Shown: one piece after another, positions 1 to 64,000 of the stretch
Numbering within the stretch: position 1 is the first letter of the stretch
How the letters are laid out: each line of letters begins with the position of its first letter
DNA from: Thioalkalivibrio sp. ALJ21
GTDB lineage: Bacteria; Pseudomonadota; Gammaproteobacteria; Ectothiorhodospirales; Ectothiorhodospiraceae
Length of the DNA: 64,000 nt
Direction: 5' to 3'
Assembly: GCF_000378605.1 (NCBI RefSeq)
Contig: NZ_KB905155.1
Location: forward strand, 372,001 to 436,000
Notes under the pieces: generated by a model
The model's input: only the letters and a program-made list of their open reading frames with translations
Told to the model about the DNA's origin: nothing
Database searches by the model: none
Program-made: the position numbers and the translations under genes

Positions 1-25
1 ATGGAGGCGCTCGCCGAAGACCGGA

Positions 26-790
26 TCAGGCTGATGCGCGAGACTGCTGCGCCAGGCCGCGTGTGGCCTGACGGAATACCGGTCGCAGCGGCTTGTTGAG
101 GAAGGTTCGCGCCCGGCTCGGGGCAATGCCCTGATGGTGACAGAACAAGGCCAGCGCATAGACGAGATCGTCGCGCCCGAGCGATGCCTGGCGTTCTGCG
201 CTCGGGGCACTGCACGAGCCACAGCCACCAACCCGCACGTGGAAGGCCGTGTTGGCGAGCATCACGCCGAATCCCATCTGTGTGGCCAGCAGTTCGGCCA
301 CATGCCCCTCGTTGCCGGCCTGCGAGGGGGCAGGTTCTTCCGAGGTGGGGAGCAGTCTCAGCGCGATCTCGCGGGCAAAGTGCCCGATCAGGGCCTCGTT
401 CTCGCCGACCAGCCGGGGGTCGTACGGAATCGGGATGGATTCGGGCCGGGGTGTGTGGTCCCAGGACCCCATCGGTACCGGGTCGTCCAGGAGGTCGTCC
501 GGTTGCGCGAGCCGAAACGGGCCGTCGGCAAAGCCGGAATGGCTGCATACGGCGTCGAACACGATCTGCGCCATCCCGTGGCGGGTATCGGCCTGCCCGG
601 GGAAATGCTCGCGAATCGGCAGGACCAGGTGGGCCTGGCCGAGCGGGCGCGCCCAGACGGGTTGGCGTCGCGCCCACAGGGTTACGGCGCGGACCCACTG
701 GCGGGCCTCGGTGTCGGGTTCGGGGGCGCGCTGGAACAGACGCGGGATCAGCGAGAGCATCGCGGGCGGCAGGTTTGGGTGTCCCTCCAT
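26..790 (-). CDS. Hypothetical protein with a Cys-rich CGSC motif
   Basis: I do not recognise the family. The frame has no stop from a TTG at 856, but the first ATG is at 790 and another lies at 760; none has a clear Shine-Dalgarno, so the start is uncertain. The C-terminal third holds a VGGCGSCSAPSAE motif, which could bind a metal or be redox active, followed by a basic end. No signal peptide or membrane segment is visible. It is cut off from the DUF2892 gene upstream by a strong hairpin at 858-885. The codon pattern matches the surrounding GC-rich genes and the competing plus-strand frames look like shadows, so a real gene is likely. The function is unknown. Confidence 0.6.
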   Translation of the reverse strand: MEGHPNLPPAMLSLIPRLFQRAPEPDTEARQWVRAVTLWARRQPVWARPLGQAHLVLPIREHFPGQADTRHGMAQIVFDAVCSHSGFADGPFRLAQPDDLLDDPVPMGSWDHTPRPESIPIPYDPRLVGENEALIGHFAREIALRLLPTSEEPAPSQAGNEGHVAELLATQMGFGVMLANTAFHVRVGGCGSCSAPSAERQASLGRDDLVYALALFCHHQGIAPSRARTFLNKPLRPVFRQATRGLAQQSRASA

Positions 791-857
791 TGTGCGCCAG
801 GGCAGGGTGTTTTGCAGGTCCTTCTGGAAACACGGTTCGGTGTTCCCTTGACGCAAG

Positions 858-885
858 AAGGCCCGGGCCGAGCGGCCCGGGCCTT
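858..885 (-). terminator. Rho-independent terminator after the DUF2892 gene
   Basis: This is a perfect 12-bp inverted repeat (858-869 and 874-885) with a 4-nt loop. It lies just past the stop at 900, and on the minus strand the descending arm runs into TTCTTG. The T tract is short but the stem is very GC-rich. Confidence 0.7.
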
Positions 886-899
886 GCCAGATGGCGGGT

Positions 900-1103
900 C
901 TAGTTGAAGGCCTCGCCGGGCTTGACGCCCATGGCCTTCAGGATCATGGCCAGCGGGCAGAAGCCGGTGAAGGCCGACTGCAGCAGGTTGAAGCCGACGA
1001 ACAGGGTCAGCAGCAGCCACCAGGGGCTGAATACCCAGGCCAGGATGGCACTGATGATGACGACGGTGCCGGCAAAGGCAAGGACAATGCGATCGATGCT
1101 CAT
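900..1103 (-). CDS. DUF2892 (YgaP-like) inner membrane protein
   Basis: The 67-residue protein has two hydrophobic helices (about residues 5-25 and 27-48) and ends with the family signature FTGFCPLAMILKAMGVKPG. DUF2892 is the membrane anchor found at the C terminus of the sulfurtransferase YgaP and also as a stand-alone protein. It is common in sulfur-metabolising and biofilm-forming bacteria and often lies next to ArsR-type sulfide-responsive regulators. The gene is a paralogue of the gene at 1212-1415 and has its own upstream palindrome (1123-1140) and terminator (858-885), so the two are probably separate transcripts. The start is supported by GGGAGACC just upstream. The precise function is unknown. 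Confidence 0.85.
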   Translation of the reverse strand: MSIDRIVLAFAGTVVIISAILAWVFSPWWLLLTLFVGFNLLQSAFTGFCPLAMILKAMGVKPGEAFN

Positions 1104-1122
1104 GGGGGTCTCCCGGGTTATC

Positions 1123-1140
1123 TATTAGACAACTCTAATA
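1123..1140 (-). promoter_or_regulatory. Candidate operator palindrome upstream of DUF2892
   Basis: TATTAGA-N4-TCTAATA is a perfect 7-bp inverted repeat. It starts 20 bp upstream of the DUF2892 start codon and overlaps the likely -10 region (TAATAG on the minus strand). AT-rich dyads like this are bound by dimeric winged-helix repressors such as ArsR-type BigR/YgaV, which control DUF2892 genes elsewhere. Assigning such a regulator here is inference. Confidence 0.5.
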
Positions 1141-1165
1141 TGTGCCCGCGGACACAGAAATACAA

Positions 1166-1187
1166 GGGCCCATCGATCAATGGGCCC
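1166..1187 (-). terminator. Terminator hairpin between the two DUF2892 genes
   Basis: GGGCCCAT at 1166-1173 pairs with ATGGGCCC at 1180-1187 across a 6-nt loop. On the minus strand the stem is followed by TTGTATTTCT. It lies 25 bp past the stop of the upstream DUF2892 gene. Confidence 0.6.
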
Positions 1188-1211
1188 GTGCACGTGTCGA
1201 AGCAGGTCGGT

Positions 1212-1415
1212 TCAGTGGAAGATCTCGCCGGGTTTCATGCCCAGGCTCTTCAGCACCATGGCCAAAGGGCAGAATCCGGTAAAGGCAGACTGGATCAGGT
1301 GGACGCCGATAAAGATCGTCAGTAGCAGCCACCATCCACTGGCGGCCCAGGTCAGCAAGGCACTGATCAGGACGACGATCCCGGCGAAGACCAGGAAAAA
1401 GCGATCAAGGTTCAT
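1212..1415 (-). CDS. DUF2892 (YgaP-like) inner membrane protein, second copy
   Basis: The 67-residue paralogue of the downstream DUF2892 gene ends in the same FTGFCPLAMVLKSLGMKPG pattern after two hydrophobic helices. The frame opens at an ATG at 1442, but the ATG at 1415 follows GGGAGGGAACGTCC, gives exactly the length of the paralogue and is preferred. It follows a promoter candidate at 1451-1479 and is closed by the hairpin at 1166-1187. Its role is likely in membrane sulfur or thiol chemistry by family association only; no catalytic rhodanese domain is attached. Confidence 0.85.
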   Translation of the reverse strand: MNLDRFFLVFAGIVVLISALLTWAASGWWLLLTIFIGVHLIQSAFTGFCPLAMVLKSLGMKPGEIFH

Positions 1416-1450
1416 GGACGTTCCCTCCCTTGCGTCCTTCATTTAACCAG

Positions 1451-1479
1451 TAGATAGCACTGGCGCAGTCGAACGGCAA
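1451..1479 (-). promoter_or_regulatory. Sigma70-type promoter candidate for the DUF2892 gene
   Basis: On the minus strand TTGCCG (1479-1474) and TATCTA (1456-1451) are separated by exactly 17 bp. They lie 36 bp upstream of the chosen ATG at 1415. Confidence 0.45.
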
Positions 1480-1502
1480 GGAGGGGAACCTGCGGAGCCG
1501 GC

Positions 1503-2807
<1,305 letters not shown>

Positions 2808-2941
2808 GAAACGGCCTCGAAGATTCGCTGGGGCGCCCGAACGCGCGGAGTCTAAAAGAGCATGGTAAACCATCGACACGGGCCGGGCAGCGTCGTTCCG
2901 GACCGTTTCCCCGAATCCTGGACGGGTTCCACCACGTTCTG

Positions 2942-3928
2942 TCAGTGGGCGTTGCGCTGGCTGCGCTTGTCTTCGTACATGGCCTTGTCGGCATGGGCCT
3001 GGGTGGCTTGCAGATCGCCACGTGTATCGCGCGAGCATGCCCCCAGTGCGGCGGAAACCCCGGCCTGGGAGAGGGCTTCGCGGAGGCGCCGGATGATATC
3101 CGGAATGTAGTCGATGGGTGTCTCGGGGAAGAGGATCGCGAATTCGTCGCCGCCGAGGCGGGCGACTGTGTCGATGTCACGCACGGTCTCGCGCAGGACA
3201 CGACCGGCGGTTGCGATCAGCCGATCACCGGCGTCGTGCCCCTCGCTGTCGTTGAGAAGCTTCAGTCCATTCAGGTCGACCATGACGACGCCAGCCGGCA
3301 GACCGTGCCGTGCACAACGATCCTCCTCTGAGGCGAGGGCGAGCGACCAACCACGGCGGTTGTAAACGCCGGTGAGGGTGTCGGTGTGGGCCTCAAGCCT
3401 TAGCGTTTCCTGCTCGCGCTCCAGGCTGTCGACCTGATGGCGCATATGAATCAGGGACTCGAGGGTGCCCACCGCGGCCTGGATCGGCGCGTCGTGTTCC
3501 TCCGGCGAGATGGCGATGGTTTCCGGATGGATCGCACACAGGACGCCATACAGCTGGTGGTCGACGTCGCGGATGGGGTAGCCGATATAACTGCTGATTG
3601 GGACCTCGTTACCGGCGGCGGCGAGCGCTTCCAGGGCCTCGGCATACGAGGGTTCGCTGGCGGCGTCCGGTGCAATACGCGGGGCGCGGCCCTCGAGCAT
3701 GCGGATGCAAAAGGAATTGCTCCAGTCGAAAACCGTGCCGGCCTCGATGCCGTAACCGTGGTCGTCCGCGCGAACCACGATCTGTTCGTTGCCTTCCACC
3801 CGCGTCAGCATCCAGGTGTCGAGTGGGGCCAGCAAGTGCAGGAGCCGCAGCGTGTTGTCGACGCCCTGGGTGAACGAGTCGTGGGCGGCGTCGCACCGGT
3901 CGTGGGAACGTTTCATTCGATCGCGCAC
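2942..3928 (-). CDS. Diguanylate cyclase with N-terminal GAF domain
   Basis: The 328-residue cytosolic protein has a GAF-like sensor (about residues 20-160), a short coiled linker and a GGDEF domain (about 175-320). The active-site loop is intact at residues 259-263 (LGGDEFAIL) and an RxxD inhibitory site lies five residues before it (RDID, 250-253). It should therefore make c-di-GMP from two GTP and be product-inhibited. No membrane segment is present, so the GAF domain presumably senses a cytoplasmic ligand, which is unknown. The start is a GTG at 3928 after AAGAAG; an ATG at 3916 is the alternative. It lies between glcD and gltA on the same strand but with wide gaps, so it is probably a single-gene transcript. 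Confidence 0.9.
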
Positions 3929-4040
3929 GGGCTTCTTGGCGATAGCCCGTTACTTTGGACTGTCGCTGCATCTTATTAGAGTGTCATCCGGACTGCAGCA
4001 ATTCCAGATTTTGTGGATGCGCCGCGGGATCGGCGGCGCC

Positions 4041-5537
4041 TTACAGTCGAGGCAGGTCGGGGTGCGGGAGCTGGCCGCCATGGACGTGCTGGCGACCGAA
4101 CTCGGCGCAGCGTGCCAGTGTGGGCACGGCCTTGCCGGGGTTCAGCAGGCCGAGCGGGTCGAAGGCCTGCCGCAGCCGGTGGAACTGTTCGAGTTCGAGG
4201 GGCGCGAACTGCACGCACATGCCGTCGAGCTTCTCGACGCCCACGCCGTGTTCGCCGGTCACGGTCCCGCCGACCGCCACGCACAGCTCCAGGATCTGCT
4301 GCCCGAAGGCCTCGGCGGTTTCCAGCTGGCCGGGCTGGTTGGCGTCGTAGAGGATCAGCGGGTGCAGGTTGCCGTCGCCGGCATGAAAGACGTTGCACAC
4401 GCCCAGGCCATGTTCGCGCGACAGCGCATTGATGCGCTCGAGCACGGTACCGAGCTGGTGCCGGGGGATGGTCCCGTCCATGCAGTAGTAGTCCGGCGAG
4501 ATTCGGCCGGCGGCCGGAAAGGCGGCCTTGCGCCCGGCCCAGAACAGGGCCTGCTCCTGGGCGTCGCGTGCGGTGCGCACCTCGGTGGCGCCCAGCTCGA
4601 GCAGCTTGCGGCGCACCACCATGATGTCCTCCGAGACCTCGGCGTTGGTGCCGTCGAGCTCGCACAGCAGGATCGCGGCGGCATCCACCGGGTAGCCGGC
4701 ATGCACGAAATCCTCGGCTGCGCGTATCGCGGCATTGTCCATCATCTCGAGGCCGGCCGGGATCAATCCGGCCGCGATAATCCCGGCCACTGCGCGCCCG
4801 GCGGCCTCCACATCGTCGAAGCTCGCCAGCAGAACCTGGGTGCGTTCCGCACGGGGCAGCAGGCGCACGGTGACCTCGGTGACGATGCCGAGCATCCCCT
4901 CGGAGCCGATCATCAGCGCCAGCAGGTCGGGGCCCGCGGTGTCCAGGGTCTTGCCGCCCAGGCGGATGGTCTCGCCATCCAGCGTGACCATTTCCAGTCC
5001 CAGCACGTTGTGCACGGTGAGGCCGTATTTCAGGCAGTGCACGCCGCCGGCGTTCTCGGCAACATTGCCGCCAATGGAGCAGGCGATCTGGGACGAAGGG
5101 TCCGGGGCATAGTAGAGGCCCTGGGGGGCAGCCGCCTCGGAGATGGCGAGATTGCGTACGCCGGGCTGCACGACCGCACAGCGGTTGTCGGCGTCGATCT
5201 CCAGGATGCGGTTGAAGCGGGCGAGGGACAGCAGCAATCCGGTGGCACTGGGCAGGGCCCCGCCCGAGAGTCCGGTGCCCGCCCCGCGGGGCACGATCGG
5301 GACCTGGTGCTCGCGGCACACCCGCAGGCAGGTAAGCAGTTCCTCTCGCGTGTGGGGCAGCGCGACGGCACCGGGGGTCTGGCGATAGGCGGACAGCCCG
5401 TCACATTCGTAGGTGCGGCGCTCGTGGGCCTCCAGGATCAGCCGATCCGCGGGCAGCTCTTGCTGCAGAACCGCGATCGCAGCCGCCAGCGCATCCAGCG
5501 CAGTGGAATCCGGGGGCAGGGGCTGTGCGGCACTCAT
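4041..5537 (-). CDS. glcD: FAD-linked glycolate/D-lactate oxidase subunit GlcD
   Basis: This 498-residue FAD-binding (VAO/PCMH-type) protein oxidises a 2-hydroxy acid such as glycolate or D-lactate to the 2-oxo acid. The FAD pyrophosphate region is seen in VPRGAGTGLSGGALPS and SIGGNVAENAGG. The C-terminal FAD-oxidase domain has NVFHAGDGNLHPLILYD and TGEHGVGVEK, which carry the conserved histidines. The ATG at 5537 is preferred over an in-frame ATG at 5618 because the upstream 27 residues look non-coding. GlcE and GlcF are not adjacent, so this may act alone or with subunits encoded elsewhere. In an autotroph it could salvage 2-phosphoglycolate carbon lost by RuBisCO oxygenation; that role is inference. 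Confidence 0.9.
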   Translation of the reverse strand: MSAAQPLPPDSTALDALAAAIAVLQQELPADRLILEAHERRTYECDGLSAYRQTPGAVALPHTREELLTCLRVCREHQVPIVPRGAGTGLSGGALPSATGLLLSLARFNRILEIDADNRCAVVQPGVRNLAISEAAAPQGLYYAPDPSSQIACSIGGNVAENAGGVHCLKYGLTVHNVLGLEMVTLDGETIRLGGKTLDTAGPDLLALMIGSEGMLGIVTEVTVRLLPRAERTQVLLASFDDVEAAGRAVAGIIAAGLIPAGLEMMDNAAIRAAEDFVHAGYPVDAAAILLCELDGTNAEVSEDIMVVRRKLLELGATEVRTARDAQEQALFWAGRKAAFPAAGRISPDYYCMDGTIPRHQLGTVLERINALSREHGLGVCNVFHAGDGNLHPLILYDANQPGQLETAEAFGQQILELCVAVGGTVTGEHGVGVEKLDGMCVQFAPLELEQFHRLRQAFDPLGLLNPGKAVPTLARCAEFGRQHVHGGQLPHPDLPRL

Positions 5538-5778
5538 GGTTTGGTCAGGGGCGTCCGGAGTGGGTGATGGACCCTTCAGGTTACAGGCCGTGGGCGGCGC
5601 AGGAAATGTCCGTGTCACTTCGTGTTGTCTCTTGGTCCGGCAAACGCTGAATGGGCAGGACGCGGTGAAGGCGGATGCAATAAACAGAGTGCGGGTCGGG
5701 AATTTTTCCTGCTGCGTGACGGTCTAGTCATTCGCGGGATTACTAGAATGATTCCAACCCCGACCCAAGGAGATTGCG

Positions 5779-6678
5779 ATGCGGTATTCATGGATCACGA
5801 CGGCCTGTGCGGCCGCTGCCCTGGCTTCAGCCCCGGCGTTTGCGGCCGACAAGGTCACGCTGGAGCATGACGACCTGACCCTGATCGGTCATTTCCAGGA
5901 GGGGGCCGGCGCCTCTCCTGAAGACGGTGTGGTGCTGATGCTGCACGGCACGCTGGCCCATGGCCGCATGGAGGTCATGCAGGCGGTTCAGGATCAACTG
6001 GCCGACCGCGGCCACAACACGCTGTCCATCAACCTGAGCTACGGGATCGACGAGCGCGAGGGCATGTTCGAGTGCGATGCGCCGATCCATCATGGCGTGG
6101 ACGAGCACCTGAAGGAGGTCGCCGCCTGGCAGGAATGGCTGCAGGGTGAAGGCTATGGGCCGGTCACGCTGTTCGGGCACTCGCGTGGCGGCAACCAGGT
6201 AGCGCGCTATCTGACCGAACATGATCCGGACGACATCCGCGCGATGGTCCTGGTCGCCCCGTCTACCTTCGATGCGGACAAGGTCGCCGCGGATTACGAA
6301 GAGCAGGCCGGCGAACCACTGGGTGAGGTACTGGCCCGCGCCCAGGAAAAGCACGATCGTGGCGACGGCTCCATGCTCGAAGGCGTGCGTTTCCTGCAGT
6401 GTGGCGAGCTGGATGTCGCGCCCCATGCGTTCCTGAGCTATTACGATCCGGCTCCGGTCCACAACACGCCCAGCGTGATCGACGGCATTCAGACCCCGAC
6501 GCTGGTGGTGATCGGGTCCGAGGATGACGTGGTGGCGGATCTGCCGGAGCGGATGGATGCGGTCGAGGACAAGGAGCACATCACCGTGAACACCGTCGAT
6601 GGCGCGGATCACTTCTTCCGCGACTTCTTCGCCGACGACGTGGTGGACTTCACCGTCGATTTCCTCGATCAGCACTGA
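5779..6678 (+). CDS. Secreted alpha/beta hydrolase
   Basis: The 299-residue protein starts with a Sec signal peptide (cleavage after ASAPAFA, about residue 22) and is therefore periplasmic or exported. The alpha/beta hydrolase fold shows the oxyanion-loop LMLHGTLAHG, the nucleophile elbow GHSRGG with its Ser, an acid candidate in VVIGSEDDVV and the catalytic His in DGADHFFRDFF. The mature protein is rich in Asp and Glu, which suits a salt-exposed enzyme. AAGGAG precedes the ATG. It is monocistronic, ended by a strong terminator at 6700-6727. The substrate is unknown; a DUF3530-like or esterase role is possible. Confidence 0.85.
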   Translation: MRYSWITTACAAAALASAPAFAADKVTLEHDDLTLIGHFQEGAGASPEDGVVLMLHGTLAHGRMEVMQAVQDQLADRGHNTLSINLSYGIDEREGMFECDAPIHHGVDEHLKEVAAWQEWLQGEGYGPVTLFGHSRGGNQVARYLTEHDPDDIRAMVLVAPSTFDADKVAADYEEQAGEPLGEVLARAQEKHDRGDGSMLEGVRFLQCGELDVAPHAFLSYYDPAPVHNTPSVIDGIQTPTLVVIGSEDDVVADLPERMDAVEDKEHITVNTVDGADHFFRDFFADDVVDFTVDFLDQH

Positions 6679-6699
6679 TTGACTGACCCTAGCCCATCA

Positions 6700-6727
6700 G
6701 GCCGGCCCTTTCGGGCCGGCCTTTTTT
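6700..6727 (+). terminator. Rho-independent terminator after the hydrolase gene
   Basis: GGCCGGCCC-TTTC-GGGCCGGCC is followed by TTTTTT, 22 bp after the stop. A directly repeated TTTTTTGCGCCTGCC follows it. Confidence 0.9.
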
Positions 6728-6754
6728 GCGCCTGCCTTTTTTGCGCCTGCCTTA

Positions 6755-6786
6755 AGGAAACACTGATCTGTGGATCACTGTTTCCT
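6755..6786. repeat. AGGAAACACTGATC dispersed inverted repeat (copy 1)
   Basis: AGGAAACACTGATC (6755-6768) faces GATCACTGTTTCCT (6773-6786) across a 4-nt loop with one mismatch. It ends on the stop codon of the minus-strand antiporter gene. The same sequence recurs as a perfect palindrome at 29376-29399, again on a stop codon, so it is a dispersed element that may act as a terminator. Confidence 0.7.
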
Positions 6787-8510
6787 CAACCGGCCCAGAG
6801 GGTCAGGTACAGGCCCAGCATCGCGGCTGCGAACAGCAGGCCGATGGTCTCCCAGCGTGTGAGCACGCGCTCGGCCAGTTCCAGCCGTTCTCGCAACCGG
6901 TAGCGTACCCAGCGCAGGCGCGCCGGGTGGCGCCCGACGCCGGTCCATGCAGGGCGGCGGTGCCACAGGCGCTGGCCGGTGTGCACGAGCCACTCCAGAG
7001 GCACAACGAGATCGCCTTCCCGAAGCAATGGTCGCTCGTGATCCCGCGCCCATCGCCAGGCCAGCAGGCCCAGGAACAGGCCGATAGCGATCGGCCAGAC
7101 AAGGCTCAGACCCGTCAGCACGACCCAGGCCGGAACCTGCTCCGGTGGGGCGACTGCCACCCCCAGCAAGGGGAAGACCAGCGACATGCACGCCAGGCCA
7201 CCCCAGGCCCACCAGCGGCGGGAGTCCGCGCGGGGCGGCGCCTGTGTGTCTCGCTGTGCCTGATACCAGCGCCAGAGGAAGCGCAGCATCAGGAGCGTCG
7301 TGCCGGCAGCCGCCAGTGTCAGGGCGAACTCCGTATGAGCCATCCAGCCGGCCAGATCGGCGTCGTACAGCGGTTCCTTCAGGGTATTCTTGGCCAGTGC
7401 TCCGCTGGTCATTGGCATCCCGGCCAGGGCGAGAGCCGGCAGCAACGCGAACAGGAAGAACGCCAGGCGGGCTGCACCAGCCGCGGGGCGCTGGGCGGTC
7501 ATCCCGGCGGCCAGAAACAATGCACCCTTGGCAAAGCCATGGTGCACGGCGTAGAGCGTAACGGCCATCAGCAGCCAGGCCCGCAGGTCGGGCAGGACCA
7601 GCGCCAGCCCAGCCCCGGCCGTCATCAGTCCCATCTGGCTGATACTGGAGTACGCGAGGATGGTCTTGGGACGCGACTGCAGGACCCCGGCGATTGCGGC
7701 GAGGAAGGCCGCTGACAGACCCAGCAGCACGAGGGTCTCGCCGAGCAGCACGTGGCCGGTCTCGTCCAGTGGCAATACCCGCAGCCAGCCCAGCAGGCCC
7801 GCCTTGATCATGGCGCCCGACAGGACGGCGCTGGCTGCGACCGGTGCCGCCGGGTGCGCCAGTGGCAGCCAGAAATGCAGGGGAAGCATGCCGGCCTTGA
7901 TACCGAACCCGAGCACCAGCAATGCAAGTCCCCAGCCCTCGGGCCGCGCCTCGGCGATCGCGGTCAGCCGCGTATCGCCACCCGCCTGGTGGATCGCCAT
8001 TACGAAGCCGGCAAACAACAGGATCTCGCCAACGACGGCCAGGATCAGATAGATGCGCCCGGCCCGCCAGGCCTCCGCGGTATTGAAATGCACCACCAGC
8101 CCATAGGCGGCCAGGCTCATCAGCGAGAAGAACAGATAAAAGCTCAGGGCGTCCTGCGCGAGAATCAGGCCCAGGTTTCCGGACAGCGCGAGCAGCCAGA
8201 ACACGTAGAAGCGGTGGCGCAACGGGTCATCCTGGCGGTCGCTCAGGGCGAACAGGCCGGCGGCCAGCCACAGCCCCGAGGTGAGTGCCAGAAAGGCCTG
8301 CCCCAGGGGATCCAGCCCCAGCAGGGTGTTCAGCATCAGCCAGTCCAGGGCGGCCGGCTCGACATCACCCCCAACGGCCGCGCCCGCAAGACCGGGCAAA
8401 GCCGCCCACGGGAGCCAGCGGTTGAAGCGGGTTCGGTGCGGCCGCAGGCCGATCAGTACCGCCAGCAGCAACGGGACCAGAGGAATCGCGAGCCAGATCA
8501 GGGCGTTCAT
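6786..8510 (-). CDS. Mrp/complex I-type antiporter subunit (third NuoL/M/N-like), lacks key Glu
   Basis: This 574-residue polytopic protein has the proton-pumping NuoL/M/N/MrpA/D core, with the TM7-8 signature GFGIKAGMLPLHFWLPLAHP and its conserved Lys. The TM5 glutamate that is nearly universal in these subunits is replaced by Ser: residues 124-131 read FYLFFSLM where the upstream paralogue reads IFYELL. A long, charged C-terminal extension (about 480-574) ends in one more hydrophobic helix. The start overlaps the previous stop by ATGA, so it is the last gene of the eight-gene operon. It probably shapes a proton or Na+ path but may not be a full antiporter itself. Confidence 0.85.
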   Translation of the reverse strand: MNALIWLAIPLVPLLLAVLIGLRPHRTRFNRWLPWAALPGLAGAAVGGDVEPAALDWLMLNTLLGLDPLGQAFLALTSGLWLAAGLFALSDRQDDPLRHRFYVFWLLALSGNLGLILAQDALSFYLFFSLMSLAAYGLVVHFNTAEAWRAGRIYLILAVVGEILLFAGFVMAIHQAGGDTRLTAIAEARPEGWGLALLVLGFGIKAGMLPLHFWLPLAHPAAPVAASAVLSGAMIKAGLLGWLRVLPLDETGHVLLGETLVLLGLSAAFLAAIAGVLQSRPKTILAYSSISQMGLMTAGAGLALVLPDLRAWLLMAVTLYAVHHGFAKGALFLAAGMTAQRPAAGAARLAFFLFALLPALALAGMPMTSGALAKNTLKEPLYDADLAGWMAHTEFALTLAAAGTTLLMLRFLWRWYQAQRDTQAPPRADSRRWWAWGGLACMSLVFPLLGVAVAPPEQVPAWVVLTGLSLVWPIAIGLFLGLLAWRWARDHERPLLREGDLVVPLEWLVHTGQRLWHRRPAWTGVGRHPARLRWVRYRLRERLELAERVLTRWETIGLLFAAAMLGLYLTLWAG

Positions 8511-10030
8511 GGCGCGAACCCCGGGATCGAATAGTCGCGTTCCACGATCAGGGTCACCCAGTCGAGCGGGCTCAGGCTCATCCCGGCCAGGAGACCGCCG
8601 AGCAGGCTCAGCGCTGCGACGAATAACGTCGGGACGAGCAGCATCCAGTGCGTCTCGAAGCGCGTGGGGCCGCTATGTTCGACCATGTGCTCGTGCCAGG
8701 GGGTGCGGCGCTCGCCGAGCCAGCCGCGGATGACCGGCGGCAGGAAGTACGCGGCGTTGAGCAGACTGCTGGCGATCAGCACCGCCAGTACCCAGTGGAA
8801 CTGGGCCTCCAGCGCCCCGAGGCCCAGATGCCACTTGGTCACGAAGCCGGCGAGCGGCGGCAGGCCGATCATGCCCAGGGCACCCAGGGTAAAGGCCAGC
8901 ATGGTCAGCGGCATGCGGCGGCCCACGCCGTCCAGCTCGCTGATCTTGTGGATGCCGAGGGTCTCGGCGAAGTTGCCGGCACAGAAGAACAACGTGATCT
9001 TGGTGATCCCCTGATGCACCAGGTGCACCAGCCCGCCGATGACCCCAAGCGGCCCGGCCAGCGCGACCCCCAGCACGATGTACGAGACCTGGCTGACGGT
9101 GGAAAAAGCCAGCCGCTGCTTCAGGTCGTCCGTGCGCAGGGCCTGGATCGAGCCGTACAGGATGGTGATTGCGGCGACCACCACCAGCCCCGCGGCGAGC
9201 CCGAGTTCGATCGCGACCTCGGCACCAAAGACGTCGTTCACCACCCGCACGATCCCGAAGGCCCCGGCCTTGACCACCGCGACCGCGTGCAGCAGGGCAC
9301 TGACGGGGGCGGGCGCGACCATCGCAATCGGCAGCCAGGAGTGCAGCGGCACCAGAGCTGCCTTGACCCCGAACCCGATCATCAGCATCACGAACAGGAC
9401 CTTGAGGGTAGTCTCGTGCGTGCTCGCGAGTTCGCCGAGGTAGCCGCCCGGCACGAAGGATTCGGCCCCGGCCAGCAAGGTCAGCCAGACGATCGCGGTA
9501 AACAGCACCAGCCCACTGGTCAGCGTATAGCCCAGATACAGCCGTCCGGCGCGCAGGGCGGCGGGCGTGCCCCGGTGTACCACCAGTGGCCAGGTGGCCA
9601 GCGTCAGCAGCTCGTAGAAGATCAGCAGCGTAATCAGGTTGCCCGACAGCGCGATCCCGACGGTGGCGCTGACACAAAGGGAAAAGAACCCGAAAAAGCG
9701 GCTCCGACGGGGCGAACCTTCCAGATAGCCGATGGCGTACACGGTGGTGACGAACCACAGGACCGCCGACAGCGTGGCGAACAGCAGCGACAGGGCGTCC
9801 GCCGCAAGCACAAAATCGATCCCTGGCAAGAGCGGAAGGACCAGGCGGTACTCGTCGCCACGCAGGACGCTCACCAGAAGCCAGCCGACCAGTACCAGCT
9901 TGGTCCCGGCACCACCAAGGTTCAGCAGGGTTCGCAGGCCATAGCGCCGTTCGGGCAGGAAGAAGATCGCCAGGCCCGGGCCCAGTGAACTCATCAGAAT
10001 CGCGAGGAGCAGCCAGCCGCCGTCGCTCAT
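8507..10030 (-). CDS. Mrp/complex I-type antiporter subunit (second NuoL/M/N-like)
   Basis: The 507-residue multi-spanning inner-membrane protein keeps both landmark charges: Glu in LIFYELLTLATW (TM5) and Lys in GFGVKAALVPLHSWLP (TM7), with SALLHAVAVVKAG following. These residues carry protons in NuoM, NuoN and MrpD. The ATG at 10030 overlaps the mnhD-like stop as ATGA; a longer in-frame version to 10243 is rejected because that overlap is the tight coupling seen at most junctions of this operon. It forms part of a membrane cation/proton antiporter with the MnhE-F-G-B-C subunits upstream. No quinone- or NADH-binding subunits are nearby, so this is not respiratory complex I. Confidence 0.88.
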   Translation of the reverse strand: MSDGGWLLLAILMSSLGPGLAIFFLPERRYGLRTLLNLGGAGTKLVLVGWLLVSVLRGDEYRLVLPLLPGIDFVLAADALSLLFATLSAVLWFVTTVYAIGYLEGSPRRSRFFGFFSLCVSATVGIALSGNLITLLIFYELLTLATWPLVVHRGTPAALRAGRLYLGYTLTSGLVLFTAIVWLTLLAGAESFVPGGYLGELASTHETTLKVLFVMLMIGFGVKAALVPLHSWLPIAMVAPAPVSALLHAVAVVKAGAFGIVRVVNDVFGAEVAIELGLAAGLVVVAAITILYGSIQALRTDDLKQRLAFSTVSQVSYIVLGVALAGPLGVIGGLVHLVHQGITKITLFFCAGNFAETLGIHKISELDGVGRRMPLTMLAFTLGALGMIGLPPLAGFVTKWHLGLGALEAQFHWVLAVLIASSLLNAAYFLPPVIRGWLGERRTPWHEHMVEHSGPTRFETHWMLLVPTLFVAALSLLGGLLAGMSLSPLDWVTLIVERDYSIPGFAP

Positions 10031-11511
10031 GGTGCCCCCGGCGTCAGGGTCAGGGTGTGCAGGGTCAGGGTGCCGGCGAACCCGGCAGCGGCCGCGACCA
10101 CGGCCAGCCCCAGCGGCACCCAGTCCATCCAGGGCGAGACGGCCTCGCCGGCGTCCCGGGGTCCGCGGTGAAAGGCCGGGGCCACCATGCGCAGCACGTA
10201 CCCGGCGGCGAGCAGCCCGCCCCCGGCAATCGCGATCACCCACAGCACGCCGATCAGGCTGCCTGCCAGGATCGTGGCCAGACCCGCCTCCAGCAGCAGG
10301 TACTTGGCGATGAAGCCGCCGGTGAAGGGCAGCCCCATCAGGCTGACCCCGGCCAGTCCGAGCGCGAACACCGTCCGCCCGCGGGCGCGCAGGATTCCGC
10401 CCATCTCGGCGATGCGGTCATGCCCGGCCGCGTGCTGGAGCGTGCCGGCCGCGAGAAAGACGGAGGCCTTGGCCAGGGCATGGACGACCGCAAAGAACAC
10501 CACCACCTTCCACGCCTCGGAGTCCACCAGCATCAGCGGGAAGGCGATCAGCAGGTAGCCAAACTGGGCCACGGTGGAGTAGGCAACGATGGATTTCAGG
10601 CGCCCGGAGCGCAGGGCCTGGGCCGAGCCCCAGATCAGCGCGGCCACGCCAAGCAGCCCCACCAGGATGCCGAACGCCGGCGTGGCCAGCGGGGCAAAGG
10701 GCCCCATCCACAGGCGCAGGATCAGGTAGAACGAGCCGGTGACCACCAGGCCGGAGAGCACCGCGCTGACGGGGGCCGGGGCAGAGCCGTGTGCGGGGGC
10801 GAGCCAGACATGCAGAGGGAACAGCGCCGCCTTAAGCATCAGCCCGGCGGTCATCAGTACCGCGGCCATGCGCTCGGTGGGGCCGATCTCCGTACGGGCC
10901 TCCAGCAGCACCAGGTCCAGCACCCCGTGTTCCCCGAACAGGAGCACGACCCCCATCAGGAAGCTGAGCGAGCCGAGGATGTTGATCAGCAGGTAGCGCA
11001 TCGCCCCGGAGACGGCGGCGGCGGTCCCTGTGAACGCCACCAGCGCCACCGCCGACAGCGACACCACCTCCAGCGAGATATACAGGTTGAAGGCATCGCC
11101 GGACAGCAACAGCATGTTCAGCCCGGCCCACAGCCACAGCCACAGGGGCCAGAACTGGCGGCGCTCGATCGGGTCGTGCACGTACCCGAGGCTGTACAGG
11201 CTGGTCGCCATCCCCACCACGCTGGTAAGGACCAGCAGCGTCATCGACAGCCCGTCCAGGTGCAGCATCACGCCCAGCGGCGCCTCCCAGCCGCCCAGCG
11301 CCACGCGTGTGGCCGCGTTCTCCGGCTCGGGTCCTGCAGCCAGGAACAGGGCGCTCAGCGCCACCACGGCTGCGGCCATTAGAACCGCGCCATAACCCCC
11401 AATCCGGTGCGCCTGGCGCGGCCAGATCGTGGCGAGGATGGCCAGCGCCAGTGACAGGGCCACCAGGCCGCTGATCGCCAGCGGGAGCATTGCGGCGGGT
11501 GTCTCGCTCAT
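10027..11511 (-). CDS. mnhD: Na+/H+ antiporter subunit MnhD/MrpD
   Basis: The 494-residue polytopic protein is the MrpD homologue. It has Glu in YISLEVVSLSAVALVAF, Lys in LMLKAALFPLHVWLAPAHG and the following SAPAPVSAVLSGLVV helix that is diagnostic of MrpD and NuoN-type subunits. MrpD exchanges Na+ (or K+) for protons inside the hetero-oligomeric Mrp complex in the inner membrane, which is essential for pH homeostasis in alkaliphiles. Start and stop codons overlap the neighbours by ATGA on both sides, so it is translationally coupled to mnhC upstream and to two further NuoL/M-like genes downstream. Confidence 0.92.
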   Translation of the reverse strand: MSETPAAMLPLAISGLVALSLALAILATIWPRQAHRIGGYGAVLMAAAVVALSALFLAAGPEPENAATRVALGGWEAPLGVMLHLDGLSMTLLVLTSVVGMATSLYSLGYVHDPIERRQFWPLWLWLWAGLNMLLLSGDAFNLYISLEVVSLSAVALVAFTGTAAAVSGAMRYLLINILGSLSFLMGVVLLFGEHGVLDLVLLEARTEIGPTERMAAVLMTAGLMLKAALFPLHVWLAPAHGSAPAPVSAVLSGLVVTGSFYLILRLWMGPFAPLATPAFGILVGLLGVAALIWGSAQALRSGRLKSIVAYSTVAQFGYLLIAFPLMLVDSEAWKVVVFFAVVHALAKASVFLAAGTLQHAAGHDRIAEMGGILRARGRTVFALGLAGVSLMGLPFTGGFIAKYLLLEAGLATILAGSLIGVLWVIAIAGGGLLAAGYVLRMVAPAFHRGPRDAGEAVSPWMDWVPLGLAVVAAAAGFAGTLTLHTLTLTPGAP

Positions 11512-11909
11512 TCGCGACGCTCCCGCTCGTACTCCGTGGACGGGGCATGCTCCTCGCGCGAGATGTCATCCACCGGCGCGTCATCGTCCGGCGGGCCCGG
11601 CAGCATCATCGCCTGGCCCGTGATCCGTGCCAGGCGCACGACCAATGCCAGGGCAAATGCCGTCGCACTGACCGCGACCACGATGCCGGTCAGCGTCAGC
11701 GCCTGCGCAACCGGGTCTGGTGGACCCTCGCCGCGGGCCGCAATGCCCAGCAGCACCATGAAGACGCCGGAACCCATGATGTTCAACGCGAGAACCCGCA
11801 GCACAAGGTGATGGCGGCGGATCAGCCCGTACAGGCCGAGTGCGAACAGGATCGCGCCGGCCGTCGGGTAGATCAGGCCCGGGGCCAGTTGCTGGGCGAG
11901 CCATTCCAT
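11508..11909 (-). CDS. mnhC: Na+/H+ antiporter subunit MnhC/MrpC (NuoK-like)
   Basis: The 133-residue protein has three membrane helices in the NuoK/MrpC pattern: AGAILFALGLYGLIRRHHLVL, then NIMGSGVFMVLLG, then LTGIVVAVSATAFALALVVRL. It ends with an acidic, charged tail. The ATG at 11909 follows GGAGACG and is preferred to an upstream start at 11960 that would overlap the MnhB frame. MrpC is the small subunit that packs against MrpD in the antiporter. It lies 19 bp after the fused MrpA'/MnhB gene and overlaps mnhD by ATGA. Confidence 0.9.
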   Translation of the reverse strand: MEWLAQQLAPGLIYPTAGAILFALGLYGLIRRHHLVLRVLALNIMGSGVFMVLLGIAARGEGPPDPVAQALTLTGIVVAVSATAFALALVVRLARITGQAMMLPGPPDDDAPVDDISREEHAPSTEYERERRE

Positions 11910-11928
11910 CAGCAAGCGTCTCCGGCCA

Positions 11929-12924
11929 TCAGTGATCGTCTCCAGCAGGCCGCCCGGCAATGAACAGCGCCACCAGGGTGAGCGCGATCGACAGCGTGGC
12001 CGCGACCTCGATCACGATGATCAGCGGATAGGCCCATTCGGGCGGATAGCCGAGCAGGCCCGGGCCAATGAACAGGCCGATGATGCCGATCGCCAGGAAC
12101 AGGCCCACGCCCGCGGCCAGTCCGAGCCGCAGCGGCGTACTCGGCGCCATCGGCAGGTCGCGCGGCCGCGCCAGTACAAGCAGGATGCCCGCGGCCCCCA
12201 GGATGGCCCCCGCCTGAAACGCCCCGCCCGGGGCATGGCTGCCCGCCCAGAGGATATAGACGCCCGTAACGATCGCGACCGGTACCAGGAGCCGGAGGGT
12301 GCCGGGCAGGATCGGGCCGGGCGCCGGGCGTGCCGGCAGGCGGTCGTAGCGTCCCAGCGACCAGGCCCCGAGCAGTGCAATCAGCACAATCGCCAGCTCC
12401 AGGAAGGTGTCGTAGGCGCGGAAATTCAGCAACACGGCGGTGATCGGGTGATCCACGCCCGAGACGCCCATGTGTTCGTCGACCACGGGCTCCAGGCCCA
12501 CGGCGTCCGGCTGATGCCACAGGGCGGTGACCATCAGCCCGCCAACCACCAGGGCGAAGGTCAGTGCCGGGACAAAGGTCCGTCGTGGCGGCGGGGGGTC
12601 ATGCAGGGCGTGCAGCAGGGCGTCGGCGCCGGCCGGGTCGGGTGGCTCGTCAGGGCGCCCGCGCCGGCGTTCGACCGCGATGCTGCGCAGCCGTTCCAGC
12701 GTGACCAGCAAGAGGGCACCGGTGATCCCGGCGCCAATCGCGGCCTCGGCCAGGGCGATGTCCGGGGCCTCCAGACGCACCCAGGCCAGCGCGAGCAATA
12801 GCCCGAAGGTGATGAAGAGCACCACCGCCCGGAACAGGTCGGTACTCGCCAGGCAGCGCCAGGCGACCCCGAGGAGTCCGACCAGCAGGACCAGGTCGAA
12901 GACGACGAGGAGCAGGTCGCTCAT
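11929..12924 (-). CDS. mnhB: Fused DUF4040 (MrpA C-terminal) and MnhB antiporter subunit
   Basis: This 331-residue protein joins two modules. Residues about 1-90 are the DUF4040 domain that usually forms the C-terminal part of MrpA (RAVVLFITFGLLLALAWVRLEAPDIALAEAAIGAG). Residues about 115-325 are MnhB (DHPITAVLLNFRAYDTFLE and the GSHAPGGAFQAGAI signature). The large NuoL-like part of MrpA is missing from this polypeptide; its job may be taken by one of the two extra NuoL/M-like subunits at the operon end. Its stop is 19 bp before mnhC, and its start overlaps mnhG. Confidence 0.9.
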   Translation of the reverse strand: MSDLLLVVFDLVLLVGLLGVAWRCLASTDLFRAVVLFITFGLLLALAWVRLEAPDIALAEAAIGAGITGALLLVTLERLRSIAVERRRGRPDEPPDPAGADALLHALHDPPPPRRTFVPALTFALVVGGLMVTALWHQPDAVGLEPVVDEHMGVSGVDHPITAVLLNFRAYDTFLELAIVLIALLGAWSLGRYDRLPARPAPGPILPGTLRLLVPVAIVTGVYILWAGSHAPGGAFQAGAILGAAGILLVLARPRDLPMAPSTPLRLGLAAGVGLFLAIGIIGLFIGPGLLGYPPEWAYPLIIVIEVAATLSIALTLVALFIAGRPAGDDH

Positions 12925-13217
12925 CGGTCGGACTCGAATTCCCCGTGGGTCCAGGTACGTTGCGCCACCATGTGCGCGGCCGTGGTGCCGGCCGCCAGGA
13001 CCAGTACCCAGATCAGGAACAGCTTGAGGATGTCCGCCGGCCCGCCGGCCTGCAGCATCAGGCCGAGGATGACCAGGCCCAGCCCGACATTGTCCGCCTT
13101 GGTCAGCGCGTGCAGGCGGGAGTAGACATCCGGGAAGCGCAGCAGCCCGGCTGTGCCGGCCGCGAAGAACACCAGTCCGGCGAGGATCAGGATCACGGTC
13201 AGGGTGTTAGCGATCAT
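12921..13217 (-). CDS. mnhG: Na+/H+ antiporter subunit MnhG/MrpG
   Basis: The 98-residue protein has three helices and the MnhG/PhaG family signature GLLRFPDVYSRLHALTKADNVGLGLVILG. MrpG is an essential small membrane subunit of the Mrp antiporter without an assigned ion path of its own. Its start lies inside the 3' end of mnhF (11-bp overlap) and its stop overlaps mnhB by ATGA, so it is co-translated. Confidence 0.93.
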   Translation of the reverse strand: MIANTLTVILILAGLVFFAAGTAGLLRFPDVYSRLHALTKADNVGLGLVILGLMLQAGGPADILKLFLIWVLVLAAGTTAAHMVAQRTWTHGEFESDR

Positions 13218-13524
13218 CGTCCGGCTCCTTTTTCTGGCCGTGGCGCTGATGGATGGGCGTGCCCGACGGTTCCGGCAGGCCGTGCTGGCGGACGAACGCG
13301 ACTGCAGCCACTACCGCCAGCAACGCGAAGACCAGCGCGACGTCGACCAGTGCCGGGGTCTCGAGCGTCAGTGACAGCAGCAGCAGGATGGTGACGCCGG
13401 TGGTGCCGAACAGCTGGGCGGCCAGCATGCGGTCGCCGGAGCCTGGGCCACGTAGCACACGGATCAGGCCGAGCAGGATCGTCGCCAGCAGAAAGAGTGC
13501 GGCACCCAGGTAGAAGACAGTCAT
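13207..13524 (-). CDS. mnhF: Na+/H+ antiporter subunit MnhF/MrpF
   Basis: The 105-residue protein has three membrane helices and the MrpF core RVLRGPGSGDRMLAAQLFGTTG followed by TLETPALVDVALVFALLAVVA, in which RGP..DR and the Asp of the third helix are conserved. MrpF belongs to the small-subunit part of the antiporter. It overlaps mnhE upstream by ATGA and mnhG downstream. Confidence 0.93.
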   Translation of the reverse strand: MTVFYLGAALFLLATILLGLIRVLRGPGSGDRMLAAQLFGTTGVTILLLLSLTLETPALVDVALVFALLAVVAAVAFVRQHGLPEPSGTPIHQRHGQKKEPDDDR

Positions 13525-14075
13525 TGTGTCTCCTCTGATTGCCGGCGTGGGTCTTCGAAGGCGGCATGGATGCGTTTCTCAAGCTCACGCAGGGCCATTT
13601 CAGGTTGGCTGTGGCGATCCAGCACGTGCACGGTCAGCAGGCGCCCCTCGAGGCGAACGCTGAGGGTCCCCGGGAGGAGGCTGAGCACGGCCATGAACAG
13701 GGTCAAAGGTGGTCCATGTGGGAGGTCGGCCCGGTACTCGATGAAGTCCGGAGCGATAGGCAGCTTGGGGTCCAGTGCGCGTCGGGCGATGTCGATACCG
13801 CCGAGGAAGGAGGCTCGCAGGAAATAGCCGATCAGACCCGGTATGGCCCGGAAACGGACGCCGAGGGGGCGGCCGGTGGGCAGTACGAGGCTGGCGGCCC
13901 CGGCCAGCAGAACCGCGAGCAGTGCCAGGGGTTCCAGCAGGGCTTCCAGCCCGGCCAGGATCCACCACAGTACGGCGGCGGCCAGGACAGTCCAGGCTGC
14001 CCGCCGCCAGCGTGCCCGTGCGCGGTTGAGACCGCCCCGGCTCGTTGCGTCCCTGTGCTTCGCCACACGGGTCAT
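13521..14075 (-). CDS. mnhE: Na+/H+ antiporter subunit MnhE/MrpE
   Basis: The 184-residue protein has a basic N terminus, two hydrophobic helices (about 28-65) and the MrpE cytoplasmic domain with LPIAPDFIEYRADLP, MAVLSLLPGTLSVRLEGRLLTVHVLD and a terminal helix. MrpE supports assembly of the antiporter. It is the first Mrp gene of the operon (order E, F, G, A'B, C, D, then two NuoL/M-like). The IalB-family gene ends 34 bp upstream on the same strand and may share the transcript. Confidence 0.9.
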   Translation of the reverse strand: MTRVAKHRDATSRGGLNRARARWRRAAWTVLAAAVLWWILAGLEALLEPLALLAVLLAGAASLVLPTGRPLGVRFRAIPGLIGYFLRASFLGGIDIARRALDPKLPIAPDFIEYRADLPHGPPLTLFMAVLSLLPGTLSVRLEGRLLTVHVLDRHSQPEMALRELEKRIHAAFEDPRRQSEETQ

Positions 14076-14109
14076 TGTACCGGCCCGTGTGGCGCAGCCA
14101 AGCGAAAGC

Positions 14110-14640
14110 CTAGAGCCGCTCGCTGGCGTCAGTGAAGCCCATCAGCGAGACGTCAAAGGCCAGCGGCTGGTCGCCATGCAGCGGCCAGAAGCCGACCGTC
14201 AGCGCACTACCACCACGCATCGCGCTGAACTGGCTCTCGCTGAGCTCATGGCCCGCCACGCAGCCCTGCTCCACGCAGGCGATGTAGGGGGCCTCGATCT
14301 CCTCGCCGTCCTCGTCGACCTGCATCAGGATGCCGGGGCGCAGGTCCACGCCCAGTGGCAGCAGGATCTCGATGATGTAGCTGTCGCCATCGCGGAACAG
14401 CGAGGCCTGCAGGTAGGCACCCTGCGCCTGCTCGTCCTGGATCTGCAGCGTCTGCTGCATGCGGCAGCGTTCGCCACCCTGAGTCTCGATGCAGGCGACC
14501 TCCCAGTCCTGGTAGGTCGTGGTCTCCGGCTCCTGCTGTTGCATCTGCTCTTCCATCTGCGGGTCGGTCTGGGCCTGGGCCAGGGTCAGGCCCGGGATGG
14601 CCAGCAGCAGCGCACCAGCGAATGCCAGGTAAGGCTTCAT
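14110..14640 (-). CDS. Invasion-associated locus B (IalB) family exported protein
   Basis: The 176-residue protein has a signal peptide (cleaved near LTLAQA) and then a Gln/Glu-rich linker. The IalB fold follows, with the core TYQDWEVACIE....ERCRMQQTLQI and a second Cys pair in YIACVEQGCVAGHEL. The paired cysteines suggest two disulfides and a periplasmic location. IalB-family proteins are widespread in free-living proteobacteria and their biochemical role is not established, so the pathogenic name should not be taken literally. It lies directly upstream of the Mrp operon. Confidence 0.85.
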   Translation of the reverse strand: MKPYLAFAGALLLAIPGLTLAQAQTDPQMEEQMQQQEPETTTYQDWEVACIETQGGERCRMQQTLQIQDEQAQGAYLQASLFRDGDSYIIEILLPLGVDLRPGILMQVDEDGEEIEAPYIACVEQGCVAGHELSESQFSAMRGGSALTVGFWPLHGDQPLAFDVSLMGFTDASERL

Positions 14641-14754
14641 GTAGGGATCTCCGTCATTGCATTGGCAAACGCGTCAGCTTGAACGCGCATGGCGGCGGGT
14701 TCAAGCGCATCGGCGTGCCTGTGTGACCGTAATACCGCACCGACGTTCGCGGCG

Positions 14755-16266
14755 TTACTGGCTGTAGCGATCGGTGAAGTCGCAGCGGCCTTCGGGGAGC
14801 CAGCCGGGGATGGCGTAGTAGTCGGCCAGGATCTCGCTCAGGACCTGCTCGCGATAGGCGTCATAGCGAAAGCCGCGACCCTCGGCGAGCTCCCAGTCGA
14901 CCCCGCGGATCGGCTGGCGGCGGATCACGACCTCGTCGAAGAAGGGTTCCAGGTCGTCCGGGTCGACCTCGCCGCGGGTTGCGACGTACAGCAGGTTCTC
15001 CCCGTCGAGGGCGCGGAAGTCGGTCAGCAGGTCGTCCTGGCGTCCGTAGTGCGAGCCGGAGCCGAATACCCCGACCTCGCGTCCGGCGTAGTAGGCAAGG
15101 ACCGCGGAGCGTGAATAGCTGCGCGTAAACACGTGCCAGTCCGGCTCGTATTCGTTCACGGCCTCGGCCACGGATTCCGGGTCAAGGTAGTAGACCGCAT
15201 CGGTGTAGCGGCCGTGGTCCTCCAGCCATTCCACGGGCATCAGCGCGATGGTCAGGAGCACGGCTGCATGCACGCCGGCCAGGATGGCCGAGAGCCAGGC
15301 GCTGATGTTCAGCGAGCGGGTGCTCAGGAACAGGGCAGGCAGCAGCAGGAAGGGCACGAACACCGCCAGCCAGTGCAGGCCGATACTCTTGAACGGCGCC
15401 AGCAGGGCGAACACCGCGAGCGGGATCAGTCCGGCGCTCAGGAAGACCCCGAAGCGATGTTCGCGGATGCCGGGCCCCAGCGCGCGGAACTCGCGGGCGA
15501 TGAACCACAGCAGCCAGGGGGTGAACACATAGGCGAGCATCGCCGCGTAGGCGAGCAGGTTGGTCGGATCGATCCCGTCGCCGCCATGCCGGTTCACGAT
15601 GTTGAACATCACGTTGTACCAGCAGTTGTCCCAGTTCCAGTACAGGTTCAGGGCCACCGCCGGCATCACACCGAGGATGATCAGCAGCAGTCCGCCCCAG
15701 TGGCGCGGCGCGAACAGCAGGATATGCAGCCCCAGCGCGATCCCGAGCAGCACCGCGAAGTACTTCGACAGGAAGGCCAGCCCGAGCGCGATCCCGGCCA
15801 GCAGGAACCAGCCGGGACGCCCGGTGCGCAGCGCGTGCCAGGTCAGGCCGGTGGCCAGCAGGCCGAACAGGAGCAGCGGGGTGTCCGTGGCGGTCAGCAC
15901 CGCGATGAACAGCAGCGGCACGAACAGGGCGATCAGCGAAACCAGCCGTGCCCGAACCGGGTCCTGGCGATGCCACAGCGCAAGGATCAGCAGGGCGGGG
16001 GTCATGGATACGGCGATCCCCAGCGCCCGGATCGCGAGCGGGTGGTCCGAGATTGCCAGCACCAGGGTCAGCCACCAGCCCACCATCGGGGGGTGGTCGT
16101 AGTAGCCGAGATCGGGGTTCTGCCCCCAGATCAGGAAGTACGCCTCGTCGCCCGTGATCGGCAGGGTCCAGGCGATCAGGATCTTGGCGGCCAGGGCGGT
16201 CAGCAGCGCCGCACCGTAGTGGCGCGCGAGCCAGGGCGCGCGGGGAGGCAGCCGATCGGCACTCAT
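14755..16266 (-). CDS. ArnT/PMT-like polyprenyl-phosphate-sugar glycosyltransferase
   Basis: The 503-residue GT-C type membrane protein has a first periplasmic loop with the catalytic-type acidic motif TGDEAYFLIWGQNPDLGYYDHPP, as in ArnT and protein mannosyltransferases. About 10-12 hydrophobic helices follow, then a C-terminal periplasmic domain (about 370-503). Such enzymes move a sugar from an undecaprenyl-phosphate donor to a periplasmic acceptor. The start at 16266 overlaps the stop of the HAD phosphatase gene (ATGA). As last gene of the DprE1/DprE2-type cluster it is the natural candidate to use the polyprenyl-phospho-arabinose made by that cluster; the acceptor (pilin, glycolipid or polysaccharide) is unknown. 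Confidence 0.85.
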   Translation of the reverse strand: MSADRLPPRAPWLARHYGAALLTALAAKILIAWTLPITGDEAYFLIWGQNPDLGYYDHPPMVGWWLTLVLAISDHPLAIRALGIAVSMTPALLILALWHRQDPVRARLVSLIALFVPLLFIAVLTATDTPLLLFGLLATGLTWHALRTGRPGWFLLAGIALGLAFLSKYFAVLLGIALGLHILLFAPRHWGGLLLIILGVMPAVALNLYWNWDNCWYNVMFNIVNRHGGDGIDPTNLLAYAAMLAYVFTPWLLWFIAREFRALGPGIREHRFGVFLSAGLIPLAVFALLAPFKSIGLHWLAVFVPFLLLPALFLSTRSLNISAWLSAILAGVHAAVLLTIALMPVEWLEDHGRYTDAVYYLDPESVAEAVNEYEPDWHVFTRSYSRSAVLAYYAGREVGVFGSGSHYGRQDDLLTDFRALDGENLLYVATRGEVDPDDLEPFFDEVVIRRQPIRGVDWELAEGRGFRYDAYREQVLSEILADYYAIPGWLPEGRCDFTDRYSQ

Positions 16267-16916
16267 GCCGACGACGTGCCCGCCTGGACCGGCTCGAACC
16301 GGCCGCCCCGGAGGCGATAGCCCGTGGTGACCATCTGCAGCATGGGCTCGTCCCCCGCGCTGTCGCCGTAGGCGGCGTAGAGATCCACAGGGGTATCCGG
16401 GTCGAAGCGGCCCAGCCAGCTGGCGATCGCGGCGGGTTTGGCCGCGCCCTGGCAGTTGGTGCCCTCCAGATGCCCGCTGACGTAGCCGTGATCGTCGACC
16501 GCCAGGCGCGAGCAGATCACGTCGGTCAGGCCATGGCGCTCGGCCCAGGGGCGCAGCCACAGATCCAGCGAGGCCGAGACCAGCACGCAGGTGTCGCCGG
16601 CCGCCTGGTGGTGGTGCAGTCGCTCCATGCCGGCCGGGCGCAACAGGCGGTCCAGCACGTGATCGGCGAAGGCGCGGCCTCGGGCCTGCAGATCGTCCAG
16701 GGATGCGCCGCCGATCATCCGCTGGAGCACGGCCTCCTTGGCGACCTGGTTGGCGATACGGCCGCGCGCGAAGCCCGCCAGTGTCGGCAGGCACCCGGGC
16801 AGGGACGCGAGAAAGCGCGGCGTGCCCAGCGCGAAGCGCAGGAACGGGAACAGGGTGTCGTGTCGGGTCAGGGTCCCGTCGAAGTCGAACAGCACGATGC
16901 GTTGCGGCGCCGTCAT
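16263..16916 (-). CDS. HAD-superfamily phosphatase (subfamily IB)
   Basis: The 217-residue cytoplasmic enzyme has HAD motif I LFDFDGTLTRHDT (Asp nucleophile and acid/base), motif II Ser in VLVSASLDLWL, a Lys in GAAKPAAI and motif III/IV in AAYGDSAGDEPML. HAD-IB members include phosphoserine phosphatase. Here the context, between a DprE2-like reductase and an ArnT-like transferase, suggests removal of the 5-phosphate from polyprenyl-phosphoribose-5-phosphate, the step assigned to a different phosphatase family in mycobacteria. This substrate is inference. The start codon overlaps the stop of the reductase gene by one base (TAATG). Confidence 0.85.
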   Translation of the reverse strand: MTAPQRIVLFDFDGTLTRHDTLFPFLRFALGTPRFLASLPGCLPTLAGFARGRIANQVAKEAVLQRMIGGASLDDLQARGRAFADHVLDRLLRPAGMERLHHHQAAGDTCVLVSASLDLWLRPWAERHGLTDVICSRLAVDDHGYVSGHLEGTNCQGAAKPAAIASWLGRFDPDTPVDLYAAYGDSAGDEPMLQMVTTGYRLRGGRFEPVQAGTSSA

Positions 16917-17680
16917 TACAGCTTCAGGCGTTTGAACAGGTACTCGGGGATCAGGCGGATCACGGTCATGATGCCCCACCAGATCCAGGGCAGGTAGGCG
17001 ACATCGCTGCCGCGGCGCATGGCCTTGACGATCCCGCGCGCGACCGTCTCGGGTTCCGCCCACAGCGCGCCGGCGCGGTTGAAGCCCTCGGTCATCGGGG
17101 TACGCACGAAACCCGGCTTGATCGTGACCACATCCACGCCGCTGAAGAACAGCCGGTTGCGCAGTCCCTGGAGATAGGTGGCCAGCATGCCCTTGGCGGT
17201 GCCGTAGACGTAGTTGCTCTGGCGCCCGCGGTCGCCGGCGACCGAGCCGATGGCGGCGATCACGCCACGTCCGCGCTGCTCGAAGTCGGGTGCGATGCGG
17301 GCCAGGAAGGCGATGCCGCTGGTGCCGTTCACATGGATCGCCTCCAGCGTGGTCGCGACCGACGCGTTGCAGGCCTCCTGATCCGGCAGCGTGCCCCAGG
17401 CCAGCAGCACCGCATCGATGTTGTTGCCCAGCGCCTCCTGGGCCTGTGCCCATACGTCCGCGTGGGCGTCGATGTCCGCCAGGTCGGCCGTCGTGCCGAG
17501 GATGCGCGTGCCGGAGGCATCGTCGCCGCGCACGCGCAGATCCTGCAGCAGGGTCTCCAGCCGCTCGCCGTCGCGCGCGATCAGAAACAGTCGGGCCCCG
17601 TGCTCGGCGAGTTCGCGCGCGACAGCGGTGGCGATCGCCGAGGTGGCGCCGAGGATCACGACGGATTGCAAACGGTTCAT
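16916..17680 (-). CDS. dprE2: DprE2-like SDR (polyprenylphospho-2-ketoribose reductase)
   Basis: This 254-residue short-chain dehydrogenase has the NAD(P) motif ILGATSAIATAVARELAEHGARL, the active-site Ser in AIGSVAGDRGR and YVYGTAKG with the Tyr-x3-Lys pair. The SxAGDRGRQSNYVYG context and the C-terminal hydrophobic tail (IWWGIMTVIRLIPEYLFKRL) match DprE2, which reduces decaprenylphosphoryl-2-keto-ribose to the arabinose form. It overlaps the DprE1-like gene (4 bp) and the HAD gene (1 bp). The pairing with DprE1 makes the assignment strong; the polyprenol is probably undecaprenol in this organism. Confidence 0.85.
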   Translation of the reverse strand: MNRLQSVVILGATSAIATAVARELAEHGARLFLIARDGERLETLLQDLRVRGDDASGTRILGTTADLADIDAHADVWAQAQEALGNNIDAVLLAWGTLPDQEACNASVATTLEAIHVNGTSGIAFLARIAPDFEQRGRGVIAAIGSVAGDRGRQSNYVYGTAKGMLATYLQGLRNRLFFSGVDVVTIKPGFVRTPMTEGFNRAGALWAEPETVARGIVKAMRRGSDVAYLPWIWWGIMTVIRLIPEYLFKRLKL

Positions 17681-18975
17681 TTGGTTACCCTGCGCCAGAA
17701 GCCGGAGGAGAATTCGGAGTCGACAAAGCTAGCGAACTCCTCCCAGCGGGGAAAGCCGCTGCGGAACAGCTCGGGTGACATGCGCGCATCCTTGGCCGGA
17801 TACAGCGCACCGCCGGCTTCCTGCACGATGCGGTCCAGCCGCCGGAACAGGTGCTCGGTCTCGTTGCCGCGTTCGGGGAAGTCCAGCGCCAGGGTCGCCC
17901 CAGGACGGGGGAATGACAGCATGCCCGGCCCCGCGCGATCCCCGAAGCGCTTGAGCACGGCGAGGAACGAGCCCTGGCCGCTGGCGGCCACGGCGTCGAG
18001 CAACGCCTGCATGCCGTCTTTTTGCGCATGCGGGGGCAGCACGCACTGGTACTGGTAAAAGCCCTTGTACCCGTAGATGCGGTTCCAGTGGCGGATCGCG
18101 TCCAGCGGAAAAAGCCAGGGCAGGTGATGGACGGCGCGGGCGGTCGGGTGTACGGACTGGCGGTAATAGAGCTGGTTGAACAGCCGCAGGGTCACCCGGT
18201 TGACCAGTGAAACCGGTGGGTCCAGCGGGATGGCACGGCGGGGCTCCCGGTATTGGTTGCGCGCCGGTGCGGTGGTCGCATGGCGTGCCCCGCTGTAGAT
18301 GCCGCGCCCGATCTCGCCGCGCGGGCCCGGGTTCAGGCAGTCGATCCAGGCGACGGTGTAGGGCCATTCGCGCTCGGCCCGGGCGTCCAGTTCCCAGAAC
18401 TCGTCCAGGCTGTCGAAGCGCTGCGACCAGGCGCGCATCCAGGGGGTGCGCACGGGAATGAGTTGCAGCGTGACCGTCTCGATCAGGCCGGTCAGCCCGA
18501 GCCCGCCGACGGTCGCGGCGAACCAGTCCGGAGTGCCGTCGGGGGTCACTTCGAGGCATTCGCCGTTGGAGCGGCGCAGGGTCAGGGCGCGGACATGCTC
18601 GCCAAAGCTGCCGGCATGGTGGTGATTTTTGCCGTGCACGTCGTTGGCCACGGCGCCTCCGAGTGTGACAAAGCGTGTGCCGGGTACCACCGGCACGAAC
18701 CAGCCGCGCGGGACCGCGAAGCGCAGCAAGTCGTCGAGGGTCAGGCCGGCCTCGGCGGTGATGCGGCCCGTATCGGGATCGAAGGCGATGAAGCGATCAA
18801 GGTCGCGAGTATGCAGCAGGCTCCCGCCGGGATTCAGGCAGACGTCGCCGTAGCTGCGGCCGAGGCCGTAGGCCAGCAGTGGGTGTGAAGCCCCGGGCAG
18901 GGGCTGGCCGCGCCGGTTCAGCGTGACCTCGGCGGCGTGCGCGACACGCGGGATGCGGTTCCAGCTCGTGGTCAT
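17677..18975 (-). CDS. dprE1: DprE1-like FAD-dependent polyprenylphosphoribose 2'-oxidase
   Basis: The 432-residue VAO-family flavoprotein has YGLGRSYGDVCLN, TLGGAVANDVHGKNHHHAGSFG and the C-terminal YPAKDARMSPELF segment that correspond to the FAD and active-site regions of DprE1. DprE1 oxidises the 2'-OH of decaprenylphosphoryl-ribose, the first half of epimerisation to arabinose. In the segment aligned by eye to the mycobacterial residue attacked by benzothiazinones (PGATLALDF here) the position appears to be Ala, not Cys. It is the gene directly upstream of the DprE2-like gene and overlaps it by 4 bp. Confidence 0.87.
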   Translation of the reverse strand: MTTSWNRIPRVAHAAEVTLNRRGQPLPGASHPLLAYGLGRSYGDVCLNPGGSLLHTRDLDRFIAFDPDTGRITAEAGLTLDDLLRFAVPRGWFVPVVPGTRFVTLGGAVANDVHGKNHHHAGSFGEHVRALTLRRSNGECLEVTPDGTPDWFAATVGGLGLTGLIETVTLQLIPVRTPWMRAWSQRFDSLDEFWELDARAEREWPYTVAWIDCLNPGPRGEIGRGIYSGARHATTAPARNQYREPRRAIPLDPPVSLVNRVTLRLFNQLYYRQSVHPTARAVHHLPWLFPLDAIRHWNRIYGYKGFYQYQCVLPPHAQKDGMQALLDAVAASGQGSFLAVLKRFGDRAGPGMLSFPRPGATLALDFPERGNETEHLFRRLDRIVQEAGGALYPAKDARMSPELFRSGFPRWEEFASFVDSEFSSGFWRRVTK

Positions 18976-19010
18976 GGCGCGTCCTCAAGATACCCGTGAT
19001 TGCGTGGCCC

Positions 19011-19074
19011 TGTAGGAGGCCAGCCCTCTGGCCGATTCGTCATGGGTGATCGGCCAGAGGGCTGGCCTCCTACA
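19011..19074. repeat. REP-like perfect 26-bp inverted repeat
   Basis: A 26-bp arm (19011-19036, starting TGTAGGAGGCCAGCC) is repeated in perfect inversion (19049-19074) around a 12-nt loop. GTAGGAG-type heads with a GC-rich stem are typical of REP/REPIN elements spread by RAYT transposases. It sits between the DprE1-like gene and the flippase-like gene, where it could stabilise or terminate RNA. Confidence 0.8.
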
Positions 19075-19083
19075 GGAGATCGG

Positions 19084-20058
19084 TTACGCATGATGCTCTG
19101 CTGGGTGTTCGCGGCCGCGGGCCTCGGGGTTGGTGCCCAGGGCGATCAGGCCCAGGATGACCGCAAACCACAGGGTGGTGAAGCGGATCAGCATGGTGGC
19201 GGCGACCGCGTCGGCGGCGGGCATGTCATGCAGCAGCAACAGGCCGACCATCACGGCCTCGGTGCCGCCGAGCCCGCCGGGCAGGAAGCTCAGCGCCCCG
19301 GCCAGCATCGCCAGCGCGAATACGAACGCGGCGAAGGCAAAGCTGGCCTCGAAGCCCATCGCGTTGAGGATCCACCAGAAGGCGAGCGCCTCCGCGCTCC
19401 AGGCGATCACGCTCAGGATAGTCGCCCCGGCCAGCAGGCTCGGGCGATGGCAGCGACGGGCCTGCAGGAGGACGGTCGCCAGGTGATGAACGGTCCGCAA
19501 CAGGCGCTGGCCGGGCCGGTCCGTCCACGCCTGCAGCCGCGCCAGCGGTCGGCGCCACGACAGGATGACCAGTGCGAGCGCCACCGCACTGGCCCCGGCG
19601 AGGATCAGCCAGCCGCCCTGGGCCACCAGGGTGAAGCCGAGCATCGACAGCAGCACGACCGCGATCAGATCCGACAGGCGCTCGCTGACAAAGGCCGCGA
19701 AGCTGTCGGGATAGGGAATATGGCGCCGCTTCAGGAGCACCCCGCGCAGGGCCTCGCCTGCCTTCCCGGGGGTGGTGGTCAGGGCGAACCCCGCCAGGTA
19801 GATGTGCGCGCTCCCGCGCAGGGGCACATGGTGGCCGAGGCGGCGCAGGTAGAGCTGCCAGCGCGTGAAACGCAACGAGTAGTTCACCAATGAGAGCGAC
19901 AATGCCAGCAGCAGCCCCCCGATCCCCACGAGGGTGAGGGCATGCCAGACCTCGGTGGCCCCCGCCCACAGTGCGACGCCCAAATACAGCACGACCGCCG
20001 CGATTACGGAGAACATCACGGCCCGCATGCGCCAGCCGGACAGCAGCACTGCGCTCAT
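19084..20058 (-). CDS. LPG-synthase-TM / UPF0104 family membrane protein (flippase-like)
   Basis: The 324-residue protein has about eight hydrophobic helices and the lysylphosphatidylglycerol-synthase TM/AglD-type signature, including NYSLRFTRWQLYLRR, TTTPGKAGEALRGVLLKRR and FLPGGLGGTEAVMVGLLL. Members of this family are thought to move or handle lipid-linked substrates in the membrane. Here it overlaps the UbiA-type gene by ATGA and belongs to the polyprenyl-phosphate-arabinose cluster, so moving the lipid-linked sugar across the membrane is a reasonable but unproven role. Confidence 0.82.
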   Translation of the reverse strand: MSAVLLSGWRMRAVMFSVIAAVVLYLGVALWAGATEVWHALTLVGIGGLLLALSLSLVNYSLRFTRWQLYLRRLGHHVPLRGSAHIYLAGFALTTTPGKAGEALRGVLLKRRHIPYPDSFAAFVSERLSDLIAVVLLSMLGFTLVAQGGWLILAGASAVALALVILSWRRPLARLQAWTDRPGQRLLRTVHHLATVLLQARRCHRPSLLAGATILSVIAWSAEALAFWWILNAMGFEASFAFAAFVFALAMLAGALSFLPGGLGGTEAVMVGLLLLHDMPAADAVAATMLIRFTTLWFAVILGLIALGTNPEARGREHPAEHHA

Positions 20059-20930
20059 GCGAGTACAGCGATGGTGACGCCCAGCCAGACGGCGACCGTC
20101 GCGAGCAGGTGCGGGTCGGTGACCAGGTCGCGCGAGGTGTCGTTGCCCCCGCCTCGGGCGTGCAGCAGGAACAGGTAGCGGAAGATGCCGTAGATTACGA
20201 GCGGCAGGGTGTAGATCAGCCCGTCGGTGCCGTGCAGGTCGATGGTCTGTGCACTGACCGTATAAAGCCCGTATGACAGGACTGTGCAGGCCGCGCTGAT
20301 CGCGATGAACTGGTCCACCAGGCCCACACTGTAGTCATTGAGTACGCGGCGTGGGCCTTCGCGCTCGGGGGAGCGTTCGATCGCGGTATCCGCCAGTTCG
20401 GCGCGGCGCTTGGCGAAGCCGAGAAACAGCGTGAGCATCAGGCCGCACAGCAGCAGCCACTGCGAGGGTTCGATCCCGAGGCCGAGCGTGCCGGCCAGGA
20501 TGCGCAGCATGAAGCCCGCCGAGATGCTGAACACATCCAGGATGACGACATGCTTCAGCCACCAGGAGTAGGCGACGTTCAGCACCAGGTAGGTGAGCAC
20601 AAGGGCGGTCACGCCGGTGCTGACCATGGCCGCCAGCACGAGGGCGACCACCACCAGTGTGGCGAAGATCGCCCATGCGGTCCCGACCGGGATCGCGCCG
20701 CTGGCGATGGGTCGGTTGCGCTTGACCGGGTGCTGGCGGTCGGCCTCGACATCGACGATGTCGTTCAGCACATACACCGCACTCGCGATCGCACAGAACG
20801 CGACAAAGGCGACCCCCGCAGCCAGCAGCATCGCCGGCTCCCACTCGTGGGCAAACACGACGCCCAGCAGGACAAACCCGTTCTTGATGTACTGGTGCGG
20901 CCGCAGCAGTTTGATCAGTGGCTGAAGCAT
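20055..20930 (-). CDS. ubiA: UbiA-family polyprenyl-phosphate phosphoribosyltransferase (DPPR synthase-like)
   Basis: This 291-residue UbiA-fold enzyme has both Asp-rich prenyl-binding motifs. The first is NDIVDVEADRQHPVKRNRPIAS. The second region, YSWWLKHVVILDVFSISAG, matches decaprenyl-phosphate phosphoribosyltransferase (Rv3806c type) rather than UbiA itself. It moves 5-phosphoribose from PRPP to a polyprenyl phosphate and so starts the DprE1/DprE2 pathway. It is the first gene of the minus-strand cluster (UbiA, flippase-like, DprE1, DprE2, HAD, GT-C). Nine predicted helices fit the family. Confidence 0.87.
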   Translation of the reverse strand: MLQPLIKLLRPHQYIKNGFVLLGVVFAHEWEPAMLLAAGVAFVAFCAIASAVYVLNDIVDVEADRQHPVKRNRPIASGAIPVGTAWAIFATLVVVALVLAAMVSTGVTALVLTYLVLNVAYSWWLKHVVILDVFSISAGFMLRILAGTLGLGIEPSQWLLLCGLMLTLFLGFAKRRAELADTAIERSPEREGPRRVLNDYSVGLVDQFIAISAACTVLSYGLYTVSAQTIDLHGTDGLIYTLPLVIYGIFRYLFLLHARGGGNDTSRDLVTDPHLLATVAVWLGVTIAVLA

Positions 20931-21056
20931 CGAGTGGCCCTAGGAAACTCGTCCCGCAGTCTACTGGGGCAAGGGATGCGTTACCATCGGCGGCGTTTGC
21001 CGCGAGCGTCCGAGCGTTCACGGCGCGCATTGATTCACAGCCCTGGAGGAACCCCC

Positions 21057-21572
21057 ATGAACCGACTGTCCGTACTCCTGCTCGCCGCGCTCTTGGCGAC
21101 TTCCACCCTGTTCCTAGCGGCCTGCGACGGCGGTGCCAACGCCTCGGCCGACGAAGTGGTCGAGGGCGAGGCCTTCCCCGAGCGCACGCTGAACGACCAG
21201 CACGGCAACCCGCTGCAGATTCCCGGCGATGCGCGGGTGATCCTCAAGACCGTGGAGATGGCGCCGGCCGATATCGCCAACGCGGTGCTCGGCGAGATGA
21301 CCGAGGAAGAGCGCAACGAGATCGGTGTGATCTACATCGCGGATATCCACCAGATGCCGCCGCACGTGATGGAGAACGTCGTGCTGCCGCGCATGCAGGC
21401 GCGCGAGTACCCGACCGTGGTGACCCAGTCCGAACAGGACGCAGGCTTCATGCCGCACACGCCGGAAGAGGTCACCGTGATCCTGCTGGACGGCGAGGGC
21501 AACGTCACCGGCATCCACACGGCCGCGAACGAGGATCGGCTGAAGGAGCTGCTCGAACAGGCGGGTGAATAA
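21057..21572 (+). CDS. Putative lipoprotein, possibly thioredoxin-like fold
   Basis: The 171-residue protein has a lipoprotein signal with lipobox LAAC (Cys23), so it is likely anchored in the outer membrane or periplasm. The mature part resembles a thioredoxin/YtfJ-like fold by pattern (FPERTLNDQHGNPLQIPGDARVIL, IYIADIHQMPPHVM, VTVILLDGEGNVTGIH), but the redox CxxC is absent, so it would not be a disulfide reductase. GGAGGA precedes the ATG. It is divergent from the ubiA-type gene and 42 bp upstream of the DMT transporter gene. Function is unknown. Confidence 0.8.
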   Translation: MNRLSVLLLAALLATSTLFLAACDGGANASADEVVEGEAFPERTLNDQHGNPLQIPGDARVILKTVEMAPADIANAVLGEMTEEERNEIGVIYIADIHQMPPHVMENVVLPRMQAREYPTVVTQSEQDAGFMPHTPEEVTVILLDGEGNVTGIHTAANEDRLKELLEQAGE

Positions 21573-21614
21573 GCCCCTGAAGCGGCGAGCGCCGGTTTCG
21601 CGGCGGCGTCGCTG

Positions 21615-22505
21615 ATGGCCTTTTTTCTCGGGCTCCTGACGGCGCTTGGATTCGGCGCCGGGGATTTCTTTGGTGGCCTGGCTTCGCGCCGGATCCCGGC
21701 GCTGGTGGTGGCCTGCTACTCGCAGTTCCTGGCCACCGGCGCACTGCTGCTGATCGCCGTTCCCTTTGCGGGGCTCCCGGGCCCGCAGGCGCTGATCTGG
21801 GGTGGTGCCTCCGGGCTGGCGCTGGCGCTCGGCCTTCTCGCCTACTATCGCGGCCTGGCAGAGGGGTCGATGGGCCTGGTGGCGGCGATTACCGGCGTCA
21901 TCTCCGCCCTGGTCCCGTTAGCTGTGGGCCTGGCCGTCGGTGAACGGCCGGGGGCGCTGGCACTGTTGGGTATTGCGGCCATCGTAGTGGCGATCGGCAT
22001 GATCTCGGGTGGGGCACGCAAGGCCAGTCCGCGGCGTCTGGATCAACCCGTTCGTGGCCTGATTGCCCTGGCGCGGGGCGCGCATCCGGTCAAGGGTCTG
22101 CTGGACGCCGTGATCGCGGGGGTCTGTTTCGGCCTGGTCTTCGTGTTTCTCGATCAGGCCCAAACCGGCTCGCCGTTGTGGCCGGTGGTGGCCACCTCGG
22201 CGGTCGGGGCCATGACGCTGGCGCTGGTCATGCTGATCCTGCGGCCGGAGCGCGGCATGAGCCGCTCCACCTTTGTGCTATTGGCGCTGGCCGGCCTCTT
22301 CCAGGCCGCGGCAACGCTGGCCTTTGTCGTGGCCGTTCGGATGGGGCTGCTGTCGATCATTGCGGTGGCCGGGGCGCTGTCGCCCGCGCCGACCGCGCTG
22401 ATGGCCCGTCTATTTCAGGCCGAGCGTATGTCCCGTGTGCAACTGGCAGGATTCGTGTTCGCCCTGCTCGGGATCGTGCTGATTGTCTTGGCGGGCCCAG
22501 TGTAG
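21615..22505 (+). CDS. EamA/DMT-superfamily transporter
   Basis: The 296-residue protein has ten hydrophobic helices in two EamA halves (about 1-130 and 155-296), the usual layout of drug/metabolite exporters. Recognisable segments are GFGAGDFFGGLASRRIPALVVACYSQ at the start and AALSPAPTALMARLF..ERMSRVQLAGFVFALLGIVLI-type motifs at the end. The substrate cannot be read from sequence. The start ATG has no strong Shine-Dalgarno and may depend on translation of the lipoprotein gene 42 bp upstream. Confidence 0.88.
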   Translation: MAFFLGLLTALGFGAGDFFGGLASRRIPALVVACYSQFLATGALLLIAVPFAGLPGPQALIWGGASGLALALGLLAYYRGLAEGSMGLVAAITGVISALVPLAVGLAVGERPGALALLGIAAIVVAIGMISGGARKASPRRLDQPVRGLIALARGAHPVKGLLDAVIAGVCFGLVFVFLDQAQTGSPLWPVVATSAVGAMTLALVMLILRPERGMSRSTFVLLALAGLFQAAATLAFVVAVRMGLLSIIAVAGALSPAPTALMARLFQAERMSRVQLAGFVFALLGIVLIVLAGPV

Positions 22506-22601
22506 AGGGATTGAGCCCCTTCTCACTGGGGCAGTAGCAGAAGTGCTAGTCTCGCCGAACAGGTACGCAATGAGCATAACCATGCCGACAGGAGGTGCAA
22601 G

Positions 22602-22991
22602 GTGAGCGAAGGAACACGACCGGAAGTCGAACCCAGCGAAGTGAGCCGTCCGGTACCGGGTCCGCGCAAGGAGCGCACGATGGTGACCGTGGTGTACGTA
22701 CTGTATCTGGTCAGTTTTCTGACCGCGCTCACCGCGATCGCCGGTTTGATTATTGCTTACATCAAGCGCCACGACGGGGACACGGTCAGCGATACGCATT
22801 TTACCTACCAGATTCGTACATTCTGGATTGGCTTGCTCGGCGTCATCGTAGGGGCTGTTTTGACCCCGATCGGTATTGGATTCCTGGTCTTGCTGTTCAT
22901 GATCGTCTGGCTTTTGGTTCGGTGTATCAAGGGTCTGCTGGCGAACAATGAGGACCGTGCGATCGAGCAGCCGGAGACCTGGCTATGGTGA
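22602..22991 (+). CDS. DUF4870-like small membrane protein
   Basis: The 129-residue protein begins at a GTG preceded by a very strong AGGAGGTGCAAG. A charged N-terminal tail (1-28) leads into hydrophobic helices at about 29-50 and 73-108. The segment between them, HFTYQIRTFWIGLLG, and GFLVLLFMIVWLLVRCIKGL match the DUF4870 family. No function is known for these proteins. It is a single gene closed by a terminator at 23082-23106. Confidence 0.8.
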   Translation: MSEGTRPEVEPSEVSRPVPGPRKERTMVTVVYVLYLVSFLTALTAIAGLIIAYIKRHDGDTVSDTHFTYQIRTFWIGLLGVIVGAVLTPIGIGFLVLLFMIVWLLVRCIKGLLANNEDRAIEQPETWLW

Positions 22992-23081
22992 GGTGGGTTG
23001 ATGAAATTGCAGATCTGTCTCGTGTCTGAGACGTAGTGTCCCCGTATCGTACGGTCAGGGATTTTAAATGCATCACAGAAA

Positions 23082-23106
23082 GGGCCGCTTTCGAGCGGCC
23101 TTTTTT
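23082..23106 (+). terminator. Rho-independent terminator
   Basis: AGGGCCGCT-TTCG-AGCGGCC is followed by TTTTTTATTTT, about 90 bp after the DUF4870-like gene. The DNA after it up to 23314 is AT-rich and holds no gene; it must carry the promoter of the activator gene. Confidence 0.88.
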
Positions 23107-23314
23107 ATTTTCTATCGGAGATGGTTTCGGGAATATTAATACTCTTCATTAAAATAAATTGTAATTCTTTTTGGTGGTTAATTTCGCGCTCGTTGTTTAA
23201 TGTTGCGGTCGTCCTTTTCCCCTATATTCCGGCAGAGACATCGCTGAACTTGCAGCGATGGATCGGTTGAATCGAGTTGGCCAGTAGAGCTGGATCAGAA
23301 CAATAGGGACGGGC

Positions 23315-24763
23315 ATGGCCGGATCGCGAAGGTTGAATGGTTCCTTTTTGCGGTCGGTGGATGGTGGGACTTTCCTGCCCCGGGGGGATTCCGACGAATC
23401 GCGTTATGCACTGCAGCGTGCGTGTGCCACTGCGATGGTGCGCGAAGTGGCATGGGTGGACGGTGGCGGAGGAGCGGGGGAATCAATGCCGAGCTTCTCC
23501 GATGCCTGGAGGCTGTGGCGCGTCCCGGGGGCGGGTGGCCTGGCCGAGGGCGCGCTCAGCAAGATTCGTGTTGGGCTTGTCGATCTGGGCAGCCCTGTCC
23601 CGAACTGGGTGACCGAGTTTGTACACACCCATCAGCACGTGAAGTGGATTGCGCTGGTGCACCCGGATCTATTACTGCAAGACGATGTTCGCGAGCTGAT
23701 CCGCGAGTCCTGTTACGACTTCCACACCCTGCCGTTCGACCAGGCCCGCCTTGAAATCACGCTGGGCCGGGCATGCGGGATGGCGGCGCTGGAGGCGCGG
23801 CCTGCGCGCCCCACCCGGGGTGTCGAGTCGGACCATATCCCCATCGTCGGTCATAGCCCGGTGATGCAGGGACTGGCCCGTCAGATCGAGCGGGTCGCGG
23901 GCTCCGAGGCACCGGTGCTCTTTCAGGGCGAGAGCGGGACCGGCAAGGAGCTGGCTGCACTGGCGGTGCACCGTCATTCACGGCGCGCGAACGGGCCGTT
24001 TGTCGCCGTAAACTGCGGGGCTTTGCCGGCGCAACTGATCCAGTCGGAACTGTTTGGCCACGAGGCGGGTGCCTTTACCGGGGCGGGCCGACGCAAGGTC
24101 GGGCAGTTCGAACTCGCGCATGGCGGCACGCTGTTGCTGGACGAGATTGGCGATCTCAGTCTGGAGCTACAGGTCAATCTGCTGCGTTTTCTGCAAGAGG
24201 GAACGCTGGTGCGGCTCGGTGGGTTGCAACCCATCAAGGTGGATGTACGGGTGCTCGCGGCGACCCATGTCGCGCTGGACGAGGCCGTCGAGACCGGTCG
24301 TTTCCGCGAGGACCTCTACTACCGCCTGAATGTCATCCAGCTGGATGTGCCCCCGTTGCGTGAGCGGGGCACGGATTTGAAAGAACTCGCGCGCTTCTAT
24401 TTCGAGCAGTTCCGCAGCCAGAACCCGCGACTGCGCGGCTTTACCCAGGCCGCGTGGCAGGCGATGTACGCCCATGCCTGGCCCGGCAACGTACGCGAGC
24501 TGGTGAACCGGGTGCGGCGGGCGGTCACGATGGCGGAGGGCCGCCTGATTCGGCCGGAGGATCTGGGGCTGGCCGGTTCGGGCAATGCCGAGAAGCCGCT
24601 AACGCTGGCCCAGGCGCGCTCGACCGCCGAAAGGGAATTGCTGATCAAGGTGCTGGGCCAGTGCGACAACAATGTCTCGCGTGCCGCGCGCCAGTTGGGG
24701 GTGGGCCGGATGACGCTCTACCGCCTGCTCGACAAGTACGGGCTGCGTTCCAGTGCGCCCTGA
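23315..24763 (+). CDS. VpsR-like sigma54-dependent transcriptional activator
   Basis: The 482-residue enhancer-binding protein has three parts. Residues 84-160 resemble the degenerate receiver of VpsR-type regulators (RVGLVDLGSP, CYDFHTLPFDQARL, LGRACGMAAL). Residues 175-410 are the AAA+ domain with Walker A GESGTGKE (205-212), the sigma54-contact loop GAFTGA (252-257) and Walker B LLLDEIGDL. Residues 440-478 are a Fis-type helix-turn-helix. VpsR proteins bind c-di-GMP rather than depend on phosphorylation. The gene is immediately upstream of the FapF-like gene and opposite the amyloid genes, one of which has a sigma54 promoter candidate (28544-28559), so it most likely controls that locus. 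Direct proof is lacking. Confidence 0.9.
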   Translation: MAGSRRLNGSFLRSVDGGTFLPRGDSDESRYALQRACATAMVREVAWVDGGGGAGESMPSFSDAWRLWRVPGAGGLAEGALSKIRVGLVDLGSPVPNWVTEFVHTHQHVKWIALVHPDLLLQDDVRELIRESCYDFHTLPFDQARLEITLGRACGMAALEARPARPTRGVESDHIPIVGHSPVMQGLARQIERVAGSEAPVLFQGESGTGKELAALAVHRHSRRANGPFVAVNCGALPAQLIQSELFGHEAGAFTGAGRRKVGQFELAHGGTLLLDEIGDLSLELQVNLLRFLQEGTLVRLGGLQPIKVDVRVLAATHVALDEAVETGRFREDLYYRLNVIQLDVPPLRERGTDLKELARFYFEQFRSQNPRLRGFTQAAWQAMYAHAWPGNVRELVNRVRRAVTMAEGRLIRPEDLGLAGSGNAEKPLTLAQARSTAERELLIKVLGQCDNNVSRAARQLGVGRMTLYRLLDKYGLRSSAP

Positions 24764-24830
24764 ATCTTGTGACGGGGAAGAGGGTGGCCCTTGCGTAACA
24801 GTTCGGCCCCTGGGGCCATGGAGAACGACG

Positions 24831-25880
24831 GTGGAAAAGCGATGGGTCAGGAGAAGTGGTTTTTTAGGGGTGGTGCCGCTGTGTATTGGGCTGGCCGGGC
24901 CGGCCGTGGGCCAGGAGGCTCGCGAGGCGGTCGGGGACGCCCCGGCGGACTCGGGCCCCGAGGTGACGGTCTTCGAGGAGCGTGGTGTGCTCACACCGAA
25001 GGGGCAGTGGGTGGTGGAGCCCTCCTTGTCGTACGTGCACAGCAGCTCGCTGGATGTGTCGATCGAGGGATTCACCATCATCCCGGCCCTGGCGATCGGG
25101 CTGATTGATGTCAGCGAGACGGAGCGCGATACGCTGACCGCGGCGGTGAGCTTTCGCTACGGCCTGACCGAGCGCCTCGAGGTCGGCATGAAGATCCCCT
25201 ATGTCTACCGCGAGCAGCAGGTGCGTCGGCGGGATATCCTCGAGGCGACCGCGCTGGAGCGGGTGACCGGCTCCACCGGTCAGGGACTGGGCGATATCGA
25301 GTTCGGCGTGTCCTATCAGTTCAACATGGCGGATCGAGGCCGGCCGTTCTTTATCGGCAACCTCAAGGCGAAGAGCACGACCGGGAAGGGGCCCTTCGAT
25401 GTCGCCCGCCGCGAGATCCTGGACGACGAGGGCAATCGCCTGGGCGAGATCTTCCTCGAGCAGCCCACGGGTTCCGGGTTCTGGAGCATCCAGCCCAGCG
25501 TGACGATGATCTACCCGACCGACCCGGCGGTCATATTCGCGAACGTCAGCTATCTCTGGAACATCGAGCGCGATGTGGGCGATGGCTATGGCAAGGTCAA
25601 TCCCGGCGACGCGGTCGGGATGAGTCTGGGGATGGCGATCAGCCTGAACGACCGCACCTCGATGAGCTTTGGCTACGATCACAGCACGGTATTCCGGACA
25701 CGGGTGGAGAACGAGAGCGGGCTGGAGCCCGTATTCGGGCGGCGCCAGGTCGGGACCGTGCTGTGGGGGATCTCGCACCGGCTGACGGACCGCACCAGTG
25801 TGAATTTCTCGCTTGGTGTCGGGGCGACCGAGGCCGCACCGGATGTGCAGGCCACCCTGCGGGTGCCGATCCGTTTTTGA
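24831..25880 (+). CDS. fapF: FapF-like outer-membrane beta-barrel (amyloid secretion pore candidate)
   Basis: The 349-residue protein starts at a GTG after GGAGAACGAC, giving a clean signal peptide (SGFLGVVPLCIGLAGPAVGQ). The mature part has a short acidic plug-like region (ADSGPEVTVFEERGVLTPKGQWVVEPSL) and then alternating beta strands to a terminal aromatic, VPIRF, which is the outer-membrane insertion signal. In Fap systems FapF is a trimeric barrel that exports the amyloid subunits. The frame opens further upstream (ATG at 24753, overlapping the activator gene), but that would spoil the signal peptide. It converges with the other amyloid genes. It could also be a generic transporter-family barrel; context favours FapF. 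Confidence 0.75.
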   Translation: MEKRWVRRSGFLGVVPLCIGLAGPAVGQEAREAVGDAPADSGPEVTVFEERGVLTPKGQWVVEPSLSYVHSSSLDVSIEGFTIIPALAIGLIDVSETERDTLTAAVSFRYGLTERLEVGMKIPYVYREQQVRRRDILEATALERVTGSTGQGLGDIEFGVSYQFNMADRGRPFFIGNLKAKSTTGKGPFDVARREILDDEGNRLGEIFLEQPTGSGFWSIQPSVTMIYPTDPAVIFANVSYLWNIERDVGDGYGKVNPGDAVGMSLGMAISLNDRTSMSFGYDHSTVFRTRVENESGLEPVFGRRQVGTVLWGISHRLTDRTSVNFSLGVGATEAAPDVQATLRVPIRF

Positions 25881-25903
25881 GGGGCGTTGCCGTGGCGGAG
25901 GGT

Positions 25904-26401
25904 TCAGAAGCCTCCGCCACGCTCGAGCATGTGCTGTTCCAGTGCCCGGCCCAGGTCCCCGCGCGGCATCTGCAGATTGCCAAGCTCCAGTTGCAGGATG
26001 GTCTGGTGGCGGATGTCCTGTCCGTCGAGTTCGTTCTGAATCGCAGTGACCCAGCCCATGCCCGAGGTCCAGCTTTCCGCCGGCATCGCGCCCCCGGTCT
26101 GGATGACGACCGAACGCAGGTCGGTGCCGGGCCAGTGGGAGCCGCTGGCAATATCGCTCAGGGGGCGCAGGGTGGAGTGGTTGATTACCTCGCCATTGAG
26201 TGAGGTGATCTGTTCCAGTCCGATCGATATCTCCAGACCATCGCGCCCGAAGAAGCCGCCGCGCTGGGTCTCCAGTACCGAATCCGGTACCACGCGCTCG
26301 TCACCAAGCGGTGGCAGGACATCCAGGGCGTGAGCCGTGGTGGCGCATGTCGCACTGGCCAGCATAGCGGCCAGGATGCAGCAGGGCAGGCGTTTCATCA
26401 T
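25904..26401 (-). CDS. Exported protein of the amyloid locus (FapE-position, unassigned)
   Basis: The 165-residue protein has a signal peptide ending near TTAHA. The mature start, DVLPPLGDERVVPDSVLETQRGGF, is followed by FGRDGLEISIGLEQITSLNGEVI, a pattern I associate with small secreted proteins next to C39-peptidase/amyloid genes; the family has no known function. It is last in the minus-strand set, its start overlaps the end of the C39 gene, and a GTG at 26410 or ATG at 26398 are alternative starts. It could play the FapE role of an exported accessory protein, but clear homology to FapE cannot be claimed. Confidence 0.7.
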   Translation of the reverse strand: MMKRLPCCILAAMLASATCATTAHALDVLPPLGDERVVPDSVLETQRGGFFGRDGLEISIGLEQITSLNGEVINHSTLRPLSDIASGSHWPGTDLRSVVIQTGGAMPAESWTSGMGWVTAIQNELDGQDIRHQTILQLELGNLQMPRGDLGRALEQHMLERGGGF

Positions 26402-26406
26402 GGCGC

Positions 26407-27114
26407 TCACCAGTCGCTCGCGCGGGGCAGATGCAGGGTGAAGCTCGCCAGATCGCTGCGCACGACACCCGATTCGATCGGCGCGCGGGTCACGGCGGCC
26501 CAGGTTTCCGAGGCATTGAAGTGATGCCGGGCGAGGTCCACGTCCTCGCGGATGATGAACAGGATGTCGTTGACCCAGACCCGCTGGAACTCGTGGCGGG
26601 TATAGCTCTTGACCCCTAGCGCGGGATCTCCGACCAGTATCCGCCCGCCTTCGATCCCCTTGATCACCACGAAGTGGCGATAGCCGCGGGTCTCGATCAT
26701 CGCGATCGCCGGCACCCCGAGGTTCTCGAGGTCGTCCAGCCCGATGCGAAAGCCGTCGGCGGGCAGGCCCTTCTGGCCCTCCAGGTAGTGCTTCATGTCG
26801 AGCATGGAGAAGCCCTGCTCGCGGATCAGGTCCTGGTCGCCGTGGCGGAACATGCTGTCAAAGGTCTCGACCTCGGTGGTGGGGCGGTCGTAGTGATACG
26901 TGAGCAGGGTGGCCAGGGCGGCGGAGCCGCAGCTGAAGTCGTAACGCTGTGGGACGATGGAGCGAAAGCGCAGGTCTTTCAGGCTCTCCACTGGCACATT
27001 CATGCTGCCGATCATGCCCGGGAACTGGGCCCCACTGGCCCATGCAGACAGGGTGGGTGAAAACATCAGAGTGGTGGTGATGACTGCGCAGAGGAACCAT
27101 CGGCGGATGGGCAT
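26407..27114 (-). CDS. fapD: FapD-like C39-family cysteine peptidase
   Basis: The 235-residue protein has a signal peptide (residues 1-27) and a papain-like C39 fold with a complete active site: Gln57 and Cys62 in QRYDFSCGSAAL, His147 in GYRHFVVI and Asp163 in VGDPALGVK. Unlike bacteriocin ABC exporters the peptidase is a stand-alone exported protein, exactly as in FapD of the Pseudomonas Fap system, where it is needed for amyloid secretion. It lies between the small amyloid-type protein upstream and the unassigned exported protein downstream. Its substrate is probably one of these secreted partners. Confidence 0.85.
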   Translation of the reverse strand: MPIRRWFLCAVITTTLMFSPTLSAWASGAQFPGMIGSMNVPVESLKDLRFRSIVPQRYDFSCGSAALATLLTYHYDRPTTEVETFDSMFRHGDQDLIREQGFSMLDMKHYLEGQKGLPADGFRIGLDDLENLGVPAIAMIETRGYRHFVVIKGIEGGRILVGDPALGVKSYTRHEFQRVWVNDILFIIREDVDLARHHFNASETWAAVTRAPIESGVVRSDLASFTLHLPRASDW

Positions 27115-27124
27115 CGGTGATTCC

Positions 27125-27517
27125 TCAGGGGTTGATCGTGATATTCACGATCATCGATTCCTGTATGGCGACGTTATTGCCGCTGTTCTGAATGACCGTG
27201 GAGATCCCTCGGGCGTTGTCGAAGGCACCGGCCGCCACGAAGTTCTTGCCGGTTGTGGAGTTCACGGCGTGGTTGTTCGCAAGGTCGATGCGCGAATGGA
27301 TCTGACCGAGCTGGATATTGGTTACGCCCTGGCGTGCCCGTTGCGCGTCCAGGGTGGCCAGATCGACCACCTCATAGGCGTCGGGACCCGAGCCGAGCAG
27401 CAGTGTATCGCCGGCCGGCGAGACGTCGGCATGGGCGATGGCTGTCACCAGCAGCATGCCGGCGGACAGAAAGGCAGCAGAAACGATGCCGCCCCGGTGG
27501 GCTGACGGATTACACAT
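27125..27517 (-). CDS. Minor amyloid/nucleator-type secreted protein (FapA/B-like)
   Basis: The 130-residue protein has a signal peptide (to about Ala30) and no Ser-Asp repeats. Its C terminus, VIQNSGNNVAIQESMIVNITIN, matches the end of the large repeat protein upstream (QVSQNSGANSLTQQQVSVQA) in the spacing of QNSGxN and later Gln residues, and both have FVA before it. The pair therefore look like a minor and a major subunit of one fibre. The ATG at 27517 after AGAGGG is chosen over 27535. It is separated from the major subunit gene by two hairpins that may lower its expression. Confidence 0.75.
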   Translation of the reverse strand: MCNPSAHRGGIVSAAFLSAGMLLVTAIAHADVSPAGDTLLLGSGPDAYEVVDLATLDAQRARQGVTNIQLGQIHSRIDLANNHAVNSTTGKNFVAAGAFDNARGISTVIQNSGNNVAIQESMIVNITINP

Positions 27518-27545
27518 GACCGGACCCTCTTGCATGGCAGGGAGA

Positions 27546-27595
27546 ATGCGGCGGGGATGGTCCCCGCCGCATGCCGTTCCGACACGCGGTGTCGG
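27546..27595 (-). promoter_or_regulatory. Two stacked hairpins behind the amyloid gene
   Basis: CCGACAC-GCG-GTGTCGG (27579-27595) ends exactly at the amyloid stop. A second perfect 12-bp stem with a 3-nt loop (27546-27557, 27561-27572) follows. There is no T tract after either on the minus strand, so they are better seen as RNA-stabilising or partial attenuating structures than as full terminators. Such a block lets the major subunit outnumber the downstream gene products. Confidence 0.65.
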
Positions 27596-28459
27596 TTAGT
27601 TGCCCAGGTTCAGATGTGCCTGCACCGAGACCTGCTGCTGGGTCAGGCTGTTCGCGCCGCTGTTCTGCGAGACCTGGGTAATCCCCGCCGGAGCCACGAA
27701 GGAATCCGAGCCGATGTAGTTGTGGCTCTCCTGGTTGGCATGACCCGCGATGTCGACGTAGTTCCCGGTCACGGTACCCGACAGCTCGTTCTGGCTGACC
27801 ACGGCGTTCACCTGCAGCGTCGTGTTGAAGCTGTCCGTCGCGGTGCTGTTGCCGGAATCCATGATTGCCAGGCTGTTGTCGGAGTTGTCGCTCTGGTCAC
27901 GGGTCACCGAGGCGGTGGAGCCGTTGTTGGCCGCCGCGCTGTTGTCGTCCGCATTGGCCGAGCTGTTATCCGAGTTGTCGTTACCCGAATCCGAAATGTT
28001 CAGGCTGTTGTCGGAACTGTCATTGCCCGAATCAGCGATGTTGGTACTGTTATCGGAGCTGTCGTTCCCGGAGTCCGAGATATTCAGGCTGTTGTCCGAA
28101 TTGTCATTGCCGGAATCCGAGACGGTGGTGTTGCCCGAGTCGGCGATGTTCGTGCTGTTGTCGGAGCTGTCGTTCCCGGAGTCGGAGATATTCAGGCTGT
28201 TATCCGAGCTGTCATTGCCGGAGTCCGAGACGTTGGTGCTGTTGTCCGAGCTGTTGGACAGGTCGGAGTCATTAATCGCGACCGCCTGGGAATACTCGTT
28301 CGCCGAGGCGCCGCCGCCATCGGCCGAGGAGGTGGCGGTGGCGGTTTGATCACCGACTTCGCCATCGGCGGTATTGGTCGGGTTGGCCAGGGCCAGGCCC
28401 GAGCTCAGGCCGAAGGCCAGGGCGATAGCGGAAGCAATCAGGGTCTTTTTGAAGTTCAT
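27596..28459 (-). CDS. fapC: Major functional-amyloid subunit with Ser-Asp-Asn repeats (FapC-like)
   Basis: The 287-residue protein has a signal peptide (cleaved near ALA, residue 25), a Ser/Gly/Ala linker and about seven repeats of a 13-residue unit around SDSGNDSSDNSLNI (residues 70-165). An Asn/Gln-rich C-terminal part with QNSGAN and LTQQQVSVQ follows. There is no Cys and few Lys or Arg after the signal; the repeats are strongly acidic. Repeat-bearing secreted proteins beside a C39 peptidase and an outer-membrane barrel are the hallmark of Fap amyloids. GGAGAC precedes the ATG. It is first in the minus-strand operon, behind a sigma54 promoter candidate. A calcium-binding adhesin is the alternative reading. 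Confidence 0.78.
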   Translation of the reverse strand: MNFKKTLIASAIALAFGLSSGLALANPTNTADGEVGDQTATATSSADGGGASANEYSQAVAINDSDLSNSSDNSTNVSDSGNDSSDNSLNISDSGNDSSDNSTNIADSGNTTVSDSGNDNSDNSLNISDSGNDSSDNSTNIADSGNDSSDNSLNISDSGNDNSDNSSANADDNSAAANNGSTASVTRDQSDNSDNSLAIMDSGNSTATDSFNTTLQVNAVVSQNELSGTVTGNYVDIAGHANQESHNYIGSDSFVAPAGITQVSQNSGANSLTQQQVSVQAHLNLGN

Positions 28460-28543
28460 GGCTTTGTCTCCATTGGCTAGCTAGCAATAGACGGTTGTCG
28501 TAGCCCCCGGTACACGTGGCCCGTGCTACGCAACAACCCAACT

Positions 28544-28559
28544 AGCAGGAGTTGGGCCA
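28544..28559 (-). promoter_or_regulatory. Sigma54 (-24/-12) promoter candidate for the amyloid operon
   Basis: On the minus strand TGGCCC-AACTC-CTGCT keeps the invariant GG and GC dinucleotides at the required 10-bp spacing and fits TGGCAC-N5-TTGCW with two mismatches. A start site near 28533 would give a leader of about 75 nt. It overlaps an inverted repeat, CCCAACT-N6-AGTTGGG (28537-28556). A sigma54 activator gene lies at the other end of the locus. Confidence 0.6.
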
Positions 28560-28895
28560 GTGGAAGAGTTGTCTGGTAAAACAATGACTTATTACGTGGA
28601 GGGGTATCGCGATTGGACGCAATCTGTGCCATCCGCGATACAGTGCGCTCGCTCGGGAGCGGCCGTGTGGTGTCTAACCCTTTGAGTTAACTACAGAATT
28701 TTTTTTCGCGTCAGTGAATCACCGAGGAGACACCAGGTACGCCAGCTGAGGTGGCCGCGGGCGGACTTGCAGGGTAGAGGGGGTGGTGGCGGTCGGGAAG
28801 GAGGCCGTTGCAGCGCATCGGGAGATGCAGAGGGGGCGCCTGGCAGGTGGATGCAGCGAGATTGTGGGGCTGCCTGGCAGCCCCTTTGATGCGGA
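28560..28895. other. Upstream region of the amyloid operon, no gene seen
   Basis: This 336-bp stretch lies between the ferredoxin stop and the sigma54 candidate. I see no plausible gene in it. It contains an A/T-rich patch (28681-28710) and is the place to look for binding sites of the VpsR-like activator, which normally lie 80-150 bp upstream of a -24/-12 promoter. Confidence 0.5.
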
Positions 28896-29219
28896 TTAGC
28901 GTTCCAGATGCTTCAGCTTGCCCTCGACGCCGTCCCACTCCTCGGCGTCTTCCGGCGGATCCTTGCGCGCGGTGATCACCGGCCAGGTGCGCGAGAGTTC
29001 GGCATTCAGCTCGATAAACTCGAGCTGGTCCTCCGGGACGTCGTCCTCCGGCACAATGGCCTCGGCCGGGCACTCCGGCTCGCAGAGCGTGCAGTCGATG
29101 CACTCGTCAGGGTCGATCGCGAGGAAGTTGGGGCCTTCGTGGAAGCAGTCGACCGGGCAGACCTCGACGCAATCGGTGTACTTGCACTTGATGCAGTTCT
29201 CGAGAACGACAAACGTCAT
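28896..29219 (-). CDS. fdxA: 7Fe ferredoxin FdxA ([3Fe-4S][4Fe-4S])
   Basis: This 107-residue ferredoxin has the first cluster pattern [18 protein letters not shown], which has an extra Cys spacing typical of 3Fe-4S/4Fe-4S proteins. The second is [16 protein letters not shown]. The C-terminal extension ([21 protein letters not shown]) is that of Azotobacter-type FdI. It is a soluble, low-potential electron carrier. GGGAGA precedes the ATG at 29219; an open frame to 29306 is ignored. It is a single gene between the amyloid region and the ERCC4 nuclease, with no obvious partner nearby. Confidence 0.94.
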
Positions 29220-29375
29220 GGGTTTCTCCCTGAAATCAGTGAATTGCGGTCCCGCCTTCCGGTGGTCTGGCGAGCGCCGCCGCGCGTGGCCCCGGGGCCT
29301 GCGCATGGGCTACAGCGCGCATTGTAACGTCAGGCGGGGGGCGAGACACGTGAATCCTCGCACCCTGCGGGATCA

Positions 29376-29399
29376 AGGAAACACTGATCAGTGTTTCCT
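29376..29399. repeat. AGGAAACACTGATC dispersed palindrome (copy 2)
   Basis: A perfect 24-bp palindrome (AGGAAACACTGA and its complement) runs into the stop codon of the ERCC4 nuclease gene. The first 14 bases are identical to the element at 6755-6786. As a loopless palindrome it could fold as a terminator stem on either strand. Confidence 0.75.
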
Positions 29400-30045
29400 A
29401 ACCCTTGCGGCTCCCATGGGTCACGACGGACTCGATGCGCTGGGCGCGTTCCAGGTCCATGCCATCGACCTCGGCTAGCTGCTCCGCATCCGTATTCAGC
29501 ACATCGCGCACGCTGCCGAACTGGCGCAGCAGGTCCCGGGCCAGATCGGGTTCCACACCGGGCAGGCCGCTGACAATGAACTCCGCCGCTGCACGGCGCT
29601 TTTCGGGCTTGGCGGGCCGCGCGATTGGGTCGGGGTCCACCTGGGCGTTCATGCCCAGCAGGTAGATCAGCATGCCGCTGGTGTCTTCGTCATTGGACGG
29701 CAGCACACTGATCCCGAGCGCGATCGTCAGGTGCGTCAGGGCGCGATGGATGTCCAGCGCCTGCTGGTGGAAGCGGGGCTCGTAGAGATCCCCCTCGACC
29801 ACGTAGATCACCTTTTCATGCGTTGCCTTCAGCTTGGCGGCGTTCTCCCACAGGGTCTGGTCCACGACGCTCAGGACCATGTCGGTGGCGGACTTGCGCT
29901 CCACGACGACCCCATTGGGGAGTTCGTAGTCGCCGACATCGAGATCGACGAACTCCAGCTCCACGCCCTCCAGGCGCTCGAGGCGCTGGATGATCTTGCC
30001 CTGTTCGCGGCGATCCACGCGGATCGGGAGATGCAACTGACTCAT
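29398..30045 (-). CDS. ERCC4/XPF-type nuclease with C-terminal helix-hairpin-helix
   Basis: The 215-residue protein has an XPF/Hef-type nuclease domain (1-140) with the catalytic pattern DRREQGKIIQRLE, VDLDVGDYELPN and VVVERKSATDMVLS, that is the GDX(n)ERKxxxD core with Asp, Glu, Arg and Lys present. A tandem HhH-like region follows (about 150-210, VSGLPGVEPDLARDLLRQFGSV). The eukaryotic and archaeal relatives cut branched DNA; bacterial stand-alone versions are uncommon and little studied. GGAG precedes the ATG at 30045. It is divergent from the small Rossmann gene at 30232. Confidence 0.87.
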   Translation of the reverse strand: MSQLHLPIRVDRREQGKIIQRLERLEGVELEFVDLDVGDYELPNGVVVERKSATDMVLSVVDQTLWENAAKLKATHEKVIYVVEGDLYEPRFHQQALDIHRALTHLTIALGISVLPSNDEDTSGMLIYLLGMNAQVDPDPIARPAKPEKRRAAAEFIVSGLPGVEPDLARDLLRQFGSVRDVLNTDAEQLAEVDGMDLERAQRIESVVTHGSRKG

Positions 30046-30231
30046 GCGGTGTACTCCATTGCAGTGAATTCGCCGAGTGTAGGGGGCTCGAACCCGGGGG
30101 CCCAAAAGGCCCGATCTTCCCCATGTCTCCGCCCGCTTCTCTCGGGCGTGCGAAAGCGAGGATGTCCCCTATACTCGGATGGGCATGCCGAACGATGCAT
30201 GCCGGATATAACGAAAACACAGGAGGGAGTG

Positions 30232-30603
30232 ATGGCGATTCAGATCGCGATTGTTGGGCTGGGCCGCGTGGGGGGCCGTTTTCTGGAACTGCTGCTGGAT
30301 AGCGATACGCCGGGAATGGAGATTTGCGCGGTATCGGAACAGGGCGACACCGATGGCCGCAAATTGGCGCAGGCGCGCGGGATTCCGGTGGAATCGGTCG
30401 AGGAAATCCTGGCCCGTGGCGATCAGGTGGATGTGGTCTATGACCTGACGGGGCAGGCCGAGGTACGCCAGCGCCTTCGCGAGGGGATGCAGCGTGGGGG
30501 TAATCGCCACACCGTGGTGGCGCCCGAGGTCATGGCGCATCTGACCTGGTCGCTGCTGACGCACGAGGCCCCGCCGGACGTCCACGCGAACATGGGCTAC
30601 TGA
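30232..30603 (+). CDS. Small Rossmann-fold NAD(P)-binding protein
   Basis: The 123-residue protein has an N-terminal dinucleotide-binding motif, IAIVGLGRVGGRFLELLL, and a second strand ending in CAVSEQGD, as in homoserine-dehydrogenase-type N-terminal domains. The catalytic domain is absent, so the protein could be a redox or nucleotide sensor rather than an enzyme. GGAGGGAG precedes the ATG at 30232; the frame is open further upstream but without a start signal. A GC-rich hairpin (30619-30643) separates it from the converging GGDEF-EAL gene. Confidence 0.8.
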   Translation: MAIQIAIVGLGRVGGRFLELLLDSDTPGMEICAVSEQGDTDGRKLAQARGIPVESVEEILARGDQVDVVYDLTGQAEVRQRLREGMQRGGNRHTVVAPEVMAHLTWSLLTHEAPPDVHANMGY

Positions 30604-30618
30604 CCAGGGGTTAACCGG

Positions 30619-30643
30619 GCGGTCGGGGTTCGTTCCCGGCCGC
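30619..30643. terminator. Possible bidirectional terminator stem
   Basis: GCGGTCGGG and CCCGGCCGC (one G-T pair) flank a 7-nt loop between convergent genes. No clear T tract follows, so the terminator call is tentative. Confidence 0.35.
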
Positions 30644-30661
30644 ACCGGTGTTCCACGGTAT

Positions 30662-33079
30662 TCAGCCGGCGACCGATCCGGAACGCCGGCTTTCCGCGAC
30701 CGGAACAGGACACGGTTCCAGGGGCTCCGGCACATGGAGTCCGAAGCCCTGGGCATAGTCCACACCCACCAGCCGCAGGGCGTCCATCAGGCTCTCGTGC
30801 GAGACACACTCCGCGACCGTCTGGACCCCGATCACCCGTCCGATGTGGTGAATGCTCTCGACCATCGCGCGGCTGACCCGGTCCTCCGCCATGTCACGCA
30901 CGAAGCTGCCATCGATCTTCAGGTAGTCGACCTTTAGTGTCTTGAGATAGCCGAACGAGGCCATACCCGTCCCGAAGTCGTCCAGGGAGAAGTGGCAGCC
31001 TATGCCGCGCAACTCGCGGATGAAGCGGCTGGCCTGGCTCAGGTTGGCGATCGCGGCGGTCTCGGTAATCTCGAAACAGATTCGGCTGGGTTCGACGCCG
31101 CTTTGTCCGATCTGGTCAATGATGTAGTCCAGCATGCCTCGGTCGCAGAGGGACTGGCCGGACAGGTTCACGGCGAAGTGGCCTTCGGTATCGGTGTCAG
31201 TGGCGGCGTGCTGAAAAACCCGCTTGATGACCCAGCGATCGATCGCGGGCATCTGCCCGTAGCGCTCTGCGGCGGGGATGAAGGTGGACGGCAGGACGAC
31301 CGTGCCGTCCTCCTCGACCATGCGCAGCAGGACCTCGGTGTGTGTCGGTTCGTCACCGGAGACCGGGACGATCTTTTGTCCGTGTAGCCAGAACCGGTTG
31401 TGCTGCAGGGCATGGGTAATGCGCTGGACGCAGTTCATCTCGCCCTGGCAATGCGACAGCTCGGCATCCCCGCTCCGCGAGACATGGATGCGGTTGCGTC
31501 CCTGTTCCTTGGCCAGATAGCAGGCGGCGTCGGCCTCGCTCATGTACTGCACCGTGTCTTTCACGTGCCCGAACACCGGGACGACCCCGATGCTGATCCC
31601 GACGCGGAAGATCCGTCCCTGCCACTCGAACCGGTAGTTGTCGACGGTTGTGCGCAGGGTCTCCGCGATGCGTTCCGCCTGCACCAGCGGGCAGTTCGAC
31701 AGCAGCACGCCAAACTCGTCGCCTCCCAGGCGTGCCAGGGTGTCGCTCTCGCGCAGCTGGCTGTGCAGCTGCGAGGTCAGCTGGCACAACAGGTCGTCGC
31801 CTGCCCCGTGTCCGCAGGTGTCGTTGACCAGCTTGAACTGGTCCAGGTCCATGTAGAGCAGGGCGTGTTCGCGGTTTTCCTGCTGGGCCGTGGCCACCAG
31901 CTGGCTCAGGCGCCGCTCGAACTCCGCACGGTTGGCCAGCGAGGTCAGGCAATCGTGTGTGGCGGCCCAGGACAGCTCGCGGGCCATCTCGCGCGCCTTG
32001 GAGACATCGCGGAACACCAGGGCCGCGCCGATGGTGGTGCCGTCGCGGTCACGGATGGGGGCCGAGACCTCTTCGATCGCGTGTTCGCGACCCTCGGCCG
32101 AGATCAGGATGGCCTCTTGATCCAGCGTACAGGCCGTGCCGTCCGGCATGCGTTCGGTCAGCGGATGGTGGAGCCGCTCGCCGGTGGACTCCCGGATGAT
32201 GTGGAACACGCTTGCGAGGGGTTGGTTGTAGGCGGACGCCTGGTCCCATCCCGTCAGGTGTTCGGCGACCGGGTTGAGGTAGTCGACCCGGCCCTCGAGG
32301 TCCGTGGTGATCACGCCATCGCCAATGGCGTGCAATGTGACCTGGGCGCGTTCCTTTTCTTCGTGCAGTGCGGATTCGATCCGCCGCGTATGACGCAGGA
32401 CACCCAGCGTGATCAGCACACCCATCAGTAGGGCGGCGCCGCCGAGCACCAGCATCAGGACGACCGCGGTACGGTATTGACGCGCGGTGTCGCGCACGGC
32501 TGTCAGTCCGGCCTCCTGCTGAAGGTTGATCATCGCGTCCAGGTGTTCCAGCACGCGCCCCTGTTTCGGGATAGCCTCCGCGAGCAGCCAGCTCGTCGCC
32601 TCGTCGGTCTCGCCGTCCAGGATGTGGTCGAGCACGCGTTCCTGGACCTGAACCGCGCGCTCGGTCAGTCCGCGGGATTCGTCCAGCAGCCGCTGCTCGG
32701 CGGCCGTCATCGGCATCGCATCCAGCTGCTGGCGGTTGTACATGAACTTCGAGGCATGGCCACGAAAGGTCATGATCCCTTCATCGAGGTCGAACGGGTC
32801 GGTGGTGATCGACAGCTGGAGCAGGGTTACCGAGCGTTCGCGGGCGGCGTTGCGCATGTTGCCCAGCAGCTCGGTCTTCACGTTGTGTTCGTGGACGATC
32901 AGCTCGAGGCGGTCGTGCACCTGAGCCATACGATTCAGGCCCAGCGCGATCAGCGCGGCCATCAACACGAGCACGATGGTAAACCCGAGTCCAATCACCC
33001 AGGTGGAACGGCTGCGCAGCTCCGGCGGCGCGCTGCCGCCTGGCCCGGATGCCGGCCCTTTGTGAAATCTCCCTGCCAC
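30662..33079 (-). CDS. Membrane GGDEF-EAL protein with four-helix sensor and PAS domain
   Basis: The 805-residue protein has a helix at about 24-50, a periplasmic four-helix-bundle-type sensor to about 200, a second helix (205-230) and a PAS domain (about 245-365). GGDEF (375-530, [12 protein letters not shown]) and EAL (545-790) domains follow. The EAL motif reads EVLLR, which keeps the ExLxR core, with NLSGQSL and DDFGTGMASFGYLK, so phosphodiesterase activity is possible. The GGDEF site is intact. Either activity may dominate. The GTG at 33079 follows GGGAG at good spacing; the GTG at 33085 is too close to it. It is tandem with another GGDEF-EAL gene 167 bp upstream. Confidence 0.9.
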   Translation of the reverse strand: MAGRFHKGPASGPGGSAPPELRSRSTWVIGLGFTIVLVLMAALIALGLNRMAQVHDRLELIVHEHNVKTELLGNMRNAARERSVTLLQLSITTDPFDLDEGIMTFRGHASKFMYNRQQLDAMPMTAAEQRLLDESRGLTERAVQVQERVLDHILDGETDEATSWLLAEAIPKQGRVLEHLDAMINLQQEAGLTAVRDTARQYRTAVVLMLVLGGAALLMGVLITLGVLRHTRRIESALHEEKERAQVTLHAIGDGVITTDLEGRVDYLNPVAEHLTGWDQASAYNQPLASVFHIIRESTGERLHHPLTERMPDGTACTLDQEAILISAEGREHAIEEVSAPIRDRDGTTIGAALVFRDVSKAREMARELSWAATHDCLTSLANRAEFERRLSQLVATAQQENREHALLYMDLDQFKLVNDTCGHGAGDDLLCQLTSQLHSQLRESDTLARLGGDEFGVLLSNCPLVQAERIAETLRTTVDNYRFEWQGRIFRVGISIGVVPVFGHVKDTVQYMSEADAACYLAKEQGRNRIHVSRSGDAELSHCQGEMNCVQRITHALQHNRFWLHGQKIVPVSGDEPTHTEVLLRMVEEDGTVVLPSTFIPAAERYGQMPAIDRWVIKRVFQHAATDTDTEGHFAVNLSGQSLCDRGMLDYIIDQIGQSGVEPSRICFEITETAAIANLSQASRFIRELRGIGCHFSLDDFGTGMASFGYLKTLKVDYLKIDGSFVRDMAEDRVSRAMVESIHHIGRVIGVQTVAECVSHESLMDALRLVGVDYAQGFGLHVPEPLEPCPVPVAESRRSGSVAG

Positions 33080-33246
33080 GCCCACTCCCTGTGTCGCGAG
33101 GGGGCTCGGCCGAGCTGGCGTCCCCCTTCCTTCTTTTTATGACCCGTTCATTCCAGGCGTTATGTTGCTGATTCAATGGGAGTGTTAGCTGACTGTCAAA
33201 CAGTGAATGCTAATGCATGTTCAAAGTGCAGCTAGCAGGGCGGGTT

Positions 33247-35775
33247 TCAGGCATCCAGTTTCGAGTGGACCGTGGCACGGAACTCCTCCACCGAAAGCGC
33301 GGGCGAGTAGAACCAGCCCTGGTACAGGTCGCAGCCTTCTCTGCGCAGAAAGGCGAGCTGCTCGGCTGTCTCGACGCCCTCGGCCACCAGCTTCAGGTGC
33401 AGGCTGTGGCCGAGCCCCATCACCGAGCGCAGGATCATCTCGGCGTCGCGGTCGTGTCCGATCTCGGCGATAAACGAGCGGTCGATCTTGATCTTGTCGA
33501 TCGGCAGCGACTTCAGATAGGCGAGCGAGGAATACCCGGTGCCGAAATCATCCAGCGATACGCGCACACCGAGCGCCTTGAGCCCGGAGAGGTGCTCGCG
33601 TGTGAGGTCGACATCGGCCATCGCTACGGTCTCGGTCACCTCGATCTCGAGGCGTCCGGGCGAAGCTCCGGCCTCCTTTAGCGCCGCTGCAAGTCGGGAG
33701 ACCAGATCCGGCTGGCGGAACTGAAGCGCCGAGACGTTGATGCAAATGGACGTGTCGACACCCTGTTGTGCCCAGTCGGCCAGTTGCTGGCAGGCGCGAC
33801 GGATCACCCAGTCGCCGAGCGGCAGAATCAACCCGTTGGCCTCGGCGCTGGGGATAAAGCGCGATGGTGGTACGGCACCCAGTTCCGGATCGTTCCAGCG
33901 GAGCAGGGCCTCGGCGGCGGTGACGGCCCCGGTGTGGGCATCGATTAACGGCTGGAAATAGAGTTCCAGCTGGTCGTGCTCCAGCGCGTGTTTCAGTCGC
34001 TCCTGGAGCTGCTGTTCCGCACGTACCTGGGCATCCAGGTGTTCGGAATAGAACGCGTACGTGTTGCGCCCGGACCGCTTCGCCTCGTACATCGCCATGT
34101 CGGCATAGCGCACCAGGGTGTTCGCGTCCCGCGCATCCTGCGGGAACAGCGCGATGCCGAGACTGGCACTCGAGCTGAACTGGCGCGTGGGGCCGGTGTG
34201 AAACGGCCGGTCGAACTGCGCCAGGATCTCCTGGGCCAGTTCGCCGATCTGCAGCTCATCCGTAATCTCGGGGAGCAGGATCATGAACTCGTCGCCGCCA
34301 AAACGCCCGATTGTGGCGTCGGTGCCCGCTGCGTCCTTCAGGCGTTGAGCCACTTCGCGCAGCAGTTCGTCACCCTCGTGGTGTCCGAAGGTGTCGTTGA
34401 TCATCTTGAAGTGGTCGAGATCGAGCAGCATCACCGCAATGCGATGATCGTGGCGGCTGGCATGGGCAATGCTCTGGGCAAGCCGATCGTGCAGGAGCCA
34501 ACGGTTGGGCAGGCCGGTCAGGCTGTCGTGGGTCGCCTGGTGCTGGATGCGGGCCTCGCGGCGCTGGCGGTCCGAAATGTCGCGGATAAACGCGGTGATG
34601 CGCCGCCCGCCCTGGTCCTCGAAGGCATTCAGGCTGACGTCGACCGGAAACTCGGTACCGTCGAGTCGGCGTCCACGCAGATCGGGTACCTGGCCCATGG
34701 TGCGCTCCGAGATATTGTCACCCTGCTGCAAGCGGACCGATTGGTGGTGTGCGCGCAGGCGCTCCGGGATCAGGGTCTCCACGGGCTGGCCAATCAGATG
34801 CCGTCGCGGGTAACCGAACAGCCGTTCGAGGTTGCGATTCGCCATCAGGATGGTGCCGTCGCCGTCGGTCACCAGTACCCCGTCCGGCGCGGTGTCGATC
34901 AGTTGCTCGTAGCGTTGCTGGCGCAGCTCGACATCCCGGTGGGCGGCTCGGAGTTGTGCCATGGGGGCGCGTACGCTTTCGATGAAAACGGCCCAGTAGA
35001 TCAGCGCATAGGCCGCCACCTTGTAGACGTGGCCGAGTACAAAGAAGCCGTCGGACAGGTTGTCGTACAGGGTAAAGAATACCTCGCTGGCCATCAGGAC
35101 CATCAGCGCGGCGGCCACCAGCGGCATCCCCGGGCGCTGCATGAGCTGCGGACGCAGCAGCAGGACCAGCAGGGTGGCGGCGTGCAGGGCCACCACCACG
35201 CCCTCCAGCGCGATCTTGAATGGCGTTAGTCCCTCGCCCGGGATGAAGAGCGCCGGGATGCGCTGTTCGTGCCATAACCCCACCCAGGCAAGCACCGCGA
35301 CCAGCACCAATGCACCCACCAGCATTCCTCTGGGAGCGGGTCCCCGGCTTCTCGGGATCAAGGGGAGTGCCACATACAGCAGGAGCGCCGTTGCGGCGAC
35401 GAGCCGCGCGGCCAGCCAGAAGAAGATGGTTTGTTGCGAGGAATTGGGCGTGACGAAATCCGGCATCTGCGGATAGGTCATCAGGTGCAGGAAATCCAGC
35501 AGGCCTACAGCGAGAAACCCAGTGGCAAGGACCAGTGTGGCCATTACCCGACGCCGGTCGCGCACATGATAGGCGACCGCGAACACCCCGATCGCCACGA
35601 CCACCGCGAACAGTTCGGTCGCGGTGTGGAATGCGGTCATATGCTCGAGCGGGACCAGCGGCGGGACGGGGATGCCGACCATCCAGAGCAGTACGGGCAG
35701 CATGAACAGCGCCAGCAGTGCCAGCCACATCAAGGGCATATGAGGTGGAGCCGGGGAGCGGGGAAGGGCGTTCAT
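33247..35775 (-). CDS. MASE-type membrane PAS-GGDEF-EAL protein
   Basis: The 842-residue protein has an integral membrane sensor of about eight helices (about 12-280; MASE3-like by pattern, with ATELFAVVVAIGVF and FHTA near the start) and a PAS domain (about 300-430, PDGVLVTDGDGTILMANRNLERLFGYP). A GGDEF domain (435-590, GRFGGDEFMILL) and an EAL domain (600-840, EALLRWNDPELG, DDFGTGYSSLAYLKSL, VAEGVET) follow. Both catalytic sets look intact, so it may make or break c-di-GMP. The ATG at 35775 after CAGGGG is preferred to one at 35889. The output would reach the VpsR-like activator 10 kb away only through the soluble messenger. Confidence 0.9.
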   Translation of the reverse strand: MNALPRSPAPPHMPLMWLALLALFMLPVLLWMVGIPVPPLVPLEHMTAFHTATELFAVVVAIGVFAVAYHVRDRRRVMATLVLATGFLAVGLLDFLHLMTYPQMPDFVTPNSSQQTIFFWLAARLVAATALLLYVALPLIPRSRGPAPRGMLVGALVLVAVLAWVGLWHEQRIPALFIPGEGLTPFKIALEGVVVALHAATLLVLLLRPQLMQRPGMPLVAAALMVLMASEVFFTLYDNLSDGFFVLGHVYKVAAYALIYWAVFIESVRAPMAQLRAAHRDVELRQQRYEQLIDTAPDGVLVTDGDGTILMANRNLERLFGYPRRHLIGQPVETLIPERLRAHHQSVRLQQGDNISERTMGQVPDLRGRRLDGTEFPVDVSLNAFEDQGGRRITAFIRDISDRQRREARIQHQATHDSLTGLPNRWLLHDRLAQSIAHASRHDHRIAVMLLDLDHFKMINDTFGHHEGDELLREVAQRLKDAAGTDATIGRFGGDEFMILLPEITDELQIGELAQEILAQFDRPFHTGPTRQFSSSASLGIALFPQDARDANTLVRYADMAMYEAKRSGRNTYAFYSEHLDAQVRAEQQLQERLKHALEHDQLELYFQPLIDAHTGAVTAAEALLRWNDPELGAVPPSRFIPSAEANGLILPLGDWVIRRACQQLADWAQQGVDTSICINVSALQFRQPDLVSRLAAALKEAGASPGRLEIEVTETVAMADVDLTREHLSGLKALGVRVSLDDFGTGYSSLAYLKSLPIDKIKIDRSFIAEIGHDRDAEMILRSVMGLGHSLHLKLVAEGVETAEQLAFLRREGCDLYQGWFYSPALSVEEFRATVHSKLDA

Positions 35776-36100
35776 CGAGGCCCCTGAGCGACACGACTCA
35801 TGAGCACGCTCGGGGTCGGGCGTGGCGACCCATCGCTCGGGCGGTTGCCCCGGACGTACTGCATCATCGTGCCCCTCCACAGTCGGCAACGGACGATCGA
35901 ACTACTGGATGTATGCCGTTGCCGTGAGGCACGCGCGTCTGACCCTGGGTGCAACGGATCCGTATCGCTGGATCTGCGTCACCCGGCCATCCCTGGCGCG
36001 TTTATTCTTATAATCCCCGCATTATACGATCGTTTTTGGAATCAGCCCAGATTCTTTACCGTGGGAATTGGGTATTCAGAGAAAATCCGCGGAGAATCAC
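35776..36100. other. Intergenic region, no gene seen
   Basis: The region between the divergent GGDEF-EAL and rhlE genes has no credible coding frame. The part near 36000-36060 is AT-rich (TTCTTATAATCC, CATTATACG) and may hold a further promoter or a leader region. Confidence 0.4.
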
Positions 36101-36128
36101 TTGCTTTCACCTTCTGACCCGGTATAGT
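36101..36128 (+). promoter_or_regulatory. Sigma70-type promoter candidate for rhlE
   Basis: TTGCTT (36101-36106) and TATAGT (36123-36128) are 16 bp apart and would leave a leader of about 125 nt before the helicase start. Long leaders are common for cold-induced helicase genes. Confidence 0.5.
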
Positions 36129-36262
36129 GGCCTCACCGAACGCCCCGCCCGTCAGCGTCCGTTCACTGATCCGGAACCCTTTCGGTTCCCGTCCCCCCGA
36201 TTTCGTCATACCCCGATGGGTGCCCCTCGATTGCGAGCGGCGGGTAGCCGTTGGAGTAATGC

Positions 36263-37576
36263 ATGTCTTCTGTTTCTTCTTTTGCCGACCTTGGGTTGGC
36301 CGAATCCCTTTTGCGTGCGCTGGACCAGGCCGGATACAAGACGCCGACCCCGATCCAGGCCCAGGCGATCCCCGAAGTCCTGAAAGGCGGGGACCTGCTG
36401 GCCGCCGCCCAGACCGGGACCGGCAAGACCGCCGGCTTTACCCTGCCGATCCTGCAGCGACTGACCGATGGCCCGGCGCCCGAGCGCAAGCCGGGGCGCC
36501 CGCGGGCCCTGATCCTGACGCCGACGCGCGAGCTGGCCGCTCAGGTCCATGATTCAGTCCGTACCTACGGCCGTCATCTGTCGCTGAAGTCGATGACCAT
36601 CTTCGGCGGTGTGAACATGAACCCGCAGATCAAGGCGCTGCGTGGCCCGATGGATATCGTCGTGGCCACCCCGGGTCGCCTGCTGGACCATGCCAACCAG
36701 AAGACGATTGACCTCTCCGGTATCGAGATCCTGGTGCTGGACGAGGCCGATCGCATGCTGGACATGGGCTTCATCCGCGACATTCGTCGGCTGATTGGCC
36801 TGATGCCGAAAAAGCGCCAGAACCTGATGTTCTCGGCGACCTTCTCCGGCGAGATCCGCACACTTGCCTCGAGCCTGCTGAACAAGCCGGCCGAGGTCGA
36901 CGTGGCTCCGCGCAATACCGCCGCCGAGACCGTGCAGCAGACGGTGCATCTGGTGGAGAGCAGCCGCAAGCGCGAGCTGTTGAGCCATCTGATCCGCACC
37001 AACGACTGGGGCCAGGTGCTGGTATTCACCCGTACCAAGCATGGTGCCAATCGCCTCGCACAGAAACTGACGCAGGACGGCGTGCCCTCCGAGGCGATCC
37101 ATGGCAACAAGAGCCAGGCGGCCCGCACCAAGGCGCTCAAGCAGTTCAAGACCGGGGCCGTGCCGGTGCTCGTCGCGACCGACATCGCGGCGCGCGGCCT
37201 GGATATCGACCAGCTGCCGCAGGTGGTCAACTTCGAGCTGCCGAATGTGCCGGAAGACTACGTGCACCGCATTGGCCGTACCGGTCGTGCCGGCGCCGCC
37301 GGTGCCGCACTGTCGCTGGTGGATGGCGAAGAGATGAAGCTCCTGAAGGGCATCGAGCGCCTGATCCAGCGTCCGATCGAACGCATCCAAACCGAGGGCT
37401 TCGCGGCCCCGAAGCCGGCGGCCAACGATGGCAATGGCCAGCGCCGTGGCGGCAAGCCGGGCGGTGGTGCGCGCAATGGCAAGCCGCGCCAGGGCCGTGG
37501 CGGCAAGCCTGGTGGTAACCGCGGCGCTGGCCAGGGTCGTGCGGCCCAGGGCAATCGGGCTGCGCGCGGCCGCTAG
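36263..37576 (+). CDS. rhlE: DEAD-box ATP-dependent RNA helicase RhlE
   Basis: The 437-residue helicase has all core motifs: Q motif ([12 protein letters not shown]), Walker [20 protein letters not shown] and TPGR, DEAD ([12 protein letters not shown]), SAT, and in the second lobe [17 protein letters not shown] and [11 protein letters not shown] Gly/Arg/Asn-rich basic tail (about 375-437) is typical of RhlE and helps RNA binding. RhlE acts in ribosome assembly and RNA turnover. GGAG precedes the ATG. It is a single gene with a promoter candidate at 36101-36128 and a clear terminator. Confidence 0.95.
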
Positions 37577-37601
37577 ATCCCCGGCCGTCCTGACCGCACC
37601 C

Positions 37602-37635
37602 GCCCGCGTCCTCCATGGGGACGCGGGCTTTTTTG
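37602..37635 (+). terminator. Rho-independent terminator after rhlE
   Basis: GCCCGCGTCC (37602-37611) pairs with GGACGCGGGC (37619-37628) and is followed by a run of seven T. Confidence 0.93.
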
Positions 37636-37757
37636 TGTTCGCGAACCTGCGGTCGACTTGATCCGGATCACCTGCTCTTGAAGGCGCCTGCGCGAAGATG
37701 GGCGTGCTATCAAGAAGCGGCCACTCTGGCCGTTATAGCGGGGAAAGGAGGGACCCC

Positions 37758-38993
37758 ATGAACCGGCTTCTGAAGATCGGCGGACTGCGCCTCAAGCTTG
37801 TGATCCTTGTGATTCTCGTCAGTACCATCCCGCTCTCGATCATGGGTGGGGTGACCTTCCACACCATGAAGGGCGACCTGGCGGCGAATGTCGACGCAGC
37901 GCTGGTCGATCAGTTGTGGTGGCTCCTCTGGGGCCTGTGGGTGGTGGCCTTTCTGATTGCGCTGGCGATCGGCTGGTTTGCGGCCAACATGCTCGTGCGG
38001 CCGCTGGAACGGCTGGCATCGGGGCTGGAGGCGATCGCCTCCGGTCAGGCGGATCTTGGCCATCGGGTCGAGGTCGCGACCGACGACGAGATTGGCCGCA
38101 CCAGTACCGCGTTCAACGCGGTCATGGAGCGTCTGTCGGGCCTGATCACGCAGGTGGCGGATGCAGCCGACGGGATCGCCGCCTCGGCGCGCCAGCTGGA
38201 GGGTCGCAGCAACGAGTTGAGTCGCGAGACCGATGATCAGCGCTCGGATGTCGAGCAGGTGGTCACCGCAATGAACCAGATGTCCGCGACCGTGCAGGAG
38301 GTGGCCAACAACACCCAGAGCACGGCGGAGAGCGCCGGGCAGGCCACTCGCGCGGCCGAGGGCGGGCGCAATGTGGTCCAGGCGACCCAGGGGTCGATCA
38401 ACGCCCTGGCCAGCGAGATCCGCAAGGCCAGTACGGTGATCGACGAGCTCAAGGGTGACTCCGACAATATCGGCTCCATCCTCGAGGTGATCGAGGAGAT
38501 TGCCGAGAAGACCAACCTGCTGGCCCTCAACGCCGCGATCGAGGCGGCCAGGGCTGGTGAGGCGGGGCGTGGCTTTGCCGTAGTCGCCGACGAGGTGCGC
38601 CATCTGGCCCAGCGTACCAATGACTCCACCGGCGAGATCCGCGAGATCATTCAGCGCCTGCAGGGTGCGGCCGGCAAGGCCGTGCAGGCGATGGAGGTCA
38701 GTCAGCAGCAGGCCGAGTCCTCGGTCAGCAAGGCCGGCGAGGCGGAGGAGACGCTGGAATACATCCACGACTCCGTGACCACCATCGACGACATGACGCG
38801 CCAGGTCGCCTCGGCGACCGAGCAGCAGAGTCAGGTCGCCGAGGAGATCAACCGCAACATCCACCACATCAACGACATCGCAGTACGCAGCGCCGAAGGC
38901 GCCCGCGAGATGCAGGAGGCCGTCGAGGCCCTGGAAGGCCTCGCCGAACGCCTCCAGGCCGAGGTAGCCGGCTTCCGCCAGCAACCCGCCTGA
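37758..38993 (+). CDS. Methyl-accepting chemotaxis protein lacking a ligand-binding domain
   Basis: The 411-residue protein has two membrane helices (about 14-34 and 52-75) with a periplasmic loop of only about 20 residues, then a HAMP domain ([22 protein letters not shown]) and a full MCP signalling domain. The hairpin tip [21 protein letters not shown] is perfect, so it should bind CheA/CheW. Since no sensor domain fits in the loop, it probably senses through the membrane, HAMP or cytoplasmic signals such as proton motive force or redox state. AAAGGAGGG precedes the ATG. No che genes are adjacent. Confidence 0.9.
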
Positions 38994-39028
38994 CACCCGG
39001 GGCCTGTCCCTTGCCACCTTCGTTGTGG

Positions 39029-39348
39029 TGGGGTCTGGTTCGTCGTCTGGTGTTTACGGCGCCTTCGTCCGGCCGCCTGCCAAGCGCTCACTCGCGAGCG
39101 CGCCGCGAGGTACTTTCGTGCTTGCCCAAGAAAGCACCCGTCGAGGCGCACCCGGATTCCGCCCGGGAACCTTGCTCCAGGGTCCTCGGGCCGGGGTCGC
39201 GGCAGTCGGGCGTGTTTCTTGGGTACTTCTTTGCACGAGCAAAGAAGCCAGTTGTTGATCAAAAACGGGCGCGGCGCGCTGGCGAGACAGCGCATGGCAG
39301 GCGGCCAGCCGAAGCCACCGTAAACACCGAAGGGCGAACCAGGGCCCA
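39029..39348. repeat. Large registered palindrome (about 320 bp) in a gene-free gap
   Basis: The gap between the chemoreceptor and the arsC-like gene is one long imperfect inverted repeat. Perfect blocks pair in strict register: 39049-39059 with 39318-39328, 39071-39082 with 39295-39306 and 39097-39107 with 39270-39280, with equal spacers (11 and 14 nt) on both sides. The outer 20 bp on each side also match well. The centre (about 39115-39260) contains related copies of CTTGCCCAAGAAAG/TTTCTTGGG. There is no coding frame of note. Confidence 0.8.
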
Positions 39349-39399
39349 GCCATAACCACGCCGGCTAGAGCGACGAACGCCGGAGCCCGCTAGAAAAAG

Positions 39400-39753
39400 T
39401 TAGCCAGCCCCAAGCTCACTCGCGGTCGTCGCATCCCAGCCAACGTATACGTCGTCGCCACGCTCGATGACCGGGCGCTTGATCAGCGTCGGATGTTCGA
39501 GCATCAGGGCAATCGCACGCTCCTGGTCGATGGCCTCACGCGTATCCTCGGGGAGCTGGCGCCAGGTGGTGCCACGGCGGTTGACGAGGGCCTCCCAGCC
39601 AACGGCATCCACCCAGCGGCGCAACTGCGCCTCCTCGAGCCCGTCCTTGCGAAAGTCCACAAAGCGGAAGTCGACGCCGGCCGCATCCAGCGCCCGGCGT
39701 GCCCTGCGTACGGTGTCGCAGTTGGCGATCCCGTAGAGCGTGACCTCAGACAT
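39400..39753 (-). CDS. ArsC/Spx-family reductase-like protein (YffB type)
   Basis: The 117-residue protein has an ArsC/Spx thioredoxin-like fold with the single active-site Cys in [16 protein letters not shown] and the conserved Arg in LIKRPVIE. YffB-type proteins are not proven arsenate reductases; they are glutathione-dependent thiol reductases of unclear substrate and lie next to dap genes in many gammaproteobacteria. The gene overlaps the 3' end of dapD by 8 bp and so belongs to the dapC-dapD operon. Confidence 0.88.
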
Positions 39754-40567
39754 CGCGCAGCAGGGCGTTCAGGCCGACCTTGGCCTTGGTCTTCTCGTCC
39801 ACACGCTTCACGATGACCGCGCAGTACAGCGAGTACTTGCCATCCTTCGACGGCAGGTTGCCCGGCACCACGACCGCGCCGGCCGGCACGCGACCGTACA
39901 GGATCTCATCGTTCTCGCGGTCGTAGATGCGGGTGGACTGGCCGAGGTACACGCCCATGGAGATCACCGCGCCTTCCTCGACGATCACGCCCTCGACCAC
40001 CTCGGAGCGTGCACCGATAAAGCAGTTGTCTTCGATGATGGTCGGGGCGGCCTGCAGTGGCTCCAGCACGCCACCGATGCCGACGCCGCCGGACAGGTGC
40101 ACGTTCTTGCCGATCTGCGCGCAGGAACCGACGGTGGCCCAGGTATCGACCATCGTGCCTTCGTCGACGTAGGCGCCGATGTTCACGTAGGAGGGCATCA
40201 GCACCACGTTGGGAGCGATGTAGCTGCCGCGGCGGGCGGTGGCCGGCGGCACCACGCGCACGCCGCCCTCGCGGAAGTCGCGGCTGGAGGTGTCGGCGTA
40301 CTTGGACGGGACCTTGTCGTAGTAGTTGGTGAAGCCGCCCTTGATGAACTCGTTCTCGGCGATGCGGAACGACAGCAGCACGGCCTTCTTCAGCCACTCG
40401 TTGACGACCCAGTCGCCGCCCTTCTTTTCGGCAACGCGGGCCTGGCCGCTGTCGAGCATCTCCATGGCCTCGTTCACGGCATCACGCACGTTGGTTTCCA
40501 CGTTGCGCGGGTTGATCTCGGCGCGGCTTTCGAAGGCGGTCTCGATGATGCTCTTGATGTCTGACAT
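39746..40567 (-). CDS. dapD: Tetrahydrodipicolinate N-succinyltransferase
   Basis: The 273-residue enzyme transfers succinyl from succinyl-CoA to tetrahydrodipicolinate in lysine and meso-diaminopimelate synthesis. The left-handed beta-helix hexapeptide repeats are visible ([38 protein letters not shown] is the core, here split by position 130-165), followed by [28 protein letters not shown]. Length and start match the trimeric family. It lies 12 bp after dapC and overlaps the arsC-like gene. Confidence 0.96.
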
Positions 40568-40579
40568 GAAACTGTCCTT

Positions 40580-41791
40580 TTAACTATATGAAGATTCGTA
40601 TTTGTAGATTTCGGCGATACGTTCGGCTGCCTCGATGCAGGCCGCCGGTTCGGCGACCAGTGCCATGCGCACGTGTCCGGCCCCGGGATTGTGCCCGGTC
40701 TCGGGGTCGGTGCGGGAGAGGTAGCGCCCGGCCAGCACCGTGACGCCGGCTTCGGCATACAGGCGACGGGCGAAGGTCTCGTCGTCGCCATCCGGCACGC
40801 GCGGCCACAGGTAGAACCCTGCGGCGGGCGGCTCAACATCCATGACCTGCTGCAGGATCGGCACGACCGAGGCGAACTTTTCGGCGTACAGCGCGCGATT
40901 ATCGGCGACATGGGCCTCATCCGCCCAGGCCGCGAGACTGACCGCCTGCGTGGGTGGGGGCAGGGTGCAGCCGTGATAGGTGCGGTACAGCGCGAAGCAG
41001 TCGAGCAGGTCGGCATCGCCGGCTACAAACCCCGAGCGCAGCCCCGGCAGGTTGGAGCGTTTGGACAGGCTGTGGAACACAACGCAGCGCTCGAAGCCGG
41101 TACGCCCCATGCGCGCCGCCGCCCCGAGCAGGCCGGCCGGTGGCTCCGCATCCGGGTGGTAGATCTCGGAGTAGCACTCGTCCGCCGCGATCACGAAGTC
41201 GTGCCGGTCGGCAAGGCCGATCAGCTCCTGCATCGCGGACTCGGACATACAGGCCCCGGCCGGGTTGCCGGGGTTGCAGATGTAGACCAGCTGTACCGCA
41301 TCCCAGGTCGTGGCATCGATCGCGGAGAAATCCGGCAGATAGCCGTTCTCCGGCGCCAGGTCGTAGAAAGCCGGTTCCGCCCCGGCCAGCAGGGCCGCGC
41401 CTTCGTAGATCTGATAGAAGGGGTTCGGCATCAGCACGTGTGCCCCGGGCTTCTCGGTGACGACGGCCTGGGCGATCGCGAACAGGGCCTCGCGGGTACC
41501 GCTGACGGGCAGGACCTGCCGGTTGGCGTCCACCCCGTCCAGCCGGAATCGGCGCTGCAGCCACGCGGCGATGGTCTCGCGCAGCGCGGGTTCGCCGCGG
41601 GTGGTGGGGTAGTGGTTGTAGCCCTGGAGGGCGTTGTGCAGTGCCGGTTCGACAAACTCCGGGAGCGCATGACGCGGCTCGCCGATCGACAGGGCGATCG
41701 GCTCCCGGTCAGCGGGTTGTTCCAGGTCCGCGAACAGCCGGCGCAGGCGTTCAAACGGATAGGGCTGTAGCCGGTCCAGGCGCGGGTTCAT
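40580..41791 (-). CDS. dapC: Succinyldiaminopimelate transaminase
   Basis: The 403-residue PLP-dependent class I aminotransferase has the PLP Lys in VVFHSLSKRSNLPGLRSGF, the cofactor Asp/Tyr in ADECYSEIYH and NPGNPAGA before it. It converts N-succinyl-2-amino-6-ketopimelate to succinyl-diaminopimelate, the step after DapD, which is encoded directly downstream. The frame opens to 42007, but the ATG at 41791 (MNPRLDRLQPYPFERLR) is the family N terminus. The order dapC-dapD-arsC-like is a typical gammaproteobacterial arrangement. Confidence 0.93.
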   Translation of the reverse strand: MNPRLDRLQPYPFERLRRLFADLEQPADREPIALSIGEPRHALPEFVEPALHNALQGYNHYPTTRGEPALRETIAAWLQRRFRLDGVDANRQVLPVSGTREALFAIAQAVVTEKPGAHVLMPNPFYQIYEGAALLAGAEPAFYDLAPENGYLPDFSAIDATTWDAVQLVYICNPGNPAGACMSESAMQELIGLADRHDFVIAADECYSEIYHPDAEPPAGLLGAAARMGRTGFERCVVFHSLSKRSNLPGLRSGFVAGDADLLDCFALYRTYHGCTLPPPTQAVSLAAWADEAHVADNRALYAEKFASVVPILQQVMDVEPPAAGFYLWPRVPDGDDETFARRLYAEAGVTVLAGRYLSRTDPETGHNPGAGHVRMALVAEPAACIEAAERIAEIYKYESSYS

Positions 41792-41958
41792 GGCGGCTCG
41801 GGCGTCGTGTTCGAGGGAAGCGAAAGACCGCGCAGTATACCGGAGCCAGACCCCAATGGGAGATCCACTCGCTTCCTGTGCGGCCAGTGTGGATGCACTG
41901 GTTTTGCTCTCGCGCGGGCCATGCGGCAGGCTTGGCCGTTTCCGATCGGGAGCGATGC

Positions 41959-42954
41959 ATGGCGTGCAGTCATGACCACACGGCGCAGGGGAAGCGCGGG
42001 GCGACAACCTACCGCAAGGGATTGCATGACCTGGGGAACGGCGCCTGGGCCTATCTGCAACCCGATGGCGGCTGGGGCTGGAGCAATGCCGGGTTGATCC
42101 GCGATGGCGAGGAGGCCCTGCTGGTCGATACCTTGTTCGACGAGCGCCTGACGGCCGAGATGCTCGCGCAAATGGATGCCGCGACCGGGATCGGCGCGGG
42201 GGATATCAATCTCCTGGTCAATACGCACGCCAATGGTGACCACACCTTTGGCAACCGCCTGGTGCATCAGGCCGAGATCATTGCTTCACAGGCGAGTGCC
42301 GACGAGATGCCGGAGCTGCCGCCGGCGATGCTGGCCGGCCTGATGGCGCAAAGCGGCGCGATGGGCGAGGTAGGGCAGTACCTGCAGCGCTCCTTTGGTG
42401 CGTTCGATTTCGGTGGGGTGGAGTTGACCCTCCCGACGCGCACCTTTTCCGGGCGGCTGGACCTGACGGTGGGCGACAAGGCCGTGGAGCTGATCGAGGT
42501 GGGTCCCGCTCACACGCAGGGGGATGTGCTGGTCCATGTGCCAGCTGACCGGGTCGTATACACCGGCGACATCCTGTTCATCGAAGGGACACCCATCATG
42601 TGGGCCGGCCCGGTGGGCAACTGGATCGCCGCGATCGACCGGATCCTGGCGATGGATGTCGAGCTGATCGTGCCCGGCCACGGGCCCATCACCGACAAGG
42701 CCGGTGCCCGGCGCGTGCGCGACTATCTGGTGTATATCGATGCGCAGGCGCGGGCGCGTTTCGAAGCAGGAATGCCGGCGGAGGAGGCCGCGTTCGATAT
42801 CGCGCTGGGCGACTACGCCAACTGGGGGGATGCCGAGCGGATCGCGGTCAACGTGGACACGCTGTACCGCGAGTATCGCGGCGATACCGCACCCCCGGAC
42901 ATCATGCGCCTGCTCACGTTAATGGCGCGTCTCGACGCCGCCCGTCGCCAGTAG
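41959..42954 (+). CDS. MBL-fold metallohydrolase, variant metal site
   Basis: The 331-residue protein has a metallo-beta-lactamase fold. The metal motif reads NTHANGDHTFGN, so the second His of HxHxDH is Asn; the later ligands appear in HTQGDVLVHV and PGHGPITD. This variant is known in a subfamily of uncharacterised hydrolases and may hold one or two metals. A C-terminal helical part follows. GGGAG lies 8 bp before the ATG at 41959. It is divergent from dapC, and the substrate is unknown. Confidence 0.87.
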   Translation: MACSHDHTAQGKRGATTYRKGLHDLGNGAWAYLQPDGGWGWSNAGLIRDGEEALLVDTLFDERLTAEMLAQMDAATGIGAGDINLLVNTHANGDHTFGNRLVHQAEIIASQASADEMPELPPAMLAGLMAQSGAMGEVGQYLQRSFGAFDFGGVELTLPTRTFSGRLDLTVGDKAVELIEVGPAHTQGDVLVHVPADRVVYTGDILFIEGTPIMWAGPVGNWIAAIDRILAMDVELIVPGHGPITDKAGARRVRDYLVYIDAQARARFEAGMPAEEAAFDIALGDYANWGDAERIAVNVDTLYREYRGDTAPPDIMRLLTLMARLDAARRQ

Positions 42955-42971
42955 CGCGCAACGGGCGCTCA

Positions 42972-43700
42972 TCATCCCTTCGGGCGCGTGTACCAGAACC
43001 AGGCCAGCCGGCGCGAGCGCAGGCTCCAGGGCAGCAGCAGGGCCTGCAGCACCACAAGGATGTGCTGGGCGGGGTTGAACCAGTCCGCCTTGCGACCCGA
43101 GGTCCTCACGGGTGTCTCCAGCATCCGGAACCGCTGCCCGTGGTGGCGGCCCCAGCGGGCCACCGCGCGCGACAGGAACACCTCCTCGCCCGCATAGACC
43201 CGCTCGCTGAAACCGCCGACTGCCTCGAAGGCCTCGCGTGTGCAGAACACGTAGCAGCCGGCGGCGAGTCCCAGCCGAGCCGAAAGGGTGTTCCAGGCCG
43301 CCGCACCCCAGCGGTAGATGCGATGGGTCAGGTGATCGAACGCGACGCGGGCTCCGCCGCCGCAGACCTCGCCGCTGTCCAGGGCGTCGAATGTCGCGCG
43401 GATCAGCTCGGCGTCCGGCCAGGTATCGGCATCGACGAACAGCAGGTAATCGCCACAGGCGGCCCGGGCACCCGCGTTGCGGGCACGGCTGATGCGCCGC
43501 TCCGGCTCGAACACGACCCGGCAACCGCCCTGCTGCGCGATCTGCGGAGTGGAATCCGTAGAGGCATTGTCGACGACGATGATCTCGGTTTTGCGGTCCA
43601 CGTTGGCGAGGGCCTGCTGCAGCGCCGCCAGGGTGTGCGGAAGCCACTGCGCCTCGTTCCAGGCCGGGACGATGACCGACAGGGCCGGGAGCCCGCGCAC
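42972..43700 (-). CDS. Family 2 glycosyltransferase
   Basis: The roughly 242-residue GT-A enzyme starts with the family strand ALSVIVPAWNEAQWLPHTL. It has the nucleotide-sugar Asp in IIVVDNASTDST, the metal-binding DxD in LLFVDADTWPDAELI and an acceptor-side motif near YAGEEVFLSRAV. A C-terminal amphipathic or hydrophobic part (LQALLLPWSLRSRRLAWFWY) suggests membrane association. No ATG fits; the GTG at 43700, just past the rhodanese stop, is the likely start. It is convergent with the MBL gene. Donor and acceptor are unknown. Confidence 0.82.
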   Translation of the reverse strand: MRGLPALSVIVPAWNEAQWLPHTLAALQQALANVDRKTEIIVVDNASTDSTPQIAQQGGCRVVFEPERRISRARNAGARAACGDYLLFVDADTWPDAELIRATFDALDSGEVCGGGARVAFDHLTHRIYRWGAAAWNTLSARLGLAAGCYVFCTREAFEAVGGFSERVYAGEEVFLSRAVARWGRHHGQRFRMLETPVRTSGRKADWFNPAQHILVVLQALLLPWSLRSRRLAWFWYTRPKG

Positions 43701-43708
43701 AGGGGGTA

Positions 43709-44029
43709 TCAGTAGGTCGCCATATGGGGGTCGACGTCCCGCGCCCAAGCGTCGATGCCGCCGGCCAGATTGATCACCTTGCCGAACCCGGCCCGCTGCA
43801 GAAACCAGCACACCTGCTGGCTGCGCACCCCGTGGTGACAGATGACCACGATCTCGTCGTCCGGGTTCAGCTCCTGGTATGCCGCCGGAATCTCGCCCAT
43901 CGGGATTAGCTTCGAGCCGTCGATGCGGCAGCGCTGGTACTCCCAGGGCTCGCGTACATCCAGCAGCACCGGTGGCTGGTCCGTCTCGGCGAGGTGATCC
44001 TGCAATTCCCGGGGGGACATCTGGCGCAT
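43709..44029 (-). CDS. Rhodanese-domain sulfurtransferase
   Basis: The 106-residue single-domain rhodanese has DVREPWEYQRCRIDGSKLIP, the active-site loop ICHHGVRSQQVC with its Cys nucleophile, and the closing AGGIDAWA. Such proteins pass sulfane sulfur from thiosulfate or persulfides to thiols. The six-residue CHHGVRS loop fits the sulfurtransferase class rather than the longer Cdc25-like loop. The ATG at 44029 is chosen; an internal ATG at 44020 is possible. The stop lies 8 bp before the glycosyltransferase start. Confidence 0.9.
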   Translation of the reverse strand: MRQMSPRELQDHLAETDQPPVLLDVREPWEYQRCRIDGSKLIPMGEIPAAYQELNPDDEIVVICHHGVRSQQVCWFLQRAGFGKVINLAGGIDAWARDVDPHMATY

Positions 44030-44149
44030 GGCGAATTCCGTGTCGGTGGATGCCAACACGCTAAGTTCACAGGGGGTTGGCCGCAAGAGGCCGGCTGCCA
44101 CGCAGGGATGGTGGGTTCGAGGACGCGCGGGTGGACGGTGGCGGTTGTC

Positions 44150-44596
44150 TCAACCGCGGCGCAGGCGGTCCTCTTCGCGGCTACGGTCCTCCAGCCAGCG
44201 GCTGCCTTCCTCGGGGCCCAGCAGAGTGGCCGCCAGGGCGATCAGGGCGAACACAATCGCGGGTGCGACGGCCCCCGCCAGGCCCAGGATGTAGGCGACG
44301 TAGGCGGTGGGTACGGCGACGGCAACCGCCAGTACGACCACGCCCGGATAGGCCATGCGGTAAAGCCAGCGCGGATCGACCGAGAGGGCCAGCACAACGA
44401 CCGAGCCCAGCAGGCCAAGCAGGATCCAGCCCGTCGCTGCGGCTTCAAACTCCGCGGCCAGCAGGGCGATCGCCAGCACCAGGCCCAGGGCGACGTGCCG
44501 CAGGCGGGTGGAGGCCTTTGGTGTGATCAGCGCATCCATCCAGCAGGGACGGAGGCCGGGGATGGAGTCGGGAGCGGGGGCAGTGGTCTGGTACAT
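44150..44596 (-). CDS. Small membrane protein of unknown function
   Basis: The protein of about 148 residues has a soluble N terminus and about four hydrophobic helices (from LRHVALGLVLAIALLAAEF to VAPAIVFALIALAATLL), then a charged tail. I do not recognise the family. The start is uncertain: ATG 44596 is chosen, ATG 44542 gives a shorter protein, and the frame continues to 44689 over a terminator, which argues against the longest form. It is the last core-type gene before the tRNA scar. Confidence 0.65.
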   Translation of the reverse strand: MYQTTAPAPDSIPGLRPCWMDALITPKASTRLRHVALGLVLAIALLAAEFEAAATGWILLGLLGSVVVLALSVDPRWLYRMAYPGVVVLAVAVAVPTAYVAYILGLAGAVAPAIVFALIALAATLLGPEEGSRWLEDRSREEDRLRRG

Positions 44597-44653
44597 GAGG
44601 GGCTGTTTGTTTGGTCGGTCCGGGCCGCCGCGTTCATACGCCGGCTCGGTTTT

Positions 44654-44730
44654 TTGGGGCGTTCTACACATGAAAAAGGGCACCCGCATCTGGATGCCCT
44701 CTCTCGGGAATATGGCGCGCCCGGAAGGAT
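44654..44730. repeat. 77-bp direct repeat, copy 1 (tRNA 3' tip plus terminator)
   Basis: The copy contains a minus-strand terminator (AAAAAGGGCACCC...TGCCCT, 44673-44700) and the last 18 bp of a tRNA 3' end (44713-44730). It is repeated at 44838-44914 with about 80% identity at an offset of exactly 184 bp. Confidence 0.8.
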
Positions 44731-44761
44731 AGCGGCGGCGCTACGCGCCTGGCCCTTCCGG

Positions 44762-44782
44762 GTGTCGGCCCGTGGCCGACAC
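44762..44782. repeat. Hairpin between the two tRNA-tip repeats
   Basis: GTGTCGGCC-CGT-GGCCGACAC is a perfect 9-bp stem with a 3-nt loop. It lies inside the 107-bp spacer that separates the two 77-bp repeats and has no gene. Confidence 0.5.
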
Positions 44783-44837
44783 GTTCCTCGCTGCGCTCGG
44801 GATCGAACCGACGTGTCTGTCCGGAGGTTCGAATCCT

Positions 44838-44914
44838 TTGGGGCTTTCTACTAATGAAAAAGGGCACCCTGGTGTGAGTGCCCTCTCTCGGGAATATGGC
44901 GCGCCCGGAAGGAT
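44838..44914. repeat. 77-bp direct repeat, copy 2
   Basis: The second copy carries the terminator GGGCAC-N10-GTGCCC with a five-A tract (44856-44883, minus strand) and overlaps the tRNA-Arg 3' fragment. Copy 1 lies at 44654-44730. Confidence 0.8.
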
Positions 44915-44941
44915 TCGAACCTCCGACCACCTGGTTCGTAG
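44897..44941 (-). tRNA. 3' half of tRNA-Arg(ACG), truncated at the anticodon loop
   Basis: On the minus strand the sequence reads CTACGAA (anticodon loop with ACG), CCAGG, then GGTC, the T arm GGAGG-TTCGAAT-CCTTC, the acceptor strand CGGGCGC, discriminator G and encoded CCA. The 5' half is missing: upstream of the loop the sequence does not form a D arm or the matching acceptor strand. This is not a functional tRNA. The break in the anticodon loop and the intact 3' end with terminator are the usual result of site-specific integration into a tRNA gene, leaving this fragment at one island end. Confidence 0.85.
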
Positions 44942-45856
44942 ACAGAATTAGCCTACACGTCACTGGTAGGCCAAAGCCTGCATAGATCGGCATTAATGAA
45001 CACGGAAAAAACATAACGCTCTGAAAACTAAACGCGAAAAGCCCGTGCGTATCTGACGGATTAACCCTATTGCGCCCGGTTAGAGATGTCACAAAAGGCC
45101 TCTAAAGCCTGCCGCCTGTCACGGCGTGTGGCACAGGCCTTACGGGCCCTTTCGACCTCCTGGCGCTTTCAATGGCTGGGTGCTGTGCCGGGCTCGCAGA
45201 AGTCATATTCCTGCTATATCGATGCCTCCCAGGTCTCCATGGCTGTAACGCAGAAGAGGAGGCCTAGCTTGCAAGAGGAAGCGCCACCCTTTCTGGGGCT
45301 ATCGAAATGGCGCATGGAAGCAAGGCGGGCGTCGCACACGTTTCGAGCACGTTGCAAAGAACTTGTGGTGTTGCCGAAGTTGTGGATGACTTCGGAGCGG
45401 GAGCGGAAGTCGTTGTTGGTGTGGCATGGGCTCCTATGGTCGGATGCATTTTTGGTCGGATGCATTTTGCGTCGGGGTTTCTGCGTTAAGGTGCGAAGGA
45501 TGTTCGGCACAACGCGTAGCTTTGCCCGTGAATCTTTAAAAGCCGCTGGGCGAGTCGCTGTGGGCCGGTGGACCGGCACTGGGCACGAAGTTCCTCTGAG
45601 CTGGTTGCATCCGTGCCCTTGGGGTTTTGTCGGAGCTGGGGCGCCGCAGCCCCGATCCTGGAGAGACGCAGTCCCGCAATATATGCTTATCGGCGGCCCC
45701 GTGGAGTTGACTCGGGTCCTGTTTGTTGCCATCGTACGGACTGACGCGTCCGTCAGCATCGCTTGGGATCGGTCCTCCACGGCTCGACCCCAAGCGAAGT
45801 CACAGTGATCGTATTCCGCTTACGTACAGTGGAGAAACAGGGTAGGCCGTTAGTTA
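44942..45856. other. Gene-poor region inside the island edge
   Basis: No convincing gene is seen in about 0.9 kb. Open frames at 45086-45808 (plus) and 45214-45780 (minus) overlap each other, have no Shine-Dalgarno and show Cys/Trp/Arg-rich composition typical of chance frames. A perfect tandem duplication of 16 bp (TGGTCGGATGCATTTT, 45437-45452 and 45453-45468) is present. Confidence 0.5.
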
Positions 45857-46498
45857 ATGACACAGCATGACCAGCAGGTTACGACGAAGCGCACGCGGCT
45901 CTCGGCGGAGGAGCGGCGGGAGCAGATCCTAGGCGCTGCCGGGCCGCACTTTGCCGAGCACGGGTATCGATGCTCGGATATTCAGCATATCGCGGATGCC
46001 ATCGGCGTTGGCAAAGGGACCATCTACCGCTACTTCCCGACGAAGGAAGATCTTTTCGTCGCTTGCGTGGAACGCGCGGTTGAAACGATCAACACCCGTG
46101 CGTCGGTTGCGGCACAGAGGGGTCGGGATCCGGTAGAGAAGATGCGGCTTGCAGTGCGGTCTTACCTGGAGTTTTTCGATGAACACCCGGAAGTCATCGA
46201 GTTATTCATCCAGGAGCGTGCCGAGTTCAGGGATCGAGGAAAGCCGGTGTACTTCGTCCACTGGGAGCGTAACCGGCCTGACTGGAGTGTGTTGATGGAT
46301 CAGCTCAGGGAGCACGGCCGCTTCCGACAAATAGACTCCGCCGAAGCTGGCCGATTCTTCTCGTACGCCATGTACGGAACGGTTATCGCCCACAGGCTCA
46401 CGGGCGAAACGTCTTCCTTAGTTGGGCGGACGGACTTAATCGTCGACATCATGCTCCACGGCATGCTTATACCCGATTCTGAGCCGGACACTCTCTGA
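45857..46498 (+). CDS. TetR-family transcriptional regulator of the efflux operon
   Basis: The 213-residue protein has the TetR N-terminal helix-turn-helix (REQILGAAGPHFAEHGYRCSDIQHIADAIGVGKGTIYRYFPTKEDLF is the region at residues 18-65) and a helical ligand-binding C-terminal domain with a FVHWERN..W segment. It is encoded 59 bp upstream of, and in the same direction as, the RND membrane-fusion gene, so it most likely represses its own operon and is released by an efflux substrate. No strong Shine-Dalgarno precedes the ATG. Confidence 0.92.
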   Translation: MTQHDQQVTTKRTRLSAEERREQILGAAGPHFAEHGYRCSDIQHIADAIGVGKGTIYRYFPTKEDLFVACVERAVETINTRASVAAQRGRDPVEKMRLAVRSYLEFFDEHPEVIELFIQERAEFRDRGKPVYFVHWERNRPDWSVLMDQLREHGRFRQIDSAEAGRFFSYAMYGTVIAHRLTGETSSLVGRTDLIVDIMLHGMLIPDSEPDTL

Positions 46499-46557
46499 CC
46501 CTGACAGGTCGGCGGTCACATCACATCTAAGACTGAACACAACTGGAGAAGCCAGCG

Positions 46558-47718
46558 ATGGCCACCTTCCGAATAAAGAACCACGGCCGGCGTATCGTGG
46601 CCGTTGGCGTACCAATGTTTGCTGCTTTGTTGCTGGGCGGTTGTTCTGGGGACGAACTGGGTCCCGGCGAATCGGATCAGCCACGTCAGCCTGTGACCGT
46701 CGTCGCCGTGTCTCCAGTGACGGTGGATGTGCATCAGGACTACGCCGGTCGCGTCCACGGGGCACGAGAGGTGGAGGTTCGCGCCCGGGTCGAGGGCATT
46801 CTCGAACAGCGGCTGTACCAGGAGGGACAGTTGGTTGAACGGGGCGACGCTCTATTCCGCATAGACCCGGAGCCGTTCGAAGCGCGGCTAGAGGAGGCAG
46901 CAGCTCAGCGGGAATCTGCCCGGGCCGACCTGGAAGAAGCCGAGCGTGAGTGGCGCCGGATTGAGCGGCTGTATGAACGTGATGCCATCAGCGAGCGGGA
47001 GCGCGACTCAGCTCGATCCGCCGTGACACTCGCACGAGCTGGCGTATCGTTGGCGGAGGCGCATGTCACCCAAGCGCGCCTGCAACTGGATTACGCAACG
47101 GTGGAGGCACCGGTCTCCGGTGTCACAAGCCTGGAAGCGGTGCCGGAAGGCAGCTTGCTGGATCCAGGCACGCAGCTTACTACAATTGTGCAACACGACC
47201 CGGTGCATGTGCGCTTTGCCCTCCCAGAGGACGATGCCGCTATCCAGCGCACCGCGCGGCGCGCCCGCGCCGCCGACGGTGACGACCAGGACTACCGCCG
47301 TGAGGTGGCGCTGCTGCTGCCCGAGGGGGGTGAGTACGATCAGAACGGAGTAGTGGACTTCACCGCCAGCACCATCGACCACGGGACCGGTTCGGTGACC
47401 GCCCGAGCGGTGTTCGACAACCCGGACGGCGCCATAATCCCCGGCCAGTTCGTGCGGATCCGCGTGGTTCTGGAGACCCTGGACGACGTGTTCCGCGTAC
47501 CGGAGACGGTCATCAGCGAAGGTTCCGACGGACCCCTGCTCTATGTGGTGGACGACGACGGCAACGCCAGTGCCCGCGCCGTGGAGCTCGGGCGAGTAGT
47601 CGACGGTGACCAGGTCGTGCTGAGCGGTCTCGACGACGGTGACCGGGTCATCATCAACGGCCACGCCTCTGTCGGCGACGGCGCACCGGTGGATATAACC
47701 GATGAGGAGGGCACCTGA
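46558..47718 (+). CDS. RND efflux periplasmic adaptor (membrane-fusion lipoprotein)
   Basis: The 386-residue AcrA/MexA-family protein has a lipobox LLLGGC (Cys about 29), so it is anchored to the inner membrane by lipid. The lipoyl halves ([27 protein letters not shown] and [22 protein letters not shown]) flank an alpha-hairpin (about 100-150), then come the beta-barrel and membrane-proximal domains. It links the RND pump to the outer-membrane channel. Its stop overlaps the pump start (TGATG), and GGAGAAGC precedes its ATG. Confidence 0.94.
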
Positions 47719-50700
47719 TGTTCCGCTTCTTCATCGACCGGCCGCTGTTCGCCTCGGTGGTCTCCATCATCATACTCATCATGGGCGGCGCGGCATTGGC
47801 CACGCTGCCCGTGGAACAGTACCCGGACGTGGTGCCGCCGGAAATCGTGGTCGAGGCCAGTTACCCGGGCGCTAGTGCCGAAGTGATCGCCGAGTCCGTG
47901 GCTGCGCCTCTGGAGCAGGAGATCAACGGCGTCGACGACATGATCTACATGGAATCGAGTAGCACCGACGCCGGCACGATCCAGCTGGTAGTGACCTTTG
48001 ACATGGGTACCGACCCAGACCAGGCGGCGATCAACGTCAACAACCGGGTCCAGCGCGCGCTGGCACGTCTGCCAGAAGAAGTGCAGCAACAGGGCGTGCG
48101 AGTTGAAGCCCGCTCCACGGATATCCTGCAGGTCCTAGCACTATTCTCCAAGGACGGCAGCATGGATGACGTGGACATCAGCAACTATGCGCTGCTCAAC
48201 GTTATCGACGAACTGGTCCGTCTCCCGGGTGTGGGGAACGCGTCGCTGTTCGGTGCCCAAGACTATTCCATGCGCGTGTGGCTTGATCCGGAGCGCATGG
48301 CGCAGTACCAGCTTACCTCGTCGGACATTGCCTCGGCCCTGCGGGAGCAAAACGCGCAGTTCGCTGCGGGTCGCATTGGCGCTCAGCCCGCTGAGGGCGA
48401 TCAAGCCTTTACCTTCAGCGTCAGCACGCCAGGCAGGCTGACCGACCCTGAAGATTTCGAGGACGTCATCATTCGCAGCGACGCCGACGGGCAGTCTCTG
48501 CGCTTGGGGCAGGTGGCCAATGTTCAGCTTGGCGCTCAGAGCTACGATTTCTCCGCCACCTACAACAGCCAGCCCACTGTTCCCATTGGCGTGTATCTGC
48601 AACCGGGAGCCAACGCGGTGGATACGGCGGCGCGGGTCCGTGACGTGCTGGAGGAGATGGAACCGCGGTTCCCCGAGGGCCTTGAGTACGAGGTCCCTTA
48701 CGACACCACCGATTTCATTGAGGCCTCCATCCAGGAGGTGTTGATAACCCTGGTCATCGCGCTGCTGCTAGTGATGGCGGTGACGTTTCTATTCCTGCAG
48801 CACCTGCGTAGCACGCTTATCCCGCTGGCGGCGATACCCGTCTCCCTAATCGGCACGTTCGCAGGCATGCAGGCACTTGGGTTTTCGGTCAACCTGCTGA
48901 CGCTGTTTGGGCTCATCCTGGCCATTGGCGTGGTGGTGGATAACGCCATAATCGTCATGGAGAACGTCGAGCGGCTCATCAAGGAGAAGGCCTTGTCGGC
49001 CTACCACGCGTCCGTGGAGACCATGAAGCAGGTCTCCGGGGCAGTGGTGGCTTCCACCCTGGTGCTGGTGGCGGTGTTCGCGCCCGTGGCTTTTCTCGGT
49101 GGCTTGACCGGTGAGCTGTACCAGCAGTTCGCTATCACCATTGCGGTCGCGGTGGTGATCTCTGCCGTCGTTGCCCTTACCCTAACCCCCGCCATGTGCG
49201 CCATTTTGCTGGACAAACCGCTCAAGGAGCCGGTGGCGCCGCTGCGTTGGTTCAATACCGGGTTCGACCGTTTAACCAATGGGTTCGTCCGTGTCGTGCA
49301 CTTCTTCCTGCGTCATGCCGTTGTGGGCGTACTGGCTTTCGTTGCCGTGATCGGGGTGGCTCTTTTCACCCTCTCGCGCATGGCTGATGGCCTCGTGCCA
49401 CAGGAGGATCAGGGTTTCGTGCTGGTGGCTCCCATGCTGCCCGCCGGCGCGTCACTGGGGCGTACCGAGGCCTTCCGGGACGCCGTGACCGACCGGCTGG
49501 TCGGCATGGATGAGGTGGACGAGGTGGTGAGTTTTGCCGGCTTCGACATGATCGCCGGCGCTTTGCGCCCCAATGCGGGTGTCGGATTTCTCACGCTAGC
49601 GGATTGGAGCGAGCGCACCGGCGAGGGACAAGATGCTCAGGGCCTCGCAAACCGGTTCATGGGCATGGGGGCGCAGATGCAGGAGGGCAATATCCTCGCC
49701 TTTGTACCGCCTCCCATCCAGGGCCTGTCACTGACGGGTGGCGTAGAAGGATTTCTGCAAGTGCGTGGTGACGAGTCACCGGAAGAAATCCAAGCAATTG
49801 GCGAGCGCTTCGTCGCCGCCGCCAACGAACGCCCGGAGTTGGCCAACGTGAACGTTACCTTGGATACGAGTATTCCGCGGTACCACGCCGAGGTTGACCG
49901 GGAGAAGGCGCGCGCCGCGGGCGTGCCCATCGACCAGGTGTTCGGCGCCCTGCAGAGCACGTTTGGGGCCGACTACGTCAACGATTTCACCTTTGAGGGG
50001 CGTAACTGGCAGGTGAACATGCAGGCCCAGAGCGCCTACCGCAGTCACCCGGACGACCTCCGGCGGGTCTTCGTACGTAATGACGATGGTGACATGCTGC
50101 CGCTGAGCTCGCTGGTGACGCTGGAGCGCACTACCGGGCCCGACATTATTGATCGCTTCAACGTCTATCCGGCGGCGAAGATCATGGCGGATCCGGCGCC
50201 GGGTTATACGACCGGCGATGCCCTGGCCGCCATGCAGGCGGTGGAAGCGGAGGTGCTGTCGGACAATGAGTTGCTCGGTTGGACCGGAGAGGCTTACCAG
50301 CTCCAGGCGGCGGAGGCTGCCGGCGGCATTGCCTTCGCCTTGGGGCTGATCATGGTCTTCCTCATTTTGGTGGCCCAGTATGAGCGTCTGACTCTGCCAA
50401 TTGCCGTCGCATCCGCAGTTCCGTTCGCTGTGTTCGGGGCGGCGCTTGCCTCGGCGCTGCGGGGTTTTCCCAACGACATCTACTTCCAGATCGGGCTGCT
50501 GGTGCTAATCGGTCTGGCGGCAAAGAACGCCATTCTCATCGTGGAGTTCGCGGCCCAGAACCGAAGCCAGGGCATGTCGTCTCTGGACGCCGCACTCGCG
50601 GCCGCCCGCCAGCGCTTCCGCGCCATCATGATGACCGCGCTGACGTTCATCATCGGCACCCTGCCGCTGGTGTTTGCCACCGGTGCCGGGGCAGTCAGCC

Positions 50701-50844
50701 GCCAAGAGATTGGCACCGTGGTGGTGGGCGGCATGATCGCCGCCAGCACCCTGGCGCTGCTGTTCGTGCCGCTGTTCTACAAACTGCTGGAGGACCTGGC
50801 CACATGGCAGAAGGGGCGGCGCGGGCGACGCAAGGAGGCAGCCC

Positions 50845-50852
<8 letters not shown>
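47718..50852 (+). CDS. RND multidrug efflux pump (AcrB/MexB-type, HAE-1)
   Basis: This 1044-residue inner-membrane pump has twelve helices and two large periplasmic loops. The N terminus [20 protein letters not shown] is the HAE-1 hallmark. TM4 reads [16 protein letters not shown], so the second of the two proton-relay aspartates is Asn, while the TM10 Lys ([13 protein letters not shown]) is kept. VDN occurs naturally in some RND groups, so activity is not ruled out. It exports amphiphilic compounds by proton exchange together with the adaptor and the NodT-type channel, both encoded in the same operon. Confidence 0.95.
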
Positions 50853-52630
<1,778 letters not shown>

Positions 52631-53995
52631 TTGTTCACGCTGAGACGAAAAGGAAAGCATGGGCTGCAGCTCGAGAGAGTCCTGCAGAAGGGGGGCGAAC
52701 ACGAGGTTACCCTTTACCTGTTTACGCCTCATGATCGCGGGACTCTCGAACGCGCTCTTGGCGGGACGAAGGCGGTACCGGACCGCTGGCGTCATGGATT
52801 TCGGATGCTAGGCCTGCCTGCTGAAGATAAGGCAAGCCTAGCGGATACATCAATTTCTCTGCTGTCGCCGCACTACGAAGTTTTATGTGGCACTTGGCTG
52901 TCCCGTTACCAAGCTTCCATAGATCACCTTCGTCAGCGATTCGAAGACAGCGATAATTCCGAGGAGATTGTGAAACGCGCACTTAAGCTGAGCGAGAACT
53001 TAGCGCGCAGATTGCGACAGTTTCCCCCTGAGAGTAAAGCGCAGCTGTCATACTTCAGACGAATGGACATATATTTCTCATGGTACTCGGAACAGTTTTT
53101 CTTGGAATGCGCGAGCAAGCCCCAGTTTTCCAATTTGGGAGAACCATACAGCGGACGCGTCCGAGCCTATCTGGCTGCGGAGCGTCAATACAGAGAGCGG
53201 CAGGGATATTTGGCGGATTTCCGGGGCTCACCGACGCAAGTGTGGCACCGGATGGCGCTGTACCACAAATTGCTGGAGCACTCTGTCGTCACGAAGACCC
53301 GAACCACCGATTTGTGGCGCGCCACATACAGGGCAGTGAAGGCGCTCTACACGATGGTGATAATGACTTTATTTACTGTGCTTATATTCCACACGATAAG
53401 GGCAGTGCACAGGCTGACAATTACGCTGCTGATCATGATTGCGCTGATTCACGCGCTTCGAGATTATCTTCATGACGAAATGGTCAACAGGATCACGGGG
53501 TGGCTTCTCAAAGGAAGACCTCTGGCGAGGACGCAAATTCTGAAGCCGCTGACCGACGAGAGGATGGGTGCACAGTTGACTTGGTTTGATTACTTGCCTC
53601 AGGCGGGCCTACCAAGCAAGGTCAGGCGCAATGCGGGCAGGGGGCAGATTGGTGAGGAGATGCAAACGGTCCTCTACAGGGCACGTCTGATGTTGGAACC
53701 GAAGGCATTGAACCAGGGCCACGTCCAGGAGGTGGTGGGGCTGGACCTAGGACCCCTGTGCGAGCTAGTCGAAGGTGGACAGAAGCGGTTGTACTCCGGA
53801 AAGATTGGTGAAGCGATGCAGGACGGAGTTCAGGCCCATGACATCGAGCGGCAGCATATCTACACCTTGCTCGTGGTGTGCGCGGGTCCGGGTGATCCTG
53901 AGACAAGGGCGCAACGGTGGCGCGTTACCCTGTCAGGGTCTGGAATCACACAGTGCGAATCTAGGGAAGCGGACTGGCCTGCGGCAGGGGGGTGA
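52631..53995 (+). CDS. Hypothetical protein with two central membrane helices
   Basis: The 454-residue protein starts at a TTG after GAGGG (spacing 8). I do not recognise the family. The N-terminal half (1-230) is soluble and helical, rich in Arg, Glu and aromatic residues. Two adjacent hydrophobic helices follow (about 240-258 and 262-282, YTMVIMTLFTVLIFHTI and LTITLLIMIALIHAL), then a conserved-looking HDE/MVNRITGWLLKG region and a C-terminal soluble domain (about 300-440). The topology suggests both soluble halves face the cytoplasm. Codon use is less GC-rich than core genes, consistent with recent arrival. Confidence 0.7.
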   Translation: MFTLRRKGKHGLQLERVLQKGGEHEVTLYLFTPHDRGTLERALGGTKAVPDRWRHGFRMLGLPAEDKASLADTSISLLSPHYEVLCGTWLSRYQASIDHLRQRFEDSDNSEEIVKRALKLSENLARRLRQFPPESKAQLSYFRRMDIYFSWYSEQFFLECASKPQFSNLGEPYSGRVRAYLAAERQYRERQGYLADFRGSPTQVWHRMALYHKLLEHSVVTKTRTTDLWRATYRAVKALYTMVIMTLFTVLIFHTIRAVHRLTITLLIMIALIHALRDYLHDEMVNRITGWLLKGRPLARTQILKPLTDERMGAQLTWFDYLPQAGLPSKVRRNAGRGQIGEEMQTVLYRARLMLEPKALNQGHVQEVVGLDLGPLCELVEGGQKRLYSGKIGEAMQDGVQAHDIERQHIYTLLVVCAGPGDPETRAQRWRVTLSGSGITQCESREADWPAAGG

Positions 53996-54102
53996 GGCCG
54001 GTATGGCCCCTTGCAGGCGGGTGATATGGCGCGTCCTTGCGCCTCACCGGTGGAGTTCATAGTGCAAGCGCGACCCGGCGCGGTTCCCATTGTCCGGGTC
54101 AG

Positions 54103-54198
54103 TCAGGATTTGGATGGCTCATCTTTCCGTTCCCGTTTTTCCTGCCGTCGTTCCTTGAGACTCTTTTGGGCCTTCTTCTTCGGTTTTTCTTTGCTCAT
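54103..54198 (-). CDS. Very small, highly basic protein (31 residues)
   Basis: The peptide is MSKEKPKKKAQKSLKERRQE followed by KRERKDEPSKS, with a clear AGGAAAG seven bases before the ATG. Over half of the residues are Lys, Arg or Glu. Short proteins of the form MSK..KKxxxKSLKEKR recur in many bacterial genomes and are usually missed by gene callers. Nothing is known of their job; the charge suggests RNA or ribosome contact. It stands alone in a gene-poor part of the island. Confidence 0.65.
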   Translation of the reverse strand: MSKEKPKKKAQKSLKERRQEKRERKDEPSKS

Positions 54199-55302
54199 GA
54201 TTCTTTCCTGTAGAGTGATGTTGTCAGTGTTCGGGTGCGCCTCGGGGGCATTGCTAGGACGGCACGACGAGAGTGTTTCGGTCGCTTGATCGTGCCGGTG
54301 TGTGCCCGGAGCTAGGACCGAAAACGCGGTTAGTAAAGTAGCCTTGTACGAGGCGGACTGGATCGAGATCCGCCTCCTCGGGCGTTTGGGGCGTGCCCCA
54401 AAGACGCCGGAACTTAGAGATTTGGCTACTCGTTCGGGCGATACGCGCAGGATGCAAAGGCCCAGGGTGCGCCGTCCTTATGTCTGTGAGATTGAGCATC
54501 CTTACGCTGGCGCGATTCGCACGTTGTCCGTGCGAAGCCGTGACGAGATTGGCGTGGGATTCTCCGAGATTTCTGAGTTCCGCCCGCAGTGAACGCTGTT
54601 CCTGTGTTGCGCGACCGGATCCGAGCGGGTTGTGCGGATACCATTGGGAAGATGCTTGATACACTTCGTGCTCCATTTCCGCAGATTGTGCAGACATAAC
54701 GAGCCCGGCCCGACTTTTATATGAAAAGTCAGACGACAGCTTCGGTTGGGAGATCGGATAGCCGGACGCGATGCCGCGTCCGGCTTAGACCGGAAAGGTC
54801 AGGGAAGGACGGAACTGGACGATAAGGTACGTTTCCATCGGTGCTACCAAGCCTGAATGATCGGTTAGTAGAGCGACATATTTCGCGGTAGGTGGAACCT
54901 TAAGGCCAACCATAGGCCCGGGGTTCCGAAAAAGCAAATGGCGCTTTTCTGCAGGGCTCTCTCGAGGTCGATGCTATAAGCGAGGTCCTTGCGAGAACGG
55001 CCCGAACTAAATACGTGCGGCGGATTTGGTAAGTGTCACGTTGCCCGGGTGGGTCACTTAGAACCCTTGCCTTTTATTGGCCACTCGCGGGTAGATGGTT
55101 CGCGCAGGGCCAAGGGCAGGCCTTCCCGAGTCGTATGACGAGTCCCCGGCCAATAGTGTGGCTCTGAACGTTATGGGCGCGCGCCACGGCTTTCATTCTG
55201 GGAGGGGCACTGCGCATGCTTACGCTGATGCCATCGCCCATGTGGAACCTTGTGCCTCTGTGTGGTCTCATAGAGCTCGTGAATGGTAATGGACTGGTTG
55301 CG
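54199..55302. other. Gene-poor stretch of about 1.1 kb
   Basis: Only overlapping chance-like frames are seen (for example 54254-54697 minus and 54302-54592 plus). A perfect 11-bp stem with a 4-nt loop (54760-54770, 54775-54785; AGCCGGACGCG) is the only clear structure; no T tract follows on either strand. The promoter of the META-domain gene must lie near the right end. Confidence 0.4.
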
Positions 55303-55755
55303 GTGAAACAGAACTGGAGTCTCGTAGGTCTTTTGGCTGGCATCTTGCTCTTGGGTGGGTGTGCTGGGCTTGATGCACCGACAGATGGGAGCGGCGACAC
55401 GGAGCGTCTGGAGAATACTTACTGGAAGCTGGTGACCTTGGGAGAGGATGAGGCGGTGGCTACAGAAGAGGCACGCGAGGCACACTTGGTGCTGCACGCT
55501 GAAGATGCTCGCCTGGCAGGCGCCACCGGTTGCAACCGCATGATGGGTGGGTATGAACTTGACCGTGACCAGCTAAGCTTTGGCCAGGTGGCCACCACCA
55601 TGATGGCCTGCCCCGCCGCCATCATGGAGTTCGAGAGAAAATTTCTCGATGCTCTTGGCGACGTCGCCAGCTGGCAAATCGACGGCGAAATGTTGACGCT
55701 CATCGACGGTGATGGTGAGGCACGTGCTCGCTTCGAGGCGGTGCACCTCCAGTGA
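55303..55755 (+). CDS. META-domain (HslJ-like) lipoprotein
   Basis: The 150-residue protein has a lipoprotein signal (LLAGILLLGGC; Cys19 from the chosen GTG) and a META domain with the family pattern ENTYWKLVTLGED, ATGCNRMMGGYELDRDQLSFG and TMMACPAAIMEFERKFLDAL, including both domain cysteines. HslJ-type proteins are outer-membrane or periplasmic and are linked with stress and novobiocin resistance in E. coli. The frame stays open back to an ATG at 55216, but that would bury the signal peptide, so GTG 55303 is preferred. Confidence 0.85.
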   Translation: MKQNWSLVGLLAGILLLGGCAGLDAPTDGSGDTERLENTYWKLVTLGEDEAVATEEAREAHLVLHAEDARLAGATGCNRMMGGYELDRDQLSFGQVATTMMACPAAIMEFERKFLDALGDVASWQIDGEMLTLIDGDGEARARFEAVHLQ

Positions 55756-55849
55756 GTGGAAGCGACTTCTGACGCTTCCGGGTGTGTTGATCAACTGTCG
55801 TGGGCACCTCGAGCGGTGGAATGACGTGGAACTGATCGGGGAGACGTCA

Positions 55850-56480
55850 GGGGGCCCGGGGTCGGCGAAACGACGGCTCGTCGCTGGGTCGAGCAACCCA
55901 AGGTAGATCCATCCGGGGCGCCGTCGATGGTCGGCCCCTGACGCCGGATCAGCGGTGGCCCCGGGGCTGGAGTCAGAGAACCGCCGGCTAGGGGGGCAGG
56001 TAGACCCTAGAAGACGCGCAATCCCCTTCCACTCCAGGGAACTGAAGTAATGCAGCGCTGCATCAGTGCTCTGAGCGAGAAAACTTAACTGAAGTGGGTC
56101 TGCGATCTACCGGAGGTGAGCCGGTCGGGCTGCGACGTGGCACCGACGTGCGGTTGGCGGCCGCGCCGGCCTTGTGTGCTAGCACAGCGGGTCATGGTGG
56201 CGCTCGATCAGTCGGGGGTAGTCGTACGGCAGCCGCCGCGTCCAGGCGGCGCTGTTGTGGGATGGGGCTGCACAGTCAGGAACACGAGCCGGGGCTCTGG
56301 TTCAAGCCGACCGACCCGGTCAGTGTACCAGTGACGTCTGGCGGCATCTTCTGTCGCAGTATGGCGTCCGCTGCATTTCGAGCCGGCGAATTTAGTGCTG
56401 GGGCTATGCGGTGGCCGACCGCCTCTTCTTCAACGTGAGAACGGAGTTGATCGAACAGGTACCGGAGCCACAGGGGCGCA
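55850..56480 (+). pseudogene. Decayed IS3-family transposase (orfA-orfB remnant)
   Basis: In shifting frames one can read an OrfA helix-turn-helix remnant (GVGETTARRWVEQ), the orfA end (ENRRL), the orfB start (LPEVSRSG) and the orfB core GLxxxxDRxxQxTSDVWRHLLSQYGVRC..S, then AVADRLFFNVRTELIEQ. Several stops and frameshifts break it and the first catalytic region is missing. It closely resembles the remnant at 58408-59100 in its TGACGCCGG...GAGAACCGCCGGCT part. Confidence 0.75.
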
Positions 56481-56521
56481 GGAGAAGATCAGGGCAATAC
56501 GACACCGTTGAATTCGTGCTC

Positions 56522-57403
56522 TCAGTTGATTCGGGTCAGGTAGGTTTCCAGCTCATTGGCCAGCCAGGTCACCACGGGACCTCCGTGGGCCTGTTCGGAT
56601 TCCAGTACGCAGAAGGTCTTCCACCACTTAGCGGCCGGATGAGGGATTGTGCGAAGTTGTTCCTGGCGCAGGGCGCTGCTGATGAGCGGAAAGGGTAAAT
56701 CGGCCCAGCCGGAACCCTCGATCACTGCGTCGCGGATCAGTTCGTACTGCGTGAAGGCGAGGTAGTTGTCAGTGTCGGGAGACTCTGGGATCAGGCCGTC
56801 CCTGTCCAAATAGGCCATGACAATCTCCGTATGTCCGACGAGGTCGTCCTGCGTGACCCGGGGGAGGGCTGCCAGTGGATGGTCGGTGGCGGTGACCGTA
56901 AGCATGCGCACGTCTGCGAGCTCTCGAAACCACTGGTAGCCCACGGTGAGCAACTGGGGCATTAAGCCGTAGGCCACATCCACGGCCTGGCGTTCCACAA
57001 GCTCCGGCAGCTCCCGGGGTGGAGCCAGATAAACGGATACGCTGGTATGCGGAAATGCGTTCTTCAGGCGACGCAGCAGGTCCCGCCACGTAGCCTCAGG
57101 GATGGCGTCGTCGCGGGCGATGCGCAGCGCCGATTCGGCACCGCTCATGTGGTGCCGGCAACGGGCGTGGATCTGCCCGGCCACTTGCTGCAGGCGCTGG
57201 CAGTCGGTCACGATGCTGCCGCCCACCGGGGTGAGGTGGAGTTGATTGCCGCTGCGCTCGAACAGCACCACCCCCAGTTCGTCTTCTAACGCGCTTAAGG
57301 CGGTGCTCACCGTGGTGCGGCTGCGGTCGAGGGTGCGTGCGGCGGCCGCGACGCTGCCCTGTTCTACCACGGCGAGAAACGTTTCGATCTGGCTGTCTTT
57401 CAT
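56522..57403 (-). CDS. LysR-family transcriptional regulator
   Basis: The 293-residue protein has the LysR N-terminal winged helix (IETFLAVVEQGSVAAAARTLDRSRTTVSTALSALE at residues 5-40, LGVVLFERSGNQLHLTPVG) and a periplasmic-binding-type effector domain. It is divergent from the CDF transporter gene with 91 bp between starts, the classic layout in which a LysR protein controls its neighbour and itself. The inducer is unknown. Confidence 0.93.
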   Translation of the reverse strand: MKDSQIETFLAVVEQGSVAAAARTLDRSRTTVSTALSALEDELGVVLFERSGNQLHLTPVGGSIVTDCQRLQQVAGQIHARCRHHMSGAESALRIARDDAIPEATWRDLLRRLKNAFPHTSVSVYLAPPRELPELVERQAVDVAYGLMPQLLTVGYQWFRELADVRMLTVTATDHPLAALPRVTQDDLVGHTEIVMAYLDRDGLIPESPDTDNYLAFTQYELIRDAVIEGSGWADLPFPLISSALRQEQLRTIPHPAAKWWKTFCVLESEQAHGGPVVTWLANELETYLTRIN

Positions 57404-57446
57404 AGCCTCATGGTGACGGAAAACCCGTCGCTCAGCGACTCACATT

Positions 57447-57483
57447 ATTGAATTGGGCTCCCTAGAATAGCCAGCAATTCAAT
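57447..57483. promoter_or_regulatory. Inverted repeat in the LysR/CDF divergent promoter
   Basis: ATTGAATTG (57447-57455) and CAATTCAAT (57475-57483) are perfect 9-bp arms with a 19-bp spacer that includes TAGAAT (57463-57468), a good -10 for the CDF gene. The arms contain the T-N-A pattern expected for LysR sites, and the right arm ends two bases before the GGAGGT ribosome-binding site. Confidence 0.6.
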
Positions 57484-57494
57484 GGGAGGTCATC

Positions 57495-58394
57495 ATGAGT
57501 TCGTTCTGGGCGCGGGAAAAAACGGCGCTGTATCTGTCTGCCACCATGGCCGGCATGTTTGCCCTTGGGGGTATCGTTTGGGGCTTGTGGGTTAACTCCC
57601 TGGTGATCCTGTTCGACGGGGCGTACTCCCTTGTAAGTCTGGTGCTGTCGCTGCTCTCGGTGTACGCCGCACGGGTTGTGCGGCGGCCAGCAAACCAGCG
57701 TTTCCCCTTCGGTCGTGCCGCGATTGAACCACTGGTTATTACCGTGAAGGGGCTGACTATTGCGCTGGTTTCCCTGTTGTCGATTGCATTGGCCTTGCAC
57801 GCGCTGTTGACCGGCGGTCGCGTAGTGGAGACGGGCATGGCCATGTTATTCGCGGCCATTAGCGCAGTGGCCTGTGTGGTCGTGTGGGGTTATCTGCGCT
57901 GGGTGCAGGTTCGTACCCCCGGCGGGTTGGTCTCTGCCGAGCGCCGCCAGTGGCTGATGGATACGCTTTTGAGTGCGGCCGTCCTTGCGGGCTTCGGCCT
58001 GGCGGTGTTGCTGGAGCGCACCGCATTTTCGGAGTATGCCGTCTATGCGGATCCGGTCATGGTGCTCCTGGTGGCTGGATACTTCATTGGTGTACCGCTG
58101 AAGATGACCTTGGAAGCTGTACGCGAGCTGGTTCTGGCTGCCCCGCCGGCTGAGCTGAGAGCCCGGGTGATCACGGCTCTGAATGAGGCGGCAGTGCCGG
58201 CCCGGCAGGCACGCTATACGAAGGTTGGGCCGTACCTCCTTCTGGAGATTCGGTTGCCCGCAAGGGACATGCGGAGAGCCGAGCGGTTGCGTATCCGGCT
58301 TTACCGTTTATTAGCCGACTTGCCTGTCCGTCCGGTGGTCGTCATCCACACGGAGGGTCGTAAGGCGGAACGGGTCGTTGAGGCTGGGCCCTAG
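57495..58394 (+). CDS. Cation diffusion facilitator (CDF) family transporter
   Basis: The 299-residue inner-membrane protein has six helices and a C-terminal soluble domain. TM2 carries ILFDGAYSLVSLVLSLLSVYAAR with the Asp of the CDF metal site, followed by RFPFGRAAIEPLVI; TM5 has SAERRQWLMDTLLSAAVL with another Asp. The usual HxxxD in TM5 reads QWLMD, so the metal site is altered and the ion (Zn, Mn, Fe or other) cannot be named. GGGAGG precedes the ATG. Its expression is probably set by the divergent LysR regulator. Confidence 0.88.
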   Translation: MSSFWAREKTALYLSATMAGMFALGGIVWGLWVNSLVILFDGAYSLVSLVLSLLSVYAARVVRRPANQRFPFGRAAIEPLVITVKGLTIALVSLLSIALALHALLTGGRVVETGMAMLFAAISAVACVVVWGYLRWVQVRTPGGLVSAERRQWLMDTLLSAAVLAGFGLAVLLERTAFSEYAVYADPVMVLLVAGYFIGVPLKMTLEAVRELVLAAPPAELRARVITALNEAAVPARQARYTKVGPYLLLEIRLPARDMRRAERLRIRLYRLLADLPVRPVVVIHTEGRKAERVVEAGP

Positions 58395-58407
58395 GGCAGT
58401 TGAGTCC

Positions 58408-59100
58408 TACCATCGGACTTGGAAGGCCCGCGGAGGCCGGCGATGGCCGGCCCCTGACGCCGGTGCAGCGCCGGATCTGGGAGTTGGAGGAAGAGAACCG
58501 CCGGCTGTGAGGGCAAGGTCATTCCAAAAAAGGCCTCGGAGCAGCGGTTCTGCGGTTTGCTGGAGATGAACCGGTCGGGCTACTGGGCATTGCAGACGTG
58601 CGGCCGGCGACCGCGCCGGCCTTGCACTGGGGCAAAAAGACGTGCGAACAGTGTGGGTGGCCCGTTGGCAGAAGCCGTGTGCAGTCGGAGCTGCGGATGG
58701 ACGATGTTGAGGTCGGCTGCTATCGGGTCCGCCATCTGATGGGGGAGGATGGGCTGTGCCGGGTCTGAAAGCGGGGGTTCGGGGTCACGGCGCAGCGGGA
58801 CGAGCCGGAGGATGTGGTGGCGAAATACCTGGACAAGCAGTTCCAGCCGCGTGCCCGAACGCGGCCTGTGTGGCGGACATCACCTACATACGGACCCGCG
58901 CGGGCTTGAAGGAAGTATCAGGCTAACCAGGGAGAGCCTCACCGAAGCATCACGGTTTACACCGTTGGCTACTACAACGAGCGCCGAAGGCGCGCGAACC
59001 TGAGCTAACTGTCGCTCAACGCATGCGAGCGTAAGTGGGCAGCCCCAACAATTCTTGAGAGCAGGAAATCACCCGACCACTACAAGAAGTTAATCTGCTC
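58408..59100 (+). pseudogene. Decayed IS3-family transposase
   Basis: Fragments in several frames read LTPVQRRIWELEEENRRL (OrfA end), SEQRFCGLLEMNRSGYW (OrfB start), MDDVEVGCYRVRHLMGEDGL, VADITYIRTRAGLKEVSG and GYYNERRRRANLS, followed by an end sequence GAAATCACCCGACCACTAC. Stops and frameshifts make it inactive. Its right end matches the right end of the element at 61424-62600 (see findings). Confidence 0.8.
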
Positions 59101-59194
59101 TCAGATTCGACTCGTAGAGAGGGGTAGATGATGAGCCAGAGCCAAGCAAGCTTGACTTGGTAACTTCCCCCTCATCGCTATATCGGAGGTTTTT

Positions 59195-59962
59195 ATGTAC
59201 GATCCCCAGCTTTTCGCGTTGAGCGGTCAAGCCGCCCTTGTTACAGGGGCCGGCGCCGGAATCGGCCGAGCCATAGCCGAAAGTTTCGCCCGGGCCGGAG
59301 CTGCAGTAGTCGTCAGCGATCTGGATGCCGCTGCGGCCGCTGCGGTAGCCGAAGGTATCGAGGCCGAAGGTGGTCGTGCGACCAGCATGGCATGTGACGT
59401 TACCAGAGAAGAGGATCTTGCCGCAGCGGTGGCCAAACCGGTAGAGGCCTTCGGCAAGCTAACGCTCTTGGTCAGCAACGCCGGCGGCGGTGGACCCAAG
59501 CCCTTCGACATGCCTATGGAGGACTTTCGTCGCGCCTATGACCTGAACGTGTTTCCGCTGTTTCGCCTTGCCCAGCTGGCCGCGCCTGAGATGGAGAGGG
59601 TCGGCGGTGGCGCGATTCTCGCCATTACCTCGATGTCGGCCGAGAATAGGAACCAACACATGGCAGCGTATGGCTCCTCGAAGGCCGCCGCCAGCCACTT
59701 GGTGCGTAACATCGCCTTTGATCTTGGCCCAAAAAACATCCGCATCAACGGCATCGCGCCGGGAGCCACTCGCACCAGGGCGCTGATGTCGGTGCTCAAC
59801 GACGAGATTGAGCAGCGCATGCTTGCCCGTACTCCCCTAAAACGACTCGGCGAGCCTGAGGATATTGCCAATGCGGCACTATTCCTGTGCTCTCGGGCTT
59901 CCAGCTGGATCAGCGGTCAGATCCTTACCGTTTCGGGTGGAGGGGTACAGGAACTGGATTAA
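59195..59962 (+). CDS. SDR-family oxidoreductase (7-alpha-HSDH/FabG-like)
   Basis: The 255-residue enzyme has the classical SDR motifs: cofactor-binding TGAGAGIGRAIAESFARAGA, DVTREEDL, NAGGGGP, the catalytic Ser in AITSMSAENR, Tyr-x3-Lys in MAAYGSSKAAASHL, and NGIAPGATRTRAL. An acidic residue at the end of strand 2 (VSDLD) points to NAD rather than NADP. The closest named group by pattern is 7-alpha-hydroxysteroid dehydrogenase, but the substrate is not known. CGGAGG precedes the ATG. It lies 147 bp upstream of the serine hydrolase gene in the same direction. Confidence 0.9.
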   Translation: MYDPQLFALSGQAALVTGAGAGIGRAIAESFARAGAAVVVSDLDAAAAAAVAEGIEAEGGRATSMACDVTREEDLAAAVAKPVEAFGKLTLLVSNAGGGGPKPFDMPMEDFRRAYDLNVFPLFRLAQLAAPEMERVGGGAILAITSMSAENRNQHMAAYGSSKAAASHLVRNIAFDLGPKNIRINGIAPGATRTRALMSVLNDEIEQRMLARTPLKRLGEPEDIANAALFLCSRASSWISGQILTVSGGGVQELD

Positions 59963-60109
59963 CCCGATGAAATTGGCGTGGTATCCGTCACAATCTGCGT
60001 TGCGAAGCCATCATACTGCACGGTGTCCCTTCCGCGCGCCTACCTGGCAACTGATCGGACGGGCGATTGCCGGTGCGCCGTGGCCATCCAACGCCAATCG
60101 GAGCACATC

Positions 60110-61423
60110 ATGATCAGAACCACGAACGCAGCACTTATCCCGACCCTGCTCGTGATCGGGGCAGCGTTGGCGCCACCGACTTCAGCCGCCGGTGTCGAAA
60201 CGGTAGCACCAATGGATTGGATGCAGGGCTTCCCGCCACCGGAGGATCGCACTATCCGTTTCACCGATGACGATTACTTCGTCGGCGATAAGCTCAAGTG
60301 GACGGTCTGCCACTTCCGTGAGTTGATGCCCACCGTCGGTGTGCGGTCTGGGCCCGAGGGTGCTCGGGCCTTGCCCTATGCATCCGACCCCGCGATTGAT
60401 GACCTGACATTCCAGCCCTCCGACGGTTCAGAGTTGATGACGTGGAGTGAAGCCTTCGACGTGAATCACGCCGACGGTCTGCTAGTGCTTCACCAAGGTC
60501 GGGTGGTGTACGAGCGCTACGCCGGCTGTCTGGATGAACACACCCTGCATGGGGTGATGTCGGTTACCAAGTCGCTCACAGGGTTGATTGGCGAGACGCT
60601 AGTGGCTGAGGGCACACTGGATGAACAGGCTCGCGTTGGTGAACTGGTGCCGGAGCTCGCTGACAGCGCCTTTGGCGACGCCACTCTGCGCCAGGTGCTT
60701 GATATGACCACCGCGCTCGACTTTTCAGAGGATTACTCTGACCCCGAGGCCGACGTATGGGCTTATGCTCAAGCTGGCAGCCCGCTGCCGCCGCCAGCAG
60801 ATTACGATGGGCCTCGCGGTTACTTCGCGTTCCTTGAGACTGTAGAGAAGGCTGGTGAGCACGGAGAGGCCTTCGGCTATCGCACCATCAACTCCGATGC
60901 TTTGGGATGGATCATCTCTCGGGCCACCGGAAAGAGTGTCGCCGATTGGCTGGCTGAGCGGGTTTGGTCGCGGATAGGGGCGGAGCGAGAGGCCTTTTTC
61001 ACCGTAGATTCGATCGGTACGCCGTTCGCAGGCGGTGGCTTCAACGCCACCCTGCGAGACTTGGGCCGTTTGGGCCAGCTGATTCTCGATGGGGGGCGCC
61101 TCGGAGACGAGCAGGTGCTGCCCGAGGAGGCCATAAAACGCATCCGCGAGGGCGGTGACAAGGCAGCCTTCTCTAAGGCCGGCTTCGGAGGCCTTGATGG
61201 TTGGAGTTATCGTAGCATGTGGTGGATAAGTCACGACGACCATGGCGTCTTTGCCGCTCGCGGCGTACACGGCCAGACGATCTGGATCGACCCGTCCGCA
61301 GAGATGGTAATTGTGCGCTTGGCCTCCCACCCGTTGGCGACCAACGCGGCTAACGATGCAACCTCGCTGCCGGCCTACCGGGTCTTGGCCGAGTATCTGA
61401 TGGGGCAGGACACGGCCCGCTGA
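60110..61423 (+). CDS. Exported serine hydrolase (class C beta-lactamase fold)
   Basis: The 437-residue protein has a signal peptide (ALIPTLLVIGAALAPPTSAA), then a beta-lactamase/transpeptidase-like fold with the Ser-x-x-Lys motif in GVMSVTKSLTGL and a YRTINSDALGW segment that supplies the Tyr/Asn motif. GVHGQTIWIDPSAEMVIVRLASH corresponds to the third (His/Lys-x-Gly-like) motif. Members include 6-aminohexanoate-oligomer hydrolases, esterases and D-aminopeptidases; a resistance role is not implied. ATG 60110 after CGGAG is preferred to an upstream start at 59978. Confidence 0.88.
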   Translation: MIRTTNAALIPTLLVIGAALAPPTSAAGVETVAPMDWMQGFPPPEDRTIRFTDDDYFVGDKLKWTVCHFRELMPTVGVRSGPEGARALPYASDPAIDDLTFQPSDGSELMTWSEAFDVNHADGLLVLHQGRVVYERYAGCLDEHTLHGVMSVTKSLTGLIGETLVAEGTLDEQARVGELVPELADSAFGDATLRQVLDMTTALDFSEDYSDPEADVWAYAQAGSPLPPPADYDGPRGYFAFLETVEKAGEHGEAFGYRTINSDALGWIISRATGKSVADWLAERVWSRIGAEREAFFTVDSIGTPFAGGGFNATLRDLGRLGQLILDGGRLGDEQVLPEEAIKRIREGGDKAAFSKAGFGGLDGWSYRSMWWISHDDHGVFAARGVHGQTIWIDPSAEMVIVRLASHPLATNAANDATSLPAYRVLAEYLMGQDTAR

Positions 61424-62600
61424 TTGTCGCCCTCCCGTAAATTTGGCCCATTGAAAACTGGAGGTCTCCGGGCACACTAGAGCCCAAGGAGGCCGAGATG
61501 CGCGAGAGTCGGTTTACGGAAAGCCATATTGTCCAGACGCTGAAGCAGGTCGAAGGCGGCCGGAAGGTGAAGGACGTCTGTCGGGAGATCGGGGTCTCGG
61601 AAGCGAGCTACTACCAGTGGAAGTCGAAATACGGGGGCATGGAAGCGGCCGACGTTCGACGGCTGAAGGAGCTGGAGGACGAGAACAACCGGCTCAAGCG
61701 GATGTACGCCGAGCTGGCCCTGGAGAACACGGCCCTGAAGGACGTGATTGCCCAAAAAAGCTCCGAGCCCGGACGAGAAGCGCTGTGTGGTCACTGCGTT
61801 GACGCGGGAGCATGGGCAGAGTCAGCGCAGGGCCTGTCAGGTGGCCGGGGTTGCGCGGTCGGTGGTGTGGTATCGCAAGCAACCGGACCGGGACGATGCG
61901 GTGGTCGCGCTACTGCAGGAGCGGGTGGAACGCGATCCGGAGCGGGGCTTTGGCAAGCTGTTCAAGCTGATCCGACGTTGGGGCATGCCCTGGAACCACA
62001 AGCGGGTCTGGCGCGTGTACTGCGCCCTGAAGCTGAACCTGCGGCGTAAGGGCAAGCGCCGCTTGCCACCACGGGAGCCACGACCTCTGGCATCGACCGA
62101 AGCTCCGAACGCGCGCTGGTCAGCGGACTTTATGTCGGATGCGCTGTGGGACGGACGGCGCTTTCGCACCTTCAGCGTCGTGGATGACTTCAACCGGGAA
62201 GCGCTGGCGGTGGAGACCGATCTGAATCTGCCCGCACCCCGTGTGATCCGGGTGCTAGAGCGTATTGCGGCCTGGCGGGGCTATCCCCAGCAACTCCGCC
62301 TCGACAATGGTCCCGAGTTCGTTTCGGCCGCGATCGCCGACTGGGCCGAGCAGAGGAGCGTGGAACTGAGCTTCATCCAGCCAGGCCAGCCCATGCAGAA
62401 CGGCTTCATCGAACGGTTCAACGGCGGCTACCGCCGCGGCGTGCTGGACCTCTACGTCTTCCGAACGCCGACCGGAGACCGGTACAACGAGCGCCGAAGG
62501 TACTCGACTTTGGGATACCTGTCGCCCAACGCCTACGAGCGAAAAAAGGGACAGCCGAAACACCCATCGAGGTGTCAGAAATCACTTGACCACTACACTT
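61424..62600 (+). mobile_element. IS3-family element with chimeric right end
   Basis: The element contains orfA and orfB of an IS407-like IS3 element, starting shortly after the hydrolase stop. The right 100 bp match the unrelated IS3 remnant at 58408-59100 instead of an IS407-type end, so the true right inverted repeat is absent. I could not define matched terminal repeats or target duplications. Confidence 0.7.
61498..62049 (+). CDS. IS3-family transposase OrfA (frame runs on through orfB)
   Basis: Residues 1-90 are a normal OrfA: a helix-turn-helix (IVQTLKQVEGGRKVKDVCREIGVSEASYYQWKSKYGG) and a leucine-zipper-like helix (ADVRRLKELEDENNRLKRMYAELALENTALKDVIA). After the A-tract at 61754-61759 the frame continues for 98 residues of Gly/Ala-rich nonsense that overlap orfB out of frame. 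In active relatives orfA ends soon after this tract; the run-on suggests loss of one A. AAGGAGG precedes the ATG. Confidence 0.8.
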   Translation: MRESRFTESHIVQTLKQVEGGRKVKDVCREIGVSEASYYQWKSKYGGMEAADVRRLKELEDENNRLKRMYAELALENTALKDVIAQKSSEPGREALCGHCVDAGAWAESAQGLSGGRGCAVGGVVSQATGPGRCGGRATAGAGGTRSGAGLWQAVQADPTLGHALEPQAGLARVLRPEAEPAA

Positions 62601-62662
62601 GGCGCGCGCGGCCTCGGCCCTGGCGTGCCGCGCCCGCCAGCGGGCGCCAGGTCCCATCGTAG
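61748..62662 (+). CDS. IS3-family transposase OrfB (DDE integrase), altered C terminus
   Basis: The frame from a TTG at 61748 encodes an HTH_21-like start (EHGQSQRRACQVAGVARSVVWYRK) and an rve domain with the DDE residues visible in WSADFMSDALWDG, LRLDNGPEFVS and MQNGFIERFNGGYR. After LDLYVF, where about 15-20 residues are expected, the sequence jumps to YNERRRYSTLGYLSPNAYERK, the ending of another IS3 group. It sits +1 relative to orfA, not -1, so fusion by canonical frameshifting should fail. Confidence 0.82.
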   Translation: MPKKAPSPDEKRCVVTALTREHGQSQRRACQVAGVARSVVWYRKQPDRDDAVVALLQERVERDPERGFGKLFKLIRRWGMPWNHKRVWRVYCALKLNLRRKGKRRLPPREPRPLASTEAPNARWSADFMSDALWDGRRFRTFSVVDDFNREALAVETDLNLPAPRVIRVLERIAAWRGYPQQLRLDNGPEFVSAAIADWAEQRSVELSFIQPGQPMQNGFIERFNGGYRRGVLDLYVFRTPTGDRYNERRRYSTLGYLSPNAYERKKGQPKHPSRCQKSLDHYTWRARPRPWRAAPASGRQVPS

Positions 62663-62664
62663 GA

Positions 62665-62830
62665 TGCGGGTGAGCGCAGCGAATCGCATCAGGGTTGCCC
62701 CGGCGTTGGCATGGGGTCTTTCGCTGCGCCCGGAAGGCGTGACCGTGGGCCGCTGCCGGGTCTGGCGCCTGATGCGGGAGCAGGGGTGCGGCCACAAAGC
62801 CTACGCTTATCGAATGATGTCGGTACTCAT
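62665..62830 (+). pseudogene. IS3 orfB fragment with a GTAGGATGCG-type repeat
   Basis: The stretch reads EGVTVGRCRVWRLMREQGC, a small piece of an OrfB N-terminal part, preceded by GTAGGATGCGGGTGAGCGCAGCGAATCGCATCAGG (here 62658-62692, longer than the fragment itself). A related copy of that repeat is at 63508-63566. No complete gene remains. Confidence 0.6.
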
Positions 62831-62961
62831 AAGCCGGAATAAACATCCTCCAGTTCCAGTCTATTCTTCTAACGGTCCTCCAGCTAGTGAGGAGTGGCCC
62901 TTTAGTGGCGACAATGGGAACCTCCAGTTCCGTTTACACCTAAATAAGTTAGGAGACAGGC

Positions 62962-63411
62962 ATGAGAACAATATTCTTTATTCCATTGCTGTTGATTACT
63001 ACGGCGTTGATATTTTCGGGGAATGCGTCTGCCGTTACTTACGACTATGGAGAAGATAAGGCGGTCTACGACGTGAACTATGATGACAGTGACCGGCATA
63101 CGATGGTCCTGCGGAACATACAGAACCACGTCAATGCATTAGGTGTCGACAATATTCAGGTAAAAGTCGTTCTGAGTGGAGACGGACTAAGCCTCCTTAA
63201 CAAGGCGAAAGATGACGATGATCTTCGAGCGAACATCGACAATCTAAAGATGCAGAATGTCCGGTTCTTGGTTTGCAATAATACCTTGGAAGGTAGACAA
63301 ATTAGCCTGCATGACGACCTGTACGACGCGTCGGAAGAGGACGTCGTAGTCAGCGGTAATGCTCATATTTCGTATCTGCAACGAAAAGGATACACTTTCT
63401 TGAAACCATAG
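62962..63411 (+). CDS. Exported DsrE/DsrF-like family protein
   Basis: The 149-residue protein has a signal peptide (IPLLLITTALIFSGNASA) and a DsrE-like fold: KAVYDVNYDDSDRHTMVLRNIQNHVNALG, VKVVLSGDGLSLL, NVRFLVCNNTL with one Cys, and a C-terminal HISYLQRKGYTFLKP. DsrE-type proteins bind or pass sulfur on a Cys, and periplasmic single-Cys versions are common in sulfur bacteria. Base composition is clearly lower in GC than core genes, pointing to transfer. AGGAGAC precedes the ATG. Its stop lies in the first unit of an 18-bp tandem triplication. Confidence 0.85.
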   Translation: MRTIFFIPLLLITTALIFSGNASAVTYDYGEDKAVYDVNYDDSDRHTMVLRNIQNHVNALGVDNIQVKVVLSGDGLSLLNKAKDDDDLRANIDNLKMQNVRFLVCNNTLEGRQISLHDDLYDASEEDVVVSGNAHISYLQRKGYTFLKP

Positions 63412-63449
63412 ACTTTCTTGAAACCATAGACTTTCTTGAAACCATAGAC
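63396..63449. repeat. Three perfect 18-bp tandem repeats over the DsrE-like gene end
   Basis: TTTCTTGAAACCATAGAC is repeated three times without mismatch (63396-63413, 63414-63431, 63432-63449). Each unit encodes the last residues and the stop codon of the gene in the same frame, so the triplication leaves the protein unchanged. Confidence 0.95.
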
Positions 63450-63569
63450 GTATATCGGAGGAATCAAGGAAGAAGAGGCGACCTTGGGAAACAATCGGGG
63501 GGACGTAGGTAGGATCTCGATGAGCGTTGCGAGTCGCATCAGGGGCAGCCCCGGTGTTGGATTTGGTGG

Positions 63570-64000
63570 TTAAGTCATTCCGGATACCGCGTTAGGTGGA
63601 TTGGCTGCCGTTGGATGCTCATAGTCGCTGGAAGGCAGGTAGCCCAGCGTCGAGTGGATGCGAACGGTGTTGTAGAACCGAGCGATGTCGTCCGCGAAAT
63701 CCCGCCGCGCCTCGCCGTGGTTCGCGTATCGGCGCTGCCAGACGCGTTCCGTCTTGAGGCCCAGGAAGAAGCACTCGATGACGGCATTGTCCCAGCAGTT
63801 ACCCCGGCGGCTCATGCTCGCCTGGATCTGGTGCTGGGCCAGTAGCCGCCGCCAGGCGGCGCTGGTGTATTGGCAGCCCTGGTCGGAGTGCAGCAGCAGT
63901 CCCGGCTCCGGTTGGCGCTGCTCCAGCGCCATGCGCAGGGCCTCGCAGGTCTGGCTCGCCGGCATCTGCCGATCGAGGGCCCAACCGATGACCTTGCGCG
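63570..64000 (-). CDS. IS3-family transposase OrfB, C-terminal part (runs off the window)
   Basis: The fragment is open to the window edge (RKVIGWALDRQMPASQ upstream of the first ATG at 63965). It contains the second and third DDE blocks, LLLHSDQGCQYTSAAWRRLLAQ and RGNCWDNAVIECFFLGLKTE, and the ending YNTVRIHSTLGYLPSSDYE. This is the IS3/IS150-like orfB type, different from the element at 61424. The region up to about 63545 should hold its terminal inverted repeat. Confidence 0.88.
   Translation of the reverse strand, partial: RKVIGWALDRQMPASQTCEALRMALEQRQPEPGLLLHSDQGCQYTSAAWRRLLAQHQIQASMSRRGNCWDNAVIECFFLGLKTERVWQRRYANHGEARRDFADDIARFYNTVRIHSTLGYLPSSDYEHPTAANPPNAVSGMT

Follow-up and report, generated by a model that had tools for sequence, protein, structure and literature searches.

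An exported C39 peptidase, a FapF-family barrel and a FapE-like protein with a double-glycine leader in Thioalkalivibrio: a probable sister system of Fap

Introduction

A block of six genes in Thioalkalivibrio sp. ALJ21 combines an exported C39 peptidase with an outer-membrane barrel and further exported proteins, and raises two questions: whether it is a fap operon and what its peptidase acts on. Published statements are cited here from excerpts of the papers. Secretion of the Fap amyloid requires FapD. One account gives its substrate as "yet to be determined" (PMC6173800), and in another (PMC12822426) FapD is "thought to" target the N-terminus of FapE and the portion of FapF that lies in the periplasm. 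The excerpts of PMC5135000, PMC12392863 and PMC11787515 do not name a FapD target site, and those of PMC8250860 and PMC6416229 hold nothing on Fap. The window, i.e., the whole stretch of DNA that was analysed, comprises 64,000 nt (GCF_000378605.1, NZ_KB905155.1, positions 372,001-436,000).

Results

Positions 23315-28459 of the window hold six genes, all with open frames, which agrees with the gene content given in the initial annotation. They form two opposed transcription units, one with the activator and barrel genes (+) and the other with P287, P136, the peptidase and P168 (-), instead of a single fapABCDEF operon. An ABC transporter was not seen within the block. The features are as follows.

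23315..24763, +, sigma54-dependent activator, 482 aa, with a partial VpsR-type N-terminal domain, AAA+ and Fis-type HTH (Pfam domains, VpsR structure match)
24068..24085, +, GAFTGA motif of the activator (read from translation and DNA)
24831..25880, +, FapF-family outer-membrane barrel, 349 codons from GTG, no N-terminal coiled coil (FapF models, solved structures; signal peptide by eye)
25891..25921, no strand, inverted repeat CGTGGCGGAGG-N9-CCTCCGCCACG between the convergent genes (DNA, by eye only)
25904..26410, -, P168, exported FapE-like protein, proposed peptidase substrate (leader alignment, FapE hhalign, linkage); 4 bp of its longest frame lie within the end of the peptidase gene
26255..26299, -, residues 38-52 of P168, the double-glycine leader, with VPDSVLETQRGG at its end; cleavage is proposed to fall between residues 52 and 53
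26407..27114, -, FapD-type exported C39 peptidase, 235 aa, with Q56, C62, H147 and D163 (Pfam, NCBIfam, alignment)
27125..27535, -, P136, exported; degenerate leader VDLATLDAQRAR at 27332-27367, QN module at the C terminus (sequence, hhalign)
27596..28459, -, P287, exported acidic Ser/Asp/Asn repeat protein, likely the major subunit (translation, composition)
27599..27721, -, last 41 residues of P287, a QN module homologous to the one in P136 (hhalign probability 96%, E 3.8e-9)
27962..28254, -, tandem array of P287 with a repeat unit of 42 bp or 14 residues (repeat analysis)
28544..28560, -, candidate sigma54 (-24/-12) promoter of the P287-P136-FapD-P168 operon, CTGGCCCAACTCCTGCT (10/13 consensus positions; comparable sites in relatives)

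The order of the six genes is identical in all eight relatives with a FapD match of E 1e-40 or better, seven of them among 29 genomes of the genus and one among seven of the rest of the family. The block is patchy within the genus because it is present in 7/29 genomes. That unrelated exported genes cluster here by chance was considered and rejected, given the order retained in these eight relatives. One genome scan identified at least 80 loci of the same family, mostly in Proteobacteria. In 50 of the 80 listed, the barrel and peptidase genes run in opposite directions, and a separated fapF is a published fap variant (PMC3792158); therefore, the split arrangement is not specific to this locus.

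The peptidase and the barrel are homologs of FapD and FapF. The peptidase scored 149.9 bits against the FapD model NF058616, whose cut-off of 330 was also missed by 13 of 21 FapD rows, and structures 4ry2 and 6mpz, of the C39 sequence family, were among its matches. The Gln, Cys, His and Asp residues previously called intact are all invariant among 14 aligned sequences. In a tree of the peptidases the canonical FapDs formed one clade (97/95), with the window-type enzymes apart and their own grouping weak (70/71); two peptidases labelled Fil-like, a label not based on a model, stood on a long branch (1.65). The longest frame of the barrel begins at 24753, and the GTG at 24831 was used as its start. 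Its assignment to the FapF type was confirmed at the sequence level by the match to the solved FapF structure 5o67 (E 9e-32, sequence only; E 5e-67 with the family profile). The NCBIfam FapF model gave 149.8 bits, under its cut-off of 700, and the Pfam label is Phenol_MetA_deg (25.4 bits, cut-off 22). Among 35 aligned barrels, the positions equivalent to FapF E111 and R157 are retained in 35 and 33, respectively, and K401 is replaced by R in 34. At the plug positions, F102 is replaced by L and F103 by T in 33/35, and E98 is E in 6/35. The FapF N-terminal coiled coil, which is required for FapC secretion (PMC6173800), was not found in the window barrel, where about 20 residues precede the plug region; N-terminal extensions occur in many other barrels of the family.

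P168 is encoded next to the peptidase. It aligned with FapE by hhalign (probability 95.3%, E 2.1e-8) over the N-terminal 60 residues, which span the signal peptide, the leader and the following strand, while the remainder was unaligned; the NCBIfam FapE model did not match P168. Among the Fap proteins, FapE alone is reported to be completely processed at its N-terminus (PMC5557850). Residues L46, R50, G51 and G52 of P168 are invariant in 10 sequences and in 33 chosen ones. Bacteriocin double-glycine leaders have a characteristic spacing. Within it, P168 has G51 and G52 at -2 and -1, and hydrophobic residues at -7 (L46) and -12 (V41). Position -4, hydrophobic in such leaders, is Q49 in P168; among the 73 matches to the strict pattern described below it is L, M, I, V or A in 55 and Q in 14. 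Position -15 is E, not hydrophobic.

A bacteriocin-type leader is encoded just downstream of the peptidase in 80 of the 80 loci listed, with the endings RGG (71), RAG (7), RGA (1) and RGT (1). A strict RGG/RAG pattern recovered it in 73/80 loci, compared to 89 of 24,000 shuffled versions of these proteins, and the other seven were found by reading. The same pattern occurred in 0/80 FapDs, 0/77 FapFs, 0/38 P287 proteins and 5/60 P136 proteins. A looser pattern matched 72/80 loci but was abandoned for the strict one because it also matched 33/77 barrels, 25/60 P136 proteins and 13.8% of shuffles; the variant RG[GATRK] matched 67/80 loci, 9/77 barrels, 21/60 P136 proteins and 1.4% of shuffles. 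The leader lies past residue 130 of the longest frame in 11 of the 73 strict matches, some such frames being overlong, and in seven loci (L052, L056, L064, L079, L080, L094 and L116) it is preceded by a long stretch without an evident signal peptide directly upstream. Canonical FapEs have RG[RK][YF] at this position (21/22), not GG. A separate sample of 398 genomes gave 25 rows matching the P168 profile, from 18 genomes and including four FapEs of canonical fap loci. Each of the 25 had a FapD-type row no more than 0.7 kb away, and all 17 FapD rows of at least 190 bits had a P168-profile neighbor at such a distance. We infer from these sequences that the periplasmic FapD-type peptidase cuts P168 at the leader and thereby licenses export.

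The common QN pattern noted initially at the C termini of two exported proteins holds: P136 ends in QNSGNNVAIQ... and P287 in QNSGANSLTQQQ... The acidic repeats of P287 were also recovered. Eight DSGN units can be counted by eye, seven of them inside the array, and after residue 26 the content of D+E is 14.6% and that of K+R 0.4%. The proposed salt adaptation is weakened by a comparison of 38 P287 homologues by eye: several marine or halophilic genera have acidic homologues, but two Geobacteraceae loci have equally acidic proteins, with more basic residues. P287 and P136 did not match the NCBIfam FapB or FapC models at E 1. The QN modules align in register with the canonical FapB/C repeats by hhalign without significance (E 0.026 for P287 and 0.0013 for P136, probability below 19%). 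Leader-like motifs, often ending in RAR, RGR or RGK, occur in P136 in 46/60 loci with a loose pattern that 5% of shuffles also match. Canonical FapA shows such a motif too, by eye, and it is all that P136 shares with FapA; no FapA was recognised by eye in the block. A secreted fibre or adhesin is a plausible product.

The activator matched PF00158 (sigma54 interaction, 229.4 bits) and HTH_8. It carries GAFTGA, which we take to be the sigma54 contact motif, and a sigma54 gene is present in the genome. Its likeness to VpsR of Vibrio cholerae extends to the N-terminal domain (PF20161, 56.9 bits, cut-off 23.7; structure 7y19, E 2.4e-10), AAA+ and HTH, and it is the sole VpsR-domain match detected in the genome. 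However, that match covers residues 83-151 only. The window protein has GAFTGA, whereas VpsR was shown to work in vitro together with sigma70 polymerase and c-di-GMP at vps promoters (PMC9303241). Of the VpsR-like sigma54 activator initially proposed, the linked sigma54 activator stands and the VpsR portion is only partial. That the window activator might sense c-di-GMP is a guess from the partial match. A score of 10/13, that of the candidate promoter, was reached in 61 of 2000 shuffles, which counts against the proposal. Sites of at least 11/13 are found near P287 starts in 13/32 loci (0.9% expected) and near FapF starts in 3/75 (1.3% expected). A sigma54 activator lies no more than 400 bp from the barrel gene in 49 of the 77 barrel-bearing loci among those listed. 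The initial annotation did not mention the sigma54-type site at 28544-28560 (-), nor that P168 has a double-glycine leader and a QN module.

Discussion

As judged from sequence, the block is a member of a widespread but little-described family that is sister to Fap and not a fap operon proper, because there is no FapB/FapC match, the barrel has no coiled coil and the canonical FapDs form a separate clade. The membership in Fap proper suggested at first was not upheld, and the profile searches then suggested found FapD, FapF and part of VpsR, but not FapB/FapC; for FapE, the N-terminal region aligned by hhalign and the NCBIfam model did not match. Both systems have in common an exported C39 peptidase, a barrel, a FapE-like protein with a leader-type motif after the peptidase, and exported Asn/Gln-rich proteins. 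The window system differs in its plug, LTP instead of FF, in RGG instead of RG[RK] and in its opposed units. The sigma54 activator that adjoins it is also seen beside some canonical fap loci. The Fil system ("putative pilus system" in NCBIfam) shares the peptidase and barrel superfamilies; it was rejected since FilB (134.5 bits) and FilC (64.1 bits) score below the FapD and FapF models. The C39 domains of bacteriocin ABC transporters (4ry2 and relatives) share the family and the double-glycine leader, but the window peptidase is exported and stand-alone and its cut of an exported substrate would be periplasmic.

We favor, with a probability of about 0.6, a sister system of Fap in which a FapD-, FapE- and FapF-like export core serves different fibre or adhesin subunits through the following steps. 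The VpsR-type activator would drive sigma54-dependent transcription of P287-P136-FapD-P168, the barrel being expressed from the opposite strand. The exported proteins would reach the periplasm by Sec, where the peptidase would recognise the bacteriocin-like leader of P168 (V-12, L-7, R-3, G-2, G-1) and cleave after the second glycine, and perhaps act on the degenerate leader of P136 as well. The cut would then allow the QN-module proteins to leave through the barrel. Once outside, P287 may use its repeats and its QN module to build an adhesive and possibly amyloid material on the surface, for which P136 and P168 would be the nucleator or the anchor.

The leader could instead be a docking motif, LxxxRGG, by which the peptidase holds P168 and P136 and acts as a chaperone or gate, a role that is ascribed to some C39-like domains. 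A leader motif need not mean cleavage, because P136 and FapA carry similar motifs and FapA is reported unprocessed (PMC5557850), and the RG[RK] of canonical FapE also fits docking. We consider this reading unlikely in view of the four invariant catalytic residues and of the RGG or RAG ending in 78/80 listed loci; moreover, the active-site Cys of FapD is needed for FapC secretion, which is abolished by FapD C38A, and FapE loses its N-terminus (PMC5557850). The motif common to P136 and FapA can also be read as descent, with P287 being FapC, P136 FapB or FapA, and P168 FapE in a diverged canonical Fap whose repeats have eroded beyond recognition. The FapD, FapE-like and FapF-like parts found together, the register of the QN modules and the naming of Acidithiobacillus systems, some of window type (L092, L112), as Fap (PMC3792158, PMC10853474) agree with this. 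It is nonetheless quite improbable given the FapB/FapC searches, the non-significant module alignments and the separate clade of canonical FapDs, weak as the window-type grouping is; in addition, one genome, G048, carries both systems. Finally, the Pfam name of the barrel and the resemblance of FapF itself to a COG4313 channel (PMC6173800) would suit a COG4313/phenol-type uptake channel beside a non-fibrous surface adhesin or coat. With a far stronger match to FapF and a steady linkage of the barrel to an exported C39 peptidase, we regard that as very improbable indeed.

Beyond the sister-system reading, we give even odds to a broader proposal, in which Fap and the sister family would share Sec export followed by periplasmic double-glycine processing, the C39 cut of the adjacent FapE/P168 protein opening or loading a FapF-type channel. 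If true, bacteriocin-style leader processing would have shifted from cytoplasm to periplasm, where it would serve matrix-protein secretion across much of the Proteobacteria. The family offers a precise and falsifiable site for a FapD-type peptidase, present in 80/80 listed loci and in register with FapE; therefore, a peptide assay can address the FapD substrate. It also shows that many environmental bacteria combine the FapD-FapE-FapF export core with other exported proteins. Colocalised fapD/fapF homologues have been noted in five further phyla (PMC6173800), Acidithiobacillus has been counted among Fap carriers (PMC3792158), and FapF and FapD were reported in vesicles of "F. caldus" (PMC10853474); the name Fap has probably already been given to some of the sister family in publications. 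The excerpts of open-licence PubMed Central literature gave no account of the leader, or of the family as distinct from Fap. At the locus itself, the inverted repeat at 25891..25921 may be a two-way terminator for the convergent genes.

Six genes of the block

The initial annotation had claimed six genes of a Fap-like locus, and all six were present at 23315-28459 with open reading frames, in a genome of 2.96 Mb. FapF was the best NCBIfam model for the barrel, as the annotation had proposed, at 149.8 bits (under the cut-off of 700), and the solved FapF matched the window barrel at E 8.8e-32 as a single sequence and E 4.9e-67 as a 35-sequence profile. When residue equivalences were taken from the alignment of the window barrel to the solved FapF, the residues that FapF requires for secretion proved partly conserved: E111 was found in 35/35 sister barrels and R157 in 33/35 (K in two), and K401 was replaced by R in 34/35, but E98, F102 and F103 were not generally kept. 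The exported C39 peptidase also proved FapD-like, with 149.9 bits to the FapD model (cut-off 330) and a lower score, 134.5 bits, to FilB. The small exported FapE-like protein (P168) and the two exported QN-module proteins (P136 and P287) matched no Pfam family at E 1; P136 and P287 matched no NCBIfam family, and P168 had a single chance-level match (E 0.039).

Leader of P168 and its equivalent in FapE

Ten aligned P168s share invariant L46, R50, G51 and G52. A strict leader pattern was defined as a hydrophobic residue at -12, L or M at -7, listed residues at -4, and then R, G/A and G, counted back from a proposed cut after residue 52; its spacing is that of known double-glycine leaders. A scan of a species-genome collection with the peptidase alignment supplied the best 80 loci of at least 574 relative-encoding stretches. 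These loci are not independent: several are closely related to one another, and four of them (L041, L042, L047 and L081) are from genomes that L025-L034 already represent. The gene examined downstream of each peptidase was the P168-profile match (64 loci) or else the nearest frame (16 loci). The pattern, which was derived from the sister family itself, was present in 73/80 loci and in 89/24,000 shuffles of the same proteins. Among the other proteins of these loci it occurred in 0/80 peptidases, 0/77 barrels, 0/38 P287s and 5/60 P136s. The seven misses were read singly: L078, L082 and L087 do end in RGG but carry an unlisted residue at -4; in L057 and L058 the RGG is in a frame passed over by the selection rule; L060 ends in RGT and L115 in RGA. 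In all, the leader ended in RGG in 71 of the best 80 loci, RAG in seven, RGA in one and RGT in one. The RAG loci (L065, L068, L071, L072, L074, L075 and L094) comprise six of Halomonas type and one from a Chromatiales MAG, and would offer a naturally occurring test of how specific the peptidase is.

Eleven of the 73 loci have the leader past residue 130 of the longest frame, at least seven of these with a long region ahead; a position after the signal peptide is therefore not universal. In L052, L056, L064, L079, L080, L094 and L116, which have such a region, a cut at the leader would yield two sizeable parts. The P168 gene of L063 is 1.4 kb downstream of the peptidase.

For canonical systems, Rouse et al. 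cast suspicion on FapE, citing the GG and GA motifs that it contains. FapE was readable in 22 of 23 canonical-type loci (L137 is cut off), and 21/22 contained [L/M]xxxRG[RK][YF] inside the first 110 residues of the called frames; the L139 protein has TGKY at the motif. The L122 FapE was confirmed by NCBIfam (351 bits, cut-off 250). Profile comparison of 15 P168s with 15 FapEs gave a probability of 95.3% and E 2.1e-8, and the alignment spans the signal peptide, the leader and then an FG(I/V) strand. The central finding is thus that, where FapE has its motif, the sister family carries a C39-type sequence at the equivalent position.

Linkage of P168 to the peptidase

In an independent test, 398 genomes drawn from the phylum were searched with a P168 profile built without any FapE (E 0.001), which gave 25 rows in 18 genomes. 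Every one of the 25 had a FapD-type row at most 0.7 kb away, and for 23 the distance was at most 0.5 kb; the remaining two were second pieces of the same frame. The first pass scored at most eight candidates per genome and could therefore have overlooked P168s in other places. At E 1e-25 there were 46 FapD rows, and all 17 rows of at least 190 bits had a P168 neighbor. One P168 row, in G406, was on the P136 side. Four P168-profile rows were FapEs of canonical loci (G184, G366 and twice G141; E 1.4e-4 to 8.1e-4). At G192:C11:1029304-1033360 there are two pairs of peptidase and P168 rows with equal scores, separated by 2.9 kb, which looks like a recent tandem duplication.

Distribution of the sister family

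The FapD search covered 58 genomes, the window's own included, and 19 had a match at E 0.001. At E 1e-40 or better, besides the window's genome, matches were found in 7/29 same-genus genomes and 1/7 of the same family. Sixteen stretches around FapD matches were retrieved for gene-order reading. The loci of these eight relatives (L025-L032) all have the six genes of the block in unaltered order; the same-genus genome G020 and L041 (T. thiocyanoxidans ARh2) carry the block. L033 has the five export genes, with the activator absent from the 11 kb examined, and in L034 all of these except P287 were found. L035, L037 and L038 are canonical-type fap loci, and G048 has the canonical and sister types together.

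The best 80 loci belong to Alpha-, Beta- and Gammaproteobacteria, Geobacteraceae, a MAG titled Deltaproteobacteria and one Ignavibacteria MAG (L059), the last possibly through transfer or a binning error. Profiles made here found the barrel in 77, P168 in 64, P136 in 60 and P287 in 38. The barrel gene was downstream of and opposed to the peptidase gene in 50 loci, after it on the same strand in 21, otherwise placed in six and not found in three. Because contig ends cut many loci, these counts and those of the activator below are lower bounds. The peptidase tree had 106 rows, 80 of them of sister type (79 loci and the window; L106, its motif wanting, was left out). The 23 canonical FapDs formed one clade (97/95), and the 80 sister-type rows fell on one side of a weakly supported branch (70/71). 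Three rows labeled Fil-like, without a model test, did not group together.

QN modules and related motifs

P287 and P136 have homologous QN modules at their C termini (probability 96%, E 3.8e-9), and the module of P136 is probably homologous to that of P168 as well (80.7-88.2%, E 1.3e-5 to 2.9e-6); the comparison of the QN module between P287 and P168 was not significant. P136 has a weaker leader: a loose pattern matched 46/60 (shuffles 5.2%) and, among barrels, 17/77 (shuffles 10.8%), and another pattern matched 36/60 P136s (shuffles 2.5%). By eye, LSDxD(I/Y)xx(I/M)xSG was seen in L141-L143 proteins taken for FapA by position. In L036 (8860-11974, minus strand), another exported-type C39 peptidase adjoins three exported proteins with a leader-like A(L/M)xDxxLxxxxxQxG or similar at the start. 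In L039, another C39 peptidase and a barrel adjoin three small exported proteins (42-1274, plus strand) that carry LxDxxLGxVxxG close to the N-terminus (one LSDSDLGEVTGG); this set is possibly a further family with the same logic.

Regulation

The activator had been described as a VpsR-like sigma54 activator. The sigma54 interaction domain and a Fis-type HTH were detected, and a sigma54 gene was found in the window's genome; the VpsR domain was matched in part. Given this incomplete match, and given that VpsR acts with sigma70 polymerase (PMC9303241), c-di-GMP control of the block is only plausible. An activator relative (E 1e-50) was present in 55/80 of the best loci and within 400 bp of the barrel gene in 49/80, on the barrel strand in 47 of these; its N-terminal domain was detectably similar to that of the window in 36/80.

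Sigma54 sites (-24/-12, at least 11/13) were searched near gene starts, for P287 in the stretch that begins 420 bp before the longest frame and extends 60 bp into it. They were found at P287 starts in 13/32 loci, six of the 38 P287 loci having too short an upstream DNA, versus 0.9% in first-order Markov sequences, and at barrel starts in 3/75 loci versus 1.3%. The window's own candidate site scores 10/13, seven of seven genus relatives have a candidate scoring 10 or 11 ahead of the P287 gene, and the candidates near P287 in L044 and L045 score 12 and 10. In L026 no site upstream of P287 exceeds 8, though L047, which is this same locus, has a site of 11 shortly after the longest frame begins.

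Near the block, at 30662-33085 (minus strand) of the window, lies the gene of an 807-aa protein in which GGDEF- and EAL-type segments were recognized by eye; it is possibly a c-di-GMP enzyme. Sigma54 activators adjoin canonical-type fap loci too, in L144 (145-1548, plus strand; by eye) and in L037 (11006-12403, plus strand), the latter with a VpsR domain at 29 bits (cut-off 23.7).
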